DNA of 64,000 bases from Siderastrea radians (lineage: Eukaryota > Cnidaria > Anthozoa > Scleractinia > Rhizangiidae): the NCBI GenBank assembly GCA_964017195.1, contig OZ024887.1, positions 1,670,501 to 1,734,500 of the forward strand, written 5' to 3'. Position 1 is the first letter of the stretch. Each line of letters opens with the position of its first letter. Made by a program: the position numbers and the translations under genes. Positions 1-64,000 of this stretch are shown here, in pieces. The notes beneath the pieces are model-generated. The model was not told the origin of the DNA, did no database searches, and saw nothing but the letters and a program-made list of their open reading frames with translations.

Positions 1-339
1 GATGCAATGCTTTTCCATCTTGCCCATAACCACACGCCAGTCGTTCGCATTCTCCGTTTCGGAATAACTGAAGGTTTTGATCACCTTGAGACCATCATCG
101 CCGATTGCGTGCTTGAACATAGCGAGCTGATACTCTGCACTTTCTCTTTCCAATCGAGAAATGACGAAATAATTGTTGTATTTCTCTTTCCATAACTTCC
201 AGTTTTCGGCGATTTCTCCAGTTGTCTTCAGATCAAGATGCTGGGGCAGCAAGATCTGGTGAAACATTGTTGATTGCGATGCTTGCGGCTGAGCCGTTGC
301 ACCAAGGCTTGAACCGGAATCTCCTTCACCTCCTGGCAT
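1..339 (-). CDS. Gypsy-type retrotransposon gag, N-terminal part (runs off left edge)
   Basis: An open frame of 113 codons starts at an ATG at 339 and continues past position 1. After a low-complexity start (Gly/Ser/Gln/Ala), it reads like the N-terminus of gag polyproteins of invertebrate Gypsy elements: a Leu/Pro segment, then a W-x2-W-K-x2-Y-x2-Y-F core around residues 45-55, where a target-size helical gag domain begins. Retrotransposon gag packages element RNA in cytoplasmic particles. A primer-binding-site-like stretch lies 50 bases upstream at 390-404, which supports the start and orientation. The rest of the element is outside the window, so its integrity is unknown. Confidence 0.6.
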   Translation of the reverse strand, partial: MPGGEGDSGSSLGATAQPQASQSTMFHQILLPQHLDLKTTGEIAENWKLWKEKYNNYFVISRLERESAEYQLAMFKHAIGDDGLKVIKTFSYSETENANDWRVVMGKMEKHCI

Positions 340-389
340 CGTAGACGGTTTACGTTGTCAAACGATGAACAGAGTTAAACTCCCGCTGC

Positions 390-404
390 CACCATGTAAT
401 AACA
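390..404 (-). promoter_or_regulatory. Candidate primer-binding site next to an LTR end
   Basis: Read on the minus strand, TGGTGGCAGCGGGAG follows directly after ...TTACA. This is the usual arrangement of a tRNA primer-binding site directly after a 5' LTR that ends in CA. The LTR would begin at 405 and extend rightwards. Its far end was not found. Confidence 0.4.
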
Positions 405-930
405 GCACAGGATTCGTGGTAAACTCAAAAGAAGAACCTTTAATTCGTAGAGATCCTAACTGTGGTCGTACATCCTTTCAAGTGTCCTATAACACTTCAT
501 TTCGAATAACTAATTACCTCGAGCCTGAATAAATTACATCAAAGCATGCAGCGAAAGAATTTAACACATTATGACAATTAGGACCTTGTAATTCCATCTT
601 AAAAAGGACGGACCAGTTTAATGAGCTGACTAGATACTCATGCATGGAAAAATTCTTCTGACAGTCATTGTTGTTATGTAAATTAGGTGTTTCACGCTTT
701 TATGCAATGTCTAGAGTGAACGCACTAAATTCATCCAACAAATATTTACTAAATAGTGTTGATAACAATAATTAGAGAATCAACATAATCTATCATCGAT
801 TTTGCACTCTTTTTGTTTCACAGATCAAAGTGAGTTCACTCTATTATGGCTGTATTTCAATGTATGATCAGTGAAATTCAAAATTAACAATACATGTATC
901 TTTATTAACTTCTATAGTTTAACAGGAACA
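405..930. other. AT-rich stretch including presumed LTR of the left-edge element
   Basis: No gene is visible. The first part is probably the LTR of the gag-bearing element at the left edge, since it starts with TGTAATAACA. No second LTR copy is in the window to confirm its length. Confidence 0.3.
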
Positions 931-934
931 AAAT

Positions 935-1385
935 AGAGGCTTAAATACAATATATCAATAACGATTTTAACTATTATATCAGATTATATAAAACAATATA
1001 TCAATGAACAATGTCAATTATGTAGATGATATAAAACAGAATATCAATAAATGATGTTTACCAAGACACAGTAGCAATGAATATAAACTTTGAATAATAC
1101 AATATATTAATAAATGTTTTTAATTATACCAATTATATAAAACAATATATCAATAAACAATTTCAACTATGTAGATGATATAAAACAGTATATCAATAAA
1201 CGATGTTTACTAAGGCGTCGTCCACACTGATACGTTTTCCTTAAGCGGTTTTGTATTGTTTTTCATTCCCTTAAGGACGGAGAACAAAAAAAGGGCTATG
1301 AAAACTTATCAGTGTGGACGAGTCCTAAGATAGTAATGAATATAAACTTTGAATAATACAATAATATCAATAAACGATGAAAGTT
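935..1385. repeat. Imperfect AT-rich tandem repeat
   Basis: Short phrases such as AATATATCAATAAACGATG and GATGATATAAAACA recur about every 60-130 bases from 935 to 1385. A small inverted-repeat element (1210-1329) interrupts them. It is non-coding satellite-like DNA. Confidence 0.6.
1210..1329. mobile_element. Small MITE with terminal inverted repeats
   Basis: The left end CTAAGGCGTCGTCCACACTG is mirrored at the right end by CAGTGTGGACGAGTCCTAAG. About 25 bases pair, extending into GTTTTC/GAAAAC. The 120-base length and lack of coding capacity fit a miniature inverted-repeat transposable element. Its superfamily is not assigned because no clear target duplication was seen. Confidence 0.65.
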
Positions 1386-1595
1386 CTTTCTATTGTAAGT
1401 TGAAAGTTTTTTTTATTATACATAGAAAATTCTGTCTTAATCATGTTCAGGCAAAAATTGTGCAATGACTTGATTGGCTTTATCGATAATCATTTTGATT
1501 ACGCCTGAATCAAAAATTTTCTTCCTTAAGTCAGCAATATCTATTTCATTTAAGGAATCTTGGCAATTATTTAAATCCAACACACTTTGAATGCC

Positions 1596-1800
1596 TTCCT
1601 CGAAGGGAAGTTTGAGTCTGCCGAAGCAGAGTTAAGATCACATTGCTGTGATTACTAGTTCCCCGAAGGGAAGTTTGAGTCTGCCGAAGCAGAGTTAAGA
1701 TCACATTGCTGTGATTACTAGTTCCTCGAATGGGAAGTTTGAGTCTCCCGAAGGAGATTTTGAGCCCCATTTCTGGGTTTATTTGTTCCTCTAAGGGAAT
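1596..1800. repeat. 63-bp minisatellite, three units plus a partial
   Basis: Units begin with TTCCTCGAAGGGAAGTTTGA near 1596, 1659 and 1722, with a truncated unit from 1786. The first two are nearly identical and the third is diverged. Each unit keeps the reading frame because 63 is divisible by three, so a long apparent frame on the minus strand here is a by-product of the repeat and not a gene. Confidence 0.75.
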
Positions 1801-2740
1801 TGAAGAACGCCATACGGCCAGCATTGGTCTTGTGTAATAAGCCAAGCGAAGCAATCTGACTTTTGTTGGCAAACAAACCACATAAAGCGCCCCAAAATCT
1901 GAAATATTCTTTAGAAATACAACTTTGACTGCAAATGCATAGAAAATTGTGCCTAGTTCTAGACACAAAAGAGTTTGAATACATTGTATTGTGATAAAAG
2001 AAGAACAACTCACCTTCGAAAGCACAAACACGTCGCTGATGGGTTGAGAAAAGAGAATGCACATGGTCAGGTCAAATCGATTTTTCCTCGTAAATTTCAG
2101 TCGTCGGGATTTCGTAGACGATTTCGTACAGGCTCGTAATCCGAAATTACTTCTAGTTGGTTACAGACACTCACTCATAGCCGATGACATAGTGACGAGA
2201 GGCCCCATAAGGCCTTTTGTCACAAAAATAACTGTAATGCACTTGGATCTCTTGAGAACAAGGGATGTTCCCTGAACGCTTGCTCATCACAGAAGTCTTA
2301 AATGTTGCCATCATTGTGCTGATGGCTGTTGTTGACCTGACAAAATATTGTTAATTAATAGTTTAGCTTTATACAATCTACTCACTCAAATCATCCTCTT
2401 CAGTCCCTCTAGCACATATTAAAGACTTAACTTAAGGAGGCTCGCAACAGTTTTTTTTTGCCTTGGAGTCTATCTTTTGAAGTCAAAATTTCGCATAGAG
2501 GATAAACTTCGATTTCCTTTGTTATCAGTGTCGTAACATCTCTTAACTTTATAATTATATTCAAGGAAGTGCCCAAGACAACTAAGGATGGAAAGTTTGG
2601 CTGGAAAAGTTTGAAATCCCTTCAAAGGTATGTTTATACAGGTCTGATTGAAATAAGATACATATTTGATGCTCTCAATCTTGGTCAAGTTGCCATCATT
2701 TGTGTTATTCACGTTCTTTCCCTGTTTTTTTTTTTGGTAG

Positions 2741-2930
2741 TGGGAACCAGCTGTACAGGCAGCATTGGATAAGGGGGATTTGTCAGTAGAGCACAAGAAT
2801 GCTTTAAACAGGCAGCTATGTACAGCCATCATTGCTTTCACTGACACTGTCAAAAGCTGAGCGTGAGCACATTGCAGTGCAGCTGATTAAGAAGTATCCT
2901 TTCCTGAAGGGTACAGTTGGAGCTGGTCAT
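2741..2930 (+). pseudogene. Exon-like fragment, frameshifted, unknown cnidarian gene family
   Basis: A long pyrimidine tract and AG acceptor end at 2740, and a strong GTAAGT donor begins at 2931. The exon reads as a helical segment (W-E-P-A-V-Q-A-A-L) and, after a one-base frame change near 2850, as A-E-R-E-H-I-A-V-Q-L-I-K-K-Y-P-F-L-K. That last phrase resembles a recurring segment in uncharacterised animal proteins. The frame break means it is either a pseudogene or an assembly error. No function is proposed. Confidence 0.4.
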
Positions 2931-4046
2931 GTAAGTGAACATATCTCTTCTACATTTCCTGGTCTCTAATGTGTTATTCTATAGACTAAATTGTTTTGAT
3001 TTGAAAATGAGTTATTGAAAATGAAGGAACACATCTTTCCTGGCTTTTTATAATGTGAGATCTTAATACTTGGTACAGTTTGCGAGTGACAGCACTTTGC
3101 CAGATCTTTGACTTTGACTTTCTGTACCATTTTGAGTGAAGGAGGCCTAAACATAAAACTGAGAAAAACCTCTTAACCAACAAGTCAATCTTGTAAACTG
3201 AACTCTTTAATACTGCTCAACATTCTTTTCTTATTATTCTTTCAATGCAAGGTTGTTGTAATTCAAACTGGAGCACCACCAAAACGAGAAGAGTTAGTTC
3301 ACTGCGTGCATAGTGTCCACGTTGTGACCAACATGGTCGCAAACATGTGCTCAATTTAACGTTCCAAAATTCTCTAATAATGTTCAGTTCCAATGCAGAG
3401 TCATGCGTCATGACACTCAGCCCAGTCACAACAAATGTATCTTATATAACTCTTGATGGGATAAATTGGCTGGGCGGTTTTATAAATAGATAATAAAATA
3501 TAAAAAGTAATAAATCATGATGGAAGAAGTTTCATTATTTCCTTTCTATGTACAGTCATTTCCTGAAAGGTCCATGATGGCTGAACAGGTCGATTTGACG
3601 TCAGGAAATCTTTGACCAACAGAATAACTCCAATGCCACAGCTGCCACTACCAACAATTTGATCATCCTTCGGTTGCCTTGGCATTCGAAAACTTTTAAA
3701 TGCTTTCACCACAAGCCAGTGTTCTAAACTGAAGAGAAGTTACTGCATTCTGGAAAAGTGGATTGAAGTTCTCCTATGATTTGAATGACATAGGACATTT
3801 TGGGGGGGGGGCTCCATCCAAGGCCATCATCAAAGAAGGCTTCTTAACTTTGAACATCAGCCCCCAATGCATGTCATTCATGTTGACAGGGACCAGAACT
3901 AAACTCAGGAAATCAGGCTGAACACATTAAGCAACCTTTCCCGAAAACATTTACGGACAAAATCCCCATCTCCAGTGTTCAGCCACGTTGTCATATGAAC
4001 AGGGAGGCTGAGCACAGATTCCTTAAAATTGCATTGACGATGCATC
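2931..4046. other. No recognisable gene
   Basis: Only short frames without recognisable motifs were seen here. They are treated as non-coding or decayed repeats. Confidence 0.4.
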
Positions 4047-5097
4047 CTAGCAAGAGCTAAATCGATAACGGAGTCGTCGATATACCACTCCAGAGCCACG
4101 TTTCTGAAGGCATGGACGTGGACAGAAAACCTGCCCTCTGTGGCAACTTAATGGTTTAGAGGAAACTTGTAGAACAATTGAAGAAGGAAGACGACAAACT
4201 TGATAACTAAAAGTGCCCGAGACAGTCATGTAGGAAGACAGCATAAGTGGGATTAAAATTGACAAGAGTGTGTGAAACAGAATTTGTGTCACATTCTACG
4301 ATATGCACAACACTGTCCATGGAGGAGAGTGGAAACACGGCACCAAAAGGGCAACTAACATGTGACCTAGCCAAAGCAAAAGAATTATGGTCAATAATCT
4401 CAGGTAGAGATAAGTCTTGAACAGACTCTTGAGAGATATGCACAAAACCGCAAGGGTCAACAAAGTCATGAGTCACGCAAATAATGCTTGAATAATTACA
4501 ATGCAGCAAGTCATGAGATGAGGTCACAAGAGGTGATAATGAGGACTCTTGTGTTACCTCAACAATATCACTAAAACAGTCATGATGTAATAAATCAATG
4601 TTCAATGAAGCCTGCATTAAGCCTCAAGGACTGTCCAAAATAGTACGATCTTGAGGGTCAGAAGACGACAAAACTGTAGCACTAGGAGAAAACAAGGTCC
4701 CATTGTGCTAAGTACATGCAAAAGTTAGTCGCGCAGAATTGCCAGAGACCATAGGGGTGTCAACTTCGGATGTCTGATGTAAAGGGCATTGTTCTGAAAT
4801 CTGCCGACGAGCACGCTTTTTCCATTCATGGACCCAGCACATTGCACAAACGTGCCAAGGGAACTCCACTTCACCTCGCAACAAGCCAGGATGATCATTT
4901 GAAAAATTACTCGTGCCACACTGATAACCCTGGCAAAATAACACGGGCAGTGAATCTTTAGTGGCAGATGAGCGAACACTAGTGCCAGACGATTTTAAAT
5001 GCCCGGTAGAATTCGATGAAATGAATAGCCCCACGCAGCATAACCATGCTCTAACTCTAAAAGGACAGCACCACGACAAGCCAACACAGCTTGCCAC
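4047..5097 (-). pseudogene. Decayed ORF1 (gag-like) of a tyrosine-recombinase retroelement
   Basis: Several overlapping minus-strand frames together resemble the gag-like first protein of the same retroelement family as at 24-25.5 kb and 42-44 kb. The diagnostic part lies around 4760-4930: a Cys-Y-x-Cys pair, then N-D-H-P-G-L-L-R-G-E-V-E, then W-H-V-C-A-M-C-W. This is a CCHCC-like metal-binding signature shared by all three loci. The frames are interrupted, so the locus is dead. It is placed in the DIRS/Ngaro-like group only because its relative at 42 kb keeps a tyrosine recombinase end. Confidence 0.45.
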
Positions 5098-5454
5098 TCC
5101 TACGTCTGCTGCACTTGTTTCTCCTTAGACATTAACTTACGAGGAATGTGAAATTGGGTGTAGCCAGTTACAAATTCCTCTATCCTTAGCTTATTGCATG
5201 TTACATCTTAAGAACGTGCTGCAATGTTCAATTCACTATGAGGCTATAATTGTGGAATTGTTTGAAGGGACAACAAAGTTTTACAACCAGGACATTTACA
5301 TTTATGTCCCTTCATAGCTAATGAAAAAGGCAGATGGCAATCCATATAAACGCATCTCTCGCACTCGCGGAAAGGAAAGGACCTGCTATGCGGGCGTATG
5401 GAAACTAGAGAGATGTATTCAGTTCGTTATTACTAAATTGCTGTGCCAGTACGT

Positions 5455-5844
5455 TTACAGTTCATATCCATTCATGAATAGAGCAATGTCTGCCCGGACT
5501 TGGTTGTAACTCAGCTGGGTGGTGTCTCATAGTTCCCTCAAGGTTACGCCCCTGCCATACAGAAGGTCGTGCAGTTTCTCTAAACATTCATCTTGGATCT
5601 CCAGCTCTCTGATCAGCCTTTCATGGAGATCTTTCCTCTTCACCCCATTGGAAATCATGTCAATTACGTAAATTTGGGCTGTTGCCTCTGCAACACCAGC
5701 AGTCGTCGCGATCTCGGCAAAGGTTTCACCACCAAGCCATCTGGTAAATGCTCTCTCTTTCTTTGGAAAGGTTACAATTTTTCCGTAAACTTTGCGCATT
5801 TCACTGACCTGTTTTGTAAGGAACAGGAGTAGAAAATTATTCAT
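5455..5844 (-). pseudogene. RecQ-type helix-turn-helix (HTH_40-like) fragment with an in-frame stop
   Basis: The frame starts at an ATG at 5844 and is open to a TGA at 5527-5529. It continues in the same frame, recognisably coding, to a stop at 5455-5457. Residues 30-65 (G-E-T-F-A-E-I-A, then A-T-A-Q-I-Y-V-I-D) look like the helix-turn-helix module at the C-terminus of RecQ-like helicases. The segment after the stop (L-S-Y-N-Q-V-R-A) matches the next part of such modules. The helicase core is absent. The single stop suggests a pseudogene, and the family assignment is by eye. Confidence 0.4.
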
Positions 5845-5849
5845 TGTAA

Positions 5850-6555
5850 ATTTTTCGCGACAAAGGCAAACTTTTAAATGCTACTATACGACAATTGATA
5901 CAGATTCCTAAAATGTTACACAGACAATCACAAGGACGAAGGGCTGTGTTAAGGACGGCTTTCCGAACATTGTTGCCACGTTTTGTCCCTTTCTTGTCCG
6001 CCATTGTCATCTTGGCTTGGACCAGCTCTTTTCATCATGTTTCTCTTGGTAAAGGTTTATATGGAAGAACCGGTGAGTGAAAACATGTAAAGGGAGCTAC
6101 AATAAAACGAGTCAAGACAAGTGCACTTACCTTTGCTCCATTTCAAAATAAAGAGGAGGTAAGAAAATGTGCACACGTGGGCCAAGTCAGTTAGCTTTGC
6201 AAACACGAGGAAACCAAAAGCAGCAGTGTCTTTGGAACTCAGTATGCATCTAACAATTTTTCACACTTCCCTATTGAAGTGACAGACCACACAAGTAAAG
6301 AAAGGAAACAAAGAAATGTTTAGAAAGAGTCGCCATCAAGAAATTGTATAGGTGAGAAAAACTTGTGCAGGGCATAAATCACTGAAATCCTGCTGTATGC
6401 GAATATGGATATTTCCTCTGTGATCTTGATTTCTGTTTAATGCTCCCAAACCATGAGAAACAACAACACAACAAGATATGTTGGGAAATGGGGTTGGGAA
6501 TGAAGTACTTCACCAATAGGCTAGTGTCTCTAAGCAAATCATTAGTCTAGCTAAG
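5850..6555. other. No recognisable gene
   Basis: Nothing could be assigned. The sequence is unique-looking, without long frames or clear repeats. Confidence 0.35.
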
Positions 6556-6559
6556 TAAG

Positions 6560-6780
6560 GGGTAACAACCCCTCCTCCTCTCCAGGGGTGCAGGTCACGA
6601 TCCCCTGAGAGAGGTCCTTACTCCTCTTCGGGGCTGCAGATCACAATACCCTGAAAGAGGTCCCTATTCCTCCCCAGGGCTGCAGGTCACAATACCCTGA
6701 AAGAGGTCCTTAGTAAGGGTCACAATCCCCACTCCTCTCCAGGGGTCACAATCCCCTGGAAGAGGTCCTTAGTCCTTAGG
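6560..6780. repeat. About 58-bp minisatellite, four imperfect units
   Basis: The phrase CTCCAGGGGTGCAGGTCACG followed by A-TCCCCTGAGAGAGGTCCTTA recurs four times with changes. The units are GC-rich and each can form a CAGGGG/CCCCTG hairpin. The array lies just beyond the 3' end (minus-strand sense) of the tyrosine recombinase gene at 6925 and may be part of that element's terminal region. Confidence 0.65.
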
Positions 6781-6924
6781 GAGTTTAGACTCATGGTTAC
6801 CATCGTAACCCATCCATTCTGTGAGTCTATGGGGCCAAAAGTGACCTATATGGGAGCACTTCATCCCCACAAATACACAAAGTGTATTCCCCATAGACGA
6901 AACAAACCCACACTAAAATTCTGT

Positions 6925-8014
6925 TTAATTAAATGTATCATCCAACAACTGATGTGAAACCCCAAAAAGAAGAGCGTGGGGGCAGTGAATGTATCGTTCA
7001 TAGCAATCTGAGGACCAACGCCCAAATGTTTTTATAAGCCAGGGAGGAAGGCTCACTGTTGCAGAAGTAGTAGTGGCCCCAATCCTATAGCTATGTCCAG
7101 CATACTGAGAGGGCTTAAAACCTGACATAGAGAGAAGCTGCCTAGTTTCGGAGGTAAGTCCCACTTTTGTGAGGAGGGCGCCAGAGAGGTACTTGAAAAG
7201 TGGGCCTGCTGTGGTCCCCCGGGAGGACAGATAAGTTATCATAGCCATTACGGGGCAGATTTTCTGGTCAGTCTTTCCTATAATAATAGTCTGACCAGAA
7301 CGAAATGGATCAGTTTTGGATACTTTTATCCTAACTGACATATATTCAGGATTGCGAAAACTGGGGGAAAAAGTTATATCCCCTGGGGACAAATGGGTTG
7401 CAGATGAATAGGGCGAGTTGCACGTCATTTCTCCCAGACGAAGGAAACCAAAAAATGCTAGGGTCATGGCAGCCCATATCATAATGGAGTCGTAATTAGT
7501 GGTAGTAGGAATAGCAAGAAGCTGATAAAACAATTTCAGGTGACTTATTGTGATAGGGAGGCAAATTCTAGAAGAATTACCCTGGGATCGCTTAATTCCA
7601 CAGCAAATCAACTGCAAGCGGGGAAATTTCTTAAGGTCCAACTGGTAACCCAAGCGGATATGCAGGTGTCGTACTGCAGCCAGGTAACCCTTGATGGAGG
7701 AATGTTTGATTGTCGTAGCCAAATATGCTGCTTATTTGATAAGAGTCTCTTCGTCGGTTGGTAAATGGGTCGTCATGTGGGCTATGGAATGTGCAAAACT
7801 CCAGAAATCTTCTTTCACCTGAGCTATATGTTTGTTTGGTGGAGGCAGCAACAGAAAGGCTTAAATAGTTCTGGATGTCTGCATTTAGATCACCAAGAGT
7901 TCTTGGGGCACAGGGGATGGGGCCAGGTCTGCATGGGGGGGGGGGGCAGTCTGCGAAAGCGGTCCATCTGAAAGCGAGAAAGGGCATCCGCAATTTCATT
8001 CTTCTTGCCTTCAA
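6925..8014 (-). pseudogene. Tyrosine recombinase of a DIRS/Ngaro-like retroelement (frameshifted)
   Basis: The C-terminal 265 residues are in one frame (6925-7722) and the N-terminal segment in another (7631-8014), so there is at least one frameshift near 7.7 kb. The catalytic domain shows G-F-L-R-L-G-E (first catalytic Arg region), Y-A-G-H-S-Y-R-I-G (His-x2-Arg) and W-S-S-D-C-Y-E-R-Y (catalytic Tyr). These are the usual marks of YR-retroelement integrases, which insert circular cDNA by site-specific strand exchange. It follows the RNase H frame at 7890-8355 and belongs to the element whose reverse transcriptase is displaced to 11991-12900. Confidence 0.75.
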
Positions 8015-8355
8015 TGTGCTTAGCCCTCGGGTAGAAGTTATGCCTTAGGGTTAGGAGTGTCAGATGGCGAACCAGGTCCATAACCCTGGGAATGCGGGAA
8101 CGCTTAGAGTTCACTATGCTGTCAACTGATTCATTGTCACAATAGAAAACAATGCGCTTATTTGCAAGCTCAGCTCCCCATAGCTGACATGCTACTACCA
8201 AAGCAAATAGCTCTTGCCAGGCAATGCTAATACCAGGGGCAGTGAGTTGGTGGTGAGTTTCCCACTGACCCTGAAACCATTTTTTACCCGGGATCCCACC
8301 ATACCCAAGTGTGCCTGAGGCATCAGTATAAAGTTCTAAGGAGTCGGAGTCCACC
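7890..8355 (-). pseudogene. RNase H domain of the same YR retroelement, cut by a Gypsy insertion
   Basis: The frame reads L-E-L-Y-T-D-A-S-G near its start (first catalytic Asp), W-Q-E-L-F-A (Glu), Y-C-D-N-E-S-V (Asp) and ends with H-I-E-G-K-K-N-E-I-A-D-A-L-S-R-F, the typical RNase H tail. It removes the RNA template during reverse transcription. At its 5' side the frame stops abruptly at the Gypsy LTR (8356). It resumes in phase at 11991 once the inserted element and one CCACC duplication are ignored. Confidence 0.8.
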
Positions 8356-8495
8356 TGTAATGTCTGCACACCAGACCGGTCCTCGATGTAGGCAGATTCT
8401 CACTAAGAAAACACACACACGTTTTCAAGCCGCTATCTTCCTTTATTTCACTACCCACAATGCCTTAGGGCTGGACCTACACAGGCAACCCAGTT
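8356..8495 (-). repeat. 3' LTR of the Gypsy element (diverged)
   Basis: This stretch matches the copy at 11842-11990 over roughly 140 bases with many substitutions and small indels, for example a longer ACACAC run. It loses similarity after ACCCAGTT. Divergence between the LTRs indicates an old insertion. Confidence 0.75.
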
Positions 8496-8633
8496 GTGTT
8501 GGGATCTCATCCGGTTCAGGAACAGGAAGGGTAGCTGGTTTCGGCACTGGTTGTTGAACCAATGGCTGTGCTACTGGCTGAATTCCTAACTGCTGTGGCT
8601 GGCAAGCCTGTGGACTTTGTCCTATGAACCTTT

Positions 8634-10373
8634 TCACATGGCCAACAAGTCTCCCTTCTTGGATATTACACTGTATGGGTCTGGATCATACACTGCAGAC
8701 AGCTTGTTTTGTTTCCGCTTCAACAGCAACACCTTGTCTCCTTCTGCTATCTCTGACTCCTCTCTTGTTAGCAGTTTCAGCCACTCACTTCTTCTGCTCT
8801 GCATCCTGATCCCGTGCCTGCTGATCTGTGGTACCCGACCTCTCTTCTTCCTCGTGCCCTTCAAATTCGGGCATCTTCCTTCCATACAATAGCTCAGCCG
8901 GGCTAACACCTGTCATGGTGTGAGGTGTTGACCTGTAGGCAAGAAGATACTTCTGAAGCTCTTGCTGCCATTGTCTTCTTGTGTTTGATTCCCAGCTCAT
9001 CCAGAAATTCCTCCATCTCATGGCTTATTAGGTTTTGACCTATTGTCTGTCCTTAGTGTCTCTGGGATGCCATGGCGAGTAAAATGGTTCTCCAAGCACC
9101 TGATGATAACACTGCTAGTTGTGCTTCTCACTACATCCACCTCAATCCATCTGCTATAGTAGTCGAGTCACAAGAACGCTTTCCCCTGTCGGGAGTGGAC
9201 CCATCAGATCTACTGCAAGGTCCCTCCATGGCTTTGTTGGCATGGTCATTGTCTTCACAGGAGGTATGGTGGCAGCTTGAGTCACAGCTTGACATCCAAG
9301 GCATTTCTTGCAGTGGTTTTCTACCATGCCGTTGATATTCGGTCACCACACTTTACTTCGGAGGCGATCCTTTGTTTTCACTTTCCCTTGGTGTCCTTCG
9401 TGGGCTAACTCTAGGACCCATTTACACAAGTTCGCAGGAACAACAATCCGCATGCCTCTCATCACCAATCTTCCAACCACAGTAATTTCATCACGCAACA
9501 ACCTGTATGGACTAGGCGCTGTAGACCAGTCCCCGGTTTTCCAACAACGAAACACCTCAGTGAGTTCCTCATCCTCAGCAGAAGCTCTCTCTATCTCCCG
9601 GGTGGTCATCGCATGTGGTGTAGCGTTGACTGCTACCATTCTGACATACTCTTCCGTTGCACCATCACGGGGCGAGGCTGGTATCTTTGTCAAACGACTT
9701 AGGCAATCAGCTATATTCTGGCCTGAGGGTACATGACGCACTGTGTACTTGAACGGCATAAGACACAGGACCCATCTCTCAACTCTGGCCGATGGTTTAG
9801 ATCTAGGACCATAGATAGCTTCCAGAGCTTTACAATCGGTGACAAGCTCAAATGACTGTAACCCAGATAAGTAGAGATGAAATCTCTCACAGGCCCAGAC
9901 GACCGCTAGGGCCTCCTTCTCTGTCTGACCGTATCAACGCTCGACATCACTCAACCTTCAGCTTGCAAATGCGACTGTTGTCTTCACTCCTTGCTTTTCT
10001 TGCACGAGTATAGCCCCAAGTCCGACCAGACTTGCATCAGTAACCACTTCAGTTGGTGCATCTTTGTCGTAGAAGGCCATCATTGATGCCTCAGCCAACT
10101 GGTTTTTCAGAGCCTCAAATGCTTCATTCTCCCCTTTGCCCCAATACCACTTTGCACCCTGACGTGTCAGCTTCCTAAGTGGTTCCACAGTTGTCGCAAA
10201 ATCAGGCAGGAACCGTGAGCTGAAACTGACAAGTCCCAGAAAGCTTCGCAACTCTGCAACATTGGTCGGAGCCTCAGCTTCTTGAATAGCCTGTACTTTC
10301 TCCTGTCGGCCCCACACCATGTTTGTTTAAAAGCAGCCCCATGAACACGATCTGATTCATTCCAATCTTGCAC
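8634..10373 (-). pseudogene. Gypsy pol remnants: RT connection, RNase H and integrase
   Basis: Consecutive pieces in different frames cover the rest of pol. From 9958 to 10373: the RT thumb and RNase H start (F-L-G-L-V-S-F-S-S-R-F, then V-V-T-D-A-S). From 9343 to 9759: the RNase H end (V-P-S-G-Q-N-I-A-D-C-L-S-R) and the integrase HHCC region (H-E-G-H-Q-G). From 8785 to 9021: the integrase core end (Y-R-S-T-P-H-T-M-T-G-V-S-P-A-E-L-L-Y-G-R). From 8634 to 8909: the C-terminal domain. At least three frame breaks make it non-functional. Confidence 0.75.
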
Positions 10374-10402
10374 TTATCCTTGTTGAAGGTGAGGTTTCTC
10401 TC

Positions 10403-11557
10403 TTACAATCGATTGAGCAATGCAACAAGGTTCCTGTCATGGTCCTCGGTTGTCTTTCCATGCACCACAATGTCGTCAGCGATGTTGGTGGCTCCAGGGG
10501 ACCCAGCAATTGTTTGTCTAACAATTTTCTTGTATTGTTCTGGAGCACTGTTAATACCAAAGCTCAACCTCTTGTAGCAAAACAGTGAATCACCAGCTGA
10601 AAAGGTTGTGATATTCCTGGAACCTTCTTCCAGCTCAATTTGATGGAAGCCCATGTTCATGTCAAGTTTTGAGAAAACTGTGCTCCCATTCAGTTCCTCC
10701 AGCACCTCATCCACTGTTGGAATTGGTAGCTTTTCCCTTCGTATGGCCTCATTAGCACACCTCATTAGGCCAAGGTTGTTAAACTGCCTCTCACCAAGTA
10801 CAGTAGACTGGGCACCCGAGTCAACAAGCATGCTGGTGGTTATGTTATCAATCTTGACCATAATCACATTATCCTCACAGGCCCTCTCTCCATTAAAGCT
10901 TATAGGGAATGCATAAGGCTCATCCCCACTGTCATATTCAACTTGATTAACTTGCTTGCTCCCTGATTTTGAATCACGTTTAACATTACTAGAACGCCTT
11001 CCTCCACGTTCTCTCCCCTCTTTCACTCTACCACCCTTTTTGCTCTCAGTATCACTCTTACAACAAGCTGCCCAGTGCCCTTTCTGACCACACTTTGCAC
11101 CCGTTTTACCCCAAGCTGGGCATACCTTATCACGAGCAAAGTGTCCCACTTTGCCACATGCATAACACTTCTGGGTTCCAAATCCACTTGATGGTTTCTT
11201 GCTGTCGCGGTCCTTGACCATGTTCACGTTACTCTGTCCTTCCTCTCCTTCGGCAATGTTGCTCGCCTGACGCCGTGCCTTCTCCCATGCTCTCGCCTTC
11301 TCTATCGCTGCAGCAAGCTGTATATTTGGCTTCTCAAACAGCTTGGTCCGTAATTCCAAGGAAGTAACTTTCTCCAGCAACTGATCTCTCACGGCAAATT
11401 CAAGTTCTTCAGGTCCATAGCCACAATGCCTTGCTTGTTTACGAAGCCTGAGCACGAATGAGTCGACATCTTCTCCCGGTTCTTGCTTTAGCTGGCGAAG
11501 AACATGCCTTTCGTATGCAGCATTTCCTGCACTCGAAAATAAGCGTTCAGTGTTCAA
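10403..11557 (-). pseudogene. Gypsy gag-protease-RT frame with internal deletion
   Basis: The frame starts in gag (capsid-like helices around residues 15-90). It has a first zinc knuckle C-Y-A-C-G-K-V-G-H-F-A and a second, altered one (C-G-Q-K-G-H-W-A-A-C-C), then a protease motif L-V-D-S-G-A near residue 245. It jumps directly to reverse transcriptase (K-L-D-M-N-M-G-F-H-Q-I, then the palm motif A-D-D-I-V-V-H-G). Normal Gypsy elements have several hundred residues between protease and RT, so an in-frame deletion is inferred near residue 265. The RT motif is A-D-D instead of the usual Y/F-x-D-D. Confidence 0.7.
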
Positions 11558-11841
11558 ACAGTCTGTAAATAAACATTATCATCTTGGCCTGCCGGAGCGT
11601 TGATGATTGTCAGATTCTCGAAAATATCCTGCATGCCAGGACCAGCTCGATAAAGTAATTCGTTCCTCTTTCTCGCGGCGTTTTGAAGATTTGCTTTCCC
11701 TTCGGCAAAATATGTAAACCCTCGCACCCAAACACGTCATCGCTCACTCAATTCCGATTTCGAGCCCGAAATATCCATCGGTTGGATATTTGTCGATGCT
11801 ATACCGCTAGAAAGGATAATTCTCGCAATTCTCATCACCAA

Positions 11842-11990
11842 TGTAATGTCTGCACACCAGACCGGTCCTCAAGTAGGCGGATTCTCACTAAGAAAACACA
11901 TGTTTTCAAGCCGCCATCTTCCTTTATTGCATTACCCACAATGCCTCAGGGCTGGACCTACACAGGCAACCCAGTTACAAACACACTACA
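11842..11990 (-). repeat. 5' LTR of the Gypsy element (149 bp)
   Basis: The LTR begins with TGTAATG and ends CACTACA, followed by the CCACC duplication. Its right boundary is confirmed because the interrupted YR-element reading frame resumes exactly there. Confidence 0.75.
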
Positions 11991-12900
11991 CCACCCACAA
12001 AGTAGGCAAGAAAAACCCAGCCCCATTCCAGGTGTGAATGAACTGTTGCCACATAGTGAGGTCCTTAAAGCATCCATTGCTTAATTTAATGTGGTGGTGT
12101 GGTTTAGAAACCTTACGAGTTAGCTTAATCATCCGCAGTAAAAAAGGTCTCTCAGGGGGGATAACTTTGCATGCAAAGTTCAAAGTCCCAATGAGAGACT
12201 GCAGCTCCTTTAAGGTGCTTGTCTTTTTGGTCTGAAAGAGGGCAAGAGAGGCCTGGATACGTTCAACCTTGTCTGCTGGAAGTCTAGCCTCCGTTCGGAC
12301 AGTGTCCAGGATAATACCCATGGACTCAAGGGTGGTAGAAGGGCCCTTCGTCTTATTTGCTGCAATGGGGATACCCAAATTCTTAAAGGTCAACAGCATG
12401 CTAGATAAGCTCTGTGTACATGGCAGATTAAAAGGGGGGGAGGATAAGGCTGGTTCGAGGATCAAAAAGTCATCAAGGATATGGCAGACAAATGAAATGA
12501 GGCAGGGATGGCAGAGGACCCATTCTATTACATCGGATAGTAAATTGAACAGAAAGGGGGAACTTCTCAACACGAAGGGGAGGACCTTATCATAGTTATA
12601 GCTGCCCTCCCAATACATTCCAAAGAACTCGTAATCTGATGGTCTAAAGGGATGAGGCGAAAGGCCGATTTGATATCTGTCTTCGCAAGAAAAGACCCCT
12701 GACCAAGGCCCAGAATCCCTTTGATTGCATTATCGATTGTAATACATTGGAATAGAAGAGTTGATACTTGTCTCTCCGGAGTTTGGGAAAGACAAGTGAA
12801 AGATGGTCCTAAACTTAGCAGAATGCTTCTTTGGAACTAAGCCGGGATGTCTTGGAAAGATGAGGCGAAGTTTACAGCTGCAGTGCTTGTGGCGCTTTCT
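11991..12900 (-). pseudogene. Reverse transcriptase of the split YR retroelement (frameshifted)
   Basis: The frame 11991-12618 carries the palm motif I-L-D-D-F-L-I-L (YxDD equivalent) and the thumb L-K-E-L-Q-S-L-I-G-T-L-N-F-A, typical of DIRS/Ngaro reverse transcriptases. Upstream, around 12660-12680, the motif-A phrase D-I-K-S-A-F-R-L-I-P is in another frame, so a frameshift lies near 12.65 kb. The fingers region (G-L-V-P-K-K) is recognisable to about 12.85 kb. The 3' neighbour, RNase H, is at 7890-8355 beyond the Gypsy insertion. Confidence 0.75.
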
Positions 12901-13710
12901 GTGCCAGGTACGAGCGAAGCAGACTGTGGGGCAAGGAAGCCAGCACTAGACGAGGCTCTCCTGGCTTGATTGTTGAACGGTGTCCTTGGTTAGTTGTATT
13001 GTCCGCATCTGGTCGTCAGTGAAATCTTGCCTTTGGGCAGCTGTTTCTTTGTTGTTTTGAAGACCAGGTTGGGCCACTGGTTCGTGGATGTTTTAAATGC
13101 CACGTGGTGGAGTGTTTAGGTCCTGGAGCCGGCGTTCAAGTGTCTTTCGAACCCCTGTTGACGCTATTCCGTGTTGTAAGCATAGGGATCGAAGGTCAGC
13201 GAGAGACAGAACCCAAATAGGGTTGGATCGATGTTTGGCTGTAAGCTTTGGCGGGAAGTTGACCTGCTAGGACGAGTCCGTGATGGCATGGTTTGCGTAG
13301 TCCGAAGCTTGTCAGAATCGCCACACAGAATGGAGAGAACAGCGTTTTTTGTGGGATTAATTTTACACAGGGCACTGAATTTGCATACCATGAGTCTCAA
13401 AATAAATTGCAACTCCAATTCTCTTTTGAAAATCATAACCGTCGATTTTTAGTGGAAGTTACATTCAACAGTTTCGCTGTTGACAGCAGGTTTGAGTGTG
13501 GCAAACACAATTTCAAGTATGAAAATTTAGGCTTCATTGTTTACGTCGTATTCAGCACGCAAATTATTCATGGCAACCCTCGGCACCAATGTGTAATAGA
13601 ACGTTAAAACAAATTTCCATGAACAACATAGAACATTTCAAACTGGATGGCAAACATGCCAATAGTATAGAACAATAACAAAGGCGTTGCATGTTGAAAA
13701 TGGATGTTAT
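12901..13710. other. Upstream part of the YR retroelement, no gene resolved
   Basis: This should hold the gag-like region of the element. Only short, unrecognised minus-strand frames are present (the longest is 90 codons at 13164-13436), and no zinc-knuckle signature was seen. The element's terminal repeats were not found. Confidence 0.35.
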
Positions 13711-13714
13711 AATA

Positions 13715-13756
13715 AATGCTTAAAGACTCTCTGCCGACCACAATGCAATGCGCGCC
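13715..13756. repeat. Left arm of a 5.2-kb inverted-repeat pair
   Basis: The phrase TAAAGACTCTCTGCCGACCA, continuing CAATGCAATGCGCGC, is present in inverted orientation at 18857-18899 with about four mismatches. The arms enclose the whole Ngaro element, so an older inverted-repeat transposon appears to have received the Ngaro insertion. Confidence 0.55.
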
Positions 13757-13763
13757 TAAACGG

Positions 13764-13790
13764 AGGTTTCGTGGACCACGAAACCCCGAA
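13764..13790. repeat. Perfect short palindrome
   Basis: GGTTTCGTGG and CCACGAAACC are directly apposed, forming a 10-bp-stem hairpin just inside the left arm of the inverted-repeat element. Confidence 0.6.
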
Positions 13791-14267
13791 GTTTTGTGTC
13801 GGCATTTGAAGGCTGTGCAAATCTGCCTTCATCCAAGTCATCCTTCTGTAGAATGGATAGAGATTTTCTTATGGAGCTATGAAATTTATCAGGGAACTAT
13901 TGGAGCAGTGTTGATTTAAAAAATGTTTTTTTTCTTCGGGTCACAAAAGCGACATTCGGACACTCGATGTTTCGCACAGCTCTCAACCGACAAGCGAGAC
14001 CATACAGAAAGTTTTTTATTTATACCTCGTATCAGAATAATGTGACTATGGACGATCCAGTGAGTTCATAGGGAAAAATAACAGAATTCTTATGGTTATG
14101 TGGAACTGAATGTGAGTGAATATCAAACTGACTACAGTAATAAATGTTTCTGTAGATCGGACGTGACTGAGTATTCAACACACCCCGCAGGTGACAAATC
14201 GCAGTTTTCCAACCATTAGTGATAAAAAATAAAGTAATGTCAATTGCTTTTACTCTACACGCCTTTC

Positions 14268-14408
14268 ATAATCCTACGCAGGTTAATGAAGAAAACCCAC
14301 AGGGTAAACATTTACAATAAAACTTTATTGTTTGCCGGGAAAAGCAAAGCCGCATCAAAGGGGGAGCCGAGGAGCCGAGACCGAGACTGTCCCCCCCTGA
14401 TGCGGCCC
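14268..14408 (-). repeat. Ngaro split repeat A1 (outermost, 3' end)
   Basis: Nearly identical to A2. It holds CAATAAAACTTTATTG, which supplies an AATAAA polyadenylation signal on either strand. It also holds a long stem, GCCGCATCA...TGATGCGGC extended by G/C runs, that could form in the transcript's 3' end. Confidence 0.8.
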
Positions 14409-14428
14409 ATGGGTGGGAATGGGTGGGT

Positions 14429-14575
14429 GAAAGCAAAACATGTACAATGCAGACGAAGGCGAACTGAAACTAATAGGACATATCAATGTCTTGTGCACGT
14501 GTCCACAGCACAGTCAATGATTAACCATTTGGAGCTCCGTATTAGAATGCCATTGGATGGAATCCAATACCTAAC
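14429..14575 (-). repeat. Ngaro split repeat B1
   Basis: A 147-bp near-identical partner of B2 at 18469-18615, directly abutting A2. The junction CTAAC/ATAATCC between B1 and A2 is the expected circle-junction-type joint. Confidence 0.85.
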
Positions 14576-14716
14576 ATAATCCTATGCAGGTTAATGAAGA
14601 AAACACACAGGGTAAACATTTACAATAAAACTTTATTGTTTGCCGGGAAAAGCAAAGCCGCATCAAAGGGGGAGCCGAGGAGCCGAGACCGAGACTGTCC
14701 CCCCCTGATGCGGCCC
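14576..14716 (-). repeat. Ngaro split repeat A2
   Basis: A 141-bp near-identical partner of A1, located next to the 3' end of the recombinase gene and carrying the same hairpin and AATAAA. Confidence 0.85.
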
Positions 14717-14805
14717 GCCCAAACCGCCAGACAAACAGAGAGAAAAATAAGGAAAAAAATAAATAATAATAATAATAATAAAAAACAGGGTGGTGAATGG
14801 GAGGA

Positions 14806-15768
14806 TCAGGTAGAAGATGATATAATGTTCTTCGCGATAAGATGTGCCACAGACAAACGACGTTCTAATGGCTGAGCTATGTACAGCAGCACAGCATCTG
14901 AAGACCAGTCTCCTTGCAGACTGATGAGTTCGATAGGCGCACCACAACGGAAGGCGTACGTTGCTCCCCCACGCCGAAAGCTATGACCAGAGTAGTGAGA
15001 GGCCTGAAGCCCTGCGAGACTCAGGGACTTGTGTAATTTGGCGGTAAATACAGAGTGCGTGATGGGCGTGGCATAATCCGCACGAAAATGCAGAAAGGCA
15101 GGCGAGGAGGGTGGTGCGGGGAATAGGCGTAAGTGACGTTCGTAGGCCTGCACCGGGCACAAGGGGTGATTCGAGGGAAGGCGAACAACCGGTATGAGTA
15201 GCTTGCGTTGTTTGAACTGGATGGTCTTGGACCACTACACACAGATTACTAAACCCCAAGGGCGGACGATAATATCCTCGCGTGACAGGGTTTTTGAAGG
15301 GTCGTAATCTTTGGCAGATTTGGGAACAAGATTAGACTTGCGAAAAAAGGAGTAAAAACCAATGAGCATCGCCGCCCAGAAGCCCGAGTCTCTATCGGCC
15401 ATAAGCTCGGAACGGATGCGCAAAAGAATCTCCGGAGTAATGGGTAATTTTTGTTCTTGTACATCACCCAAAATGCGCCGGAGACCAAGAATTATTAGTT
15501 TGACAGCAAAAACATCCTGAAAGGTGACATTGTGGCCAAAGTGTCTATGAAGGACGTTAATGGCTGACAGGTAATTAAGGATCGTTGAGTACTTGCAGTA
15601 AGTAGACAAATGGATAAGGAATCGAATGACAGTTCTGGGCGAAGCTGGGATAGGCACCAAACCAAACGACGCACAGAAGCGCAGATAGGCTCTCCACTGG
15701 GAACGACGTGTAGCTATTGTGGAGCTAGCGTAGGCAGCGGCGGAGACAAGCTCGGCGCGGTGGTCCAA
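14806..15768 (-). pseudogene. Ngaro tyrosine recombinase, one in-frame stop
   Basis: The frame is open from 15768 to a TAG at 15233-15235 and then, in the same phase, to 14806, giving about 320 codons. The N-terminal part is a helical SAM-like domain. The catalytic part has R-K-S-N-L (first Arg), S-G-H-S-F-R-R-G-G (His-x2-Arg) and W-S-S-D-A-V-L-L-Y-I (Tyr nucleophile). It would insert the element's DNA circle by recombination. Its start overlaps the end of the RNase H frame by 55 bases. The stop falls between the first Arg and the His-Arg motif and inactivates this copy unless it is read through. Confidence 0.8.
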
Positions 15769-17361
15769 CTGGGAGAGATATCCTGGTAAGAAGAGAAAAG
15801 ATCGTTAGTGTCATCGGGAAACTGCAATCGACTCAATCTGTCGGCGTGTTGATTAAGTTTGCCTGGTAAATGCCGTGACCGTAAGTGAAAGTTATATCGG
15901 ACGCTTATCCAGAAAATCTCACGCAGCCATGACATGGCGATGGGGTTTTTACACGTGCCGTTGTTTATAAAGGCCATTGTCTGGGTATTTTCAGTCTCGA
16001 CGCAGACACGTTTATTTAACCACCGGGGACCCCAGCGAGGAACCGCGATAAGGATCGGGAATAGCTCTAAATAGTTAATATTAGAGCGAAGCGAGGGGTC
16101 GATTGTGTGACCCGCGTTACTGTAGTGCTGATTGTGGAAGCGAGAACTGCGAAAATCAGGAGCGAGGCAATCGGACCAGGATCCGGCAAACCAGTCGTCG
16201 GAGCATACGGCGCCGAAACCGTGGAAGGACGCGTCGGTTTGGAAGTAAACGGGCTGACAAAAATCTAGCATCATGCTCCGGCCGTTAAATGTGACGAGGA
16301 ATGTTTTCCACCACAATAGATCTACGCGAAATTGCGTGGAAAGACGAGAACGATGGGATGGAAGCTTAAGTTTGTTTATATAATCAATGACCCGACGAAG
16401 AAAAGTGCGACCTCCATGCACGACGTGGCAAGCAAAGTTTAATGATCCAGCGAGGGATTGAAGTTGACGCTTGGAGGCGGAGACTTTGTTAGAAAAGGAC
16501 GTAACGAGTGTGTTTAGATGGTCTAACTTGTCGGACGGAAGGCGAAGAGACATAGTAGTAGAGTCAAGTTCGATTCCTAGGAAAGTGACACGTTGGCTTG
16601 GAGAAATAACCTTCTTCCAGCTGACATTAAACCCGAGTGAATGAAACAGTCTGATAAGAGTGATAAGACCTTGTTGACACTCAGCGTGTGTGTTTTCGAT
16701 GATAAGGAAATCGTCTAAGTAGTTGACAAGTAGTTGACAAGTAGTTCGCCATCATCCGAACAATGGCATTAGATAAACGATTGAAAATTGCGGGGGCGCA
16801 CGAAACACCAAAACAGAGTCTGTTATCGACGAAGTATTGATAACGAGAAGGGTCATGTTGACCAAACATCCAGCGAAATCCTTGCAGCTGACGATGGGGA
16901 GGAAAGACAGGCACCCAACGCCAGGCAGACTCGATATCTACGATTGCGTAAAAACAGTTGCTAGTCGTAACTGACACAGCGGTATCAATAGAGTTCATGC
17001 GAAACGTCTCAAGGTCACGTTTGATATAATCGTTTAAAGAGGATCCATGCGGTCGGCTACAATCCGTGATCGGGCGGGATTTACCCGAGTCTTTCTTGGT
17101 AACGCGGCCAATGGGGTGGATGCATTGTGGTTTGTTGGTAACACGAGAAATACGGCCTAGAGCGAGCTCCTTTAAGAAAAGCTGGTCCATTTCGGGCTTA
17201 AACTCAGAACACGTTGCACTAGAATAATTATCATTAGCATAGCTGTCAATACCCGATGTGTCTGTTTCCGGGATAAGCTTAAACCCGTGACGCAAACCAT
17301 CGAGAATGAAAGAACGATCCGAGTCGTTTAAAAGTTCATTTTCCCAAGCGTGGAAATTCAA
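15714..17361 (-). pseudogene. Ngaro reverse transcriptase-RNase H, broken by an 11-bp duplication
   Basis: Frame 16681-17361 covers RT fingers and palm: D-S-G-K-S-R-P-I-T-D-C-S-R-P (substrate loop), D-I-E-S-A-W-R-W-V-P (motif A Asp) and F-G-V-S-C-A-P-A-I-F-N. At 16717-16738 the 11-base unit AAGTAGTTGAC is duplicated exactly where the YLDD catalytic motif is encoded. This shifts the frame. Frame 15714-16553 continues with the thumb (L-Q-S-L-A-G-S-L-N-F-A) and RNase H (F-Q-T-D-A-S-F-H-G-F-G-A, then H-L-P-G-K-L-N-Q-H-A-D-R-L-S-R). Confidence 0.8.
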
Positions 17362-17441
17362 AGGACAGTACTCAAGCGGAGAAGAATTAACAAAAGACGA
17401 GACCTCAATCGGGGTTTTTGCGCAGTCTTCAACTGAGTGGG

Positions 17442-18464
17442 TTAATAAAGGTCATTGTTTCTGGGTGTTAGACCCCGTGGCGCCAGGGCATGATTTCCCT
17501 TTGTGTTGTTGGGAACAATGAATGCAAACATGCTTGTACCAACATGACTGAGGGTTTGAGCAACCATTGGGACTAAATTCCACCGAAAACAGAACTCATC
17601 GGTGACTGGTTGATGGTTGGCTGACTTGCGACCATCCGTAGAGTTAATGCACGTACTTAGAGACGGCGTGGGTCGTAGCGCGACGGCAGCATCAAAATAC
17701 TGAGCGCTCAAATCATCCACATTTGTCCCCCAGCTGAAGTTGTCGCGCGTTTTTGTTGCTCTGTAGTCTTGGTCGAAGGCAAGAATCGCCTTAGTATGAA
17801 ATCTGGTGCCTTTAATGGCCAAAAACTTGAGATATTTCAAGTAATCCGACGCCTCCCCGGGCTTTTTGGCCATGAGCGACTCGAGAATTTTGAAGTTTGC
17901 CAACATGAATTGCGCAAATGTTAATTGGAGAGGCTTAAGCTGTTTTCCATCAGGGCCGTAAATGAGGTCTGAAGGTAATAAAGGCTTACCTTCAGATCCA
18001 GTGGATTCACTTGACGTAGAAACAGCTTGGGCGTCTGCTTGAACTTGTTCGGGAGAATCTAGGTGTTGACTGTGGCTGGGAGTCGCGGGAGGGGCTGTTT
18101 TCGACTCGTTAAACTCCGCTTCGATTTTAGCTAGCTTGTCTGCGAGTTTGAAAGGTGGTAGCGACACCTCTGGTGAAGTAGACCCCGGTAAACTTGGTGC
18201 TAGGTCGGTAGATGAGTCCGAGGGCTTGTTCAGAGTGGCGATGACCCGGCATAAAATTATTTTGTGCCCCACCACGAGGCGCATATCGGATAGATCCTGC
18301 TCTGTTATACCAGCGAGGATGGTTTCCGATGTAACGTGGTGCTCCTCGAGTACTTCCACGAGGGCCGCAGGGATTCCGTGCTTGGAGCAAAACTTGTTGA
18401 GCCAAGGGGAACAGTCCCCCGTTTGGTCGGCCTTTTCGGAAGAACGCTTAGACTTTGGAGGCAT
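17442..18464 (-). CDS. Ngaro gag-like ORF1 protein
   Basis: The start is the ATG at 18464, encoding a basic M-P-P-K-S-K-R, five bases from the inner edge of repeat B2. The 340-residue product has a SAM-like helical N-terminus (residues 20-85), a Ser/Pro/Thr-rich linker (90-165) and a helical C-terminal domain (about 175-300). It is presumed to bind element RNA or form particles, by position. No CCHC zinc knuckle is visible. The frame is intact, unlike the two downstream genes. Confidence 0.7.
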   Translation of the reverse strand: MPPKSKRSSEKADQTGDCSPWLNKFCSKHGIPAALVEVLEEHHVTSETILAGITEQDLSDMRLVVGHKIILCRVIATLNKPSDSSTDLAPSLPGSTSPEVSLPPFKLADKLAKIEAEFNESKTAPPATPSHSQHLDSPEQVQADAQAVSTSSESTGSEGKPLLPSDLIYGPDGKQLKPLQLTFAQFMLANFKILESLMAKKPGEASDYLKYLKFLAIKGTRFHTKAILAFDQDYRATKTRDNFSWGTNVDDLSAQYFDAAVALRPTPSLSTCINSTDGRKSANHQPVTDEFCFRWNLVPMVAQTLSHVGTSMFAFIVPNNTKGNHALAPRGLTPRNNDLY

Positions 18465-18468
18465 GATT

Positions 18469-18615
18469 GAAAGCAAAACATGTACAATGCAGACGAAGGC
18501 GAACTGAAACTAATAGGACATATCAATGTCTTGTGCACGTGTCCACAGCACAGTCAATGATTAACCATTTGGAGCTCCGTATTATAATGCCATTGGATGG
18601 AGTCCAATACCTAAC
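18469..18615 (-). repeat. Ngaro split repeat B2 (5' end, promoter region)
   Basis: Near-identical partner of B1. It lies immediately upstream of the gag-like gene in the minus direction and is the likely 5' untranslated/promoter region. Confidence 0.85.
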
Positions 18616-18856
18616 GACATTTTAAAGTGGGGGTATATTAAGGTATAAGTGCTGTTGAACATAAATGAATGAGCGAACTCATGACCCGATACACTAAAAA
18701 CCAAATGCGCTATGTCAATTTGAAAATATTTCTCTGACTGCGTGACGTGTAATGACAGTCTACGATGAATCGTATTTTATTACAGTCATCTGCAAGACGT
18801 CTAGCCATTTTAACACAATGTTCTCTCTCCAAAGGAATCAAAACATAAACAAACGT

Positions 18857-18899
18857 GCGCATTGCATTGTAGTCGACAGAGAGTCTTTAATGTTACAAC
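18857..18899. repeat. Right arm of the 5.2-kb inverted-repeat pair
   Basis: Inverted copy of 13715-13756 (GCGCATTGCATTGTAGTCGA, then CAGAGAGTCTTTA). No target duplication could be identified with confidence. Confidence 0.55.
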
Positions 18900-19458
18900 A
18901 AAAATCATGTTCACGTAACGCAGAAATTCCTGGGGGGGAGGGGGTCATCAATTGGAACGGAAATTCCTAAGGGGTGGGGGGGTGCAAACCAAAAACCTTC
19001 CTTGGGAGGGGTATGGATATTTTCTGGAACCACACATTGGCTACTGTTTTGGAAGACACATCATGAGAAACGAGTGGGCAGCCACTCCTCTAAAAGCTTT
19101 CATGTCAGGCTTTTTTCCCCTCTCCCTTCTTCTACTTTTTCCTCCCCCCCCCCTCCCCATCGCCGGAAAAGCCTCATACTCAGGTTAGTTAAGAACGTGA
19201 ACATTTACTTGAAGTTTTTGAATGGTTCTGCAGCAGAGATAGCGTCTGGAGAAGGCCACTCAGACATCCAAATAATAGAAATGCCATTGTAAACACGAGT
19301 GAAGCGCAACCACCAATGAATGTCCCGATAAAATGCCCACGATAGTTTAATGTGATGACGGTTACACTTAACAGTATGAAGCGGAGCAAGTATACGTGCA
19401 AGAAAAGACAACTCTGTCAAGCACACTTTGAAACAAAAAACAGCTTGCTAGCCAATTA
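18900..19458. other. No recognisable gene
   Basis: The stretch holds G-rich and C-rich runs (18931-18947, 19143-19157) but no supported coding frame. Confidence 0.35.
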
Positions 19459-20031
19459 TTATTGTAGCTCTGGCTTGATAGCAAATTTCTTTGTCAACCA
19501 ATGTGACAGTAACATTTGAAGCTCAGTAAGTCTTGCTGTGGTTACAGAAAGAGTCATATCCACTGTGTTAATCTGAACACCCAGACAAGTCATGCATGTA
19601 GATGGTGGACAGGCCTTGCAAGGAGATTCTTGAAGTCCTAACTCAGTAAGAAGCGAGCCACAATATTCATAGTCACGAGATGCTTTTGCAGCAGGAGCAA
19701 CACCAATAAAATCATCCAAATAACTAACAACTTGACAACCAGCACAAGAAAGAATGTAGCAAACAGCGTTCGGGGAGTGCTGCCAGGCCATTGCAGCAGT
19801 CCTGAGTTCCATAGGTAACATGACGTCAAAGTAAAAATGGCCATTCCAGAAGTGTCCTAACAGCGGATAATCATGAGGGTCCACCGGGAATTGACGATAA
19901 GCTCGTTTTAAATTGTGTTTGAATAGAAGACGACCAGAACTGACAGATGCCACACGATCAGCAATGAGTCCACTGTTGGACAAGCTCAAACTCCTGATCT
20001 AAATAAATTCCAGAAGGGATGCCATCATTAC
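19459..20031 (-). pseudogene. Reverse transcriptase fragment (3' half) of a second YR-type retroelement
   Basis: The frame carries K-R-A-Y-R-Q-F-P-V-D-P (motif A region), L-P-M-E-L-R-T-A-A-M-A and the active site V-S-Y-L-D-D-F-I-G-V-A, then a thumb ending in K-P-E-L-Q. The N-terminal half of the same protein lies at 23924-24592, and the two join in frame if the long-TIR element between them is ignored. The fragment is truncated at its 3' side, and RNase H and recombinase are missing. Confidence 0.7.
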
Positions 20032-20044
20032 GATCGTGTCTAAA

Positions 20045-20125
20045 AGTACACACGAGTGACCACGAGTACACCACGAGTGACCACGAGTGACCACGAGTGA
20101 CTACGAGTGACCACAAGTGAGAATG
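20045..20125. repeat. CACGAGTGAC minisatellite in left arm
   Basis: About eight copies of a 10-base unit (GACCACGAGT with variants). The right arm carries the inverted array at about 23735-23905 with twice as many copies, so copy number changed after insertion. Confidence 0.8.
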
Positions 20126-21302
20126 CATCAAAATATTTTTCTGATATCATGATGACGTCATCATTACATCATTTTATCAAATAATAATATTTCACGGCAA
20201 ACTGACCGTTTCTTGAGACCTTAATACCTGGATTCGACATTTCCGCCATTTTTGACTGAATGGGGGAGGGGCTAGGGGACGGGGTCATATATTATGAGTC
20301 GGCAAAATATAAGAGTTTATATGAAAAATGCAACTAAGACGCTGTAAATGCCATAAATGCGAAATAATTCATAATATAAATGGTTCACCTTGTTTCTGTG
20401 TTGTATTAATTGCTATTTAATGACCTTATAGGGTGATTTGAAGTGTTTTGAGCGAGAATGAGCGCCAGTGAATATTTGCACCAGGCATGTAATAAGCGAA
20501 GTGAAAGGTAGCACACTGTAAGCCGTCATGTGACCGATTCATAGTTATTTATTTACTCTAAATCTCACATTTTGGCACCTCTCTCTAAAATTCTTCAAGA
20601 CATCAATAACTTTGTATCGTAACAAAAAAGGCATACCAAAAAAGTCCAACATTCGCGTCCTTTTCCTTATCAAAATCGCAATTTACAATCTCTCCACCAT
20701 ATCGAACCATCCGTGTGACGAACAGTTCGCGAAGGCAAATTTTCTGATCTCTTTTCATTGGAAGACTTGTACAATAGGCGCTCAGGACAAAAATATCCTG
20801 TGTATGGGTGGCGTATTTGACAAAATACATGCACAGTTTGAATTTGCACGTGAAGCGTGGTCGAAATGGCCGATTACTTTTACTGTTGAAAGTTAAAAAA
20901 AGACCCTTGCTGATAATTCCGAAAAAAATCCATAATTATTACATGCTGCACATAGTGACCAGGGTTGTCATTAGAAGCCGGTAGCCGGCGGAAAACCGCC
21001 GGCTGTGCGACCACTTTGTGCCAGCTACTACTGCGTGGCGAAGATTATATAGTTATCAGGAACAGAAAAATCATGTTGTTCAATGGGATCATGAACAAAC
21101 AAGACAGTTTATAGACCTGTAAGCGGTACGAAATTTTGGAATTTTTTCTTTGTTCTTCTGTGTACGTTTTTTAAAAAACAATAAAACCTTACTGTAAGAA
21201 AATACAGAAATTACGTGTGGCGTTGACAGACATCTTCCGTAAAAGCACGTGACGTGTTTTACACGTGCCAGCTAGCTTTCAAGATTTTAGAGGTTTTCGA
21301 AA

Positions 21303-21396
21303 ATGGAAGGTCCCGGAGGAAAAAAGCGATCGCTTCACCACTACTTCCCAAGTCAAACGAAGAAAAAGAAATCTAACGAAAATGAGGAAGTTCAAG
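21303..21396 (+). pseudogene. First-exon remnant of a hAT transposase
   Basis: An ATG opens a basic N-terminus (K-K-R-S-L-H-H-Y-F-P-S-Q, then K-K-K-K) of the kind that begins animal hAT transposases of the ZMYM/KIAA1586-like group. A GTAAGG splice donor begins at 21397. No later exon (BED finger, DDE or dimerisation domain) follows, so the transposase is deleted. Confidence 0.5.
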
Positions 21397-21920
21397 GTAA
21401 GGAATTAACACAATTTCACGCTCACTTGATTACATTCACTGTTGTTTTGGAAAAATATGTTTCCAAAGAACTTTGGCAGAAAATTACCGTTAAGTATAAA
21501 ACGCTGTTATTTTAATGCTTGCCTTCATAAATCAAGAGAACCACGAGAAAATGTCCAATGTTTTAACATCGCATAATAAAATTTGATCTTAAGGTAAAGT
21601 TCCTTTCAGTTGCGCGGACGCGACGGTTTTTACTGACAAGCTGCTATAAATAGATTTCAAGTAATGTTTACCGGAAACTTGCACAATGGTGTTGTTGAAT
21701 GAAAAAATCTTTGATTTGACTTTCAGAAGGCAAGTGGAACTGTTAAATCATATTTCAGTAAAAACGGACTCGATAAAAAAGAAGGAATGTGAAATGTGCC
21801 CTGATTTCTTACTGGTAATACTCCGCGTACACGGCATTCATAATTTCCGCGTCATTTGAGCTGATAATAAACCAGATGTGGCGGGTGATTTCCAGATGTT
21901 TATCAATTCTCGCCGTTTAA

Positions 21921-22609
21921 GGGTGCGTTTCTTTGGGAGAATCCGAAAACGGATTTGTGATCCCAGATCATATGGATTCTTCGACACCAAAGGAACGCAA
22001 AATCCGAAAAAGGATTATTTTGTCATGACAAGACAGGCTGGAGGCACGCAGTATATGTATATCAGACCGCTGATATTTCTCTCGTACTGCCTTAGAATTC
22101 AACTAGAATGGAATACAAATAATTTATAAACAAGGACAATATCTGCAGTAGTCCAAGTGAACTCGCTATTTGCGTTCACAATTTGCAAAATCTGGTCCCT
22201 GAATTACAGAAATGGTACACAAATGAAGTTATCCTGACGTGTCAATGCTTCTGTCTGTGCTTTTGGAGAAAACTTTTCAAATATATGGAACGGAATAATC
22301 ACCTGAATTTTCTTTTTCACGATCAAATGTTTTGTCACGCAAGATCGAGAGAAAATATGGCAGGACCAGTAAATTTGCATGGAAGACCGCTTGACAGATG
22401 TACTATTTTTGGATCCGTCCCCCAAAGAAACGACGGAGCATGAATCCTAAAAATCCGGATTTAGATTTGAACTGATGTATCCACTCGGAGTGTGGATTCT
22501 TCAGATCACTAATCCCTGATTAATCCATTTTCGGATTTAGGTAAAGAAACGCAAAATCTGTTTTTGGATACAAGAATCCGGATTTGGATTTTCCCAAAGA
22601 AACGCACCC
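21921..22609. mobile_element. PIF/Harbinger-type MITE nested in the hAT element
   Basis: The ends are GGGTGCGTTTCTTTGGGA (21921) and its inverse TCCCAAAGAAACGCACCC (ending 22609), flanked by TAA on both sides (21918-21920, 22610-22612). A 3-bp TWA duplication and a GGGTGCGTTTC-like terminus are characteristic of Harbinger elements. The interior repeats AATCCGGATTT-type phrases in both orientations and encodes nothing recognisable. Confidence 0.8.
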
Positions 22610-23923
22610 TAAGATTCACGGAAATATGTCACTAAATAAAACTTAGTTTTCTGTCATGAAAGCACAACAAAATTTAAGAACGTACAAAGTTCAAAGCAGA
22701 ATGAAATGCATGGCGAGGAGAAAATAACGCCGTGTTTAATGTACCGTGACCATAGGCACGTGCGTGATATATTTTGTCTTGATTTAGGAATATTTAACGA
22801 CTCTCAACAAATCTGCTCCTTTTTAAACGAAAATTAATATGCATGAAAATCAAACGAGGTTGCATTGTATATTCTGCCGATTTGTTGTACCCAATAAGAA
22901 ATTGTAATAAAGACATGTGTATTACTCAAAATGAGCATGCGATTTAAAAAAAGCTAGGAAAAAATAAAAACTTTAGTCAGTTTACTGACAGACTTTGACC
23001 TCATTTTTTCACCTACAAATAAGACTGAAAATGTGCCCCAGAATGCAGGAAATTGCATCTGAGAGGTAGCAAATTTCAAAATTTTACGGGGGAGCATGCC
23101 CCCGGCCCCCCCCTAGGTGGCATGTCAACCCTGATAGTGACATTTCGAACATCAGCCTTCAATACTATCAGAGGGTGTGAAAAAAGACCTCTTTTTAGCT
23201 TTTTCGTGTTCGAGATAAAATTATAAAAGTAAACGTGTTTTTGTTGCTGAATATATTTAACCACGTGCGGGTTTTCCCGGTAACGTATTGACGCTAAAAC
23301 TGGCGTAAATCACAAGTTCTGCCTTTTGCATGCTTCACGTTCGATTTTCAAACTTCGCACGTAATTTATCGAATACACCTCCCATACATGGGAAGTTTTT
23401 GTCCTGAGCGCACAGAATTTGGGACTCCGGGTAGAAAAGAGGGAAGAAGGTGTACGGGAGGTGGAAAAAAGGGCCGGAAGAAAAAGTTAAGAAAAGTGGC
23501 GGGAACCGAGATTAAAGGGTGCGGGTGGCGGGAAGTTTGCACCCCCCATCCCCCTCCCTGTCCATCCCCTAGCTCCTCCCCCATTCAGTCAGAAATGGTT
23601 GAAATATCGAATCCAGGTAATAAGGTCTCAAGAAACGGTCAGTTTGCCGTGAAATAGTGATTATTTGATAAAATGATGTAATGATGACGTCATCATAACA
23701 TCAGCAAAATATTTTGATGCATTCTCACACGTGGTCACTCGTAGTCACTCATGGTCACTCGTGGTCACTTGTCGTCACTCGTGGTCACTTGTCGTCACTC
23801 GTGGTCACTTGTCGTCACTCGTGGTCACTCGTGGTCTACTCGTGGTCACTTGTAATCACTCGTGGCCATTCGTGGTCACTTGTGGTCACTCGTGGTCACT
23901 CTTGTGTACTTTTAGACATGATC

Positions 23924-24592
23924 ATCATTTACCGAAAAAGCAACTGGCCAGCTAAAATCCAAAATTATTCTCCGTGCAGTGGTATCTGGCTTTGGCATGG
24001 AGTTCAAAGGAGAGACCCCAACAGGACACGTGAAAGGATTAGTGGCAAACGGACCAATAACTGCATTTCTCCCAATCTCCGATGACAAGTAAATATCAAC
24101 AGTGTCAGGAAATTCCTCAGCGCCCTTGTGATTGCAAAATTGAACATTTTTTGAAAGTGTACAAGAATAATCAAAACCAACTGGCCAGCTAAATTCCAAA
24201 AAATCACGAACTGCATAATCAGCATACTCCCGTAGATATGATCTCCAAACAGGCATGCAAAGCGAAGAAGGCACTGACAATCAAAGTCCTTGAAAATTAT
24301 AAACACGAGATGCAAAAACATGGGCATGTAAATCAAGAAAAACACTGCCATTGGGGGGTGAAGATAAATCGGAAGCCACAACAGGCAAACACGTCGTAAA
24401 ACATCGTGAGTCTGGCAACAAAAACTGTGAGTCAGGCGAAAAAGTCTTGAAAAGTCTGTAATCATAAACATCTGGAAAGTCAGGCGGAGGCTGAAATGCT
24501 GGGGCAATCCTCAGAAAACTCAGTATGCCAAGCAATGATGTGCAGCAAAGTCCAACACTTAGCACAGATGTGCTGCAACCATTTCCTTTCAC
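23924..24592 (-). pseudogene. N-terminal half of the second YR-type reverse transcriptase
   Basis: Recognisable phrases are W-R-S-Y-L-R-E-Y-A-D-Y-A-V-R-D-F, a W-P-V-G-F-D-Y turn, N-H-K-G-A, and V-S-P-L-N-S-M-P-K-P-D just before the catalytic half at 19459-20031. A frame change near 24.28 kb separates it from a further 100 codons upstream (24281-24592). The gene was intact across the insertion point, which fixes the target duplication of the inserted element. Confidence 0.6.
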
Positions 24593-25530
24593 TCCGTATC
24601 ATTCCGCAATGTTCCTTACTGTGCGTACATTTGCCACTCTGGAAATCGTTGGCAAAAAGAACTTGTGTTACTCATAGGTTTAGTTGTGGCACGAAGAAGT
24701 CGAGATTCCAAATGCGAGAATGAATCGCCCCAACACTTGAAAAGGACAGCTGCATGAAATTCTCGTATGGCAGGTCAGGCAAACTGAGTCTGCAGGTACA
24801 TCAAAATGACAAAATGATCGAGACGTCTGGTTCGCTCATTGGGAGAGAGGCTTCTTGACTGCAAAATCGAGGCGTATTCGGTAGCGAATTCCGCAAGAGT
24901 TAGCTCGTCATAATTCTGATCTTTGGACGCAAGCAAGGCTAAGGAAGCTGTGTGGCCATAACTGTGGCGTGACTACTGGTAAGCTTAGCCGTTTTTCCTG
25001 ATTTTAGTTTCTTTTCTCAAGCACAGTCTTCTTGTTGGACGCCTCGCCCTTGTCTTCAGAGAGTCGCTTGAGGACAGCCCAAGACGATCAACTTCAGTGG
25101 AAACCCTCGCGGTTAAAGCAGGATCAGCACAGAGATCTTTGATTGTTACCGAAGGCTCCTGGGCTCCTGGATGTTCAGTTGGAACCGCTTCAACACAAGC
25201 CGTTTGACTCTGTAAGAGGGTGTTCCTCTTACGCAATGCATGAAGCTCCACCTTTAGCTTTGCCACCTCAGCTCGACGTTCTAACTTGCTGTTCTTGGCC
25301 TTAGCCTGAGCAACGGCTGCAGTTAATTAGGTGATCTCAACTTTCCAACCATTAGCTCCCCTGTTCGAAGCGAGGGGAGTAGAAGACTGACTGGAAGAAT
25401 TTCATTGACTGCTGCCAGGCGGAACAGTCGCTGGAGGAAAATCAAAACTGTTGTGGAACTCTTCATTCTCATCCGAATCATCACCTGCGTTCATAGCCGC
25501 ATAATCATGGGCAGGAAGCGATCATAAAAT
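24593..25530 (-). pseudogene. ORF1 (gag-like) remnants of the second YR-type element
   Basis: Near 24600-24640 a metal-binding signature is readable: G-K/R-C-T-H-S-K-E-H, then R-S-E-R-K-W-L-Q-H-I-C-A-K-C-W. It parallels those at 4.8 kb and 43.1 kb. Upstream at 24985-25266 lies a 93-residue basic, coiled-coil-like N-terminal segment. Frames are broken between them. The region's order matches the 42-44 kb copy, which is why they are called one family. Confidence 0.45.
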
Positions 25531-26380
25531 GTACTGACTCATGATCGTTTAAAGACTAATTATACAAGAATACGAAAATAACTTTCCGATTTTAAAGCTA
25601 ACATAATGCAAGAAAAGGATCAAAAATCATTTTTTGACTTATACAGTGGATCTAAAGAAATTGACTTCTTGGAGAAGTTTGGAATCGGGCCTGTTATTCC
25701 GAAAAAGGTGTTCTGCATTGTGTCATTGCATTGACCACATCAAAAGTTACACGTGTTGTCTCCCATTGCAAACTTACGCAGATGATCAACAGGTAAGGCA
25801 AATTTGGGCAATTCAGTGTTATCTGTTATTAGGAGGGGCTCTTTCATATGAAACTTGTTTTATGGAACTTGTTGTTTTCCTAACATTTGGATTGACGTCT
25901 CAGCATTCATGCCAGGCTGTAAATCTGATTCCTGCTACCTACAGAAAGCCAAAGTTTGTTCCAAGCTGTTGTCTTTGGTGCTGCGATGAATCCTTCGGAA
26001 AAACTGCCCCAGTCGTCCTGAGTCAGTTATCTCATCCACTCACAACTGCAGTAGACGAAAAACGTCAGATCTGGTTTTTAGATGCTTGAGAAACACCAGT
26101 CCTGGAAGCGCTACCTTGGACAATATACACCAATCACATGGACACTGAATTTATATTTATTAATTTGGAGGAAAAGGCTATTTTCCTTGGAAAGGAAAGA
26201 ACCTTGGACATTTGCAGCCCACAGTAATTCTTACTCAGGGGTCTTTATTTATCAGTCTTGTTTGGGCTTAATAAGGTTTCTTAGTTTTACTGAACATTAA
26301 CATCTGGAGTGACATTAGTTTAAACGAAGCTACCTGGTAAGAATCCAAAATTAGTATCTTATTTATGTCCACGTAGTTTT
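25531..26380. other. Unassigned; one 151-codon plus-strand frame
   Basis: The frame at 25634-26089 has no recognised motif, and its Cys-rich composition is not organised like a zinc finger. It is not called as a gene. Confidence 0.3.
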
Positions 26381-26381
26381 A

Positions 26382-26820
26382 CACTAGTGTCTAGGTTTGG
26401 TACTTTCCTGTTTTTTTTTTTCCCTTTCTTTTTTTTTTATGAAGGGCCCTGATTGTACAATGCTTCAAATATGTTTCATGGGAATTTCATGGCCTATTAA
26501 AATTTTCATGGGCCACGAATACACACCAGGCTGTTAAGTGTCTAGGTTTGGTATTTTCATGTTTTTTTTTTCCTTTCTTTCTTTTTTTCTTTTTTTTTTA
26601 ATGAAGAGTGATGATTTATACAATGCTTCAAATGCTTTCCAGGGGAATTTTCATGAGCCACAAAATACACACTAGGCTGTTAGTGTCTAGGTTTGTTATT
26701 TTCACGATTTTTTTTATGAAGGGGTACTGATCGTATACGATGCTTAAAATATGTTTCATGGGAATTTCATGGCCTGCTAGAATTTTCGTGGGCCATGAAA
26801 TATGCACTAGGCTGTTAGTG
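26382..26820. repeat. About 150-bp tandem repeat, three diverged units
   Basis: Each unit begins AGTGTCTAGGTTTGGTA (near 26385, 26537, 26683), continues with a T-rich run and ATGAAG, and ends with ACACACTAGGCTGTTAGTG. The T-tracts vary in length. Confidence 0.7.
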
Positions 26821-27070
26821 GCTTTCATGGGTCATGAAATCTATAAGTTTGAGACAATTGAGAATTTCGTGGCCCATGAAAATCAAGTTTCAAATGTTTA
26901 CAAAGTTTTCATGGGCCATGAAAGTCAGCCTTTCAAAATTTCATGGAAATTTCATGACTTAAGTAAACACCATGAAATCTGAAATCTTTGATTTCATGGC
27001 CATGAAAAGTGCTTTCATGGGTTTTTCAAGGTATTTTCATGGGATTTTCATGAAAAAGATATTCATAGTG
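26820..27070. repeat. Clustered TTTCATGGCCCATGAAA palindromes
   Basis: Variants of TTTCATGGGCCATGAAA recur at least eight times at irregular spacing. The same motif also occurs within the preceding tandem units. Each is a near-perfect inverted repeat centred on GGCC or CATG. Confidence 0.65.
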
Positions 27071-27503
27071 TATGTTACTGACACAATATCCAGAAAGTTT
27101 TAAATATTCATTGTTTAGGGGGATTATAAAAATATTTTACAGGAAATTCGGTATTTTGCCCACAAACATTATATATACTCCAAGGAAAGGAAAATTTGGA
27201 CAACTTTGCATCATCAAGTAACAGATTATGTGCAAGTTCCAAAACCAAGCATATTTTGGAGGCAAAAGGACGTGATATCTGGTTTTAGTTATCAGACATG
27301 GGAGACCTTCATCAAATTATGAACCGTAATAATGTGTTGGACATTTTGTGTCAAAACAAAGTATTGCCCCCCCCCCAACCCCCCTCAAGCCTTGCGGTTA
27401 ACAACAGTGGCATTTTTATTCCTTTTGGTTGTCAATGAAATAAAGTCTTCTAACGTTTGTAGCTCATAAAATTAACAAAATCGTGTTTTCAATATTTTTG
27501 TTT
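27071..27503. other. No recognisable gene
   Basis: AT-rich unique sequence with one C-run at 27366-27382. It lies just downstream of the Mutator-like transposase gene and may be that element's end. Confidence 0.3.
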
Positions 27504-28430
27504 TCAACTTACTACTGAACTGCCTTCGTGATTCACAAAGCAGTTTGGCTCGTGCTCATTGAACCAGGCAAGGTACTCCAGCCAGCTGACGTCCCCGTCA
27601 CTCCTTTTCTTTTCCATTTTCTTGCACTCACGGCAAGAAGAACTCATGTGAACGACATCGACCACCTTTCCTGTATCAACTGAAATGGCTGCTATCACAG
27701 CATCGGTGGCTGTCCAGCCTCTTGAGCACCAAGAAGCATCGATCGTGACACCAGCGTCGACCACAGCATCATCGAGCTCTTCGAGAGAACAGTGCACCTC
27801 TCCCAGAGAAAACTTCCATTCTTTCACACCACGAGCTGCACGATTTAATTCTTCCTCGAGTAAAGCCCGGGCATCCCTTTCGATAGTTTTGGTTTGTGCA
27901 GCCCACCAGCTCTTGCTGATGGGTGCCAGACCAAGAAAACTAAGAAATTTTGAGGCCGCAGCGTGACCACAACCGGTGGCTCGAAGGCCAAGGACAGTTG
28001 CCCGATTCTTCAAAGCCCTTTCGCTTCTCCGTTGTTGTAAATGCTGAATTAGTGCTCTGCGACAGGCAGCTTTTATTTTGGCATTGAAAAATCCAAGAAG
28101 ACCCAAGTCCATTTCTAGCCGACACGTTTTCCATTATCTCAACATCTCCTTGGCAAAAGCGACACGCTACTGCTTCGCTGAGATGTTTTTGCAGTCTCTC
28201 GCCCGAAACAATGGCCCGACCATTCATTTTCATCCAAGTTTCTTCAGCGTCAGTTTCCTCAGGATTTCCACGGATTCATTTAACTGTATTTTTGTGCGGC
28301 TCGCGCTCATCTGATCGACTATCTGCTCGCTCACTTCTCTATTGTTTACACGTTCACTTCCACTTCTTCGAGCAATTCCTGCTGGTTGTAATACAACCCT
28401 CTGTCGCTTGCAGCTAAAATGGCTGCACAT
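27504..28430 (-). pseudogene. Mutator-like transposase (invertebrate 'Mutator' domain), frameshifted
   Basis: Frame 27504-28112 carries T-I-D-A-S-W-C-S-R-G-W (catalytic Asp region), then G-K-V-V-D-V-V-H-M-S-S-S-C-R-E-C-K (zinc-binding pair) and N-H-E-G-S-S at the end. These are hallmarks of the transposase domain annotated as Mutator in cnidarian and arthropod proteins. Frame 27940-28233 supplies the preceding zinc ribbon (C-R-F-C, then C-Q-N-K-S-C). A basic segment at 28230-28430 may be its N-terminus. Frame changes near 28.05 and 28.23 kb indicate a pseudogene, and the remaining C-terminal domain is missing. Confidence 0.65.
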
Positions 28431-28549
28431 TCTTGGTTGAAACTTTTAGATTTCTTTCGCCTCCGTTTTGATGAAGACATGAGGGACTTTGGCCACGAAA
28501 AAAATTCACAGCATGCCTTCTCCAAAGGCGTTATTATTTCTGTCAGCAA

Positions 28550-29550
28550 CGTAGATAATTATATCAACAAGCGCAGTCGGTAGTTGGCCGTGCGGTTATT
28601 TAACAGCGTGACACTTATTAAGAGTGAATCAACGGGACAAAAAGAATGCGCAGCGCGCTCGCGAAAAGAAAAATAAACAATAATGATAAAATAATACACA
28701 CGGCAAAAAACCGAAAACAGTGTCAAAATAAATGCTGTAATGAAGAATGCTCCAAGAACGATAACGAAGAAAAACCGCCGCTTCGTTCACTTCGCCATAC
28801 AGCGTCTGTAACCGGAATCGAGATTTCTGTTTCTTCGCAAAGAAGTGCTACATTTATATGCTCTATATTCTGACCTGTAACTGAGCCGAAAATTTGTATT
28901 GCCGACAATAAACATAAATGGCTCAGTTATCGATAAGTCGATGTCTGTTGTCAGTGTTAAGTTGTTCGTTAATGGAAACACGCGCGCTTTTTATTGTGAC
29001 GTAGCCTGTATGGGACCCAGATCATTGTGAATTACGCAGTCTGCGAATTACGCAATGTTTACTTGTTGTACATTTCTGACATTCAGTGCATGCAGCTAGC
29101 TACAGGGAACTTTCTGTTCAGTGTTCTTTTCGAGTTTAATGTTTACCAAGTTGTTAATACTTCACCTGAGCGCGAAATTCAAGTTAGAAAGCACAATGAA
29201 TCTTGGATCTGAATCACTTGGCGCGATTTCATCATGGACACCGACGTCTTCGTTCGATCGGCTGATCATCCTTGGTCGCTTTCAAGAGTTACGGGACACA
29301 ATCTCGACCCTGGAAAGCACTGGTATGTGCTTACGAAAAGTTTGTGTGGGATAAGGCCGAACGCGTTTGCAAAAAACGAGATTTTTCGTCGATTCCCAGA
29401 TGAAATACGTTCTGTGCCGCCAGCAGATCTCATGCCCGCCTCTAGAGGTTGTTCATTCCACACCAGGCAACCAAACAACTTGTATGTGGCATCTACGTTC
29501 GGTCTTTGTGCCGGACTACTTAGACAGCGAGAATTCCTGTAGATGGGCTT
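28550..29550. other. No confidently assigned gene; short frames only
   Basis: A plus-strand frame at 29234-29542 lies directly before the exon-like region at 29551 and could be its 5' exon. No domain was recognised. Confidence 0.3.
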
Positions 29551-30246
29551 GTGAATTCACAAAAAATCTCTGTTGTTGTTGACGCAGTGAATCGAATCGC
29601 TCTTGACTGCGGTGAACTGTCGGACAGTTTAGGCGGGAAAAGCCTCGAGTCGAATGATCATGACGAATTGAAGAAATGTCAGTCAAGGATCGCCAAGCTT
29701 GAGTACGAGATGAGGGAACTAGAAAAGAACAATGAATATCTGAATTCATTTCTGCCTTCTTCCCCTCCTTTAGCAGCTTCTTCTCTTTCTTGTTCTTTAA
29801 AAGAGAGCAGCAGCGACAGCATCAACACCACCAACAGCAGTGGCAGCAGCAGTGTTATTGAGGAGACGCTGAAAAGCCCTTTAGGTCCAACCATAAAAAA
29901 GAGAAAAGTCGCCAGGGAATGCAGGAAAGTGAGTGCAGAGTTAGATGGTGTGCTGGAAAAGTATCGTGAGACCCTTGCCTGCATATTGGGCAATAGCTTT
30001 CTGTAGGGTGCCGATGAAGAGAAAGAAAAGGTCTCGGAAACCATTTCAGAAGTGGTAAATATAGTGATGGAGGCACATGGAGCTAAGAAGGGAGTATCAG
30101 AACTCCTCTTACCAACAACATACCAGCGACTGCTAGAGAGTATGCGAGTGCTTGATTGGGTCTTGCTCTATTTTAAGTTGCAAGCAAGATTACCAGATGC
30201 TGCCTGGCAAACTCTTGTCAACCTTACTCAGCTTGGAAGAAGTAGG
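29551..30246 (+). pseudogene. Exon 1 of an unassigned gene, one in-frame stop
   Basis: The frame reads through 29551-30246 with a single TAG at 30004-30006. It includes a coiled coil (about residues 35-65), a Ser/Thr-rich stretch and a nuclear-localisation-like K-K-R-K-V (near residue 117). It ends at a strong GTAAGT donor at 30247. The next exon at 31340-31574 continues in phase. Whether the stop is real, polymorphic or part of a short intron cannot be told. The protein family is not recognised; it may be a transposon gene. Confidence 0.4.
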
Positions 30247-30407
30247 GTAAGTATGACTTTTTGATAAGATATTGACAAGATATTTGATAAGATACTGATA
30301 AGATATTTGATAAGATATTGATAAGATTTGATGATGTAAGTTAAATTAATTTGCATCTCTACATTTCATTTCAACTGAGGGACTCGAGACCTTGCCACTA
30401 GATCTAA

Positions 30408-30640
30408 GGGGAGCAGGGATGGCGCAGTGGTGAGAGTGCTCGCCTCCCACCAATGTGGCCCGGGTTCGATTCCTGGTCCTTGCTCCGAGGGTTTTTCTCT
30501 GGGTTCTCTGGTTTTCCTCCCTCCATAAAAACCAACATTTCTAAATTCCATCTGGAATCAGTGGTCGAAGAGCCACTCTGTGGAGGTGCCACTGCAAATT
30601 CCAATTTTATTTATTTTTTATTTATTTTATTTATAAATGG
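30408..30640 (+). mobile_element. tRNA-derived SINE
   Basis: The head contains an A-box-like GGCGCAGTGGTGAGAGTGC and a perfect B box GGTTCGATTCC spaced as in a tRNA gene. A non-tRNA body (GGTTTTTCTCTGGGTTCTCT) and a simple TTTATTTATTTA tail follow. It lies in the intron between the exons ending at 30246 and starting at 31340. Confidence 0.75.
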
Positions 30641-31339
30641 TACAATGTGATTATTGACCTGAATCAATGCACACCTTTTACCACTGGTCCAAGGGCCTAC
30701 TCTTTATTCAAACTGACTGCGATGATCAAATTGGAAAAAAAAAAGAAAACCTAAAACTTCCTGGGGTTTGAAGCAAGCAAGACTTCAAAAAATCCCCTGA
30801 TTCAAAGCTCTCCTTCCACACCCCCTCCCCCCCCCCCACGCAAAAAAAAATCACATTTTGTACGCAGCAAGAATGCCACGCTATATGTGCATTAACAATT
30901 TTTACTGAGGTGTGGACCTTGCAGCAGTATTGGTTTGGGCAATATGAGAGCAGCGGCCATATTTATCTTACCATTCAGATATCACTACCCCTAGTAAGTT
31001 AAAGTAAGCAAGTAAGTAAAATCTTTATTTAAAGAGGGTGGCTTGTAATAGCAGCGCTCATAAACTAGAGGCCCTCCACACTCCCCAAACATAATTACTT
31101 GTTAAAATTGCCTTACCCCCTAAATTCCCCAAATATGAATTGAACTTCAATCACCCCTATCACTTTAAAATTGTTGAAAGAAAATTGAAAAATAAAATGA
31201 TACTTGTTGTGAAAGTTACATGGGCAGCAGATAGAGAAAATTAGTGTCTTGCTTTGCTTACTGATTTGTAGAGTAATCACAAAACACTGCACTGATATCC
31301 AAGAGTTTTGATGTATTTAACGTTTTTGCTTGCTTGCAG

Positions 31340-31574
31340 CGTACCAGCGACACTGCAGTTCTCCTGACAAAAAATGAGATCAGGGCAGTAAAAAAACTGG
31401 TTTTTAAGGTTGTACGTACAACCCTGTCCATCCAAAAGATGGACACTGATTTCCACTCCTGTGGTGTGGATCTTGCTGCAGTATTGGTTTGGGCAATAAG
31501 AGAGCAACGCCTGTACTCTTCAGATACCGACACAATGGAGTTCAATATAAAACTTGACGGGCATCCTCTTGGAG
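31340..31574 (+). pseudogene. Exon 2 of the unassigned gene
   Basis: The acceptor TTGCTTGCTTGCAG ends at 31339 and the donor GAG/GTACAA is at 31574/31575. The exon is fully open. It encodes a Lys/Arg-rich helical stretch followed by M-E-F-N-I-K-L-D-G-H-P-L-G-G, a phrase of the type seen in uncharacterised cnidarian repeat proteins. Downstream exons are not visible, and the sequence soon reaches the scaffold gap. Confidence 0.45.
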
Positions 31575-31690
31575 GTACAATAATTTATTTATTCCTCTAG
31601 TAATCGTTTTAAATGGTAGTAATTGATTCGAACAATTGATTTGAACAATTGTGGCAGTTGAAGTGTCATGTGAAATATTATACTAGTAGT

Positions 31691-31713
31691 NNNNNNNNNN
31701 NNNNNNNNNNNNN
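31691..31713. other. Assembly gap (23 N)
   Basis: Run of N. Sequence on the two sides need not be adjacent in the genome. Confidence 0.95.
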
Positions 31714-31846
31714 CGCCCCAGTGTCGTCGGGAATACGAAACTGGGCTATTGGGGCCAGGGCAATGTTTGCCCGGAGGGCCAAAGTCGAGAGCCGATTTTA
31801 AAACTTTACACTTGGGACATTTACTGGTCTTTTTGGGGTTAACCAT
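31714..31846 (-). pseudogene. N-terminus of a retroelement gag-like protein, cut by the gap
   Basis: From an ATG at 31846 the frame reads basic, then C-P-K-C-K-V-L-K-S-A-L-D-F-G-P-P-G-K-H-C-P-G-P. This is a Cys-rich start common to cnidarian YR and Gypsy retroelement ORF1 proteins. The remainder is lost at the N gap. Confidence 0.45.
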
Positions 31847-32068
31847 AATGAGGTAATAGAAAAATGAATTATAAAATGAGTAAAATCGTGAAAGCAATCC
31901 AGTCACTAACAAACAACTGACAAAAAGTGAAATATGATGAGCAACAGTCTGATACAAGTAGAAGGTTCCGTTGCATCATTAATCCGTTTGAGCACATGCA
32001 TGCCCAAAGGGGGTAAATTAAGCACTTTGAGAGGATATTTAAATAGGCCGATGTTTTACTATCCCCTC

Positions 32069-32550
32069 AGTGTTGTGTTTACACTTGAGTATTTACCGAG
32101 GTAAACATTTACTGAGAGCAAGTTACTAAACCCTGGTACATTCGTACAGTGCTAACACTGGCTCAAATAAACCAAGTTAATCTGGCAACGTTTTAGCCGC
32201 CTCCCCCCAAAAATAAAAAAAATGCGACAATAATCCTTTCTTCAGTATCAGTCCATCAGTTTTTCTTTTTTTGCACTGCACTTGAATCTGGGCGTGTTGA
32301 ATTTGCAGGAGGATCCGATCGCAATGGAACGATAGGGGCAGGAGCAGGAGCAAAATGTGGTGCCATCATCTGCATAGAGAACCTCATTCCATAATATTGC
32401 GGGAAAAATTCGGCTTGCTGATTGTACAGTGGGTATGGATTATTAAGTGCAGAAAATCGCGGATACGTTGGCGTCTACACACGCAAAATGTTTACCTAGG
32501 TAAGTAAATTCTAATACCTTGGTAAAATGTTCAAGTCTAAACACGTCACA
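32069..32550. mobile_element. Short non-coding element with inverted ends
   Basis: The left end GTGTTTACACTTGAGTATTT and the inverse of the right end GTGTTTAGACTTGAACATTT match at 17 of 20 positions, and TTTACC-AGGTA follows in both. The 480-bp interior has no gene. The superfamily is unknown. Confidence 0.5.
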
Positions 32551-33962
32551 AGTTTTCTTACTAGATTTGTGAGTATTGATATCAGTACAGGCCTTGTCAA
32601 ATCAATGTCTTGCTGGAACAATGTGATAAGTTTCTCCTGATATCCATGCTTGCAGTTTGCATGCAGCATTTCCTCCCAGCTTTACACACTGCTTTCTCTT
32701 TTCTTCATTGCAGTGACTGTTCTTGACTGGTTCTTGTTTTAAATCTTGGAGAATGGAGGGTGGCTTTAACTTCACTCTTCTTTGCATAGTCATGCCGAAA
32801 TCCCCTTTTCCCTATCCTTGAGGTTGCAGTGTTCTTAAGTTTCCCTTCTGACCACTTTTTAAATAAATCAACCAGATAATTCTATTGCTTGTGGCAATTG
32901 TCACAAGTTAATAGATGTTTGGGGTTTCCACTTAGTTTTCCAGTACATGGTGGATCAAGACTTTTTATGGCACCTGTTTGTTTTGTTTTATTCCATCAGA
33001 ACACATGTACCATGCTTATAATGCTTACTTTCCCGGCCTTCTTTTATTTGATGTCTATATTTCTTCGAGTATGCATTTTGCAACTTCAGTATCACAATTG
33101 CATTATCTGAAGGTACTTTCAATGGGAAAGGTAGAAAATCTTTCAAAGTATTATTTAAAAATTAAAATGCTATACAACAAATGTGAAAAATAACAGGAAA
33201 AGTATGCAAATTAATTTCAACCGTATAATTTCTATCTTTGTATCCTGAATATCAACATAATTTGTACACCAAACGTTTTCTAACTGCAGCTTGAACCAGA
33301 AAGTCTTAAGTAAAATTTACTAGGTGATGCATATTCATTAACAGACTGAGAGGATTAGGTGTTGAAAGTGCTCATGAAAGGCACTGGTCGTACACTGTGT
33401 ATGAGCAAAATGCCATTCTATCAATGGTGAAAAAAAAAACATTTTTTCCAGAATTTATGAAATGGCCTCTCCCCAGCAACATGATCCACCATTTGATCTA
33501 GGAGATCAACTTCCCCCCCCCCCTCCCACAAATAGTGCCTCCTGAAAGTGGACTCATTCTTCCAAACTCAAATTGAGGCTATAAAGCCTTGCTTTGATGA
33601 TAATCTCTTATTCTTCAAAATTGGTGAGCGATATGGAAGCGGAACAAGACGAGTTGAGATATACGATAAGAATGAAAACTGTACTTTATTCCTGTAGCCG
33701 TAGGCTCACAAGAGAAATACAACAATGAAATAACAAAACGATCAACAAAACAAGCATGTAATAGAAGTGTACATGGAATCAAAAAATGCTTAGTAATAAG
33801 TTTTGCCTCCTCTGTGCGGTCTTAATCTCTTGGAACTTTATCTTGTCGTCTTTCTTGTCGCGCTGCGTAACAATGGCTGAAAACGTTTTGCATTCCACAG
33901 GTAGCACAGCTAGCACCATAGCTATCAAAAGGCTATGGCTGTCTGTCTCACTGGTGGATCAT
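32551..33962. other. No recognisable gene
   Basis: AT-rich, with short frames only. A C-run lies at 33513-33527. Confidence 0.35.
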
Positions 33963-34256
33963 CTAAGCACTGAATAAGTTGAGCAAAAGCATCAACTGAA
34001 ATGGCCACATTTTTCCCACATTTTCCCCATCTGGCTCGCCCTCTGCCAGGATAACATCGTACAGTTTGTGAAGTCTCATAAATCCAAGGAACATTGTTTC
34101 CCATAGCTGATGTTTGGCTTTATCACCATCGAACAACAGCCTTTGACGGGGCCCATAACCTATTGCAAGCATGGCCATGGTCTTTGGTGGATAAGACGAA
34201 CAAAAATCAAAACAACACTTGACTTCATTCGTACAGAACGAAACCTCTACATCCAA
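33963..34256 (-). pseudogene. Copia-type gag fragment
   Basis: The frame contains R-L-L-F-D-G-D-K-A-K-H-Q-L-W-E-T-M-F-L-G-F-M-R-L, closely like the F-D-G-x-x-Y-x-x-W start of Ty1/copia gag (UBN2-type) proteins. It begins and ends without clear start or continuation, so it is a fragment. Confidence 0.45.
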
Positions 34257-34755
34257 TGTGGTTTTCTTTGTAACAACTCAAAGATATGGTGCAATACGTA
34301 GCCTCTATCTGGCGTTAAGCTAACAATTACCTCCGGTTTACATAAGTTGAGTTTGCATCTTAACAGAAACTGCCAGTGGAAAGGTCAGAAATGAATGTTG
34401 GAGCACTGGAAGGTGCATTTCCTAATAACTCCTTAGCAGTTGTATTGTTTTTGTAAGAGGCAAACACTTGCTTTGAGCATGCAAGGGTGACAGTTTCCAG
34501 ATCTTGATCTCTGTTCAGTCTAAATTGCATCTTGTGGCTAGGTACTTTGCTTTGAAGGCAATGAGCATAGTTTCCCAGATCAAGTCGTTGCTCTCCCAGA
34601 TGGGAACAGATCCCAATACAAAGTACATTAGTTAATCCATGACAGGAAAATTCTTAAAATGGTGGACCTAGATACTTTAAACAGATGAGCTAAATGCTCC
34701 TCTTGGAAGGTGTGTCTTACTCTGACAAGAGTTCAAAAACATTCTTCAAGAATCG

Positions 34756-35007
34756 TCAAGCTATGAGGTCTCCCCTGACGCAGCTCATACTGATGATTTT
34801 CTTCCACATTAATATCCGATCTTCAGTATTTCCTGCCCTTACAAGAAGGAAGGTAAAAAACTGCAAAAACACATTCCAGTTTGCAGTACCAGTGTAAAAC
34901 TGAATCAAATTGTCCTGGTGACGAACATTTTTAGCAGAAAAGCACGAGTTTTTATCCTCTTGGAGGTGCCGGCAACCTCTCATTCTCGCTTTTCCTTTTC
35001 CAAACAC
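34756..35007 (-). pseudogene. Harbinger/THAP-type transposase fragment
   Basis: The phrases S-A-K-N-V-R-H-Q-D-N-L-I-Q-F-Y-T-G and W-N-V-F-L-Q-F-F-T-F-L match the region before the helix-turn-helix in DDE_4-type transposases that carry THAP fingers. Compare V-K-V-Y-T-G-L-P-S in the transposase at 47.5 kb. Upstream a basic, coiled-coil-like stretch continues to about 35.1 kb in broken frames. Confidence 0.45.
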
Positions 35008-35414
35008 TCGACTTTTTGCTTAAGTCCTTTCAACTGTGCATTTTTCTCTTGAAGTTCAGTTTGCAGGTTGTCAATGGCAGCACTTTTCTTTCACAATGCT
35101 GAAAGGTTTTCGTCATTGTTTCAATCGTGGTGCTTCGAAATCTTTGCCTTTATATTTCCTTTGCTTACTAAAGTACTCCGAGATTTCCTTTCACTAGCCC
35201 ACTAGAAAATAGATGGAACTGCACCTTTTCTCAGGACAATCTTCTTCCCTTTTCCATTTTCGCGGACAGTGTTCGCAAAACTCCTTTGGGCAGACATGTG
35301 TTCTTTCTAATGGCAAAATACTGTCCAAATATTCTATGACATTCATATTTTCATCATTTCATCTTCATCCTTCACGGGTTTATAACGAAGTGACTAGATG
35401 ACCAGCTCCCAGTT

Positions 35415-35510
35415 GGCCTGTTAGCTCAATTGGTTTGAGCGCTGCACTGGTATTGCAGAGGTCAAGGGTTCGAATCCTGTACAAGCCTGAATTTTTTCAG
35501 GCTTTCCTTT
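35415..35510 (+). mobile_element. tRNA-like SINE head (tRNA-Thr-like)
   Basis: Positions 35415-35487 fold as a tRNA with one acceptor mismatch. They show a D-arm TTAGCTCAATTGG, an anticodon stem CTGCA/TGCAG with loop CTGGTAT (anticodon GGT), and a B box GGTTCGAATCC. The T stem is imperfect and a TGAATTTTTTCAGGC hairpin follows directly, so a SINE is more likely than a working tRNA gene. Confidence 0.55.
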
Positions 35511-35520
35511 CACAACTGTA

Positions 35521-38500
35521 AAAGTTGCATCTATAACTGCGATGATCTGCTTTGCGTCAAAAATACTCTCCCTTGTCTTGACGAATTTTGCAAATTCACC
35601 AGTCGTTTTTAGTCTTGCTTATTGGGAAAATGATCAAAATGAAGGTTCTTGTTCTTCTTAGAAGCAGCATTACAAAATGGGACACAGCTATTATGGAGCA
35701 TTTCTGGCTTTGAAGGGTCGTCCCAAAACAAAATGTCACTTGTTGTTACCTCATGGAATAGCCTAAATAGCTCCCTCAAGTTAACTGACTCTGTTGCTGC
35801 GTTTAAACGCAAGTTAACAGCTAATCTCTTTTTTAGGCTTCTATCACATTGCCCACAGCAAATTTGTCTTGCCTGTTTCTTATCGTTCAAGTCCATTCCG
35901 TTAATCACTACACCACCACAAGAGGTTACATAACCTGTGATTGTTTTTGTGGCGTTGGTTTCGTTTTGAGAGAAGGTAGTGATAAATCAGTTTTGTGAGA
36001 TGACAATTCAAATCCGTGTTGTTTTGTTTACCTGATACAGAAAGAATAGTTTTGGAATAAGTTAAAGTTTATTTCATCAGAATTGAACGTTAATTTGTTT
36101 GACCATAGTTAGTAACTATGGTTTGACTTGCCGTCTTGATTTTGATGCATGGTTGAACTATGGGATCACAATCAGTCAAAGAAATCAAAAACGTTTGACA
36201 CAAGCATTAGCCTTACCTATGCAAAGGAACAAACAGTTGAATCTTTGTTTGGAAATATTGTGTGTGTTATATAGCTTTTCAGGCCTTAAAAGTATTCAGC
36301 ACTTAATTAGAAACTTGCGTGATTTTCTAAGTGGTCTTTGAATACCTCCTTCAGCAGTTTGTACCAATAGATCACCCATTTCACAGAGTACTGCATGCTA
36401 AACAATAGGAGAACGAATAAAGGTAATCAGCAAAACGTTAAAGTAATGTCAATAATATAAAATGATGTTTCAATAATATAAGGTAATTTGAAAGAAAGGG
36501 GCAAAGCACGAATAAAAAGACGCTGACAGTACATGTAGCAACATCTGCTTCCTTGTCACTTGCAATAGAACATAAAATCAAGTCCCAGGCTAAAATTAGG
36601 AAGTTCAGTCTTATTATTCATATCGTGGGAGACTAGTTCATCGTTGTCCAACTGTTCAAAAGTCCTAATACATTTCTCTACGTCTTGTCTTTTGTATGGT
36701 GTTGAAGCTACGAGGGGACTAGCTGGCCTGCACGATGCTTGGTTGACATGTAAGGAATGCTGCTTTCTGAAAATCAAGTCTTATGCTTTATCAGCCACTG
36801 AATGATTTTCGCCTCCTCACTACCTCCGAGGAACTTAAGTGGTGGCATCACAAACAGCAATTCCGATAGAAAATATATCGTTGGAAGGTTCCTTTTTAAG
36901 TAGCAGAGGCTAGGAAACGTCACTTCACTATTGCCATTAGGGAGTACACTGTCCATTGTATGGTAGATCAAACTTTGCAGCCCTTCCTAATGACTGTAAC
37001 CAGAAAAACTTTTCTTTGGAGACTTCTTGAAAAGGTGCATGCATATGTTTCAGTTGATCATTCAAGGAATTGCAGAGATAAATGATGGTCTTATTTATTG
37101 CAAGAAGTCAATTTCCAGTGTTGACTGAGTCGCAGTGACGGCAATTTGTTATTAAGAATGAATGAATGAATGATGTATGCAGTTGTCAACTCGCGGTCTT
37201 CAGTTTTTTTCATAGTTTTGAGTGGCCTTACAATGTTGGGAGTAGTACTCAAAAAGGTTTCTCTGACTTTGGTGTGGTAAGGAGAGGTTTGTTTTTTTTG
37301 TAAATTCCGTTCCTTAAGTTTTTCCTAATTTTGTCGCCCAACTTTCAAAGTTTGTATCATGCGGGCAAAAGACAGTGGTCCAGTGAACGTGGACCACAGG
37401 AGCTGGAGTATGGTGATGTGTTGGGAAGGTTATAATTCAACTTGACAACACCGTTTTGTGATGCAGAATAAGGAAGAACGCAAACTTTGTTAAGACCTTC
37501 ATGAACATTCTTTGGAGCAAAATGGGCATGCAATATGTGGAGTTTTAATTTTGGGAAAAACGCACTGCCAATTATGCGGAAAAACTCTTCATGTGAAAAC
37601 ATCCCAGATCATCGAGGTGGCTGTATGATGATGATGTGAAAGAAACCTTTCTCGCTTCCAAGATCGTTGAAGTGTGCTACAATAAGAACTGCCAGTATAC
37701 GCAACATTACGGGGATCATACAGTGGGGAGTGTCACATTTTTCAAGGAGGATTGGGCTAGCAGCCAATTTTTTTTGTCAACTGTGAGAACAGTGTTCAGC
37801 ATGGATCTCCTTAAAAATTCTTCTTGCCAAAATGAGCCTTTAATGCAGTGCATGGCTATCATACCGAAGCGGCAGACTCAAAAGTGAAGAACAGTGAGTG
37901 TTCGAGGTAAGGTATTTCAACATTTTACATGAAACAATTGTTACAACTGCCACAGGACTTCTTGACTCGGGTAAAAAAAAGTAGTGGCACTGATCACTAG
38001 AAGCAACTATTTTCTTTGACAGACCAGTAATGTGAAATACTTTTGCGTACGCAGACCAAACAGGGGTCATGGGTACACAGAGACATCCTGGCCCAATAAA
38101 AAGCCAGGTTATCAGCCAAAAATGGCACCCGTCATGAAAACCGGAGAGAAAGGAGTTTTTACGTGACAAGTTGTTTTCAGATGGTCAGACAATGGCAATA
38201 TGGATCCTTGGGATTTCATTTGACCTGGGTTCTGGTCCATTCATTTTGATGTAGCTTTGGCCGAGCTGAAGAATATTGTTCATAAGTAAACCACAAAAGT
38301 GAATAGTCCTTTACATTCACTCTGGTGTCTCACATTCGGGACAGTATGTGCTATTCAACTCTGAGTAAAACAAAATGGCTTCCTGCTTTGGTTCATGTGA
38401 ATTTTGCCCATATGCAGAAAATGCATGTTTGTAAAGTAACTATTTGGGGTTGGATATCGCTTGTGGTATATTACCACTATTCACTTCCACTTTTGTGAAT

Positions 38501-40223
38501 AATAATTTATTGATAATTATACCGGGAAATAGTCATATCGGGTACCACTGTAACTACATGGTCAGGGGCCATCAGTCTGAAACTTGAGAACTTGTAAGGA
38601 TTCACACACATTCATTGTTTATATTGCAGTTTGCCATTAAGACTATCTTTCTTGCCATACTTTCTGCCATCACCATAAAGGTGCCACCACTGTTCTTAAG
38701 GCAACCAATAATAAAGAAACTGGAAGCATTCAATCAGCCGTCTTGGTTCTATCCGATAACCAGTTGGTGTTCTTCTGGGCTGCATTATGGCCTCAGATTC
38801 CACTTGGTACTCCTGAGGATAACAGTGTGTTCAAAATTAACCCTTGTAGCTCATGTTTACACATCACATCCAAATACGCGTTATTTGCATCCAAATACGC
38901 GTTATTTGTTTTAAATGCAATGGCCTTGAAAATGAGAATTTATAAATTCATCACAAACATTGTCAAATTGGACTGTGCAATTACAGTGTAGCCAGCCAAC
39001 TTGCCTCCTTTTGGGAGGTAGATAAGCAGGTGGTAGAATCCTTTGCAGTTCTTCCATGGCTTGGTTCGTGTTGCACTGGTCCTGCAGTTTGAGTCCTGTT
39101 GTAGGAGGAACCTGTAAACCTGCTTGCTGTTATGCGATTTCATGGTACAATGTCACTCAAGCTTTTGATTGGACAAGTTTAGTCAGCAAGGTGATATCGT
39201 CCTTCTCTAGCTGCCTCTTCCAGTCAAGCGAGGCCCCAGTTGGAGTTGGTTTGAACTTTCGTCCGACTGACTAGGACATGACATGGAGAAGGTCAGTCTA
39301 CAAAATATGGACAAACATTTTGGGGGACTGGAATGAATTATTTGAACTTACATGCAACAATCTACCTACCTACCCACTTCGTTTGTATTTCCACTTGATA
39401 ATAAATACCTATTAACACATTCTCAGATGGCCGCAGATAGGGATATATATAAGGGATAGCGTGCAAAAAATTCAAACAGTTGAATTTCCAGTGAAAAGCT
39501 GGGGTCCCAAATGCCTTATAAATGGCAAGTTTAAGAATTTTAGGTCACTTATTGGCTGTATATTATTGAGATGCCTTGAAATGATGACCCATGATCCGAA
39601 TCCTGATTTTATCATAACATTTATGGTACTGTAGCACCCATAGGAGTGGCAGCGGTGAGAGGAGGTAGGTTGGGTGAAAAGCTTAGGAGAAAGGGTCCAA
39701 AGGTGGACGTGTACCTACTATGGTCTACACAAGGACTGTAAAAGTTGATACCGACCTGATCAGCAAAATTACCAAAAAAAGTTTACAGCCCATTGATGTC
39801 AGTGGTTGAGTAAGCCCTCAACCCATTTAATTTTGCCTCCACTCCTACAACCATAAAAACCATTCTTTATTCGTCTAGAGTAACGAGACACACGACACTG
39901 TCTGGCGGTTTACAATGCAAGAATCCATGTAATTGTAACTGTAAATCCACGAGTTTATGCATTGTTCCTTTAGTTTCTCCGTAAGTTCCTTGACAAATGA
40001 CAGTCCAGTTGGTGTTCCTTTAGCCGTATACAAGCGAAATATTAACGAAGCGATAGAAAACGTTCAGCACCAAGGTTTGATGTAAACTGGGATGAACCTC
40101 GGAAAAATCACATGACCTAAATGCTCAGACGGACTGGTCCGATTACACAGGATAAGCAACATAACAAACTTGCATTTACAATACTCTTTGCGTATTCCAA
40201 ATTAAAACTGGAAACAATTATTT
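35521..40223. other. Long stretch without a supported gene
   Basis: Only short frames without known motifs were seen on both strands. A 20-base direct duplication (CCAAATACGCGTTATTTG) lies at 38868-38908. Parts may be decayed retroelement, but nothing could be assigned. Confidence 0.35.
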
Positions 40224-40709
40224 TCAAACCTTTGAGCCGTGGTGGACTGTTTTTGCAATTGTACTGAAAACGTCCTCCTGCTCCTTGATCCACCCCTCAA
40301 GCTCAGTTGACTTAGAGATCTGGCCACTCAATAACCGCTCTACCATTGTAGAAGTTGAATCTGCAGCCCTTATGACGCCATGAAATGCCTGTGATGCAGA
40401 GGAAGCAGTAGCATTGGCTTCTGTGTTAGGTATATGTATGGATATGGCCATAATGCTGTTCCCTATATCAGAATTTTCCTTTGGAAAGGTTACTTTGACA
40501 ATAGTTGTGGCTAAAAACATGCAAAGCTGTGTCCAGGCAAATTGAATCTGGTTTCTTGTCGTGTCTCTCAGCTTAATTCCAGCTATCAATGTTAAAATAA
40601 ATGCTTCGGCAGAAATATAATCTCTGGAGTTTATCCATGCAAATGTCAGTGACCTGTAATCACAATGTTTGAGCAATTTTCCAGCTCTTTTAAGGCTCCC
40701 CTCTTGCAT
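40224..40709 (-). CDS. Hypothetical ORF, 161 codons
   Basis: An open frame of ordinary amino-acid composition, predicted mostly helical, with a Ser/Thr-rich middle. No motif, signal peptide or domain is recognised, and no matching neighbour supports it. It may be an exon of a longer gene or a chance frame. It is listed only because it is longer than expected in this AT-rich DNA. Confidence 0.25.
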   Translation of the reverse strand: MQEGSLKRAGKLLKHCDYRSLTFAWINSRDYISAEAFILTLIAGIKLRDTTRNQIQFAWTQLCMFLATTIVKVTFPKENSDIGNSIMAISIHIPNTEANATASSASQAFHGVIRAADSTSTMVERLLSGQISKSTELEGWIKEQEDVFSTIAKTVHHGSKV

Positions 40710-42219
40710 TGCTTTTCATTGAAATGCCCGTATGGCATAAGTCGTTTGGGGGCCTCAATAAAAACTTTGGAACCAGCGAATTCACAGTAGCAGAGATGGT
40801 ATATCCATAATGGCTGGTGTCCATTATTTATCTCTTATGTCCCTGGTAAAACCGTTGCAAGTGTTGCCCCAAGTGCATCAGTTAAATGATCTGGGCTCAA
40901 GGTCGGGTTAGCCTCACCACACAGGCGTTTAATGCCTAAATCTAGCAGGTTTCTCTTACCTTTCTTTGTTGGGCCTTGAGCATAGCTTTGGCGGCTTCAG
41001 GAACCTGGCGCATTCCATTTTGTTTTGCGTAGAGCCTTGACCATGCACCCATAAGAGCTCTTGTCGCTTGATGAGATTGGGACATAACAACTCGTGGTTT
41101 ATTTTGCACACTCAAGATCAGTTGATTTGCTCTTTCTTCGCCATTCAAGCAATTCATCCTCACACATGCCTTGAACTATTCCAAAAACTTCTGGACGTCC
41201 GTGTTGTTGCCACTACCCACAAATTTTTCTGGTTTCATTCTCGTCGACGTCAAGGGCTGTCCCTTAAAGACGTACTGCTTGCTTTCCATTTCCGATACCT
41301 TTTCTAATGCTTTGATTCCCCCTGTTCTGTAAAAACGCTGTGACATAGGCTTAGTATGGGAGTTGCACGCTGCAGATTATGCGCTCCTCTTTGTGTTCCT
41401 TCTTGAGGGTTTCAAGATTATGCTGTGCTTGTCGCAATTCTTTGCCATCGGATCTCAAGGTTGCCTTCGCCAGCTTCAACTGCGTGGTTAGCCACTCGAT
41501 TACATCTTCCAGAATTTCTCTCTAGGACATTTCATCAATCCCACCGCTGGCCACCAGTGTAACGGTTAGCAGGTAAGCTGTCTTAACGTCTCGTAACAAT
41601 GGCGACAATTTACAATCTACGGACTACAAAATGGCCGACTTCTTCACTTTTCCAAAACAACATGCGTGTTCATCACTCCAAAGTCCTGGGGCGAGGCTAA
41701 TCTAACCTCCATAGCAACATTACAGTCTTTTCCTTTGTTGTCTTACTCTTTTTCTTTTTGATGCCCCATGTGGTTTCTGCCTTGCTTAGTCAATCCTTTT
41801 ACTTTCTGCTGCTTCTGTGCAATGATTTGTTATTTTCCCTGCTTCTACGAATTTCTCTGCATTAGAATGCTTCTTCTTTTGTTTCTGCAAGAGGGGGATG
41901 GTTTCCTTGTGGGATTGGATAGCACTTGACCCGTTCTTAATGATCTCTTTTCGCTGGCTACTTTACAAATATTCTTCTTTTTGGTTTGAGTGCATGTGAA
42001 GCACCCGTTCCAAATGATGAAGATTTTTTTACTGTAATTCCCCAAAATATGTAAGACAAAAGAAAGTATTATATATATAACTAAAAGGCACCACACACCA
42101 TTTTGTATTGGCATAAACAGAGTTATTTCGAAACAACAGAAGGAAAACTCAGTGAGACAACAGAAATAAAGCTCTCTGTCCACCAACCCCCAAACAAAAT
42201 TATGGACTAGTTAATGCAG
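40710..42219. other. No recognisable gene
   Basis: Short frames only, with nothing assignable. Confidence 0.35.
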
Positions 42220-44060
42220 AGCTGATGCATTTTGGGACTCGCAGCTTAGCAGGCGTAGAAAACTCTAAGGTAAGTCTTATATGCATCTGAGGACCAATTC
42301 CCGAAATTTTGAATGAGTTCTCCAGGAACCCCGCATTGAAAAGCCCAATTCGCCTCCCCTACGAAAGGAATGCCCATGATAGGTATGCGCCTGAGGGACA
42401 CCAGCCTCTAACGGCAACGAAAATCCTGCACAAACTGACCCTTAGTAACTGGGGACAATGAGCCATCCGACGAGGCAAGCACAGACGCGGGTGAACTGGA
42501 AGATGCAGGCATAAGGACACACATACGAAGAAACATGGTAACCTGACACAAGGGCAAATTGGGAATTGCAACAAGGGGCAACTGCAGATGATGCCACCCT
42601 GTCTGATTAGACCACTAAAAAATGACGATATCTCACTGACACAAATGCTTGTGAGCGTCAAAAGAGCGCATAGAAAAGGGGATGTTGTTACAAGTGCGAA
42701 AGGAAAAAAAGCCAGGCAAAAAGGGGCATGAAAAGGTGATATACTCTGGAGACGAATCTGGACTACATGCAGACTGAACTAATGACAAAAGAATGGAAGG
42801 TGTGACAGGACGGGCACGAGAAGGATAATGTAACGCAAGCCTTTCAATACCGCGCAAAGTAATCCAATGGCAAAGGTTTTTAGAGAGGTGAACTCATACT
42901 CCACAGCAACCTGTAATAACTGGAACCTACGTACAGGCTAGTCAGACGCTGGAAGAACTAACATTTGAAGAGGTGGTTGACAAACTGAAGTTAAGAGGAC
43001 ATTCCACCAAGTTCTTCCAATGACGTTGTACCTCCAGCACTTGGCAGAGATGTGCTGTACCCACTTACGTTCGTTTCTGATGAGGCCATAGTGATCCTTA
43101 CTGGAGGAACACTTACCGGTTTGGTAAGCTTTATAAAACTGAACCGCTGACCTTGTCGTTGCCGCGTTGAAGGAACTAGACTGATTTGTGGAACCATGCA
43201 TAAACTTGCCACGCGGTGAGAAAACGAGTCACCCAACGTAATTGGCCGTACTCAATTTCAAACAGGACGACTGCATGAAGAGAGCGAAATAGAGGCCACA
43301 GAAATTGATTAGCCAAGTACATCAAATAAGCAAAATGATCGATTTGCACTGTCCTCTCTGTGGCACTCACGCCAGGAAGGCGAAGGGTGGATGCATAGCC
43401 CACAGCAAATTCCGGTAAACGTAACGTGTCATAAGACACTTCTTTGGAAACATAGGAAAGGTTTAACTCACTGTGTGGCCAAATTTGAGGATGCGCTACT
43501 CTACTGGTAAGTTGGCTGTCTTCCCAGACCGCAGATTCTTACCTTATCTGGAGCGTTCGCGGCGAGTATGGTGACTTCCTTATCCTCTGAGTCTCCTGAA
43601 CTACTAGGGGAGTCGGAAAGGCCCAGTTTCTTCAACTGGAGATCTGCTCGAGAACTCAAGCCTTAAACTGCCCGGATATCTTGCACAGTCAAGGGCTGGG
43701 AAGAAGGGGGTGGATCCTCTAAACATTCAGCTGGGCATTCTGCTGTTGTAACTGAGCAAGCTCACGACAAAGGGCCTGTATCTCTGAATTTCGTATAAGA
43801 TCTTCATTTTCTGCCTTAGCCGCCGCTTTAGCAGAATGTAACGAGTCGACTTCTGTGGGCGTAGGCGGATCAACAGGTAATGATGAAACTGTGTCTCCTT
43901 CCCAGATGATTTTGTCTCACGCATATCCTCCAAAGAAAATAGCCTTGGTGATAGACCTGTTTCCAAGGCGGTGTAATCAACTTTAGGAATACGTTCGCAC
44001 TCTGACATAGTTAAAAGAAATGTACTTATCAAAATAATACGCGTGTAGAAGTAAATCAAA
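42220..44060 (-). pseudogene. Remnant YR-type retroelement: ORF1 pieces fused to a recombinase end
   Basis: From 44059 down to 42940 there are broken frames of the gag-like ORF1, including the signature G-K-C-S-S-S-K-D-H-Y-G-L-I-R-N-E-R then H-I-S-A-K-C-W near 43.1 kb. From 42600 to 42250 comes the end of a tyrosine recombinase, readable across frames as Y-H-G-H-S-F-R-R-G-G (His-x2-Arg box). Reverse transcriptase and RNase H are missing between them, so an internal deletion joined the two ends. Confidence 0.5.
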
Positions 44061-45383
44061 GTAGAAATTGTGTACGGAACGCCTACTAATGCATTGTATA
44101 CAATAGCTGTGAATCACGTGCACCGATTGGTAAACTATTACGCAAAGTAGATGAGTGGGGAATTAATAATTTTGAACAGTCTTCCAAACTAAACCAGTGT
44201 GAGCAAACAGTTCTCCCCTGAGCAAACAGTTCTCCCCTTTGCCAACTTTAAACTTGCCTAGTTAATTGCCATCTGGTAGGGCGTCCCCTCCCCATTATAC
44301 GAATTCTGCCCATATATCTTACTGCTTTGTTCAAGAGTTTCCCTTTAAATGGAAACATTGGTTTTACCCCTCTTGAGTGATTCTTCGTACATATTATACA
44401 ACAAATTAAGTAAACAACTTGGTTTTAATACCATAAACTAATTGTACATGCCAGTAAGTATGCCAATGAGTGAAACACTCAAAATACAACTTGAGCAATG
44501 GCAGCTTACAATTTGCCGCCACGAAAAATCCTCTGTTCTCAGATGTGTACGACTAATTAGCAGATTCACAATAAATTTTCATTGGTAACAACATTGATTT
44601 GTTTTCAAACCCATGCACAATCAATACAACAGACATTGAAGCATGTGCAAGTCAATTGCAACAATGTAAATGTTCAAAGCACGAACCAAGGCATTGCTAC
44701 TACTTTCATTAGGGTGAAAGCAGAAGCAGAGTGCAGTAGCAGTAGCATTTGACCTTTTCTTGTTTTAGCCTTGGCTGATCTGACTCTGAGGTCACAGCTA
44801 GTGACCTTTTTAAAGTAATCGGGAATGGACTTGGGTTTTTTTGTTTTTTCCTTTCTTGTTGAGAAATGCATCTCCACCTCTTTCTTTCTTTCCTTTTGCC
44901 AGAAACGTTTGCCTTCTCTGTGGCACTTTGAGAAACTACGTTTGTGCACTTGAACCAGCCCAGAAAATTTGAGTTTCATGTATCATCCAGTATCGTGTCT
45001 GTGTTAGCCTGTTTCGATGGTGCTGTAGAGTGTGGATGGGAGTTAAGAATGGCCCACTTAAAATATGGTGTGGATTGGCATACGAAGTTTCCCTTTTCGA
45101 CTTGTGTAAGCTTCGGAAACACATCACCTCTCGCACTCACCAGCAAAGCTTCCCTCTTTAATGGGAGGAAGCATACTGCAATGAAACTTTCAATACAGGC
45201 ATCTTTGTAAAGAGTTGTGCTTCCACATTACGACTGGATGTTGAGGGTATTTTGACTTGAAATAGGGTTGAAATGAAGATGAGGGGGTAAGAAGTCTCGC
45301 TTTTATCACTTATACTTTCAGCATTTTCATCACTACCATCTTCACTAGTATCCAAATCTGCAGTTTCGTGCAGCTGTTACAGC
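44061..45383. other. No recognisable gene
   Basis: Short frames only. A basic, Lys-rich minus-strand frame at 44674-44979 resembles the N-terminus of hAT-type proteins (K-K-P-K-S-I-P-D-Y-F-K-K) but is too short to call. Confidence 0.3.
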
Positions 45384-46110
45384 AAAACAGATGTTAATAC
45401 TCTTTTCGATGTCCTTGATAAGGGCAACCATTTCTTTGATTGCTAGCATCATTTGTTTGGGTAATTGTTTTGCCCGAATGTGTTTTACTATAATAATAAT
45501 GGTATTTGCCTGTGCTGCTTTCTCTTTTATCTTGCATGCGTTGATGATGTTTTTAAAAATGTGATAATCTGGAAATGAGATTTTTTTAAAACACTGGTTA
45601 AAATAAAGTTTCTAAAACAATTACTTCGGCAAAAAAAAATTAAGTCAATATTGACACATTGTTCTTCAAAGGAAAATAACTGGTGCAGCAGTACAACATC
45701 GAAAGTGAAACTCATTTAGAAAGAAAATTTTTTTGCTCTAATTACAGATGTTATGACTCTTTTCGATGTCCTTGATAAGGGCAACCATTTCTTTGGTTGT
45801 CAGTACCATTTGCTCTGCCAATAATTGGCCGTGCAAATGGTACTGCCATTTTGCCTAAATATATCGTGCTATAATAACAATGGCATTTTTGCCTGTGTAG
45901 CCTTATCTTTTTTCTCTCAAGCTGATGATTTTCAAAAACTTTGAAAAAATTCTGAAAATGAGATTTTGTTTTATGCTTTTTGAATCACTGGTGTAAATAC
46001 AGATTCTAAAATAATTTACTTGGGTAAAAACTTCAACTTCTATTAGCAAAATTAATTGTTCTTAAAAGGAAAGGAAAATTTAATGATCAAATTAAAAAAA
46101 AAAACTAGAT
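45384..46110. repeat. Tandem direct duplication, about 358-bp units
   Basis: The unit AGATGTTA-T-ACTCTTTTCG followed by ATGTCCTTGATAAGGGCAAC begins near 45388 and again near 45746. A third start, TAGATGTTAACAT, lies at 46105. The copies differ by many substitutions and small indels. Confidence 0.65.
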
Positions 46111-47538
46111 GTTAACATCGACTGGGCCGAAGAAGGGTAAGTAATGACAGAGTCTCAAACTTGCCAATGTTAACGACATCGGCAAGAAGCGGGTTAAGTG
46201 GTAACACAAAGACAAAAGTTTCTCAAAATTCTTACTTACTCTGACAATCTTTGCTATTTTTCTATAGAGCACTAGAATAGTGTCCATAACCTAGTAGATA
46301 CTATTTATGGGATCTCTAACATACGAAGAGATACAGTTGCAACAATTTTGGAGAAAGCCGTTATTCGGCAACAACTGCATTGTAACCGAGTGTGACAGCG
46401 AGCGTAAAAATTTTGACGTCTTCGCCTTTTTCATAATCAGAAATGGACAAACATTGTGAATAAAAGGGCAAGAATTAAAATCATGCCTCAGTAGTTGCCC
46501 AGCTTTACTTCTACGGCTGTATTTCAACAGCTAACCGGCTGCAAATTTGACGGTTCGGTGACGGCTTCTATCAATTTCGACGTCTTCTTTCGTTCAAAAA
46601 GGGCAGTTAACACAAATGTGTTCTGCCTTTACCTACCGATGTTTAGCACTCAAGTCAACAAATTGTGGGGCTCAACAATTTTTGGTTGTATGCTTGTCTC
46701 CCAGTACAAAAAGCAGACCAGCTGAGGTAACGGAATTCGTCCACGTAGTCATATATGACCATTTTGTTTCTGGAGAATGCCAGTGCACCCTATGTTCCTG
46801 GTTGGCCTAAGAGGAACTTGAGGTGTTTCTCGACGTCTGTGTAAGCTGTAACATAGTTGTCACTATGCACAAACTTTGAACCAATGTCTTATTTCAATTT
46901 TGTTTTTGTCTTTTTTAATGCTTCCACAATAGGATTCCTTGTAAGAAAGAAGAATGTTGTTACTAAAATTAGTTATTGCCCATGGGCAATAGTCCAATGC
47001 ATATAACAGGCCAAAAATTCACCCCAAGGCTCATTTGCATAAAATTTCATAAAACCGTTTTGGCGGTTTTCTTTTCTTTTTTTCATCTTTGCTGCTTTTA
47101 CAACAGCTAAAAAATGTCAGTGGTTAGGTCTGTGGAAATATTTACATAATGGCAACCTGCTCGACAACATTTTCATAGCAGGCTGGTATAATTAAGGTTG
47201 TATCAAGAGGGGTTTTATCTATAGCCTTGCTACCCCCCACCCCCCTTCCCTACGTGAAAGTCATGGATCTGTCCTCACCAAAAAACTCAATAGTAGATGA
47301 ACAGTCATCATGAGTCTCCGTGCTCTGGTTAAAAATACCCAGGGCAGTCACTTAGCTTTCTGTTTTTGTATAACTAATTACATTTTTCTCCTTGCAGGTG
47401 AATAAAATTATAATGCTGCTACTGTATAGACCTTTTCAAGGTTAACGCCGCCATTTTGCCGGGGGTGCAAAACTACTGGGGCGAGCGCGCGGCCGAGCAT
47501 AAAATGCAAATGGCGACATGGCTGAATAATCTGTTATC
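46111..47538. other. No recognisable gene; probable 5' flank of the THAP transposase element
   Basis: No supported frame. The element ends of the adjacent transposase were not identified. Confidence 0.3.
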
Positions 47539-48962
47539 ATGCCAAAACACGCTCGTTGTGCGGTAGGATTTTGTGATAATGACAAAAGGTATCCTGAACT
47601 GGCTTATTTTAGATCCCATGTGGAGAATTTCACATATCACAAGTGGCCAGTCGACCCAAAACTCGCCGAAATATGGCGAAAGCAAGTAGCAAAGACACGA
47701 GGTGATATATTTAATCCTTCTCCTGGAGCTAGTGGGACTTTCGTCTGTTCAAATCATTTTCCACTGGGAAGAAGAACTCTTGAAGACCCTAAAACGGATT
47801 ACCCGTCGGTTTTTATGACTGTTTCCGATTATCTCCAAAAAAAATCACCTAAGAAAAGGAAAGCAAACAAGTTGCAAGAAGCCGGTCCTTCAAGATGCTT
47901 GTTGCCCAGCTTCAAAGAGTCAAATGAGGATGGTGAGGGAAGTGACGATACTGATGATGAAATGGAGACAGATACGGACTACTGTGTTTCAGTTCCTATG
48001 CAGTTCGAACAGCTAACAAGAGAAATGGAAGTTAAGGTGTATACAGGTCTGCCCTCAACTGAAACATTCAGGTTTTTATTCGATTATCTCAGTGAAAAGG
48101 CTCGGTTTATGCAATATTGGAGGGGTGGAAAGCAGACAACGAAAGAATCACCTCAACCACCTTCTCCTTTCGAGTTAGCTACTGGTTTTGTTAAAGGAAG
48201 ACCTGGGCCAGAAAGGAAGCTTAGACTCGAGCAGGAATTTTTGTTGACTCTAATGAAACTTAGACTTGCTCTTTTAACTATTGATTGGGGTTTCAGATTC
48301 CACGTTTCAGCTACCACTGTCAGTAGTATTTTCATTACTTGGGTCAAGCTTATGTCCAAGGAACTGTCAGTTTTAAATGTGTGGCCTAGTCGACAACAGG
48401 TTGAGAAAACCCTACCATCTTGTTTCAGAAAGCTATATCCCAAAGTAAGATGCATTATTGACTGCTTTGAGTGCTTCACAGAGACTCCAAGTGGACTTGA
48501 TTTGGCAGCAACTCTATGGAGTGAATATAAACATCACTACACTTTTTCAAAGTCCTTGTTGCAATCACCCCAAATGGAGCTATTTCGTATGTCTCCTCAT
48601 GTTATGGAGGCAGGGCATCTGATGTTTTTATTGTGAGAAACAGTGGATTTTTAAACATGGTTGAACCCTATGATGAAATCATGGCAGACAGGGGTTTCAA
48701 GATCAGAGAAGACTTGATGATGCACATGGCAACATTATGCATTCCACCTAGTTGTGCGTCATCTATGCAGCTGTTACCACGTGATGTCAGAGAAACATCA
48801 AACATTGCAAATGTCAGAATCTATGTGGAGCAAGCCATTGGACGACTGAAAGTGTTTCTCCTTCTCAAAAATGAACTGCCTATTACCCTGCTCCCCCTGG
48901 CTGATGATATTGTTTGTGTCTGCTGCTCTTTGTGTAACTTGCTTCCACCACTCTGTGTCTAA
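47539..48962 (+). pseudogene. THAP-domain PIF/Harbinger-type DDE transposase with a one-base deletion
   Basis: Residues 1-95 form a THAP zinc finger (C7, C12, C70, H73), a DNA-binding module. Residues around 165-200 (V-K-V-Y-T-G-L-P-S) and the helix-turn-helix (F-H-V-S-A-T-T-V-S-S-I-F) precede a DDE_4 domain. Its Asp residues are in R-C-I-I-D-C-F-E and I-M-A-D-R-G-F, and its Glu is in Y-V-E-Q-A-I-G-R-L-K. The frame changes inside the T-run at 48541-48546, where one T appears to be missing, and continues to 48962. This could be a real lesion or a sequencing error. It lies directly left of the viral element. Confidence 0.75.
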
Positions 48963-49170
48963 TATTTTTGTTTACAAATACGCTATCATGATTATAAAGT
49001 ACAGACTGGGTAGGTTTTTATTAGAAATGTTTTAAACTACAAATTACCAAGTAGAGTACCATAACAGTAGTAATGTAGGCTGGTTGAGGGTGATTTACCT
49101 CGCTTTCATGTTCCAAAAAACCTCGCTTTCATGTTGGGTCTCGATGTGAGGTCGAGGCATAGGGGAAATA
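48963..49170. other. Junction between the transposase element and the viral element
   Basis: The viral terminal inverted repeat would be expected here or slightly further left. It cannot be defined because the other end is outside the window. CCTCGCTTTCATGTT occurs twice at about 49099-49137. Confidence 0.3.
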
Positions 49171-49676
49171 CGTCACGAGATCTTAGGTTTATTATTAATT
49201 ATGATTGCATTGGTTTGTTTGTCGGTAACGGCGTCATTTTGGTTCATGTCTGAAGCGTGTAAGGGTGAAATTATGAAGCCACGTCGAAGACCTTTGCGAT
49301 GTTTGGATTCTTTTCAGAATATTTTTGGACGAGAAGCATTGCGTTTAATAACAAGACCCGAGAGATCACATTTGGCTCGATTGGCCGAGAGGATCAGAGA
49401 AAGAAGAGAAGAAACGTGGCGTACGTCACGAGATCTTAGGTTTATTATTAATTATGATTGCATTGGTTTGTTTGTAGGTAACGGCGTCATTTTGGTTCAT
49501 GTCTGAAGCGTGTAAGGGTGAAATTATGAAGCCACGTCGAAGACCTTTGCGATGTTTGGCTTCTTTTCAGAATATTTTTGGTCGAGAAGGATTGAGTTTA
49601 ATTACAAGACCCGAGAGATCACATTTGGCTCGATTGGCCGAGAGGATGAGAGAAAGACGAGAAGAAACTTGGCGTG
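49171..49676. repeat. 253-bp tandem duplication covering a gene start
   Basis: The segment starting CGTCACGAGATCTTAGG at 49171 is repeated from 49424 with few differences. Both copies contain the upstream sequence and first about 60 codons of the same gene. Only the second copy continues into the full gene. Confidence 0.85.
49246..49506 (+). CDS. Truncated duplicate of the 167-aa accessory gene
   Basis: This frame begins at the ATG of the first tandem copy and matches the first 58 residues of the gene at 49499 with four or five substitutions. It then runs out into the upstream sequence of the second copy, giving 86 residues with an unrelated hydrophobic tail. It is probably a by-product of the duplication. 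Confidence 0.5.
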   Translation: MSEACKGEIMKPRRRPLRCLDSFQNIFGREALRLITRPERSHLARLAERIRERREETWRTSRDLRFIINYDCIGLFVGNGVILVHV

Positions 49677-50002
49677 TATTGAATCGAGATCGCGTGGCGG
49701 CTTTTATTGAATTGGTGACCCTTGTCTGGGTCGATGAAGAAAATTGCATCCGTCACGCTTCAGAGAGAGGAACTGCGGATGAATCCCTCACGTGGACATT
49801 ACTGAATCATGTGTTGCCATTTTGTTCACGACATTGCAACGACTTTTCAACGGTGGCAAAGTGGGCAAGACCGATGTTTATGAAAGACTTTGAAAAAATG
49901 AGAACGTGTTTGGATGTTAAATTTCCAGACTTGCGTGAAACATCGAGACATTGGCGTAAGGTTTGTCATTATTATGAGGGAATATGGAAAGACAATCAAT
50001 AA
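49499..50002 (+). CDS. Accessory protein of unknown function, 167 aa
   Basis: The start is the ATG at 49499, conserved in the upstream tandem copy. The protein is basic at its N-terminus (K-P-R-R-R-P-L-R) and then mostly helical, with an Arg/Glu-rich amphipathic stretch (about residues 40-60). It ends in a Trp/His/Tyr-rich segment (H-W-R-K-V-C-H-Y-Y). No known domain is recognised. It is the outermost gene on the left flank of the viral element and converges on the RVRF-motif gene, with which it shares a short 3' intergenic space. Confidence 0.55.
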   Translation: MSEACKGEIMKPRRRPLRCLASFQNIFGREGLSLITRPERSHLARLAERMRERREETWRVLNRDRVAAFIELVTLVWVDEENCIRHASERGTADESLTWTLLNHVLPFCSRHCNDFSTVAKWARPMFMKDFEKMRTCLDVKFPDLRETSRHWRKVCHYYEGIWKDNQ

Positions 50003-50052
50003 GACATATAGCGTGACGTTTTCATGTTTATTATTTAACCCAAGTAGAAAAA

Positions 50053-50307
50053 TTACAAATGTTTATTAGCTTTATCTAACAATTGTTGTAAACGCACACG
50101 TTTTTTGTCACTGAATTTTTCTTTTCGTTGACTATGAATTAAATGCATGTATTTTTTCAGTCGTTTTCGTTTTGATTGAAAAGGAGAAGATCTCACAGTT
50201 ATGTCTTCCTCCGAAACAAGAGGTTCAAATCGGAGTAAATAAAAAGTGTTATTGCTCATGACAGGAGTGTAAGTTTTGACTTGGTTTGAAAAACGAACAC
50301 GCTTCAT
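50053..50307 (-). CDS. Small basic protein with RVRF (PP1-docking-type) motif, 84 aa
   Basis: The product starts M-K-R-V-R-F-S-N-Q-V. K/R-V-x-F is the classical docking motif for protein phosphatase 1. The arrangement V-R-F-S-x-x-V near the start is like the PP1-binding core of PPP1R15/GADD34-type regulators. The C-terminal half is strongly basic and helical (K-R-K-R-L-K-K-Y, then Q-R-K-E-K-F-S). A host-phosphatase-targeting role is an inference. The gene follows the SLOG gene by three bases and is probably co-transcribed. AATAAA on the minus strand at about 50027 is a likely polyadenylation signal. Confidence 0.6.
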   Translation of the reverse strand: MKRVRFSNQVKTYTPVMSNNTFYLLRFEPLVSEEDITVRSSPFQSKRKRLKKYMHLIHSQRKEKFSDKKRVRLQQLLDKANKHL

Positions 50308-50310
50308 GTT

Positions 50311-50991
50311 TTACAAATGAAGTCCTTCCAGCTCTAGTCTTACTTGCTCAATGTTTTCGGATAGACAGAATGTTCTCTGGAACAAGTTCTTGATTGCTGC
50401 CCTTGTTGTAGGAGTAATGTCTCGCGAACCAACCACAGCACTGCTCTGATGAAGGGTGGGTAGTCGAAGAGTGCCCCAGGGTTTAAATGATGTCACTTTT
50501 TTGAGACAGGAGTTTTCGATGTTGTAGGTATTTTCTGACCGATACCACTGATTGGTGTTGGTGTCAAACAGGAAGACTTCTTTACCCTGATCTATGGCTA
50601 ATTGCACAGTCCACCCAGTTCCTCCTTCCACTCTTTTTTTGTCTGCACACAGTTTTCCAAAGGCAAAGACGGTATGGGCTTTTCTGGCAATGTGGTAATT
50701 GCGCTGCAAGAGGGAGAGAGTGTAAAAGTGAGTTGGAACACGTTTACACAACTTGTGAGCAGCAGCACCTATGGCAGGATCGGCTTGTATCAACACTTCG
50801 ACAGAAGCAGGTGAAGTGAACTTTGCACGGGGATGATTTGGCGGAACAATCACTTCAATTTGCATTCCATATTCCCTGGCCATTTCCTCTGCTAGGGTGT
50901 CTGTTCCGTCTGCACCCCCCGTATACAATACATGTCCATGACCAATAGTCAATTGCATTTCTTCTTCATTAGTCATCATGTTTGGAGGCAT
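50311..50991 (-). CDS. SLOG-superfamily (YspA/DprA-like) nucleotide-binding protein, 226 aa
   Basis: The start is the ATG at 50991. Residues 20-132 form a Rossmann-like SLOG domain: strand V-L-Y-T then G-G-A-D-G-T-D (25-31), a second strand I-E-V-I-V-P, R-N at 97-98, V-F-A-F-G-K, and G-G-T-G-W-T (123-128) before a helix and a final strand. These are the ligand-binding positions of YspA-type SLOG proteins. Such domains bind nucleotides or nucleotide-derived signals and are known mostly from bacteria, phages and TRPM channels. The C-terminal 70 residues are unassigned. It is transcribed from the divergent promoter shared with the GRF gene. Confidence 0.75.
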   Translation of the reverse strand: MPPNMMTNEEEMQLTIGHGHVLYTGGADGTDTLAEEMAREYGMQIEVIVPPNHPRAKFTSPASVEVLIQADPAIGAAAHKLCKRVPTHFYTLSLLQRNYHIARKAHTVFAFGKLCADKKRVEGGTGWTVQLAIDQGKEVFLFDTNTNQWYRSENTYNIENSCLKKVTSFKPWGTLRLPTLHQSSAVVGSRDITPTTRAAIKNLFQRTFCLSENIEQVRLELEGLHL

Positions 50992-51379
50992 TTTACCTGA
51001 GTTCTCTCTCTCTCTTCTTCGTCTTTTTTGAGAATGAAGAAACAAGTTAAGAAAACACCGAATTTATGGACAAAATGATCAAGTGAAACAACCAATCAGA
51101 AAAACAGTTTCCTTATATAGGCAAAGCGTGGGGTATTGAGGAACCAATGAAAAAACATATTAACTGACCAATTGGAAACAGTTTTTCCTTATATGGTTAA
51201 TGTGAGAGGTATTTTCTGACCAATGAAAAAACAGAACGAAAGGAACCAATCGCGATTAAGTATGTCCTTATATGGATATTTGATCAAGTTTTGAAAACCA
51301 ATCAGAATTAAAAGTGATTGTATAAAGGACGACTAAGTTGAAGGGAAAAATCACAGTTGAGAAGAGAAGTTTCAGAAAG
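50992..51379. promoter_or_regulatory. Divergent promoter with repeated CCAAT and CCTTATATGG boxes
   Basis: CCAAT occurs at 51092, 51144, 51168 (within palindromic CCAATTGG), 51220, 51246 and 51298. CCTTATATGG occurs at 51187-51196 and 51266-51275, with CCTTATATAGG at 51111-51121. CC(A/T)6GG is the serum-response-factor CArG box. The boxes alternate at roughly 75-bp intervals. TATAAAG at 51321 sits about 60 bases before the GRF gene ATG. On the minus strand the 51111 box reads CTATATAAGG and could be the TATA box of the SLOG gene. Confidence 0.7.
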
Positions 51380-52600
51380 ATGGCTGAAGTCGAATTTGTT
51401 GGCGAAGTGCCTTCCAGAAAGAGAAAAGGTGGTTCTCACACGGACAAGAACAAGAAGAAGAAGAGAGAGCCCACGATTGAAATTCTTGAGAGCCCGATCG
51501 CCCCTGTTGAAGTTCAGTCACCTGCTGAAGAGGAAACGGCTGCGGCTGTTCAAGAGTTGTTGAACGAATTGAACCAAATTCAAGTTGAAGATTATTCAAC
51601 TCCTTTGGAAAACGTGGCTGCTTTTACGTTCGACAACAACAGCTCTGAAGAAAAAGAGAAAGTCGCTGATGAGAAGAAGAATGAAATGTCTCTCGATGAG
51701 CGTTTCAAGAAGGCAGTGAAGTCTGTGGAGGTCTTTGACACCGTGGAAGATTTTGAGAAATACCTTGATGGTGAAAAGAGAAAAGCGCTCAAATCTCGAA
51801 TGATGTGCAAAAAACTAGAATCAGAGGATTCCGATGTGGACTACGGCAACGTGTCCCCGGTGCCTGGTGTGATTCCAAAGTTGAACTCAAACCTCAAACC
51901 CAAAAAAACAAAAGAGGACGACGGATTGGCAAGAATGGTGAGACTGAGTACCATGTTCCAAAGCCCGGGATTTCTGAAGGACAAACCCTCCCCAAAAGTG
52001 CAACCCCCACCCAACAAGACTGACTACATGGTTTGTCTGCGACACGACGTGCATTTGGAGAAACGAGTGTCCAAAGGGGGATGGCATTACGTGAAATGTC
52101 CCAGACAACCCTGCCTCCTCTTTTGCCCTGAAGATAGTGCTGAAGAGTACATGAGACAAGTGTACAGGAATGTCCACCCCACCATTTGCGATAAGTGGGA
52201 AACCCTGGTCTGCTTCTGTCGTCAACCCGTTACCATTCGTCAAAGTAGTTCAGAGAAGAACCCTGGACGATTGTACGTTGGTTGTTCCAGTTCTGGAAAA
52301 AAGTGCAAGTTCTTCAATTGGACCGATCTCCCCCTGACTGAAAAGTACCTGAAATGGTTTGACGAAAAAAAAGATCTCCCTCAAGTCAATGGAAACACAT
52401 GGGGGGAACAGTTTACAGAGAAAGATCTGCAGTTGTTGAGAGCCATCAAAGAAAAAGACCGAGTGGTCGATAATGTGGTATCACCATCAGTACTGTCACC
52501 ACCAGCACTTCCACCACCCAAGTACTCAGATAGAGAAGACGTGTGGAGGCGAACCCTTGCTTCTGCACGATGGGGAGGACGATCAGACTATGCTGCCTGA
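51380..52600 (+). CDS. GRF zinc-finger protein, 406 aa (probable early regulatory protein)
   Basis: The start is the ATG at 51380 (M-A-E-V-E-F). The N-terminal half is charged and low-complexity, with a basic K-N-K-K-K-K-R nuclear-localisation-like stretch. Around residues 217-255 there is a C-x2-H...G-W-H-Y-V-K-C-P...C-L-L-F-C zinc module. At about 277-315 follows a GRF finger: C-F-C, then N-P-G-R-L-Y-V-G-C and C-K-F-F-N-W. GRF fingers bind single-stranded or structured DNA/RNA. The tail is Pro-rich. A polyadenylation signal AATAAAG lies at about 52668. A role in DNA replication or repair is inferred. Confidence 0.7.
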   Translation: MAEVEFVGEVPSRKRKGGSHTDKNKKKKREPTIEILESPIAPVEVQSPAEEETAAAVQELLNELNQIQVEDYSTPLENVAAFTFDNNSSEEKEKVADEKKNEMSLDERFKKAVKSVEVFDTVEDFEKYLDGEKRKALKSRMMCKKLESEDSDVDYGNVSPVPGVIPKLNSNLKPKKTKEDDGLARMVRLSTMFQSPGFLKDKPSPKVQPPPNKTDYMVCLRHDVHLEKRVSKGGWHYVKCPRQPCLLFCPEDSAEEYMRQVYRNVHPTICDKWETLVCFCRQPVTIRQSSSEKNPGRLYVGCSSSGKKCKFFNWTDLPLTEKYLKWFDEKKDLPQVNGNTWGEQFTEKDLQLLRAIKEKDRVVDNVVSPSVLSPPALPPPKYSDREDVWRRTLASARWGGRSDYAA

Positions 52601-52691
52601 TTGACATGAACTGATTTGAATTGTTTTATTATTTTGAATGTATCTTTTAAAAGTGTGTGTAATGAGAATAAAGATCATTTTGAACGAAAAA

Positions 52692-53042
52692 ATGGAAAGT
52701 GTTTTCATGCGTGTTGCATGGGACTGTTTGTGGGAATGGGGAGGATCTCTTGTGCAATGGGTTTGTCACAAGTCCCTTTGTCAGTGTTTGTACGAAAGAC
52801 AAGAAGAAGAAAATAGGATACCCATTCCCGATTATGTTGACGAGACACACCCGCTCCAAGTTTTTGAAGAAACCCATGTCGAATTGAATTTGTACCGTTG
52901 GATGGTATTTGTGTTGTGGTTGCAACATCATCCTGACGCTTGGCGCTGGTATCGAATCATTCAAAAGACGCACCCCTCTCGTATTCCTTCAATACCTACC
53001 CTGTTGAATGAGCTATGGCACCTCGAAAGAAGAAGTCCGTGA
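52692..53042 (+). CDS. Trp-rich accessory protein of unknown function, 116 aa
   Basis: The likely start is the ATG at 52692. An in-frame ATG at 52638 lies within the preceding gene's 3' region, before its AATAAA. The product is rich in Trp (W-D-C-L-W-E-W, then W-M-V-F-V-L-W-L, W-R-W-Y) and has one hydrophobic helix around residues 70-82. No domain is recognised. Its last 28 bases overlap the integrase-domain gene. Confidence 0.5.
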   Translation: MESVFMRVAWDCLWEWGGSLVQWVCHKSLCQCLYERQEEENRIPIPDYVDETHPLQVFEETHVELNLYRWMVFVLWLQHHPDAWRWYRIIQKTHPSRIPSIPTLLNELWHLERRSP

Positions 53043-53266
53043 AAAAAGTATCCGTGGCACAAGCATTGCTCAAGCGTTATCACGATCCAAAAGCGAAGGG
53101 TAGTTTGGGAGGAATTCAAAGATTTGCCAAGGCATGGGGAGTACCGTTGAAAGTGGCACAGAATCTATTGAAGCGGGATTTAGCTTACACCCTGCATAAA
53201 CCACGCCGACGTCGTTTTCCATTGCACCCATTCATATTAACCCCGGTTTGCGTCAAGTGTGTATGA
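53015..53266 (+). CDS. Free-standing integrase N-terminal domain, 83 aa
   Basis: The product resembles the DNA-binding N-terminal region of Polinton integrases: L-L-K-R-Y-H-D-P-K-A-K-G-S-L-G-G-I-Q near residue 18, then Y-T-L-H-K-P-R-R-R-R-F-P near residue 60. The frame ends about 15 residues later with no catalytic D-D-E core. The true integrase gene is elsewhere (its C-terminus is at 63797-64000, opposite strand), so this is a separate short gene. It might bind element DNA or modulate integration. It overlaps the preceding gene and has an ATGA overlap with the next. Confidence 0.7.
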   Translation: MAPRKKKSVKKVSVAQALLKRYHDPKAKGSLGGIQRFAKAWGVPLKVAQNLLKRDLAYTLHKPRRRRFPLHPFILTPVCVKCV

Positions 53267-53760
53267 TATTGGATATCGAAGGTTTCGTTCTCCGAGGGAA
53301 TAGAGTGATTGTTCGCGAAGTGGGATGGTGCGACATGAATGGATTTTCGGATAGCTTTCATTTTAAACCTGAAGTTCAATACAACTCTTTATCTCCGAGG
53401 GATAAGCGGACTGTGAGTTACGTGTTCCACAACATCCACGCGCTTCCTTTTGAAGCACGCTCACAAGAGAATGCCGCCGAGGGGTATTTGGTCGAGTTTG
53501 TAGTGAAAACGTTGCACGAGAAACTCTCTTCCCTCGATAAAGATGTCGCCTACAAGGGAGGAACAATTGAAAAACAGTTATTGTCCCGATTGAATATTCC
53601 ACACGTTGATTTGGAAGCTTATGATTGTCCCAAAGCCAACTGTTTGCTTTGGAACGGATTCGAACCTCTTTTTGATTGTGGTCATCACACTCATTCTCAT
53701 TCCCATTGCCCTCGAGTGGAAACGTATTTGTTTTACCAATGGATGACTTGTCATTCTTGA
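53263..53760 (+). CDS. Possible DEDD-nuclease-like protein, 165 aa
   Basis: The start is the ATG at 53263, overlapping the previous stop as ATGA. The N-terminus I-L-D-I-E-G-F followed by R-E-V-G-W-C-D resembles the first strands of RNase H-fold DEDD exonuclease-like proteins with an early Asp-x-Glu. Around residue 105 comes A-Y-K-G-G-T-I-E-K-Q-L-L. A C-G-H-H-T-H-S-H-S-H-C-P cluster near residue 145 suggests metal binding. Similar uncharacterised proteins occur in insect and cnidarian repeats, so the fold call is tentative. A GTGAGT at 53413, at codon phase 0, could be a donor to the downstream mini-exon array. Confidence 0.5.
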   Translation: MILDIEGFVLRGNRVIVREVGWCDMNGFSDSFHFKPEVQYNSLSPRDKRTVSYVFHNIHALPFEARSQENAAEGYLVEFVVKTLHEKLSSLDKDVAYKGGTIEKQLLSRLNIPHVDLEAYDCPKANCLLWNGFEPLFDCGHHTHSHSHCPRVETYLFYQWMTCHS

Positions 53761-53775
53761 TAGGTAATGGAAGAA

Positions 53776-53805
53776 ATGAACACGTACCAGAATATCTGGC
53801 ATTGA
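53776..53805 (+). pseudogene. Mini-exon unit 1 (9 codons)
   Basis: YAG at 53761-53763, ATG at 53776. The frame ends right after W-H, the first conserved residues, so the CxxC part is missing. This is a degenerate unit. Confidence 0.55.
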
Positions 53806-53843
53806 TAAAAAAACTTTTGTTATTTAAATAGGTGATTAAAGAA

Positions 53844-53996
53844 ATGGAGGCGTCAATGATTTGGTGTTCTTATTGTCATCAATTTCACTATGAAAAACAT
53901 TTGGAAGACGAATGTCAACATCGTCGTTTTTTATGTGGTGCTCTTCGTGCCAGAAGTGTTGCGTTTTTAATGACGAAAAGCTTTTGTGATTTTTGA
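53844..53996 (+). CDS. Mini-exon unit 2: 50-aa CxxC peptide
   Basis: YAG ends at 53831 and ATG is at 53844. The peptide has I-W-C-S-Y-C-H-Q-F-H-Y-E-K-H near its start, then C-Q-H-R-R-F-L-C-G. That gives two Cys pairs and several His residues, compatible with one zinc site. Its stop overlaps the next unit's acceptor tract (TTTTGATAG). Confidence 0.6.
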   Translation: MEASMIWCSYCHQFHYEKHLEDECQHRRFLCGALRARSVAFLMTKSFCDF

Positions 53997-54011
53997 TAGG
54001 TGTTGGAAGAA

Positions 54012-54146
54012 ATGGAACTGCCAACAACATTGATTTGGTGTTCTTATTGTGAACAATATCACTTTAAAAAACATTCAGACAATAAACCCGAGATGATGTG
54101 GTGTTGGCTGTGTTGTGCACATCATCCATTTATTCGAATTTATTGA
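54012..54146 (+). CDS. Mini-exon unit 3: 44-aa CxxC peptide
   Basis: YAG ends at 53999 and ATG is at 54012. The first pair I-W-C-S-Y-C-E-Q-Y-H-F-K-K-H is clearly related to unit 2. A second Cys cluster, M-W-C-W-L-C-C-A-H-H, follows. Together they could form a small zinc-binding fold. Confidence 0.6.
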   Translation: MELPTTLIWCSYCEQYHFKKHSDNKPEMMWCWLCCAHHPFIRIY

Positions 54147-54166
54147 CTTTGTAGGTGATTTCAGAA

Positions 54167-54272
54167 ATGTGGTCATCGTCTTTTTTTCCGTCGGTGCTAT
54201 TGGTGTAATAGATATCACCTGTTGGCATCTACTCGATTACTGAAAAGGATTTGTGACGATCTTTTCAGGTGA
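54167..54272 (+). pseudogene. Mini-exon unit 4, frame-shifted after the ATG
   Basis: YAG ends at 54154 and ATG is at 54167, but the ATG frame gives only 13 residues. The related Cys segment (C-G-H-R-L-F-F-R-R-C-Y-W-C-N-R-Y-H) is intact in the next frame and ends in the unit 5 acceptor. One base change in length separates the two. Confidence 0.5.
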
Positions 54273-54475
54273 TGACCCAAATGACAAAGGAAAAGTGGCA
54301 TCGCTTTAGTTGTGTTCGATGTGAAATTGATTTTTATTGTAAATTTCAACGGTGGAAAAAACAAGTGGCTATTGTACGCATGATGAGAGTGTATTTGAAA
54401 AGTAAACGAACTTGTTTCTTATCGTTTTCAGGTCCACGTTCAGATGGACTTCTTACTCGATTGGCATTACTCTAA
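54272..54475 (+). CDS. Mini-exon unit 5: 67-aa WH-CxxC peptide
   Basis: YAG ends at 54268, and the conserved-position ATG is 54281, with an in-frame ATG at 54272. The motif is W-H-R-F-S-C-V-R-C-E-I-D-F-Y, followed by a basic helix. The frame runs through the acceptor of unit 6. Confidence 0.6.
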   Translation: MTQMTKEKWHRFSCVRCEIDFYCKFQRWKKQVAIVRMMRVYLKSKRTCFLSFSGPRSDGLLTRLALL

Positions 54476-54581
54476 GTGTCATCAGTGTTACTTTAGGTTT
54501 AGACACATTTATAAAAATAAACAGAATTTCTCGTATTATTCCACATTATCCGACATGGCAGATTGTAAGTTTAAAACGTAG
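54444..54581 (+). CDS. Mini-exon unit 6: 45-aa WH-CxxC peptide
   Basis: YAG ends at 54431 and ATG is at 54444. The motif is W-H-Y-S-K-C-H-Q-C-Y-F-R-F-R-H, then a basic/aromatic tail. Its first 25 bases, from TTTTCAGGTCCACGTTCAGA, are identical to unit 7, a sign of recent duplication. Confidence 0.6.
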   Translation: MDFLLDWHYSKCHQCYFRFRHIYKNKQNFSYYSTLSDMADCKFKT

Positions 54582-54596
54582 TACACATGATGAGAG

Positions 54597-54728
54597 TGTT
54601 CAGGTCATGAGTGTCATGAGTGTGTCATGAGTGTCACGAGTGTCATGAGTGTTCATGAGAGTGTTCAGGTCATGAGTGTCATGAGTGTGTCATGAGTGTC
54701 ACGAGTGTCATGAGTGTTCATGAGCGTT
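54597..54728 (+). repeat. Two 64-bp tandem units built of TCATGAGTG sub-repeats
   Basis: GTTCAGGTCATGAGTGTCAT, continuing in TGAGTG repeats, occurs twice between units 6 and 7. It contains further CAGGT motifs and could expand or shrink the array. Confidence 0.75.
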
Positions 54729-54745
54729 TTCAGGTCCACGTTCAG

Positions 54746-54793
54746 ATGGACTGCTTTTTCATTCAATATTATTCATCATTATTATACGTTTAA
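54746..54793 (+). pseudogene. Mini-exon unit 7 (15 codons, degenerate)
   Basis: YAG ends at 54733 and ATG is at 54746. It shares the start of unit 6 and then diverges to a short hydrophobic peptide without the CxxC. Confidence 0.5.
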
Positions 54794-54848
54794 AACATAA
54801 AGATCGTTTTTAGAAGACACTACTTGTTCTTTTTAGGTTCACATACAA

Positions 54849-54905
54849 ATGGATGCCTTGTTTTAAGTATTGGCTGATCTCGAGAATGAAATGATGTAAT
54901 GTTTG
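54849..54905 (+). pseudogene. Mini-exon unit 8 (degenerate)
   Basis: YAG (TTTTTAG) ends at 54836 and ATG is at 54849. The ATG frame stops after five codons. A neighbouring frame reads W-M-P-C-F-K-Y-W, a remnant of the motif. Confidence 0.45.
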
Positions 54906-54947
54906 ACTGCGAACTTTAAAAATGTATTTTTTCAGGTGCAAGACGAA

Positions 54948-55145
54948 ATGAAGAATTCTCCAAAGTGGCACCGTTTTCGTTGTTTGCCATGTGAATTGAA
55001 ATTTCAACGTAATTTTTCATTCTCAACAAAGATGTTAATTTTGAAACGCTTGTTGAAATTATGTTTTGGTTGTGAGCGTCCACTTCAATTGTCCTCCGCA
55101 GGTTCATTTACAGATGACCTCTTCCGTGAGTTGGCATCGCACTGA
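54948..55145 (+). CDS. Mini-exon unit 9: 65-aa WH-CxxC peptide
   Basis: YAG (TTTTTTCAG) ends at 54935 and ATG is at 54948. The motif W-H-R-F-R-C-L-P-C-E-L-K-F is very like unit 5. A basic helix and a second pair, C-F-G-C, follow. The frame runs through the acceptor of unit 10. Confidence 0.6.
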   Translation: MKNSPKWHRFRCLPCELKFQRNFSFSTKMLILKRLLKLCFGCERPLQLSSAGSFTDDLFRELASH

Positions 55146-55242
55146 ATGTTCCCATTGTTATGTCAAGTTTTTGCAAACTTTGAGACGCGCCAAGTTGCTG
55201 AGATTAAGAAAACATGATGTTAAGAAAAGTTTGTTTTATTAA
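55114..55242 (+). CDS. Mini-exon unit 10: 42-aa WH-CxxC peptide
   Basis: YAG (CTCCGCAG) ends at 55101 and ATG is at 55114. The motif is W-H-R-T-E-C-S-H-C-Y-V-K-F, followed by an Arg/Lys/Leu helix. Confidence 0.6.
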   Translation: MTSSVSWHRTECSHCYVKFLQTLRRAKLLRLRKHDVKKSLFY

Positions 55243-55250
55243 TTTTTCAG

Positions 55251-55544
55251 GTGCACCAACAAATAGAATTTGGCATATCTATTTGTATGTGTTCCCCGAA
55301 ACATATTTCTAAAGAAGCCAATTTTTGGAAAAAGTATGAAGGTATTATTCAAGGAGTGGGTATCAAAGGAATAGGAATTAGGAGTGTTTTAGAAAGGCGT
55401 GGATGGAGAGGTAAAAGAGTTGAGTGGGAAAAGTTGACTGGCTGTAAAATGTATGCCCAATGTAGATGTTGTAACTGTAGTGATAGGAATTGCGAGTGCA
55501 ACTGTTGTAACATTGTATTCAATTACAATAAAGTGTTGAAATGA
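55251..55544 (+). CDS. Mini-exon unit 11: last, Cys-rich exon (85 aa from the ATG at 55287)
   Basis: YAG (TTTTTCAG) ends at 55250, and ATA replaces ATG at 55263. The frame is open from the acceptor (V-H-Q-Q-I) to 55544, so a spliced product could use all 97 codons. The first ATG in frame is 55287. A Gly/Arg-rich middle is followed by a C-R-C-C-N-C...C-E-C-N-C-C cluster of nine cysteines. The W-H remnant is in another frame. AATAAA near the stop (about 55528) may end the transcription unit. Confidence 0.55.
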   Translation: MHQQIEFGISICMCSPKHISKEANFWKKYEGIIQGVGIKGIGIRSVLERRGWRGKRVEWEKLTGCKMYAQCRCCNCSDRNCECNCCNIVFNYNKVLK

Positions 55545-55718
55545 ATGTTTGTTTGTTGTTCTTTAACTAGTTCGAGTGGATGCCCCATCGTTGGGTTTCT
55601 CCGTGACAGTGTTATCCTGGGAAAAAACCCATACCTTATCCCACTAAAGCAGACATGGCTGAGGAGGCATGAATGTGTTTTAAATACTTTTTAATGACAA
55701 CAATAATAAAAAAAGAGT
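55545..55718. terminator. Convergent 3' space between accessory and late blocks
   Basis: Plus-strand accessory transcripts and minus-strand late transcripts end here. Polyadenylation-type AATAAA/TTTATT motifs lie at both edges. No frame is present. Confidence 0.45.
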
Positions 55719-56102
55719 TTACATTTTCAAACGTTTTTTGGCTTGCATTATTTTTTTGACAATGCGCTCCGTTAATGTTTTTCTACCGGGTAGACGGTCA
55801 ATGGCCTTGATCATTTTGGTGTCTGCTTTCCATTTGGCTTCCAAATTGTGTCCCGCTTTGCTGTAATCAATGTCGTGCTGCTTGGCAATCTTGTCCAATC
55901 GGTTGATGCCGGGATCTCCTCGTTTCAAACGTTTGGCCAAATGTGTACCGGGCCCCATGTGTTGATATCCAGGCCAATGAAATTCCATGCCTGTTTTGGC
56001 AAGCCATTTTTGAATATCAAATCCCCATCCTTTTTGACTTCTTTTTCGTTTGATTCCTTTTCGTCTGGTCGGTGGTTGGGCTTTTCTCTTTCTTGCTCCC
56101 AT
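55719..56102 (-). CDS. Virion protein with parvovirus-type phospholipase A2 domain, 127 aa
   Basis: After a basic N-terminus (residues 1-25) the product has P-G-Y-Q-H-M-G-P-G-T (44-53), the calcium-binding loop of PLA2. Then comes G-D-P-G-I-N-R-L-D-K-I-A (62-73) and the catalytic H76-D77 with Y80 (H-D-I-D-Y). This is the arrangement in parvovirus VP1 proteins, where the enzyme breaches the endosomal membrane during entry. The tail is Lys-rich. Here it is a separate, last gene of the late block, seven bases after its neighbour. Entry function is inferred from the family. Confidence 0.8.
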   Translation of the reverse strand: MGARKRKAQPPTRRKGIKRKRSQKGWGFDIQKWLAKTGMEFHWPGYQHMGPGTHLAKRLKRGDPGINRLDKIAKQHDIDYSKAGHNLEAKWKADTKMIKAIDRLPGRKTLTERIVKKIMQAKKRLKM

Positions 56103-56108
56103 GTTTTT

Positions 56109-56753
56109 TTAATCACTATCGTCGTAATCCAACTTGCGCCTCAACTTTTTGCCTTTGGCCCAATCTTCCCAATCTGGTAAGGGTTTCAACTTTTCAAGTT
56201 CTCTACTAGGTCCTTTGCCTTTGCCTCTGCCTTTGCCTTTGCCTTTACCCTTGCCTTTTCCAATGTTGTCAATGGATTCCAGCAAAGCTTTTCGTCTTTC
56301 CCGAATATCGGATAACCTTTTTTGAATGCCCTCCGCTTTTACTCTAACAGGAATTCGACTTGTTGAAGCAGCTTTGCCTTTTTTAGGCGGTGAAGCAATT
56401 GTGGGTTTGGGTGTTGAGGGGGTTCCTTTTATCATTTGCTTTAGCCATTGTTCAACAGGCCCTGTTACCAAATCGCCTTCTTCCTCGTCTTCACCAGGAA
56501 TCCCACCTTGACCACCGGGTCCAACTCCACCGGGAAATTGACGAATGCGTTTGGTAAGCTTCATCAGCTCTTGACTCAATGGTTTCGTTTTGGCATTGAT
56601 AATAGGTGGAGGTAACCCAGAATTCAACAACACGTGTTTTTCCGCGGCCAACTTGGCTGCTTTTGTCAACTGAGCATTTTCAGTCAATTCTCCCTTGTAG
56701 TATTGGATTAATTTATCCATTTCATTTTTAGGAATCATGTAGACTTCTTCCAT
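56109..56753 (-). CDS. Late-block protein of unknown function with Gly-Lys repeat, 214 aa
   Basis: The start is the ATG at 56753 (M-E-E-V-Y-M-I-P-K-N), overlapping the upstream gene by 19 bases. The N-terminal 80 residues are helical, with the V-Y-M-I-P...M-D-K-L-I start seen in other Polinton-type virion proteins. The middle is Gly/Pro/Glu-rich. Near residue 165 a G-K-G-K-G-K low-complexity run precedes an acidic end (D-Y-D-D-S-D). It is possibly a DNA- or scaffold-associated virion protein; this is inference. Confidence 0.6.
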   Translation of the reverse strand: MEEVYMIPKNEMDKLIQYYKGELTENAQLTKAAKLAAEKHVLLNSGLPPPIINAKTKPLSQELMKLTKRIRQFPGGVGPGGQGGIPGEDEEEGDLVTGPVEQWLKQMIKGTPSTPKPTIASPPKKGKAASTSRIPVRVKAEGIQKRLSDIRERRKALLESIDNIGKGKGKGKGKGRGKGKGPSRELEKLKPLPDWEDWAKGKKLRRKLDYDDSD

Positions 56754-56968
56754 CCCGGTAGTTCTCGGCACTTTGAACAAAGTTCTCCGTCTTCTATTTC
56801 ACGACAGCTTTCGCACAGTTGAGATACCAGAATGCACATGTATTCGCGATACAGCTCTTCATATTTATGTTTCCAATACCACGAATTCTCTTCCCATTTC
56901 GATGACTCCCGGTTCGCGTCTTGCAACAATTTCACCCAAGTAACTAGATTCATTTGGTACATTGGCAT
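56735..56968 (-). CDS. Small late protein with CxxC pairs, 77 aa
   Basis: The ATG at 56968 overlaps the upstream gene by 19 bases. A Trp/Tyr-rich helix (W-Y-W-K-H-K-Y-E-E-L-Y-R-E-Y) is followed by C-E-S-C and C-S-K-C pairs that could bind one zinc ion. Function unknown. Confidence 0.5.
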   Translation of the reverse strand: MPMYQMNLVTWVKLLQDANRESSKWEENSWYWKHKYEELYREYMCILVSQLCESCREIEDGELCSKCRELPGWKKST

Positions 56969-57267
56969 AGTACGTCGTTGAGACCCCGAAACAATCCGCT
57001 CCCTTGTTGACCTATCAATAACTCTCGTCGTCTTTTGACTGAATTTTTACGTCGTCCAACTTCTCTCAAGGTGCTTTTATGAGGTCGTAGTTTGGCCATG
57101 ATGGGTGGTGTGATGGGAATCTTGTTTTTCAGTAAGTTCAAAACCACCTCGCTCAAGGCGTTGATTTGATCTGCATTGGCATGTTTCAAAAGATCTTGAC
57201 GTTTCAAACGATTGGCTTCTTGTAATATGGACTTCAAAAATGGCAAGTGGCGCTTAACGCGTTTCAT
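56950..57267 (-). CDS. Conserved small Polinton-type late protein, 105 aa
   Basis: The start ATG at 57267 overlaps the preceding stop (ATGA). The pattern is N-A-L-S-E-V-V-L-N-L-L-K-N-K-I-P-I near residue 35, then L-R-P-H-K-S-T-L-R-E-V-G-R-R, a run of basic residues and Q-Q-G-S-G-L. It fits a short protein that recurs in Polinton/adintovirus late blocks of cnidarians. It is presumed to be a minor virion protein. No enzymatic motif is present. Confidence 0.6.
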   Translation of the reverse strand: MKRVKRHLPFLKSILQEANRLKRQDLLKHANADQINALSEVVLNLLKNKIPITPPIMAKLRPHKSTLREVGRRKNSVKRRRELLIGQQGSGLFRGLNDVLCQCTK

Positions 57268-57509
57268 CGTTTCCCACGCTTTCGGCGTTTGTAAAATTTG
57301 ACATTGTCAGTGATGCCTTTTAAAGCTTGGGATCCCAATTTGCCAAAGGCTGTGGCAAACGTAGGAGCCGGTCCGGCTAGAAACATGCTCATTCCCTCAG
57401 CAATTTTGTCCACTGTTCGGGGTTTGCGTCGAATCAGAGCACCACCTCTTTGTACCCTTCTTCCTTTTCTTCTTTTTCCTCTTTTTTGTTTGCCCCGTCG
57501 GACGACCAT
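57264..57509 (-). CDS. Small basic virion-type protein, 81 aa
   Basis: The ATG at 57509 lies in a perfect ACCATGG context. The product is Arg/Lys-rich at both ends (R-R-G-K-Q-K-R-G-K-R-R-K-G-R-R and F-Y-K-R-R-K-R-G-K-R) with an amphipathic middle (A-E-G-M-S-M-F-L-A-G-P-A). It resembles the small core or membrane-lytic peptides of adenovirus-like virions. The start lies inside the end of the two-TM gene in another frame. Confidence 0.55.
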   Translation of the reverse strand: MVVRRGKQKRGKRRKGRRVQRGGALIRRKPRTVDKIAEGMSMFLAGPAPTFATAFGKLGSQALKGITDNVKFYKRRKRGKR

Positions 57510-58141
57510 GGTGTAGAAAGTGGCAGTGGTGGATGGGAGCACTTTTTTTTATCCTTTTCCTCCCAATGACTTTTGGACATCAAGGGTCTAGATCGGCCGT
57601 CAACGTAGCATTGTCCGCTCACTGATCGATACCGATGTAAACGAAGATACTTCTGTACACAATATTTAGGCAAGGGGGGTGTAAAGTCGATGATAGTGTC
57701 ATCCAAGGTTTGCATCTTGACTAAAAACCCTTCCAAACCCTCTGGTGGCAAACCACGCACAAACGTACGCAACTCGATCAAAGTTTTGGCATAGGTGGTG
57801 AAGGCAAATCGACTCATCTCTTCTTTGAAACGATAGTTTTTGAAATCATTCCATCCTTTGACAACAGTTCCAACCGCAGCCAAACAAGTCACCAGTATGA
57901 CGTTTTCCAGAACGGGACCCACGATCGTTCCAATGGCCACCAGCAACAAGGCCAACCCGTTGAACAGAGCATTGCGACATTTGAAATGATTCAACATATT
58001 TTTGTAACACCACCATTGTTTGTGGTAGAAAGCATACAACGAGTCCATGCGTTGCAATAGTTCTGGTTCCAGTTTGGAGGCATTGTAAGTTGACTGTGGG
58101 TCGTTTACCAGAGACACTACAAGTTGCTCCTTGGAACTCAT
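57434..58141 (-). CDS. Two-TM, SLATT-like late protein, 235 aa
   Basis: The start is the ATG at 58141. After 55 residues of amphipathic helix come two closely spaced hydrophobic helices (about 58-77 and 79-95). Then follows K-G-W-N-D-F and a helical region F-A-F-T-T-Y-A-K-T-L-I-E-L-R. This layout resembles the SLATT fold of two-TM proteins known from bacterial defence and some viral proteins. The resemblance is by eye. The last 50 residues are low-complexity and overlap the next gene. It is probably a membrane protein. Its position within the late block argues for a virion or entry role. Confidence 0.55.
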   Translation of the reverse strand: MSSKEQLVVSLVNDPQSTYNASKLEPELLQRMDSLYAFYHKQWWCYKNMLNHFKCRNALFNGLALLLVAIGTIVGPVLENVILVTCLAAVGTVVKGWNDFKNYRFKEEMSRFAFTTYAKTLIELRTFVRGLPPEGLEGFLVKMQTLDDTIIDFTPPLPKYCVQKYLRLHRYRSVSGQCYVDGRSRPLMSKSHWEEKDKKKCSHPPLPLSTPWSSDGANKKEEKEEKEEGYKEVVL

Positions 58142-58149
58142 TTTGCTGT

Positions 58150-58512
58150 TCACGTCGAAAGTCGAGATGAATTGGTTTGCACCGAAGGACTACCGCCCTG
58201 TTTATAACTTGTCACTATACTATTGGTCATGGTGATGTTTTTGATTTCTCTCCCCTGTGCTAATTGTTCTTGGTCTTGCATTAACATCTGCAAACGGCGC
58301 TGTAAATCAGCCTGATTCAAATTTCTCGGGTGATACGATGGTGTTGAGTTTTGACTTCGGGGTGAAATTGGTGAAGAGTGCAACGGTCTTCTTGTCAAAC
58401 CTCCCCTTACGCGTGGTCCATGACCTCTCCGGGCTCCTGGTACTCTTGCACGAGGAGTACTGCTGCGACTTCGACTTTGACTCCTACTTCGACTTCGGTT
58501 GTTTCTATTCAC
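58150..58512 (-). CDS. Arg/Ser-rich continuation frame downstream of an in-frame TGA, about 120 aa
   Basis: This frame is in the same phase as the gene at 58534-58842 and is separated from it only by TGA at 58534-58536. It has no early ATG; only GTG at 58512 or a Met about 77 residues in. The start is an R-S-R-S-Q-S-R-S repeat, followed by Gln-rich helix L-Q-R-R-L-Q-M-L-M-Q-D-Q-E-Q. It is probably the C-terminal half of the upstream protein, either expressed by readthrough or cut off by a nonsense mutation. Confidence 0.5.
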   Translation of the reverse strand: MNRNNRSRSRSQSRSRSSTPRARVPGARRGHGPRVRGGLTRRPLHSSPISPRSQNSTPSYHPRNLNQADLQRRLQMLMQDQEQLAQGREIKNITMTNSIVTSYKQGGSPSVQTNSSRLST

Positions 58513-58533
58513 ACTCCCTACACCCGTCGCGTC

Positions 58534-58842
58534 TCACGATCCACCCGCCGAGGGTACACTTATGTGACTCGCAGGGGTTCGTGCACCACTACTTACTGGG
58601 GAATTAGACGCGCGACTCCCAATTCCAGTTGGTGCCAAAAGAGAATTAGGAGGGGGTAATGCATCCAAATAAGCTCTCATGTCAGCAATTCCCATGTTTG
58701 CAAAAGCTTGATCAATTGGGTATGTGCCTAATTGAAGTGTGTCAGGAGATACTTGATTAGAGACCAACGTGCCGACCCCCGCAGGTGATACGGCACCTTG
58801 AAAAGCTTGTCTACGACGTCGGGATCCATCATCAGACGACAT
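58534..58842 (-). CDS. Late-block protein of unknown function, N-terminal part, 102 aa
   Basis: The ATG at 58842 overlaps the preceding gene by 115 bases. The product is Ser/Pro/Ala-rich with a short helix (D-Q-A-F-A-N-M-G-I-A-D-M-R-A-Y-L-D-A-L). The frame ends in TGA and continues in phase for another 128 codons. No domain is recognised. The protein may be a minor capsid or scaffold component. Confidence 0.5.
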   Translation of the reverse strand: MSSDDGSRRRRQAFQGAVSPAGVGTLVSNQVSPDTLQLGTYPIDQAFANMGIADMRAYLDALPPPNSLLAPTGIGSRASNSPVSSGARTPASHISVPSAGGS

Positions 58843-59084
58843 GCCTCCTCTTGCAGAGTTTGTATCAATTCACGAAAATAAGTCTCGTTGTACTCTCTAA
58901 CAAGTTGTCGAATTTTTTGTCCTTTTCTCAAACGAGCTAATTTATATACCTCTCTCATCTTTTCAAAATCCATGTCCTCCATACTCATTCCATTGAGATG
59001 ATCCCCTATCAGTTTTTCAAAGCACATCCAGCCCAAGTCGGGGCTACCTTCTCGCAGTCTCTTACTTCTTCTCGGTGACTTCAT
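58728..59084 (-). CDS. Small late protein of unknown function, 118 aa
   Basis: The ATG at 59084 overlaps the end of the packaging ATPase gene by 23 bases. A basic start (P-R-R-S-K-R-L-R) precedes an all-helical protein with alternating charge (L-A-R-L-R-K-G-Q-K-I-R-Q-L-V). No motif identified. Its placement suggests co-expression with packaging and capsid genes. Confidence 0.5.
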   Translation of the reverse strand: MKSPRRSKRLREGSPDLGWMCFEKLIGDHLNGMSMEDMDFEKMREVYKLARLRKGQKIRQLVREYNETYFRELIQTLQEEACRLMMDPDVVDKLFKVPYHLRGSARWSLIKYLLTHFN

Positions 59085-59736
59085 TTGGTTGTTTGTGATA
59101 ACTCCTTGTCCAACCCTCTCCTTTTAACAGATTGCTCCACAACCTAAATTCATCCGACGAGGCCGGGTGCAAATCCAAAACCAAGTACCCAAAAGGGCGG
59201 GATGTTGCCATGTGAAAGGTTTCCAAACAGTCTTTCCAATCGGAGGGAAACGATTGCAACAAGACATTTCGTACACCCAATTGATCCCGGGGGTTTTTGA
59301 ATGCCACGATGTAATGAGCATTGCGGGAAATGCTTTTGGCATATTTCCCTACGGGAAACATGTCCTGACACAAATACAGCACTGTAATGTTTTGATGATG
59401 GGAATGTTTGGTGAAGAGATCCAAAACACGCTTGTCGCCACTTCCTTCATCCATTAAATCGTCTAACACCAAAACACCTCTTCCCTTTGGGAACCATTTC
59501 GCTAATTCCTGGTGGTCTGGAATCCCCTCGTGAAAAACAACACCTTCATCTTTCATGGGTCGAAACCCATCTTGCCATGCACCGTAGCAATAATGAACTT
59601 GAGATGGGGGTGTTTCAAACAAATCCGAGTTCTCCAAAAGGAGTTTTTGTGTAAACACGGTTTTACCACATCCCGAAGGTCCCACTACCAAAATGGAAGA
59701 AGGGGTGTGAAAACGAAATGGTTTGCACCTCTGCAT
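59062..59736 (-). CDS. A32/FtsK-HerA-type genome-packaging ATPase, 224 aa
   Basis: The Walker A motif G-P-S-G-C-G-K-T is at residues 19-26. The Walker B motif V-L-V-L-D-D is at 88-93. A conserved Gln follows strand V-L-Y-L-C at 124. Order, spacing and size match packaging ATPases of adintoviruses, Polintons and other double-jelly-roll dsDNA viruses, which pump DNA into preformed capsids. The start at 59736 is the first ATG, leaving a 46-base gap after the protease. The frame is intact. Confidence 0.9.
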   Translation of the reverse strand: MQRCKPFRFHTPSSILVVGPSGCGKTVFTQKLLLENSDLFETPPSQVHYCYGAWQDGFRPMKDEGVVFHEGIPDHQELAKWFPKGRGVLVLDDLMDEGSGDKRVLDLFTKHSHHQNITVLYLCQDMFPVGKYAKSISRNAHYIVAFKNPRDQLGVRNVLLQSFPSDWKDCLETFHMATSRPFGYLVLDLHPASSDEFRLWSNLLKGEGWTRSYHKQPNEVTEKK

Positions 59737-59782
59737 GATGACTCAAGAATGACTCAAGTTTTTTCACATTTCACTCTTTTAT

Positions 59783-60358
59783 TTAAGTAGTAATCATTTG
59801 ATCATGTGGTGATTGACAAGTTTGAAGAGGCGTGCAACAACACACTTTTTCCCACCCTTTTTCATCTTGATTAGTAATTAGCTCTTTGATCATTTGTCCT
59901 ACTTCGTGATCATTGTTTACTCTATCATAGGTTGAAAAATTGTTTGTAAAATCTTGCAAGTTCATGTCATGAGCGCGACACTTCAAATACATCAAGGCGT
60001 AATGTCCACAAGCTTTACTGTGAATTCCTTGAAGGGACCTTCCATTGCTCACCACGTACTTCCAATGTTTCATCACCCAATCTTTCAAGGGAGCGGCTTG
60101 ATGGTAAAAGTCCAAGGGTAGGGCGTAACTGTCCATCACTTCACACACATTTCCTTGAGTCCACAAAGCAATCCAGTGCTGACCGGGCTGGTCGTGAGGG
60201 TCTGTGTTCACAATATAACCCTGGGGTCTCGTCATGTCTTTGACGGGCGACTTGGGTAAACCATCACAGGGCACCACACCATAAAACTTTGGTTTCAACT
60301 TTGGGTCTTCTCTTGCCAAGTAAGTTAACTGTTGGTCGGTCAAGGCAACATGCTCCAT
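59783..60358 (-). CDS. Adenovirus-type cysteine maturation protease, 191 aa
   Basis: The catalytic set of the adenain/Ulp1 fold is complete: H61 (Q-H-W-I-A-L-W), D76 (V-M-D-S-Y), Q110 (S-L-Q-G) and C117 (K-A-C-G-H-Y-A-L-M-Y). Length and spacing match adenovirus protease and its Polinton relatives, which cleave capsid and core precursors during maturation. It starts five bases after the major capsid gene. No lesion is seen. Confidence 0.9.
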   Translation of the reverse strand: MEHVALTDQQLTYLAREDPKLKPKFYGVVPCDGLPKSPVKDMTRPQGYIVNTDPHDQPGQHWIALWTQGNVCEVMDSYALPLDFYHQAAPLKDWVMKHWKYVVSNGRSLQGIHSKACGHYALMYLKCRAHDMNLQDFTNNFSTYDRVNNDHEVGQMIKELITNQDEKGWEKVCCCTPLQTCQSPHDQMITT

Positions 60359-60363
60359 CTTTT

Positions 60364-61752
60364 TTAGTGTATGTAGATGTCGTACAGCACAGCTCCGTTC
60401 TTGTCGATCTCAATGAGATTCTCAAATTCTCCGTAGACGATTACAGTTATATTGCTGCCTGGTGCTGCTCGGAATTCGAGCTTCAGTTGAAGGTCTCCAC
60501 TTTGTCTGGGGTTGAGATTGGCACTGTCGGCACAACCACTGGCTACATTGTCAAACATGAACAGAGTGCATCCTTTGCCTTGCCCCCAGTCATCTTGTTC
60601 GACCATGTTTCCTTTCATTTTACACACAACACCACTGGCTAGCAGAAATCTAAAGTATCCCAACAGATCTTTGGAGGAGTTGTTGCCCACCAGCTGGAGG
60701 GTTTCATAGGGATATTCTTCCCCTTTCACAATCTGCTTGATGGAAGTCAACTGAAATTTCTGAAAGCAGAAGGGATCTCGGGTGACTGCTCCATTGAACG
60801 CACGGCTGTCCACTAGACCAACAATCATTCTGTCAGGCACTCGGTTTTGAAACAGGTTAGGTATGTCAAAGCGAGTCAGGGCCCCATCCATGCTGAAGGT
60901 TCTGATTTCACTACGAACAGTGGGATAAACAGCAACTTCACCGTCTTCCCTCTTGGCACTCAGATTCATGAAAACGGTTTCATTCAGCCTCAGTTGACAC
61001 ATGTGAAACCGAATTTTGATATCAGCTTCATTCAAACGCGCTGCCAAACCAACTCCATTCATGAAGAGATTGGGGCTATTGAAATGAAATTTCATTTTTA
61101 TTTCCACTCCAGGCACCAACACTTTGCCAGTGTGAAAGACTTCCAAATGCGGTTTGAAAACCAAAGATCTTGTCCTTCCTCCAGCATACTCAGCAGTTTC
61201 AGCAATCATGGCATCCAGAGTGTTTTTCTGATTCTGGGGCAAATCAGTGTAATGTTGATGAGGTCCTGTCTTGTTGGTGTTGTTGGCTGTCCACTCGGGG
61301 GGAGAATCCAATGCATTGTACCATCCACTTGGTCTCAAGATGGTTTTACCATCGGCTCGGTCAAAGTTGAGAAGAGATTCAAAGTAAGCCTTGTAGTGGT
61401 ACGTGTCCGATTGTGGGCTGATCAAAGTTCCATTCAAGTGCAAATCGATTTGTTTGATAATGGTGTGGGCCAAATTGTTGGCAGGCCACAATTTTTCAGC
61501 ATCAACCAAATTTCCCCCATCGTCTTTTTTCAATGCCAATTCCATGGTGAAGTAACTCCTTCCCAAATCGGTAAAACCATCCAACCCAGGAATGACAAAT
61601 TCCATGGGGTTAATGCCTGTCGTCGTTGGTTGAATGGTAACCATTCGATAGGCAACCGTACTGATGTCTGTTTTTGGAACCTTGAACAGATTGAGAGCAC
61701 CATTCGTCGTTCCCTCAGACATGTTGTGAGTCGCTATGGTATTTTCAGTCAT
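60364..61752 (-). CDS. Major capsid protein (double-jelly-roll, hexon-like), 462 aa
   Basis: Features of double-jelly-roll capsid proteins are present. Near residue 52 is F-V-I-P-G-L-D-G-F-T-D-L (first jelly-roll start). Around 95 is I-I-K-Q-I-D-L-H-L-N-G-T-L-I. A second set of strands follows mid-protein (F-R-F-L-L-A-S-G-V). The C-terminal strand is V-I-V-Y-G-E-F-E-N-L-I-E-I-D, a typical ending. Related animal proteins are often annotated as F54H12.2-like. Trimers of such proteins build the icosahedral shell. It lies between the small basic genes and the protease, as in other adintoviruses. Confidence 0.82.
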   Translation of the reverse strand: MTENTIATHNMSEGTTNGALNLFKVPKTDISTVAYRMVTIQPTTTGINPMEFVIPGLDGFTDLGRSYFTMELALKKDDGGNLVDAEKLWPANNLAHTIIKQIDLHLNGTLISPQSDTYHYKAYFESLLNFDRADGKTILRPSGWYNALDSPPEWTANNTNKTGPHQHYTDLPQNQKNTLDAMIAETAEYAGGRTRSLVFKPHLEVFHTGKVLVPGVEIKMKFHFNSPNLFMNGVGLAARLNEADIKIRFHMCQLRLNETVFMNLSAKREDGEVAVYPTVRSEIRTFSMDGALTRFDIPNLFQNRVPDRMIVGLVDSRAFNGAVTRDPFCFQKFQLTSIKQIVKGEEYPYETLQLVGNNSSKDLLGYFRFLLASGVVCKMKGNMVEQDDWGQGKGCTLFMFDNVASGCADSANLNPRQSGDLQLKLEFRAAPGSNITVIVYGEFENLIEIDKNGAVLYDIYIH

Positions 61753-61756
61753 TTTT

Positions 61757-62014
61757 TCAGCGCCGTTGTCTTCTTCTTCTCGGTCTTTTTCGTTGACTAC
61801 TAGTACCTCTTCTACGTTGGGAACGGTTTTTATACTTTCCCCGTGCGAGCAATCTTGAGAAGTCGTAGCCAGGAGGTCGACTTACGTCTTGACTTATCCA
61901 TCCCCCTCGCTGTCGAGGCATTTTCAAAATTTTCCACCATGGTACAAATCCACCACGTTGAGGCAGTCCTCTTTCACTTCGAACGCGTCGAACCCTCGAA
62001 GGAATCGGTTGCAT
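61757..62014 (-). CDS. Small Arg-rich core-type protein, 85 aa
   Basis: The ATG at 62014 follows the previous stop by two bases. The product is extremely Arg/Lys-rich, ending R-R-R-G-T-S-S-Q-R-K-R-P-R-R-R-R. P-G-Y-D-F-S-R-L-L-A-R near residue 47 may be a maturation or folding segment. It resembles adenovirus core proteins that condense DNA. Gly-Gly contexts could be protease sites. Function is inferred from composition and position. Confidence 0.6.
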   Translation of the reverse strand: MQPIPSRVRRVRSERGLPQRGGFVPWWKILKMPRQRGGWISQDVSRPPGYDFSRLLARGKYKNRSQRRRGTSSQRKRPRRRRQRR

Positions 62015-62016
62015 TT

Positions 62017-62343
62017 TTACACACCAAAAATGTCTCGAGCTCTTTTGGCGTGTTTTGGAAACAAAGCAGCAGCAACTTTCACGGCCTTATTAACGTCCTT
62101 TCGTTTCAACACTTGTTTGGCTCGTTTACTTATTTCCTTTTTCAGAGCTTCTTCGGCTTTTCGTTTCACACCTCGTTTCAATCCTGCTGCAAGACCATTC
62201 AAAGTGTTTGTTGGCACTTTTAAAGGGTTACGACTTTTTATAAGACCTTGTAAGCCTCCCTGCAAGATGCCTTTCAATAAGCCGGACCCCTCTTGACCAT
62301 AGGCCTCATCTGTACGAAAACGTGTCAAACTTCCACCCCGCAT
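62017..62343 (-). CDS. Small basic amphipathic virion-type protein, 108 aa
   Basis: The product begins M-R-G-G-S-L, a Gly-Gly context of the kind cut by adenovirus-type proteases. It then has G-L-L-K-G-I-L-Q-G-G-L-Q-G-L-I (residues 21-35), an amphipathic, membrane-active-looking helix. A long Lys/Arg/Ala helix follows (K-R-K-A-E-E-A-L-K-K-E-I-S-K-R-A-K). It could correspond to a pVI-like membrane-lytic or cement protein. The similarity is in character only. Confidence 0.55.
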   Translation of the reverse strand: MRGGSLTRFRTDEAYGQEGSGLLKGILQGGLQGLIKSRNPLKVPTNTLNGLAAGLKRGVKRKAEEALKKEISKRAKQVLKRKDVNKAVKVAAALFPKHAKRARDIFGV

Positions 62344-62392
62344 GTTGTTTTTGTGATGATTGTTTTTCCACTCTGGTGTTCTCTTTTTATAC

Positions 62393-62716
62393 TCACATTA
62401 TGTTACATGTGAAAGATTCTCCTGCATAGCGTTTTCGTTTTCCACTTCGAATCTCCTCCATACGTTTCAAATGAGATTTTCTCGCATTCTTTTTGGCGAG
62501 TTTTTCCAACCCTTTGGTAATACTCCAAGCGGCTTTGGGAAGTCCTGCTATCACGCTTGCAATTCCTTCACCCACTTGATCGTCAACAACAAAATCTGGC
62601 ACGGGCACTCGTTGCGGATGTTGTCTCCGTCCCCTTCGCACTGTTGATCTTTTGGTGGTTCGTTTTTTGGGCCCTTTCGTCCTCCGTTTGGTCGTTCTTC
62701 GCTTTTTAACAGACAT
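62393..62716 (-). CDS. Small Lys/Arg/Thr-rich core-type protein, 107 aa
   Basis: The true start is the ATG at 62716 (M-S-V-K-K-R-R-T-T-K-R-R-T), 31 bases after the penton gene. The first 40 residues are basic with Thr, like DNA-condensing core proteins. A hydrophobic amphipathic segment, G-E-G-I-A-S-V-I-A-G-L-P-K-A-A-W, occupies about 55-75 and another basic helix follows. It is likely packaged with the genome. Confidence 0.6.
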   Translation of the reverse strand: MSVKKRRTTKRRTKGPKKRTTKRSTVRRGRRQHPQRVPVPDFVVDDQVGEGIASVIAGLPKAAWSITKGLEKLAKKNARKSHLKRMEEIRSGKRKRYAGESFTCNIM

Positions 62717-62747
62717 GATTAAAAGCAATTCTGTAAAGTCTCCTTTT

Positions 62748-63791
62748 TTATCCTTTTTTGAAGTGCAACGTGACAATGGTATGGCCGTCACCAAACTTGA
62801 CCAAGTCTCCTCCGGTACCAATCGTTTCAGCTACTTGAACATGAATAATTTCCACGACTTCGTTACGAAGAGGTAGGTATTGAATGTGCAACGGTTCAAA
62901 GTACATGGTGCCACGTCCTTGCCGCTTGTACTGGATTTCACGCAACAAATCGGTCACGCGATTGCCCACAATCGTACTGCCTGCCACGTCCGAGTACACG
63001 TGCAACGATCGCGTGGGCTCTCCCACCACCGCCCGAAACGCCACATTCAAGTTGGTGAAACGCCAATGACAACTCATGCTCAATTGTAAATAATCCGGTA
63101 AAAACGAACGCACTACCCAAAAGACAGGCTTGCTGTGTTCGTCGTTCACATCGTTCCAAGCCCCGTTCTTGGTCATGTCGGGTATTTGATCCCCCAGGAA
63201 TTCTTGCTGTAAGTTCGGGCCCAAAGTCAACCCACTGCCAATTTTACGTAACCACCCCATCTTGAGCGCTAACTTGGTGTAGATGGTAAGGGCAGGTGTG
63301 CTGTTGCCACAATGGCAGACATGGGTGTTGTTGATGAGCAGATCCTCGCCTTCCCACTTGAACTTGACGTAGGTGTGTTTGCCTTGATCGTTGGTAAACC
63401 GACCTCCTTGAATCGCCGTTTCGTGGCGTCGTTGTTCCAAGTGGGCAATCGTGACTTTCATGAAACTCACGCCATCCACCACCCAATCCAAATCTTGGAC
63501 GTCTTGGATGACGGTTTGCGTCGTGCCTATGCGCGCTGCCATTTCCCCACTGCTTCCATCGGGTTTGGGATAGGTGATCTCCCAGGACGTCGACATGACG
63601 TAGCCGTCTTTGTTGACCAACTCGTACAAATTCACGCGGGTATCCGGTAAGGAAATGGCACTCAACCCCACTTGCCATGAACCCCCGGGTAACCGTAACG
63701 GTTGAGGTAAACGAATCTTGAAGGAATTGGCTTGGTTGTGGGGAAATTCACCCCGGTTTGAATGACTGGGTAAAGTAACGTAAAACGACAT
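62748..63791 (-). CDS. Penton-like minor capsid protein, 347 aa
   Basis: The start is the ATG at 63791 (M-S-F-Y-V-T-L-P-S-H-S-N-R-G). F-Y-V-T-L-P-S-N/H-S, then F-K-I-R-L-P-Q-P-L and G-S-W-Q-V-G-L-S-A-I, is the diagnostic beginning of Polinton/adintovirus penton (single-jelly-roll) proteins. The C-terminal strands are rich in beta-forming residues (V-V-E-I-I-H-V-Q-V). Pentamers occupy the capsid vertices. The gene follows the integrase directly: the integrase stop codon lies six bases upstream. Confidence 0.85.
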   Translation of the reverse strand: MSFYVTLPSHSNRGEFPHNQANSFKIRLPQPLRLPGGSWQVGLSAISLPDTRVNLYELVNKDGYVMSTSWEITYPKPDGSSGEMAARIGTTQTVIQDVQDLDWVVDGVSFMKVTIAHLEQRRHETAIQGGRFTNDQGKHTYVKFKWEGEDLLINNTHVCHCGNSTPALTIYTKLALKMGWLRKIGSGLTLGPNLQQEFLGDQIPDMTKNGAWNDVNDEHSKPVFWVVRSFLPDYLQLSMSCHWRFTNLNVAFRAVVGEPTRSLHVYSDVAGSTIVGNRVTDLLREIQYKRQGRGTMYFEPLHIQYLPLRNEVVEIIHVQVAETIGTGGDLVKFGDGHTIVTLHFKKG

Positions 63792-63796
63792 CTTCT

Positions 63797-64000
63797 TCAA
63801 AGCTTACTCACGCTCGCACTGGAAATCCAACTATTGTACTTGTCGGGCCACCCTTTCCACTTTACTAACATTTGACCTTTTTGGCGCTTAAGTACCTTTT
63901 CGATGCGAAAGAGCGCTTCGTCAGACACATGCACTTTTTGCAAATCTTCGTGGTAAAATGTTCCTTTCACCGGTGTATCGTCCCACTCGCGAATCTTATA
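63797..64000 (-). CDS. Retrovirus-like integrase, C-terminal chromodomain part (runs off right edge)
   Basis: The last 67 codons are visible. They contain D-D-T-P-V-K-G-T-F-Y-H-E-D-L-Q-K-V (an SH3-like end) and R-I-E-K-V-L-K-R-Q-K-G-Q-M-L-V-K-W-K-G-W-P, a chromodomain with the aromatic cage residues W-x-x-W. This is the typical end of Polinton/adintovirus integrases, which insert viral DNA into host chromosomes; the chromodomain may guide it to modified chromatin. The catalytic core lies beyond position 64000. Confidence 0.88.
   Translation of the reverse strand, partial: YKIREWDDTPVKGTFYHEDLQKVHVSDEALFRIEKVLKRQKGQMLVKWKGWPDKYNSWISSASVSKL

What the first reader, a model, noticed from the sequence alone, without database searches (positions are those of the whole stretch)
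53761..55544. Array of eleven mini-exons with an invariant splice-acceptor/ATG architecture in a viral accessory region
Seen directly: eleven pyrimidine-tract-YAG sites, each followed by exactly 12 bases and then ATG (ATA in the last). The 12 bases always translate as V-x-x-(E/Q), in phase. At least six units go on to W-(H)-CxxC-type peptides of 42-67 residues; others are decayed. TAG precedes five units, so upstream coding cannot read into them. Units 6 and 7 share an identical start, which shows duplication. This suggests a set of alternative terminal exons that one upstream donor joins to different tiny zinc-binding tails, a variable-tail diversification system in an adintovirus-like element. 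I know of no named system with this layout. Small CxxC proteins are known accessory products of some DNA tumour viruses and have been proposed for adintoviruses, but the array form looks new.
Basis: partly seen in the sequence, partly recalled or inferred. Interest (0 to 1): 0.9.

Follow-up and report, generated by a model that had tools for sequence, protein, structure and literature searches.

The report
Viral array of alternative protein tails
An integrated adintovirus-like virus carries a row of splice-acceptor-like sites, each opening in the same reading phase onto a different short protein tail, and many copies of the virus in the same genome keep both the row and a matching upstream donor exon, so one viral protein can probably be given many alternative ends, although no RNA has yet been seen to prove it.

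Summary
In detail: 11 strict sites in 1.5 kb, none elsewhere in the window, simulated mean 0.009. The host genome could finally be searched, and I read 30 other copies. All 30 carry 4-12 such units, 256 in all. In the predicted phase tails average 47 codons against 15 in the other two, and 195 of 256 hold CxxC against 1 and 4. The partner is not in the window: other copies have a donor AAG|GTANGT in phase 0, ending a 71-90-codon first exon of the neighbouring exonuclease-fold gene; it is intact at 20 of 21 aligned places, down to about 70% identity. That exon is under purifying selection (dN/dS 0.10-0.28 in 16 of 21 pairs), and so are several tails (unit 10: 0.19-0.41). The window copy has lost this exon, so its array is probably an orphan. 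No unit has a phase-0 donor: these are alternative acceptors of one 3'-terminal exon, not mini-exons. Model: a shared N-terminus (possibly F-box-like, weak) with one of many tails; unspliced RNA gives the exonuclease-fold protein. No RNA was available; zinc binding is not shown. New variant of a known kind (mod(mdg4)/lola-like, in a virus).

The parts
53223..53760 (+). Remnant of the partner gene (exonuclease fold); its first exon and donor, present in other copies, are missing upstream of about 53223
   Evidence: Window matches only the last part of the L030 query (53223-53257); fold
53761..53805 (+). Unit 1: TAG acceptor + 13-codon tail
53829..53996 (+). Unit 2: TAG acceptor + 54-codon CxxC tail
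   Evidence: dN/dS 0.21-0.45 in 6 pairs
53997..54146 (+). Unit 3: TAG acceptor + 48-codon CxxC...CxxC tail, paralogue of unit 2
54152..54208 (+). Unit 4: TAG acceptor + 17-codon tail here; 38 codons in most other copies that have it
54266..54475 (+). Unit 5: CAG acceptor + 68-codon WH-CxxC tail; its end overlaps unit 6's acceptor in another phase
54429..54581 (+). Unit 6: CAG acceptor + 49-codon WH-CxxC tail; a unit type multiplied in other copies
54590..54736 (+). 65-bp tandem repeat (2.3 copies) with two decoy YAG-N12-ATG sites (54601, 54666)
54731..54793 (+). Unit 7: CAG acceptor + 19-codon tail; start shared with unit 6
54834..54866 (+). Unit 8: TAG acceptor + 9-codon tail
54933..55145 (+). 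Unit 9: CAG acceptor + 69-codon WH-CxxC...CxxC tail, paralogue of unit 5
55099..55242 (+). Unit 10: CAG acceptor + 46-codon WH-CxxC tail, under purifying selection
   Evidence: dN/dS 0.19-0.41 in 14 pairs shown
55248..55544 (+). Unit 11: CAG acceptor + 97-codon Cys-rich tail (ATA here, ATG in most copies); not similar to the other tails
55527..55532 (+). AATAAA, probable shared polyadenylation signal (inside the last codons of unit 11)
51380..52600 (+). GRF zinc-finger gene upstream in this copy; has a donor in phase 0 at 51938 but is beside the array in full length in only 4 of 30 other copies, so not the normal partner

Best explanation
The array is the alternative 3' end of one early viral gene. 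In other copies the gene starts with a 71-90-codon exon that ends in phase 0 at a strong donor (AAG|GTANGT). Unspliced RNA reads on into a zinc-motif and exonuclease-fold protein. Spliced RNA joins the same exon to one of several acceptors beyond that gene, giving short proteins: shared N-terminus, hinge V-x-x-(E/Q)-M that would continue the last helix of the exon, and one of many short tails, most with CxxC. All forms probably share one polyadenylation site. Units are gained by tandem duplication and lost by decay. The N-terminus weakly resembles PRANC/F-box sequences, so the likeliest job is a swappable adaptor: a constant end that recruits host machinery and variable ends that choose targets. 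Shown: pattern, phase, donor and exon conservation, selection, copy-number variation. Inferred: splicing, helix, adaptor role, zinc. The window copy has lost the first exon; its array is probably orphaned, or at most driven by the GRF gene now upstream.
For: 11 sites against 0.009 expected; 256 strict units in 30 other copies, 1 on their opposite strands in 219 kb. Frame-0 tails mean 47.3 codons against 15.4 and 14.6; CxxC in 195, 1 and 4 of 256. Unit starts found by tail homology alone: 269 after dropping 35 mis-registered rows; AG kept in 264, Val in 266, Glu/Gln in 266, ATG in 265. Donor: aligned at 21 places in 20 loci, intact at 20; best-scoring of 68-103 GT sites in 18 of 20 loci; open ATG frame of 71-90 codons in phase 0 in 17 of 20. 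Between L030 and L035 only 19 of 42 third positions of the exon end match, yet AAG|GTA is kept. Exon dN/dS 0.10-0.28 in 16 of 21 pairs; tails mostly below 1. No phase-0 donor in any unit. Acceptors at the 87th-100th percentile of 1595 YAGs.
Against: No RNA. No joined isoform among the 15 homologues of the exonuclease gene or the 10 of the GRF gene. 10 of 30 copies show no exon 1 with donor in the stretch read, and L015 has lost the donor while carrying the longest array, so arrays outlive the exon. Frame 1 also has 47 of 256 readings of 40 codons or more. Some tails are near-neutral (units 6 and 9 up to 1.05 and 0.98; unit 5 against L034 1.03), and no test of dN/dS below 1 was run. Four window tails have 9-19 codons. 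PRANC matches are below cut-off (best 18.2 against 25.8 bits); PDB found nothing. Splice scores use recalled frequencies.
Confidence: 0.8

Rival explanations
1. Adenovirus-late-like layout: an untranslated leader is spliced to each acceptor and each tail starts at its own ATG.
For: ATG follows at a fixed distance in 265 of 269 unit starts; in a human adenovirus leaders meet acceptors upstream of AUGs, 16-146 nt in pVII (PMC5429599, passages). A further small ORF precedes exon 1 in some copies, with a donor mostly in phase 1.
Against: The 12 bases before the ATG behave as codons (Val with all four third bases, Glu/Gln; -3 base C in 6 of 11 window units). The best donor ends a selected coding exon in exactly the phase the tails need.
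Confidence: 0.07
2. Relic: duplicated tail exons in decaying proviruses, without use.
For: The window copy lacks exon 1; 4 of 11 tails are under 20 codons; some copies have lost acceptors or the donor. This may well be true of the window copy itself.
Against: Purifying selection on exon 1 and several tails across diverged copies; donor and acceptors kept at about 70% identity.
Confidence: 0.06
3. The GRF zinc-finger gene is the partner: its donor at 51938 (ATG|GTGAGA) is joined to the tails.
For: Phase 0, best of 291 GT sites between 51320 and 55250; kept in 4 of 4 other copies with that arrangement; M-V-R in 7 of 10 homologues.
Against: The full gene is beside the array in only 4 of 30 other copies; diverged copies have the other exon instead. 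Phase 0 has a one-in-three chance.
Confidence: 0.04
4. Recursive splicing or spliced-leader trans-splicing at YAG|GT sites.
Against: Seven of 11 score below 4 as donors; neither explains the Glu/Gln-Met hinge or the matching exon.
Confidence: 0.03

Closest known systems
mod(mdg4) and lola of Drosophila (PMC12692577: abstract and introduction read)
   Same: A common upstream coding part joined to one of many alternative 3' exons that set the C-terminus; over 30 isoforms at mod(mdg4).
   Different: Cellular genes, trans-splicing, 3' exons with own promoters and partly on the other strand. Here a virus, one strand, about 1-2 kb in most copies, unit number varying between copies, no RNA proof.
Polyomavirus early region, large T / small t (PMC2868895: passages read)
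   Same: Viral transcript with a shared N-terminus and alternative C-termini by splicing; small t has zinc-binding Cys clusters.
   Different: Few products, no array; no sequence relation seen.
Adenovirus leader splicing (PMC5429599: passages read)
   Same: One donor, many acceptors near an ATG.
   Different: Leader untranslated, distances vary; here the exon is coding and the distance fixed.
Adintovirus accessory isoforms and 'Oncoid' genes (PMC11071296: passages and section 16; PMC10812802: passage)
   Same: Adintoviruses are proposed to make proteins with alternate, sometimes Cys-rich C-termini, and carry small motif-bearing accessory genes.
   Different: There the alternate C-termini are of penton and by frameshifting; Oncoid is defined by short motifs only; no array in the text shown to me.
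Poxvirus ankyrin/PRANC F-box-like adaptors (recalled)
   Same: Short F-box-like end that recruits host ubiquitin machinery plus a variable target-binding part.
   Different: There the variable part is ankyrin repeats in separate genes; here alternative tails of one gene. Similarity is below cut-off.

Membership tests
Adintovirus / Polinton-like element | Type B DNA polymerase | tested here: met
   DNA_pol_B_2, 56.6 and 31.6 bits against cut-off 25.8, in 2 of 2 ORFs scanned upstream of the array (L026, L035)
Adintovirus / Polinton-like element | Adenain-type protease | tested here: met
   Peptidase_C5, 21.7 bits against 21.3, in the window
Adintovirus / Polinton-like element | FtsK/A32-like ATPase | tested here: inconclusive
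   Pox_A32 22.3 bits, cut-off 22.8
Adintovirus / Polinton-like element | Hexon recognisable by sequence | tested here: inconclusive
   No Pfam family for 60367-61881, no PDB match; label recalled
Adintovirus / Polinton-like element | rve integrase | not tested
   None among the ORFs scanned; 53015-53266 resembles an integrase N-terminus only by recall
Adintovirus / Polinton-like element | Neighbour gene shared with a named adintovirus (not a defining gene) | tested here: met
   Fold of 53248-53757 (pLDDT 91.2) matches Drosophila-associated adintovirus 2, TM 0.78/0.80, rank 4
mod(mdg4)/lola-type array of alternative 3' ends | Many alternative 3' ends in one common phase with a matching donor | tested here: met
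mod(mdg4)/lola-type array of alternative 3' ends | RNA showing the common exon joined to each | not testable with these tools
   No RNA reads available
mod(mdg4)/lola-type array of alternative 3' ends | 3' exons partly on the opposite strand (trans-splicing) | tested here: not met
   Units lie on one strand; one strict site on the opposite strands of 30 loci
F-box / PRANC protein | Profile match above cut-off in the shared N-terminus | tested here: not met
   PRANC listed for 5 of 10 proteins scanned, best 18.2 bits (E 0.0033), cut-off 25.8; no F-box family listed
Polyomavirus-type T antigen family | J domain or SF3 helicase in the long product | tested here: not met
   Long product has an exonuclease fold; no such Pfam match

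The most novel reading that the evidence does not exclude
An animal DNA virus keeps a variable-tail locus: one early adaptor protein (perhaps F-box-like, recruiting the host's ubiquitin machinery) is given any of about 4-12 alternative target-binding tails by choice of splice acceptor, and new tails arise by tandem duplication: a viral counterpart of mod(mdg4)/lola that works as a library of exchangeable targeting modules.
Probability: 0.4. Interest if true: 0.88.

Novelty: new variant of a known kind. Interest (0 to 1): 0.76.

Why it matters
A virus would have packed C-terminal diversification into a row of alternative acceptors of about 2 kb, with unit number changing between copies in one genome. 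That makes it a natural experiment on how a spliceosome chooses among near-identical competing acceptors, and on how fast a virus gains, keeps and loses docking modules. It would also explain why ORF-based annotation misses such genes: the tails are short and the first exon lies one gene upstream. The many related copies in one genome make the question testable as soon as RNA reads of the host are at hand.

Tried and rejected
GRF gene as partner: my main model until other copies could be read; withdrawn, because the full gene is beside the array in only 4 of 30 copies and diverged copies carry the AAG|GTANGT exon instead. Donor at window 53413 in the exonuclease gene: its Ser codon is not kept in relatives. 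Donor CTT|GTGAGT in the small ORF upstream of exon 1: phase 1 in 7 of the 8 copies where it was listed inside that ORF, wrong for the tails. Mini-exons chained into one protein: no phase-0 donors. Acceptor strength graded along the array: no (rho 0.2, p = 0.56). ATA in unit 11 as proof against a start codon: dropped, most copies have ATG. Tail fold: pLDDT 59.8, not searched; tail profile against solved structures gave only E 0.23 and 0.79. PHROGs gave only weak matches for exon 1.

Relatives outside the host: 8 scans of viral contigs, 2 of genome contigs (44, 75) and one tblastn of phages (13) found none. Of 92 matching places in the host genome (some are pieces of one copy) I read 30 stretches chosen for position and identity. 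A search for spliced retrocopies through exon 1 did not complete.
Full report
What is there. Between 53761 and 55544 on the + strand the motif YAG|GTN-N6-[GC]A[AG]-AT[GA] occurs 11 times and nowhere else in the 64-kb window on either strand; simulations gave a mean of 0.009 and a maximum of 1 in 2000. The pattern was defined from these sites; the looser YAG-N12-ATG gave 12 against a mean of 1.1 and a maximum of 7. Two of those 12 (54601, 54666) lie in a 65-bp tandem repeat and are not units.

Phase. Val codons use all four third bases, codons 2 and 3 vary, codon 4 is Glu or Gln. In the phase set by the acceptor the window tails run 13, 54, 48, 17, 68, 49, 19, 9, 69, 46 and 97 codons (mean 44 against 18 for any position, p = 5e-5), and 7 of 11 hold CxxC against 0 of 11 in each other phase. 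No unit has an internal donor (score 4 or more) in phase 0. AATAAA at 55527 follows the set; two more lie in units 3 and 6 (54081, 54516).

Other copies. I read 30 stretches. All 30 hold strict units, 4 to 12 per stretch, 256 in all; L024 and L038 hold two arrays each, and the longest single array, 12 units in L015, includes six units of one type in tandem. In the 256 units, frame 0 is open for 47.3 codons on average against 15.4 and 14.6; CxxC occurs in 195, 1 and 4; readings of 40 codons or more number 159, 47 and 3; the strict pattern occurs once on the opposite strands. When unit starts are located by homology of the tails alone, 304 rows result; I dropped 35 that were out of register by eye (22 shifted through one query, 13 through two others), leaving 269: AG kept in 264, Val in 266, Glu/Gln in 266, ATG in 265, ATA in 2, TTG in 2. 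Copies are related, so these are not independent.

The partner exon. In most copies the gene upstream of the array starts with an exon that the window lacks. At codon 71-90 of its ATG frame, in phase 0, stands AAG|GTATGT (GTAGGT in L026, GTACGT in L035 and L036). It could be aligned at 21 places in 20 of 30 loci and is intact at 20; in L015 the first base of the intron is changed. It is the best-scoring of 68-103 GT sites in 18 of 20 loci, second in L033; the ATG frame of 71-90 codons is open in 17 of 20, short or broken in L018, L029 and L032. L030 and L035 match at only 19 of 42 third positions at the exon's end, yet AAG|GTA is kept. The exon is under purifying selection: dN/dS 0.10-0.28 in 16 of 21 pairs, 0.84 in one with four changes, dS saturated in four. 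Introns would be 295-830 bases to the first unit. In 10 of 30 loci no donor exon was aligned.

Tails. Paralogue families within the window: {2, 3}; {5, 6, 9, 10} with 5-6 weak (14 of 300 shuffles); 11 alone. Between copies (11 representative sequences, pairs with six or more changes, at most 14 pairs printed per unit): unit 2 dN/dS 0.21-0.45; unit 5 0.22-0.29 in 10 of 14 pairs and 0.72-1.03 against L034 and L035; unit 10 0.19-0.41; unit 11 0.26-0.96; units 3, 6 and 9 0.18-1.05, with one pair each in 3 and 6 giving no value. So tails are coding, some well constrained, some changing fast. No formal test was run.

The window copy. It matches the canonical gene only from 53223 on. Upstream stand a GRF zinc-finger gene (Pfam at cut-off) and an ORF that by recall looks like an integrase N-terminus. 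The same neighbour gene in full length occurs in 4 of 30 other copies (L023, L025, L028, L037). The GRF gene has a donor in phase 0 (51938), which I first took for the partner; given the other copies it is at most a stand-in in this rearranged lineage.

What the gene is. Unspliced, it encodes a protein whose C-terminal part has an exonuclease fold (pLDDT 91.2; best PDB match RNase T, E 5.8e-5, TM 0.56/0.48) and matches a protein of Drosophila-associated adintovirus 2 (TM 0.78/0.80, fourth in the list). The first exon ends in a stretch that by eye looks like an F-box; Pfam listed PRANC for 5 of 10 proteins scanned, all below cut-off (best E 0.0033), and solved structures gave nothing. The adaptor idea is therefore a lead.

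Which element. Upstream and divergent lies a type B DNA polymerase (DNA_pol_B_2, 2 of 2 ORFs scanned); the window adds an adenain-type protease, a PLA2-like protein and an A32-like ATPase just below cut-off. Hexon and penton labels are recall only. I call it adintovirus-like.

Compared with what is known. mod(mdg4)/lola are nearest in layout (PMC12692577, abstract and introduction), polyomavirus T antigens in setting (PMC2868895, passages), and a preprint proposes alternate, sometimes Cys-rich C-termini of adintovirus penton by frameshifting (PMC11071296, section 16). Ten literature searches listed no title or abstract start that describes such an array in a virus; I saw only listings, only openly licensed papers are held, and the founding adintovirus paper is not.

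Verdict. The adaptor reading: 0.4. RNA is the missing proof.

Noticed in passing
L015, L024, L038: Array size differs strongly between copies: six tandem units of one type in L015 (whose donor is broken), two arrays in L024 and in L038.
   Followed up: partly
window 53015-53266: Short ORF that by recall looks like an integrase N-terminal domain, next to the rearrangement point near 53223.
   Followed up: partly
L009-L012, L016, L018, L019, L033: Small ORF upstream of exon 1 (99-130 codons in these copies) with a conserved CTT|GTGAGT donor, mostly in phase 1, and a TATA motif 37 bases upstream in each; no Pfam family for the one scanned.
   Followed up: partly
window 50314-51063 (-): SLOG/DprA-like protein (DNA_processg_A 23.9 bits, cut-off 29.6).
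   Followed up: no
window 57437-58189 (-): Weak SLATT_1 match (16.9 bits, cut-off 26.3), in the same element as a SLOG-like gene.
   Followed up: no
window 49169-49675: 253-bp tandem duplication; the ORF 49478-49999 also opens right after TAG with a Val codon, possibly another duplicated acceptor.
   Followed up: partly
window 51187-51326: Two perfect CArG boxes, CCAAT motifs and TATAAA before the GRF gene.
   Followed up: no
window 53248-53757: Exonuclease-fold protein also resembles ichnovirus proteins (GfV, AsIV) by structure.
   Followed up: partly
window 47530-48633: THAP domain with HTH_Tnp_4 and a weak DDE_Tnp_4 match beside the element; Mutator-like transposase at 27504-28112 and reverse-transcriptase fragments at 10.4-17.4 kb.
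   Followed up: no
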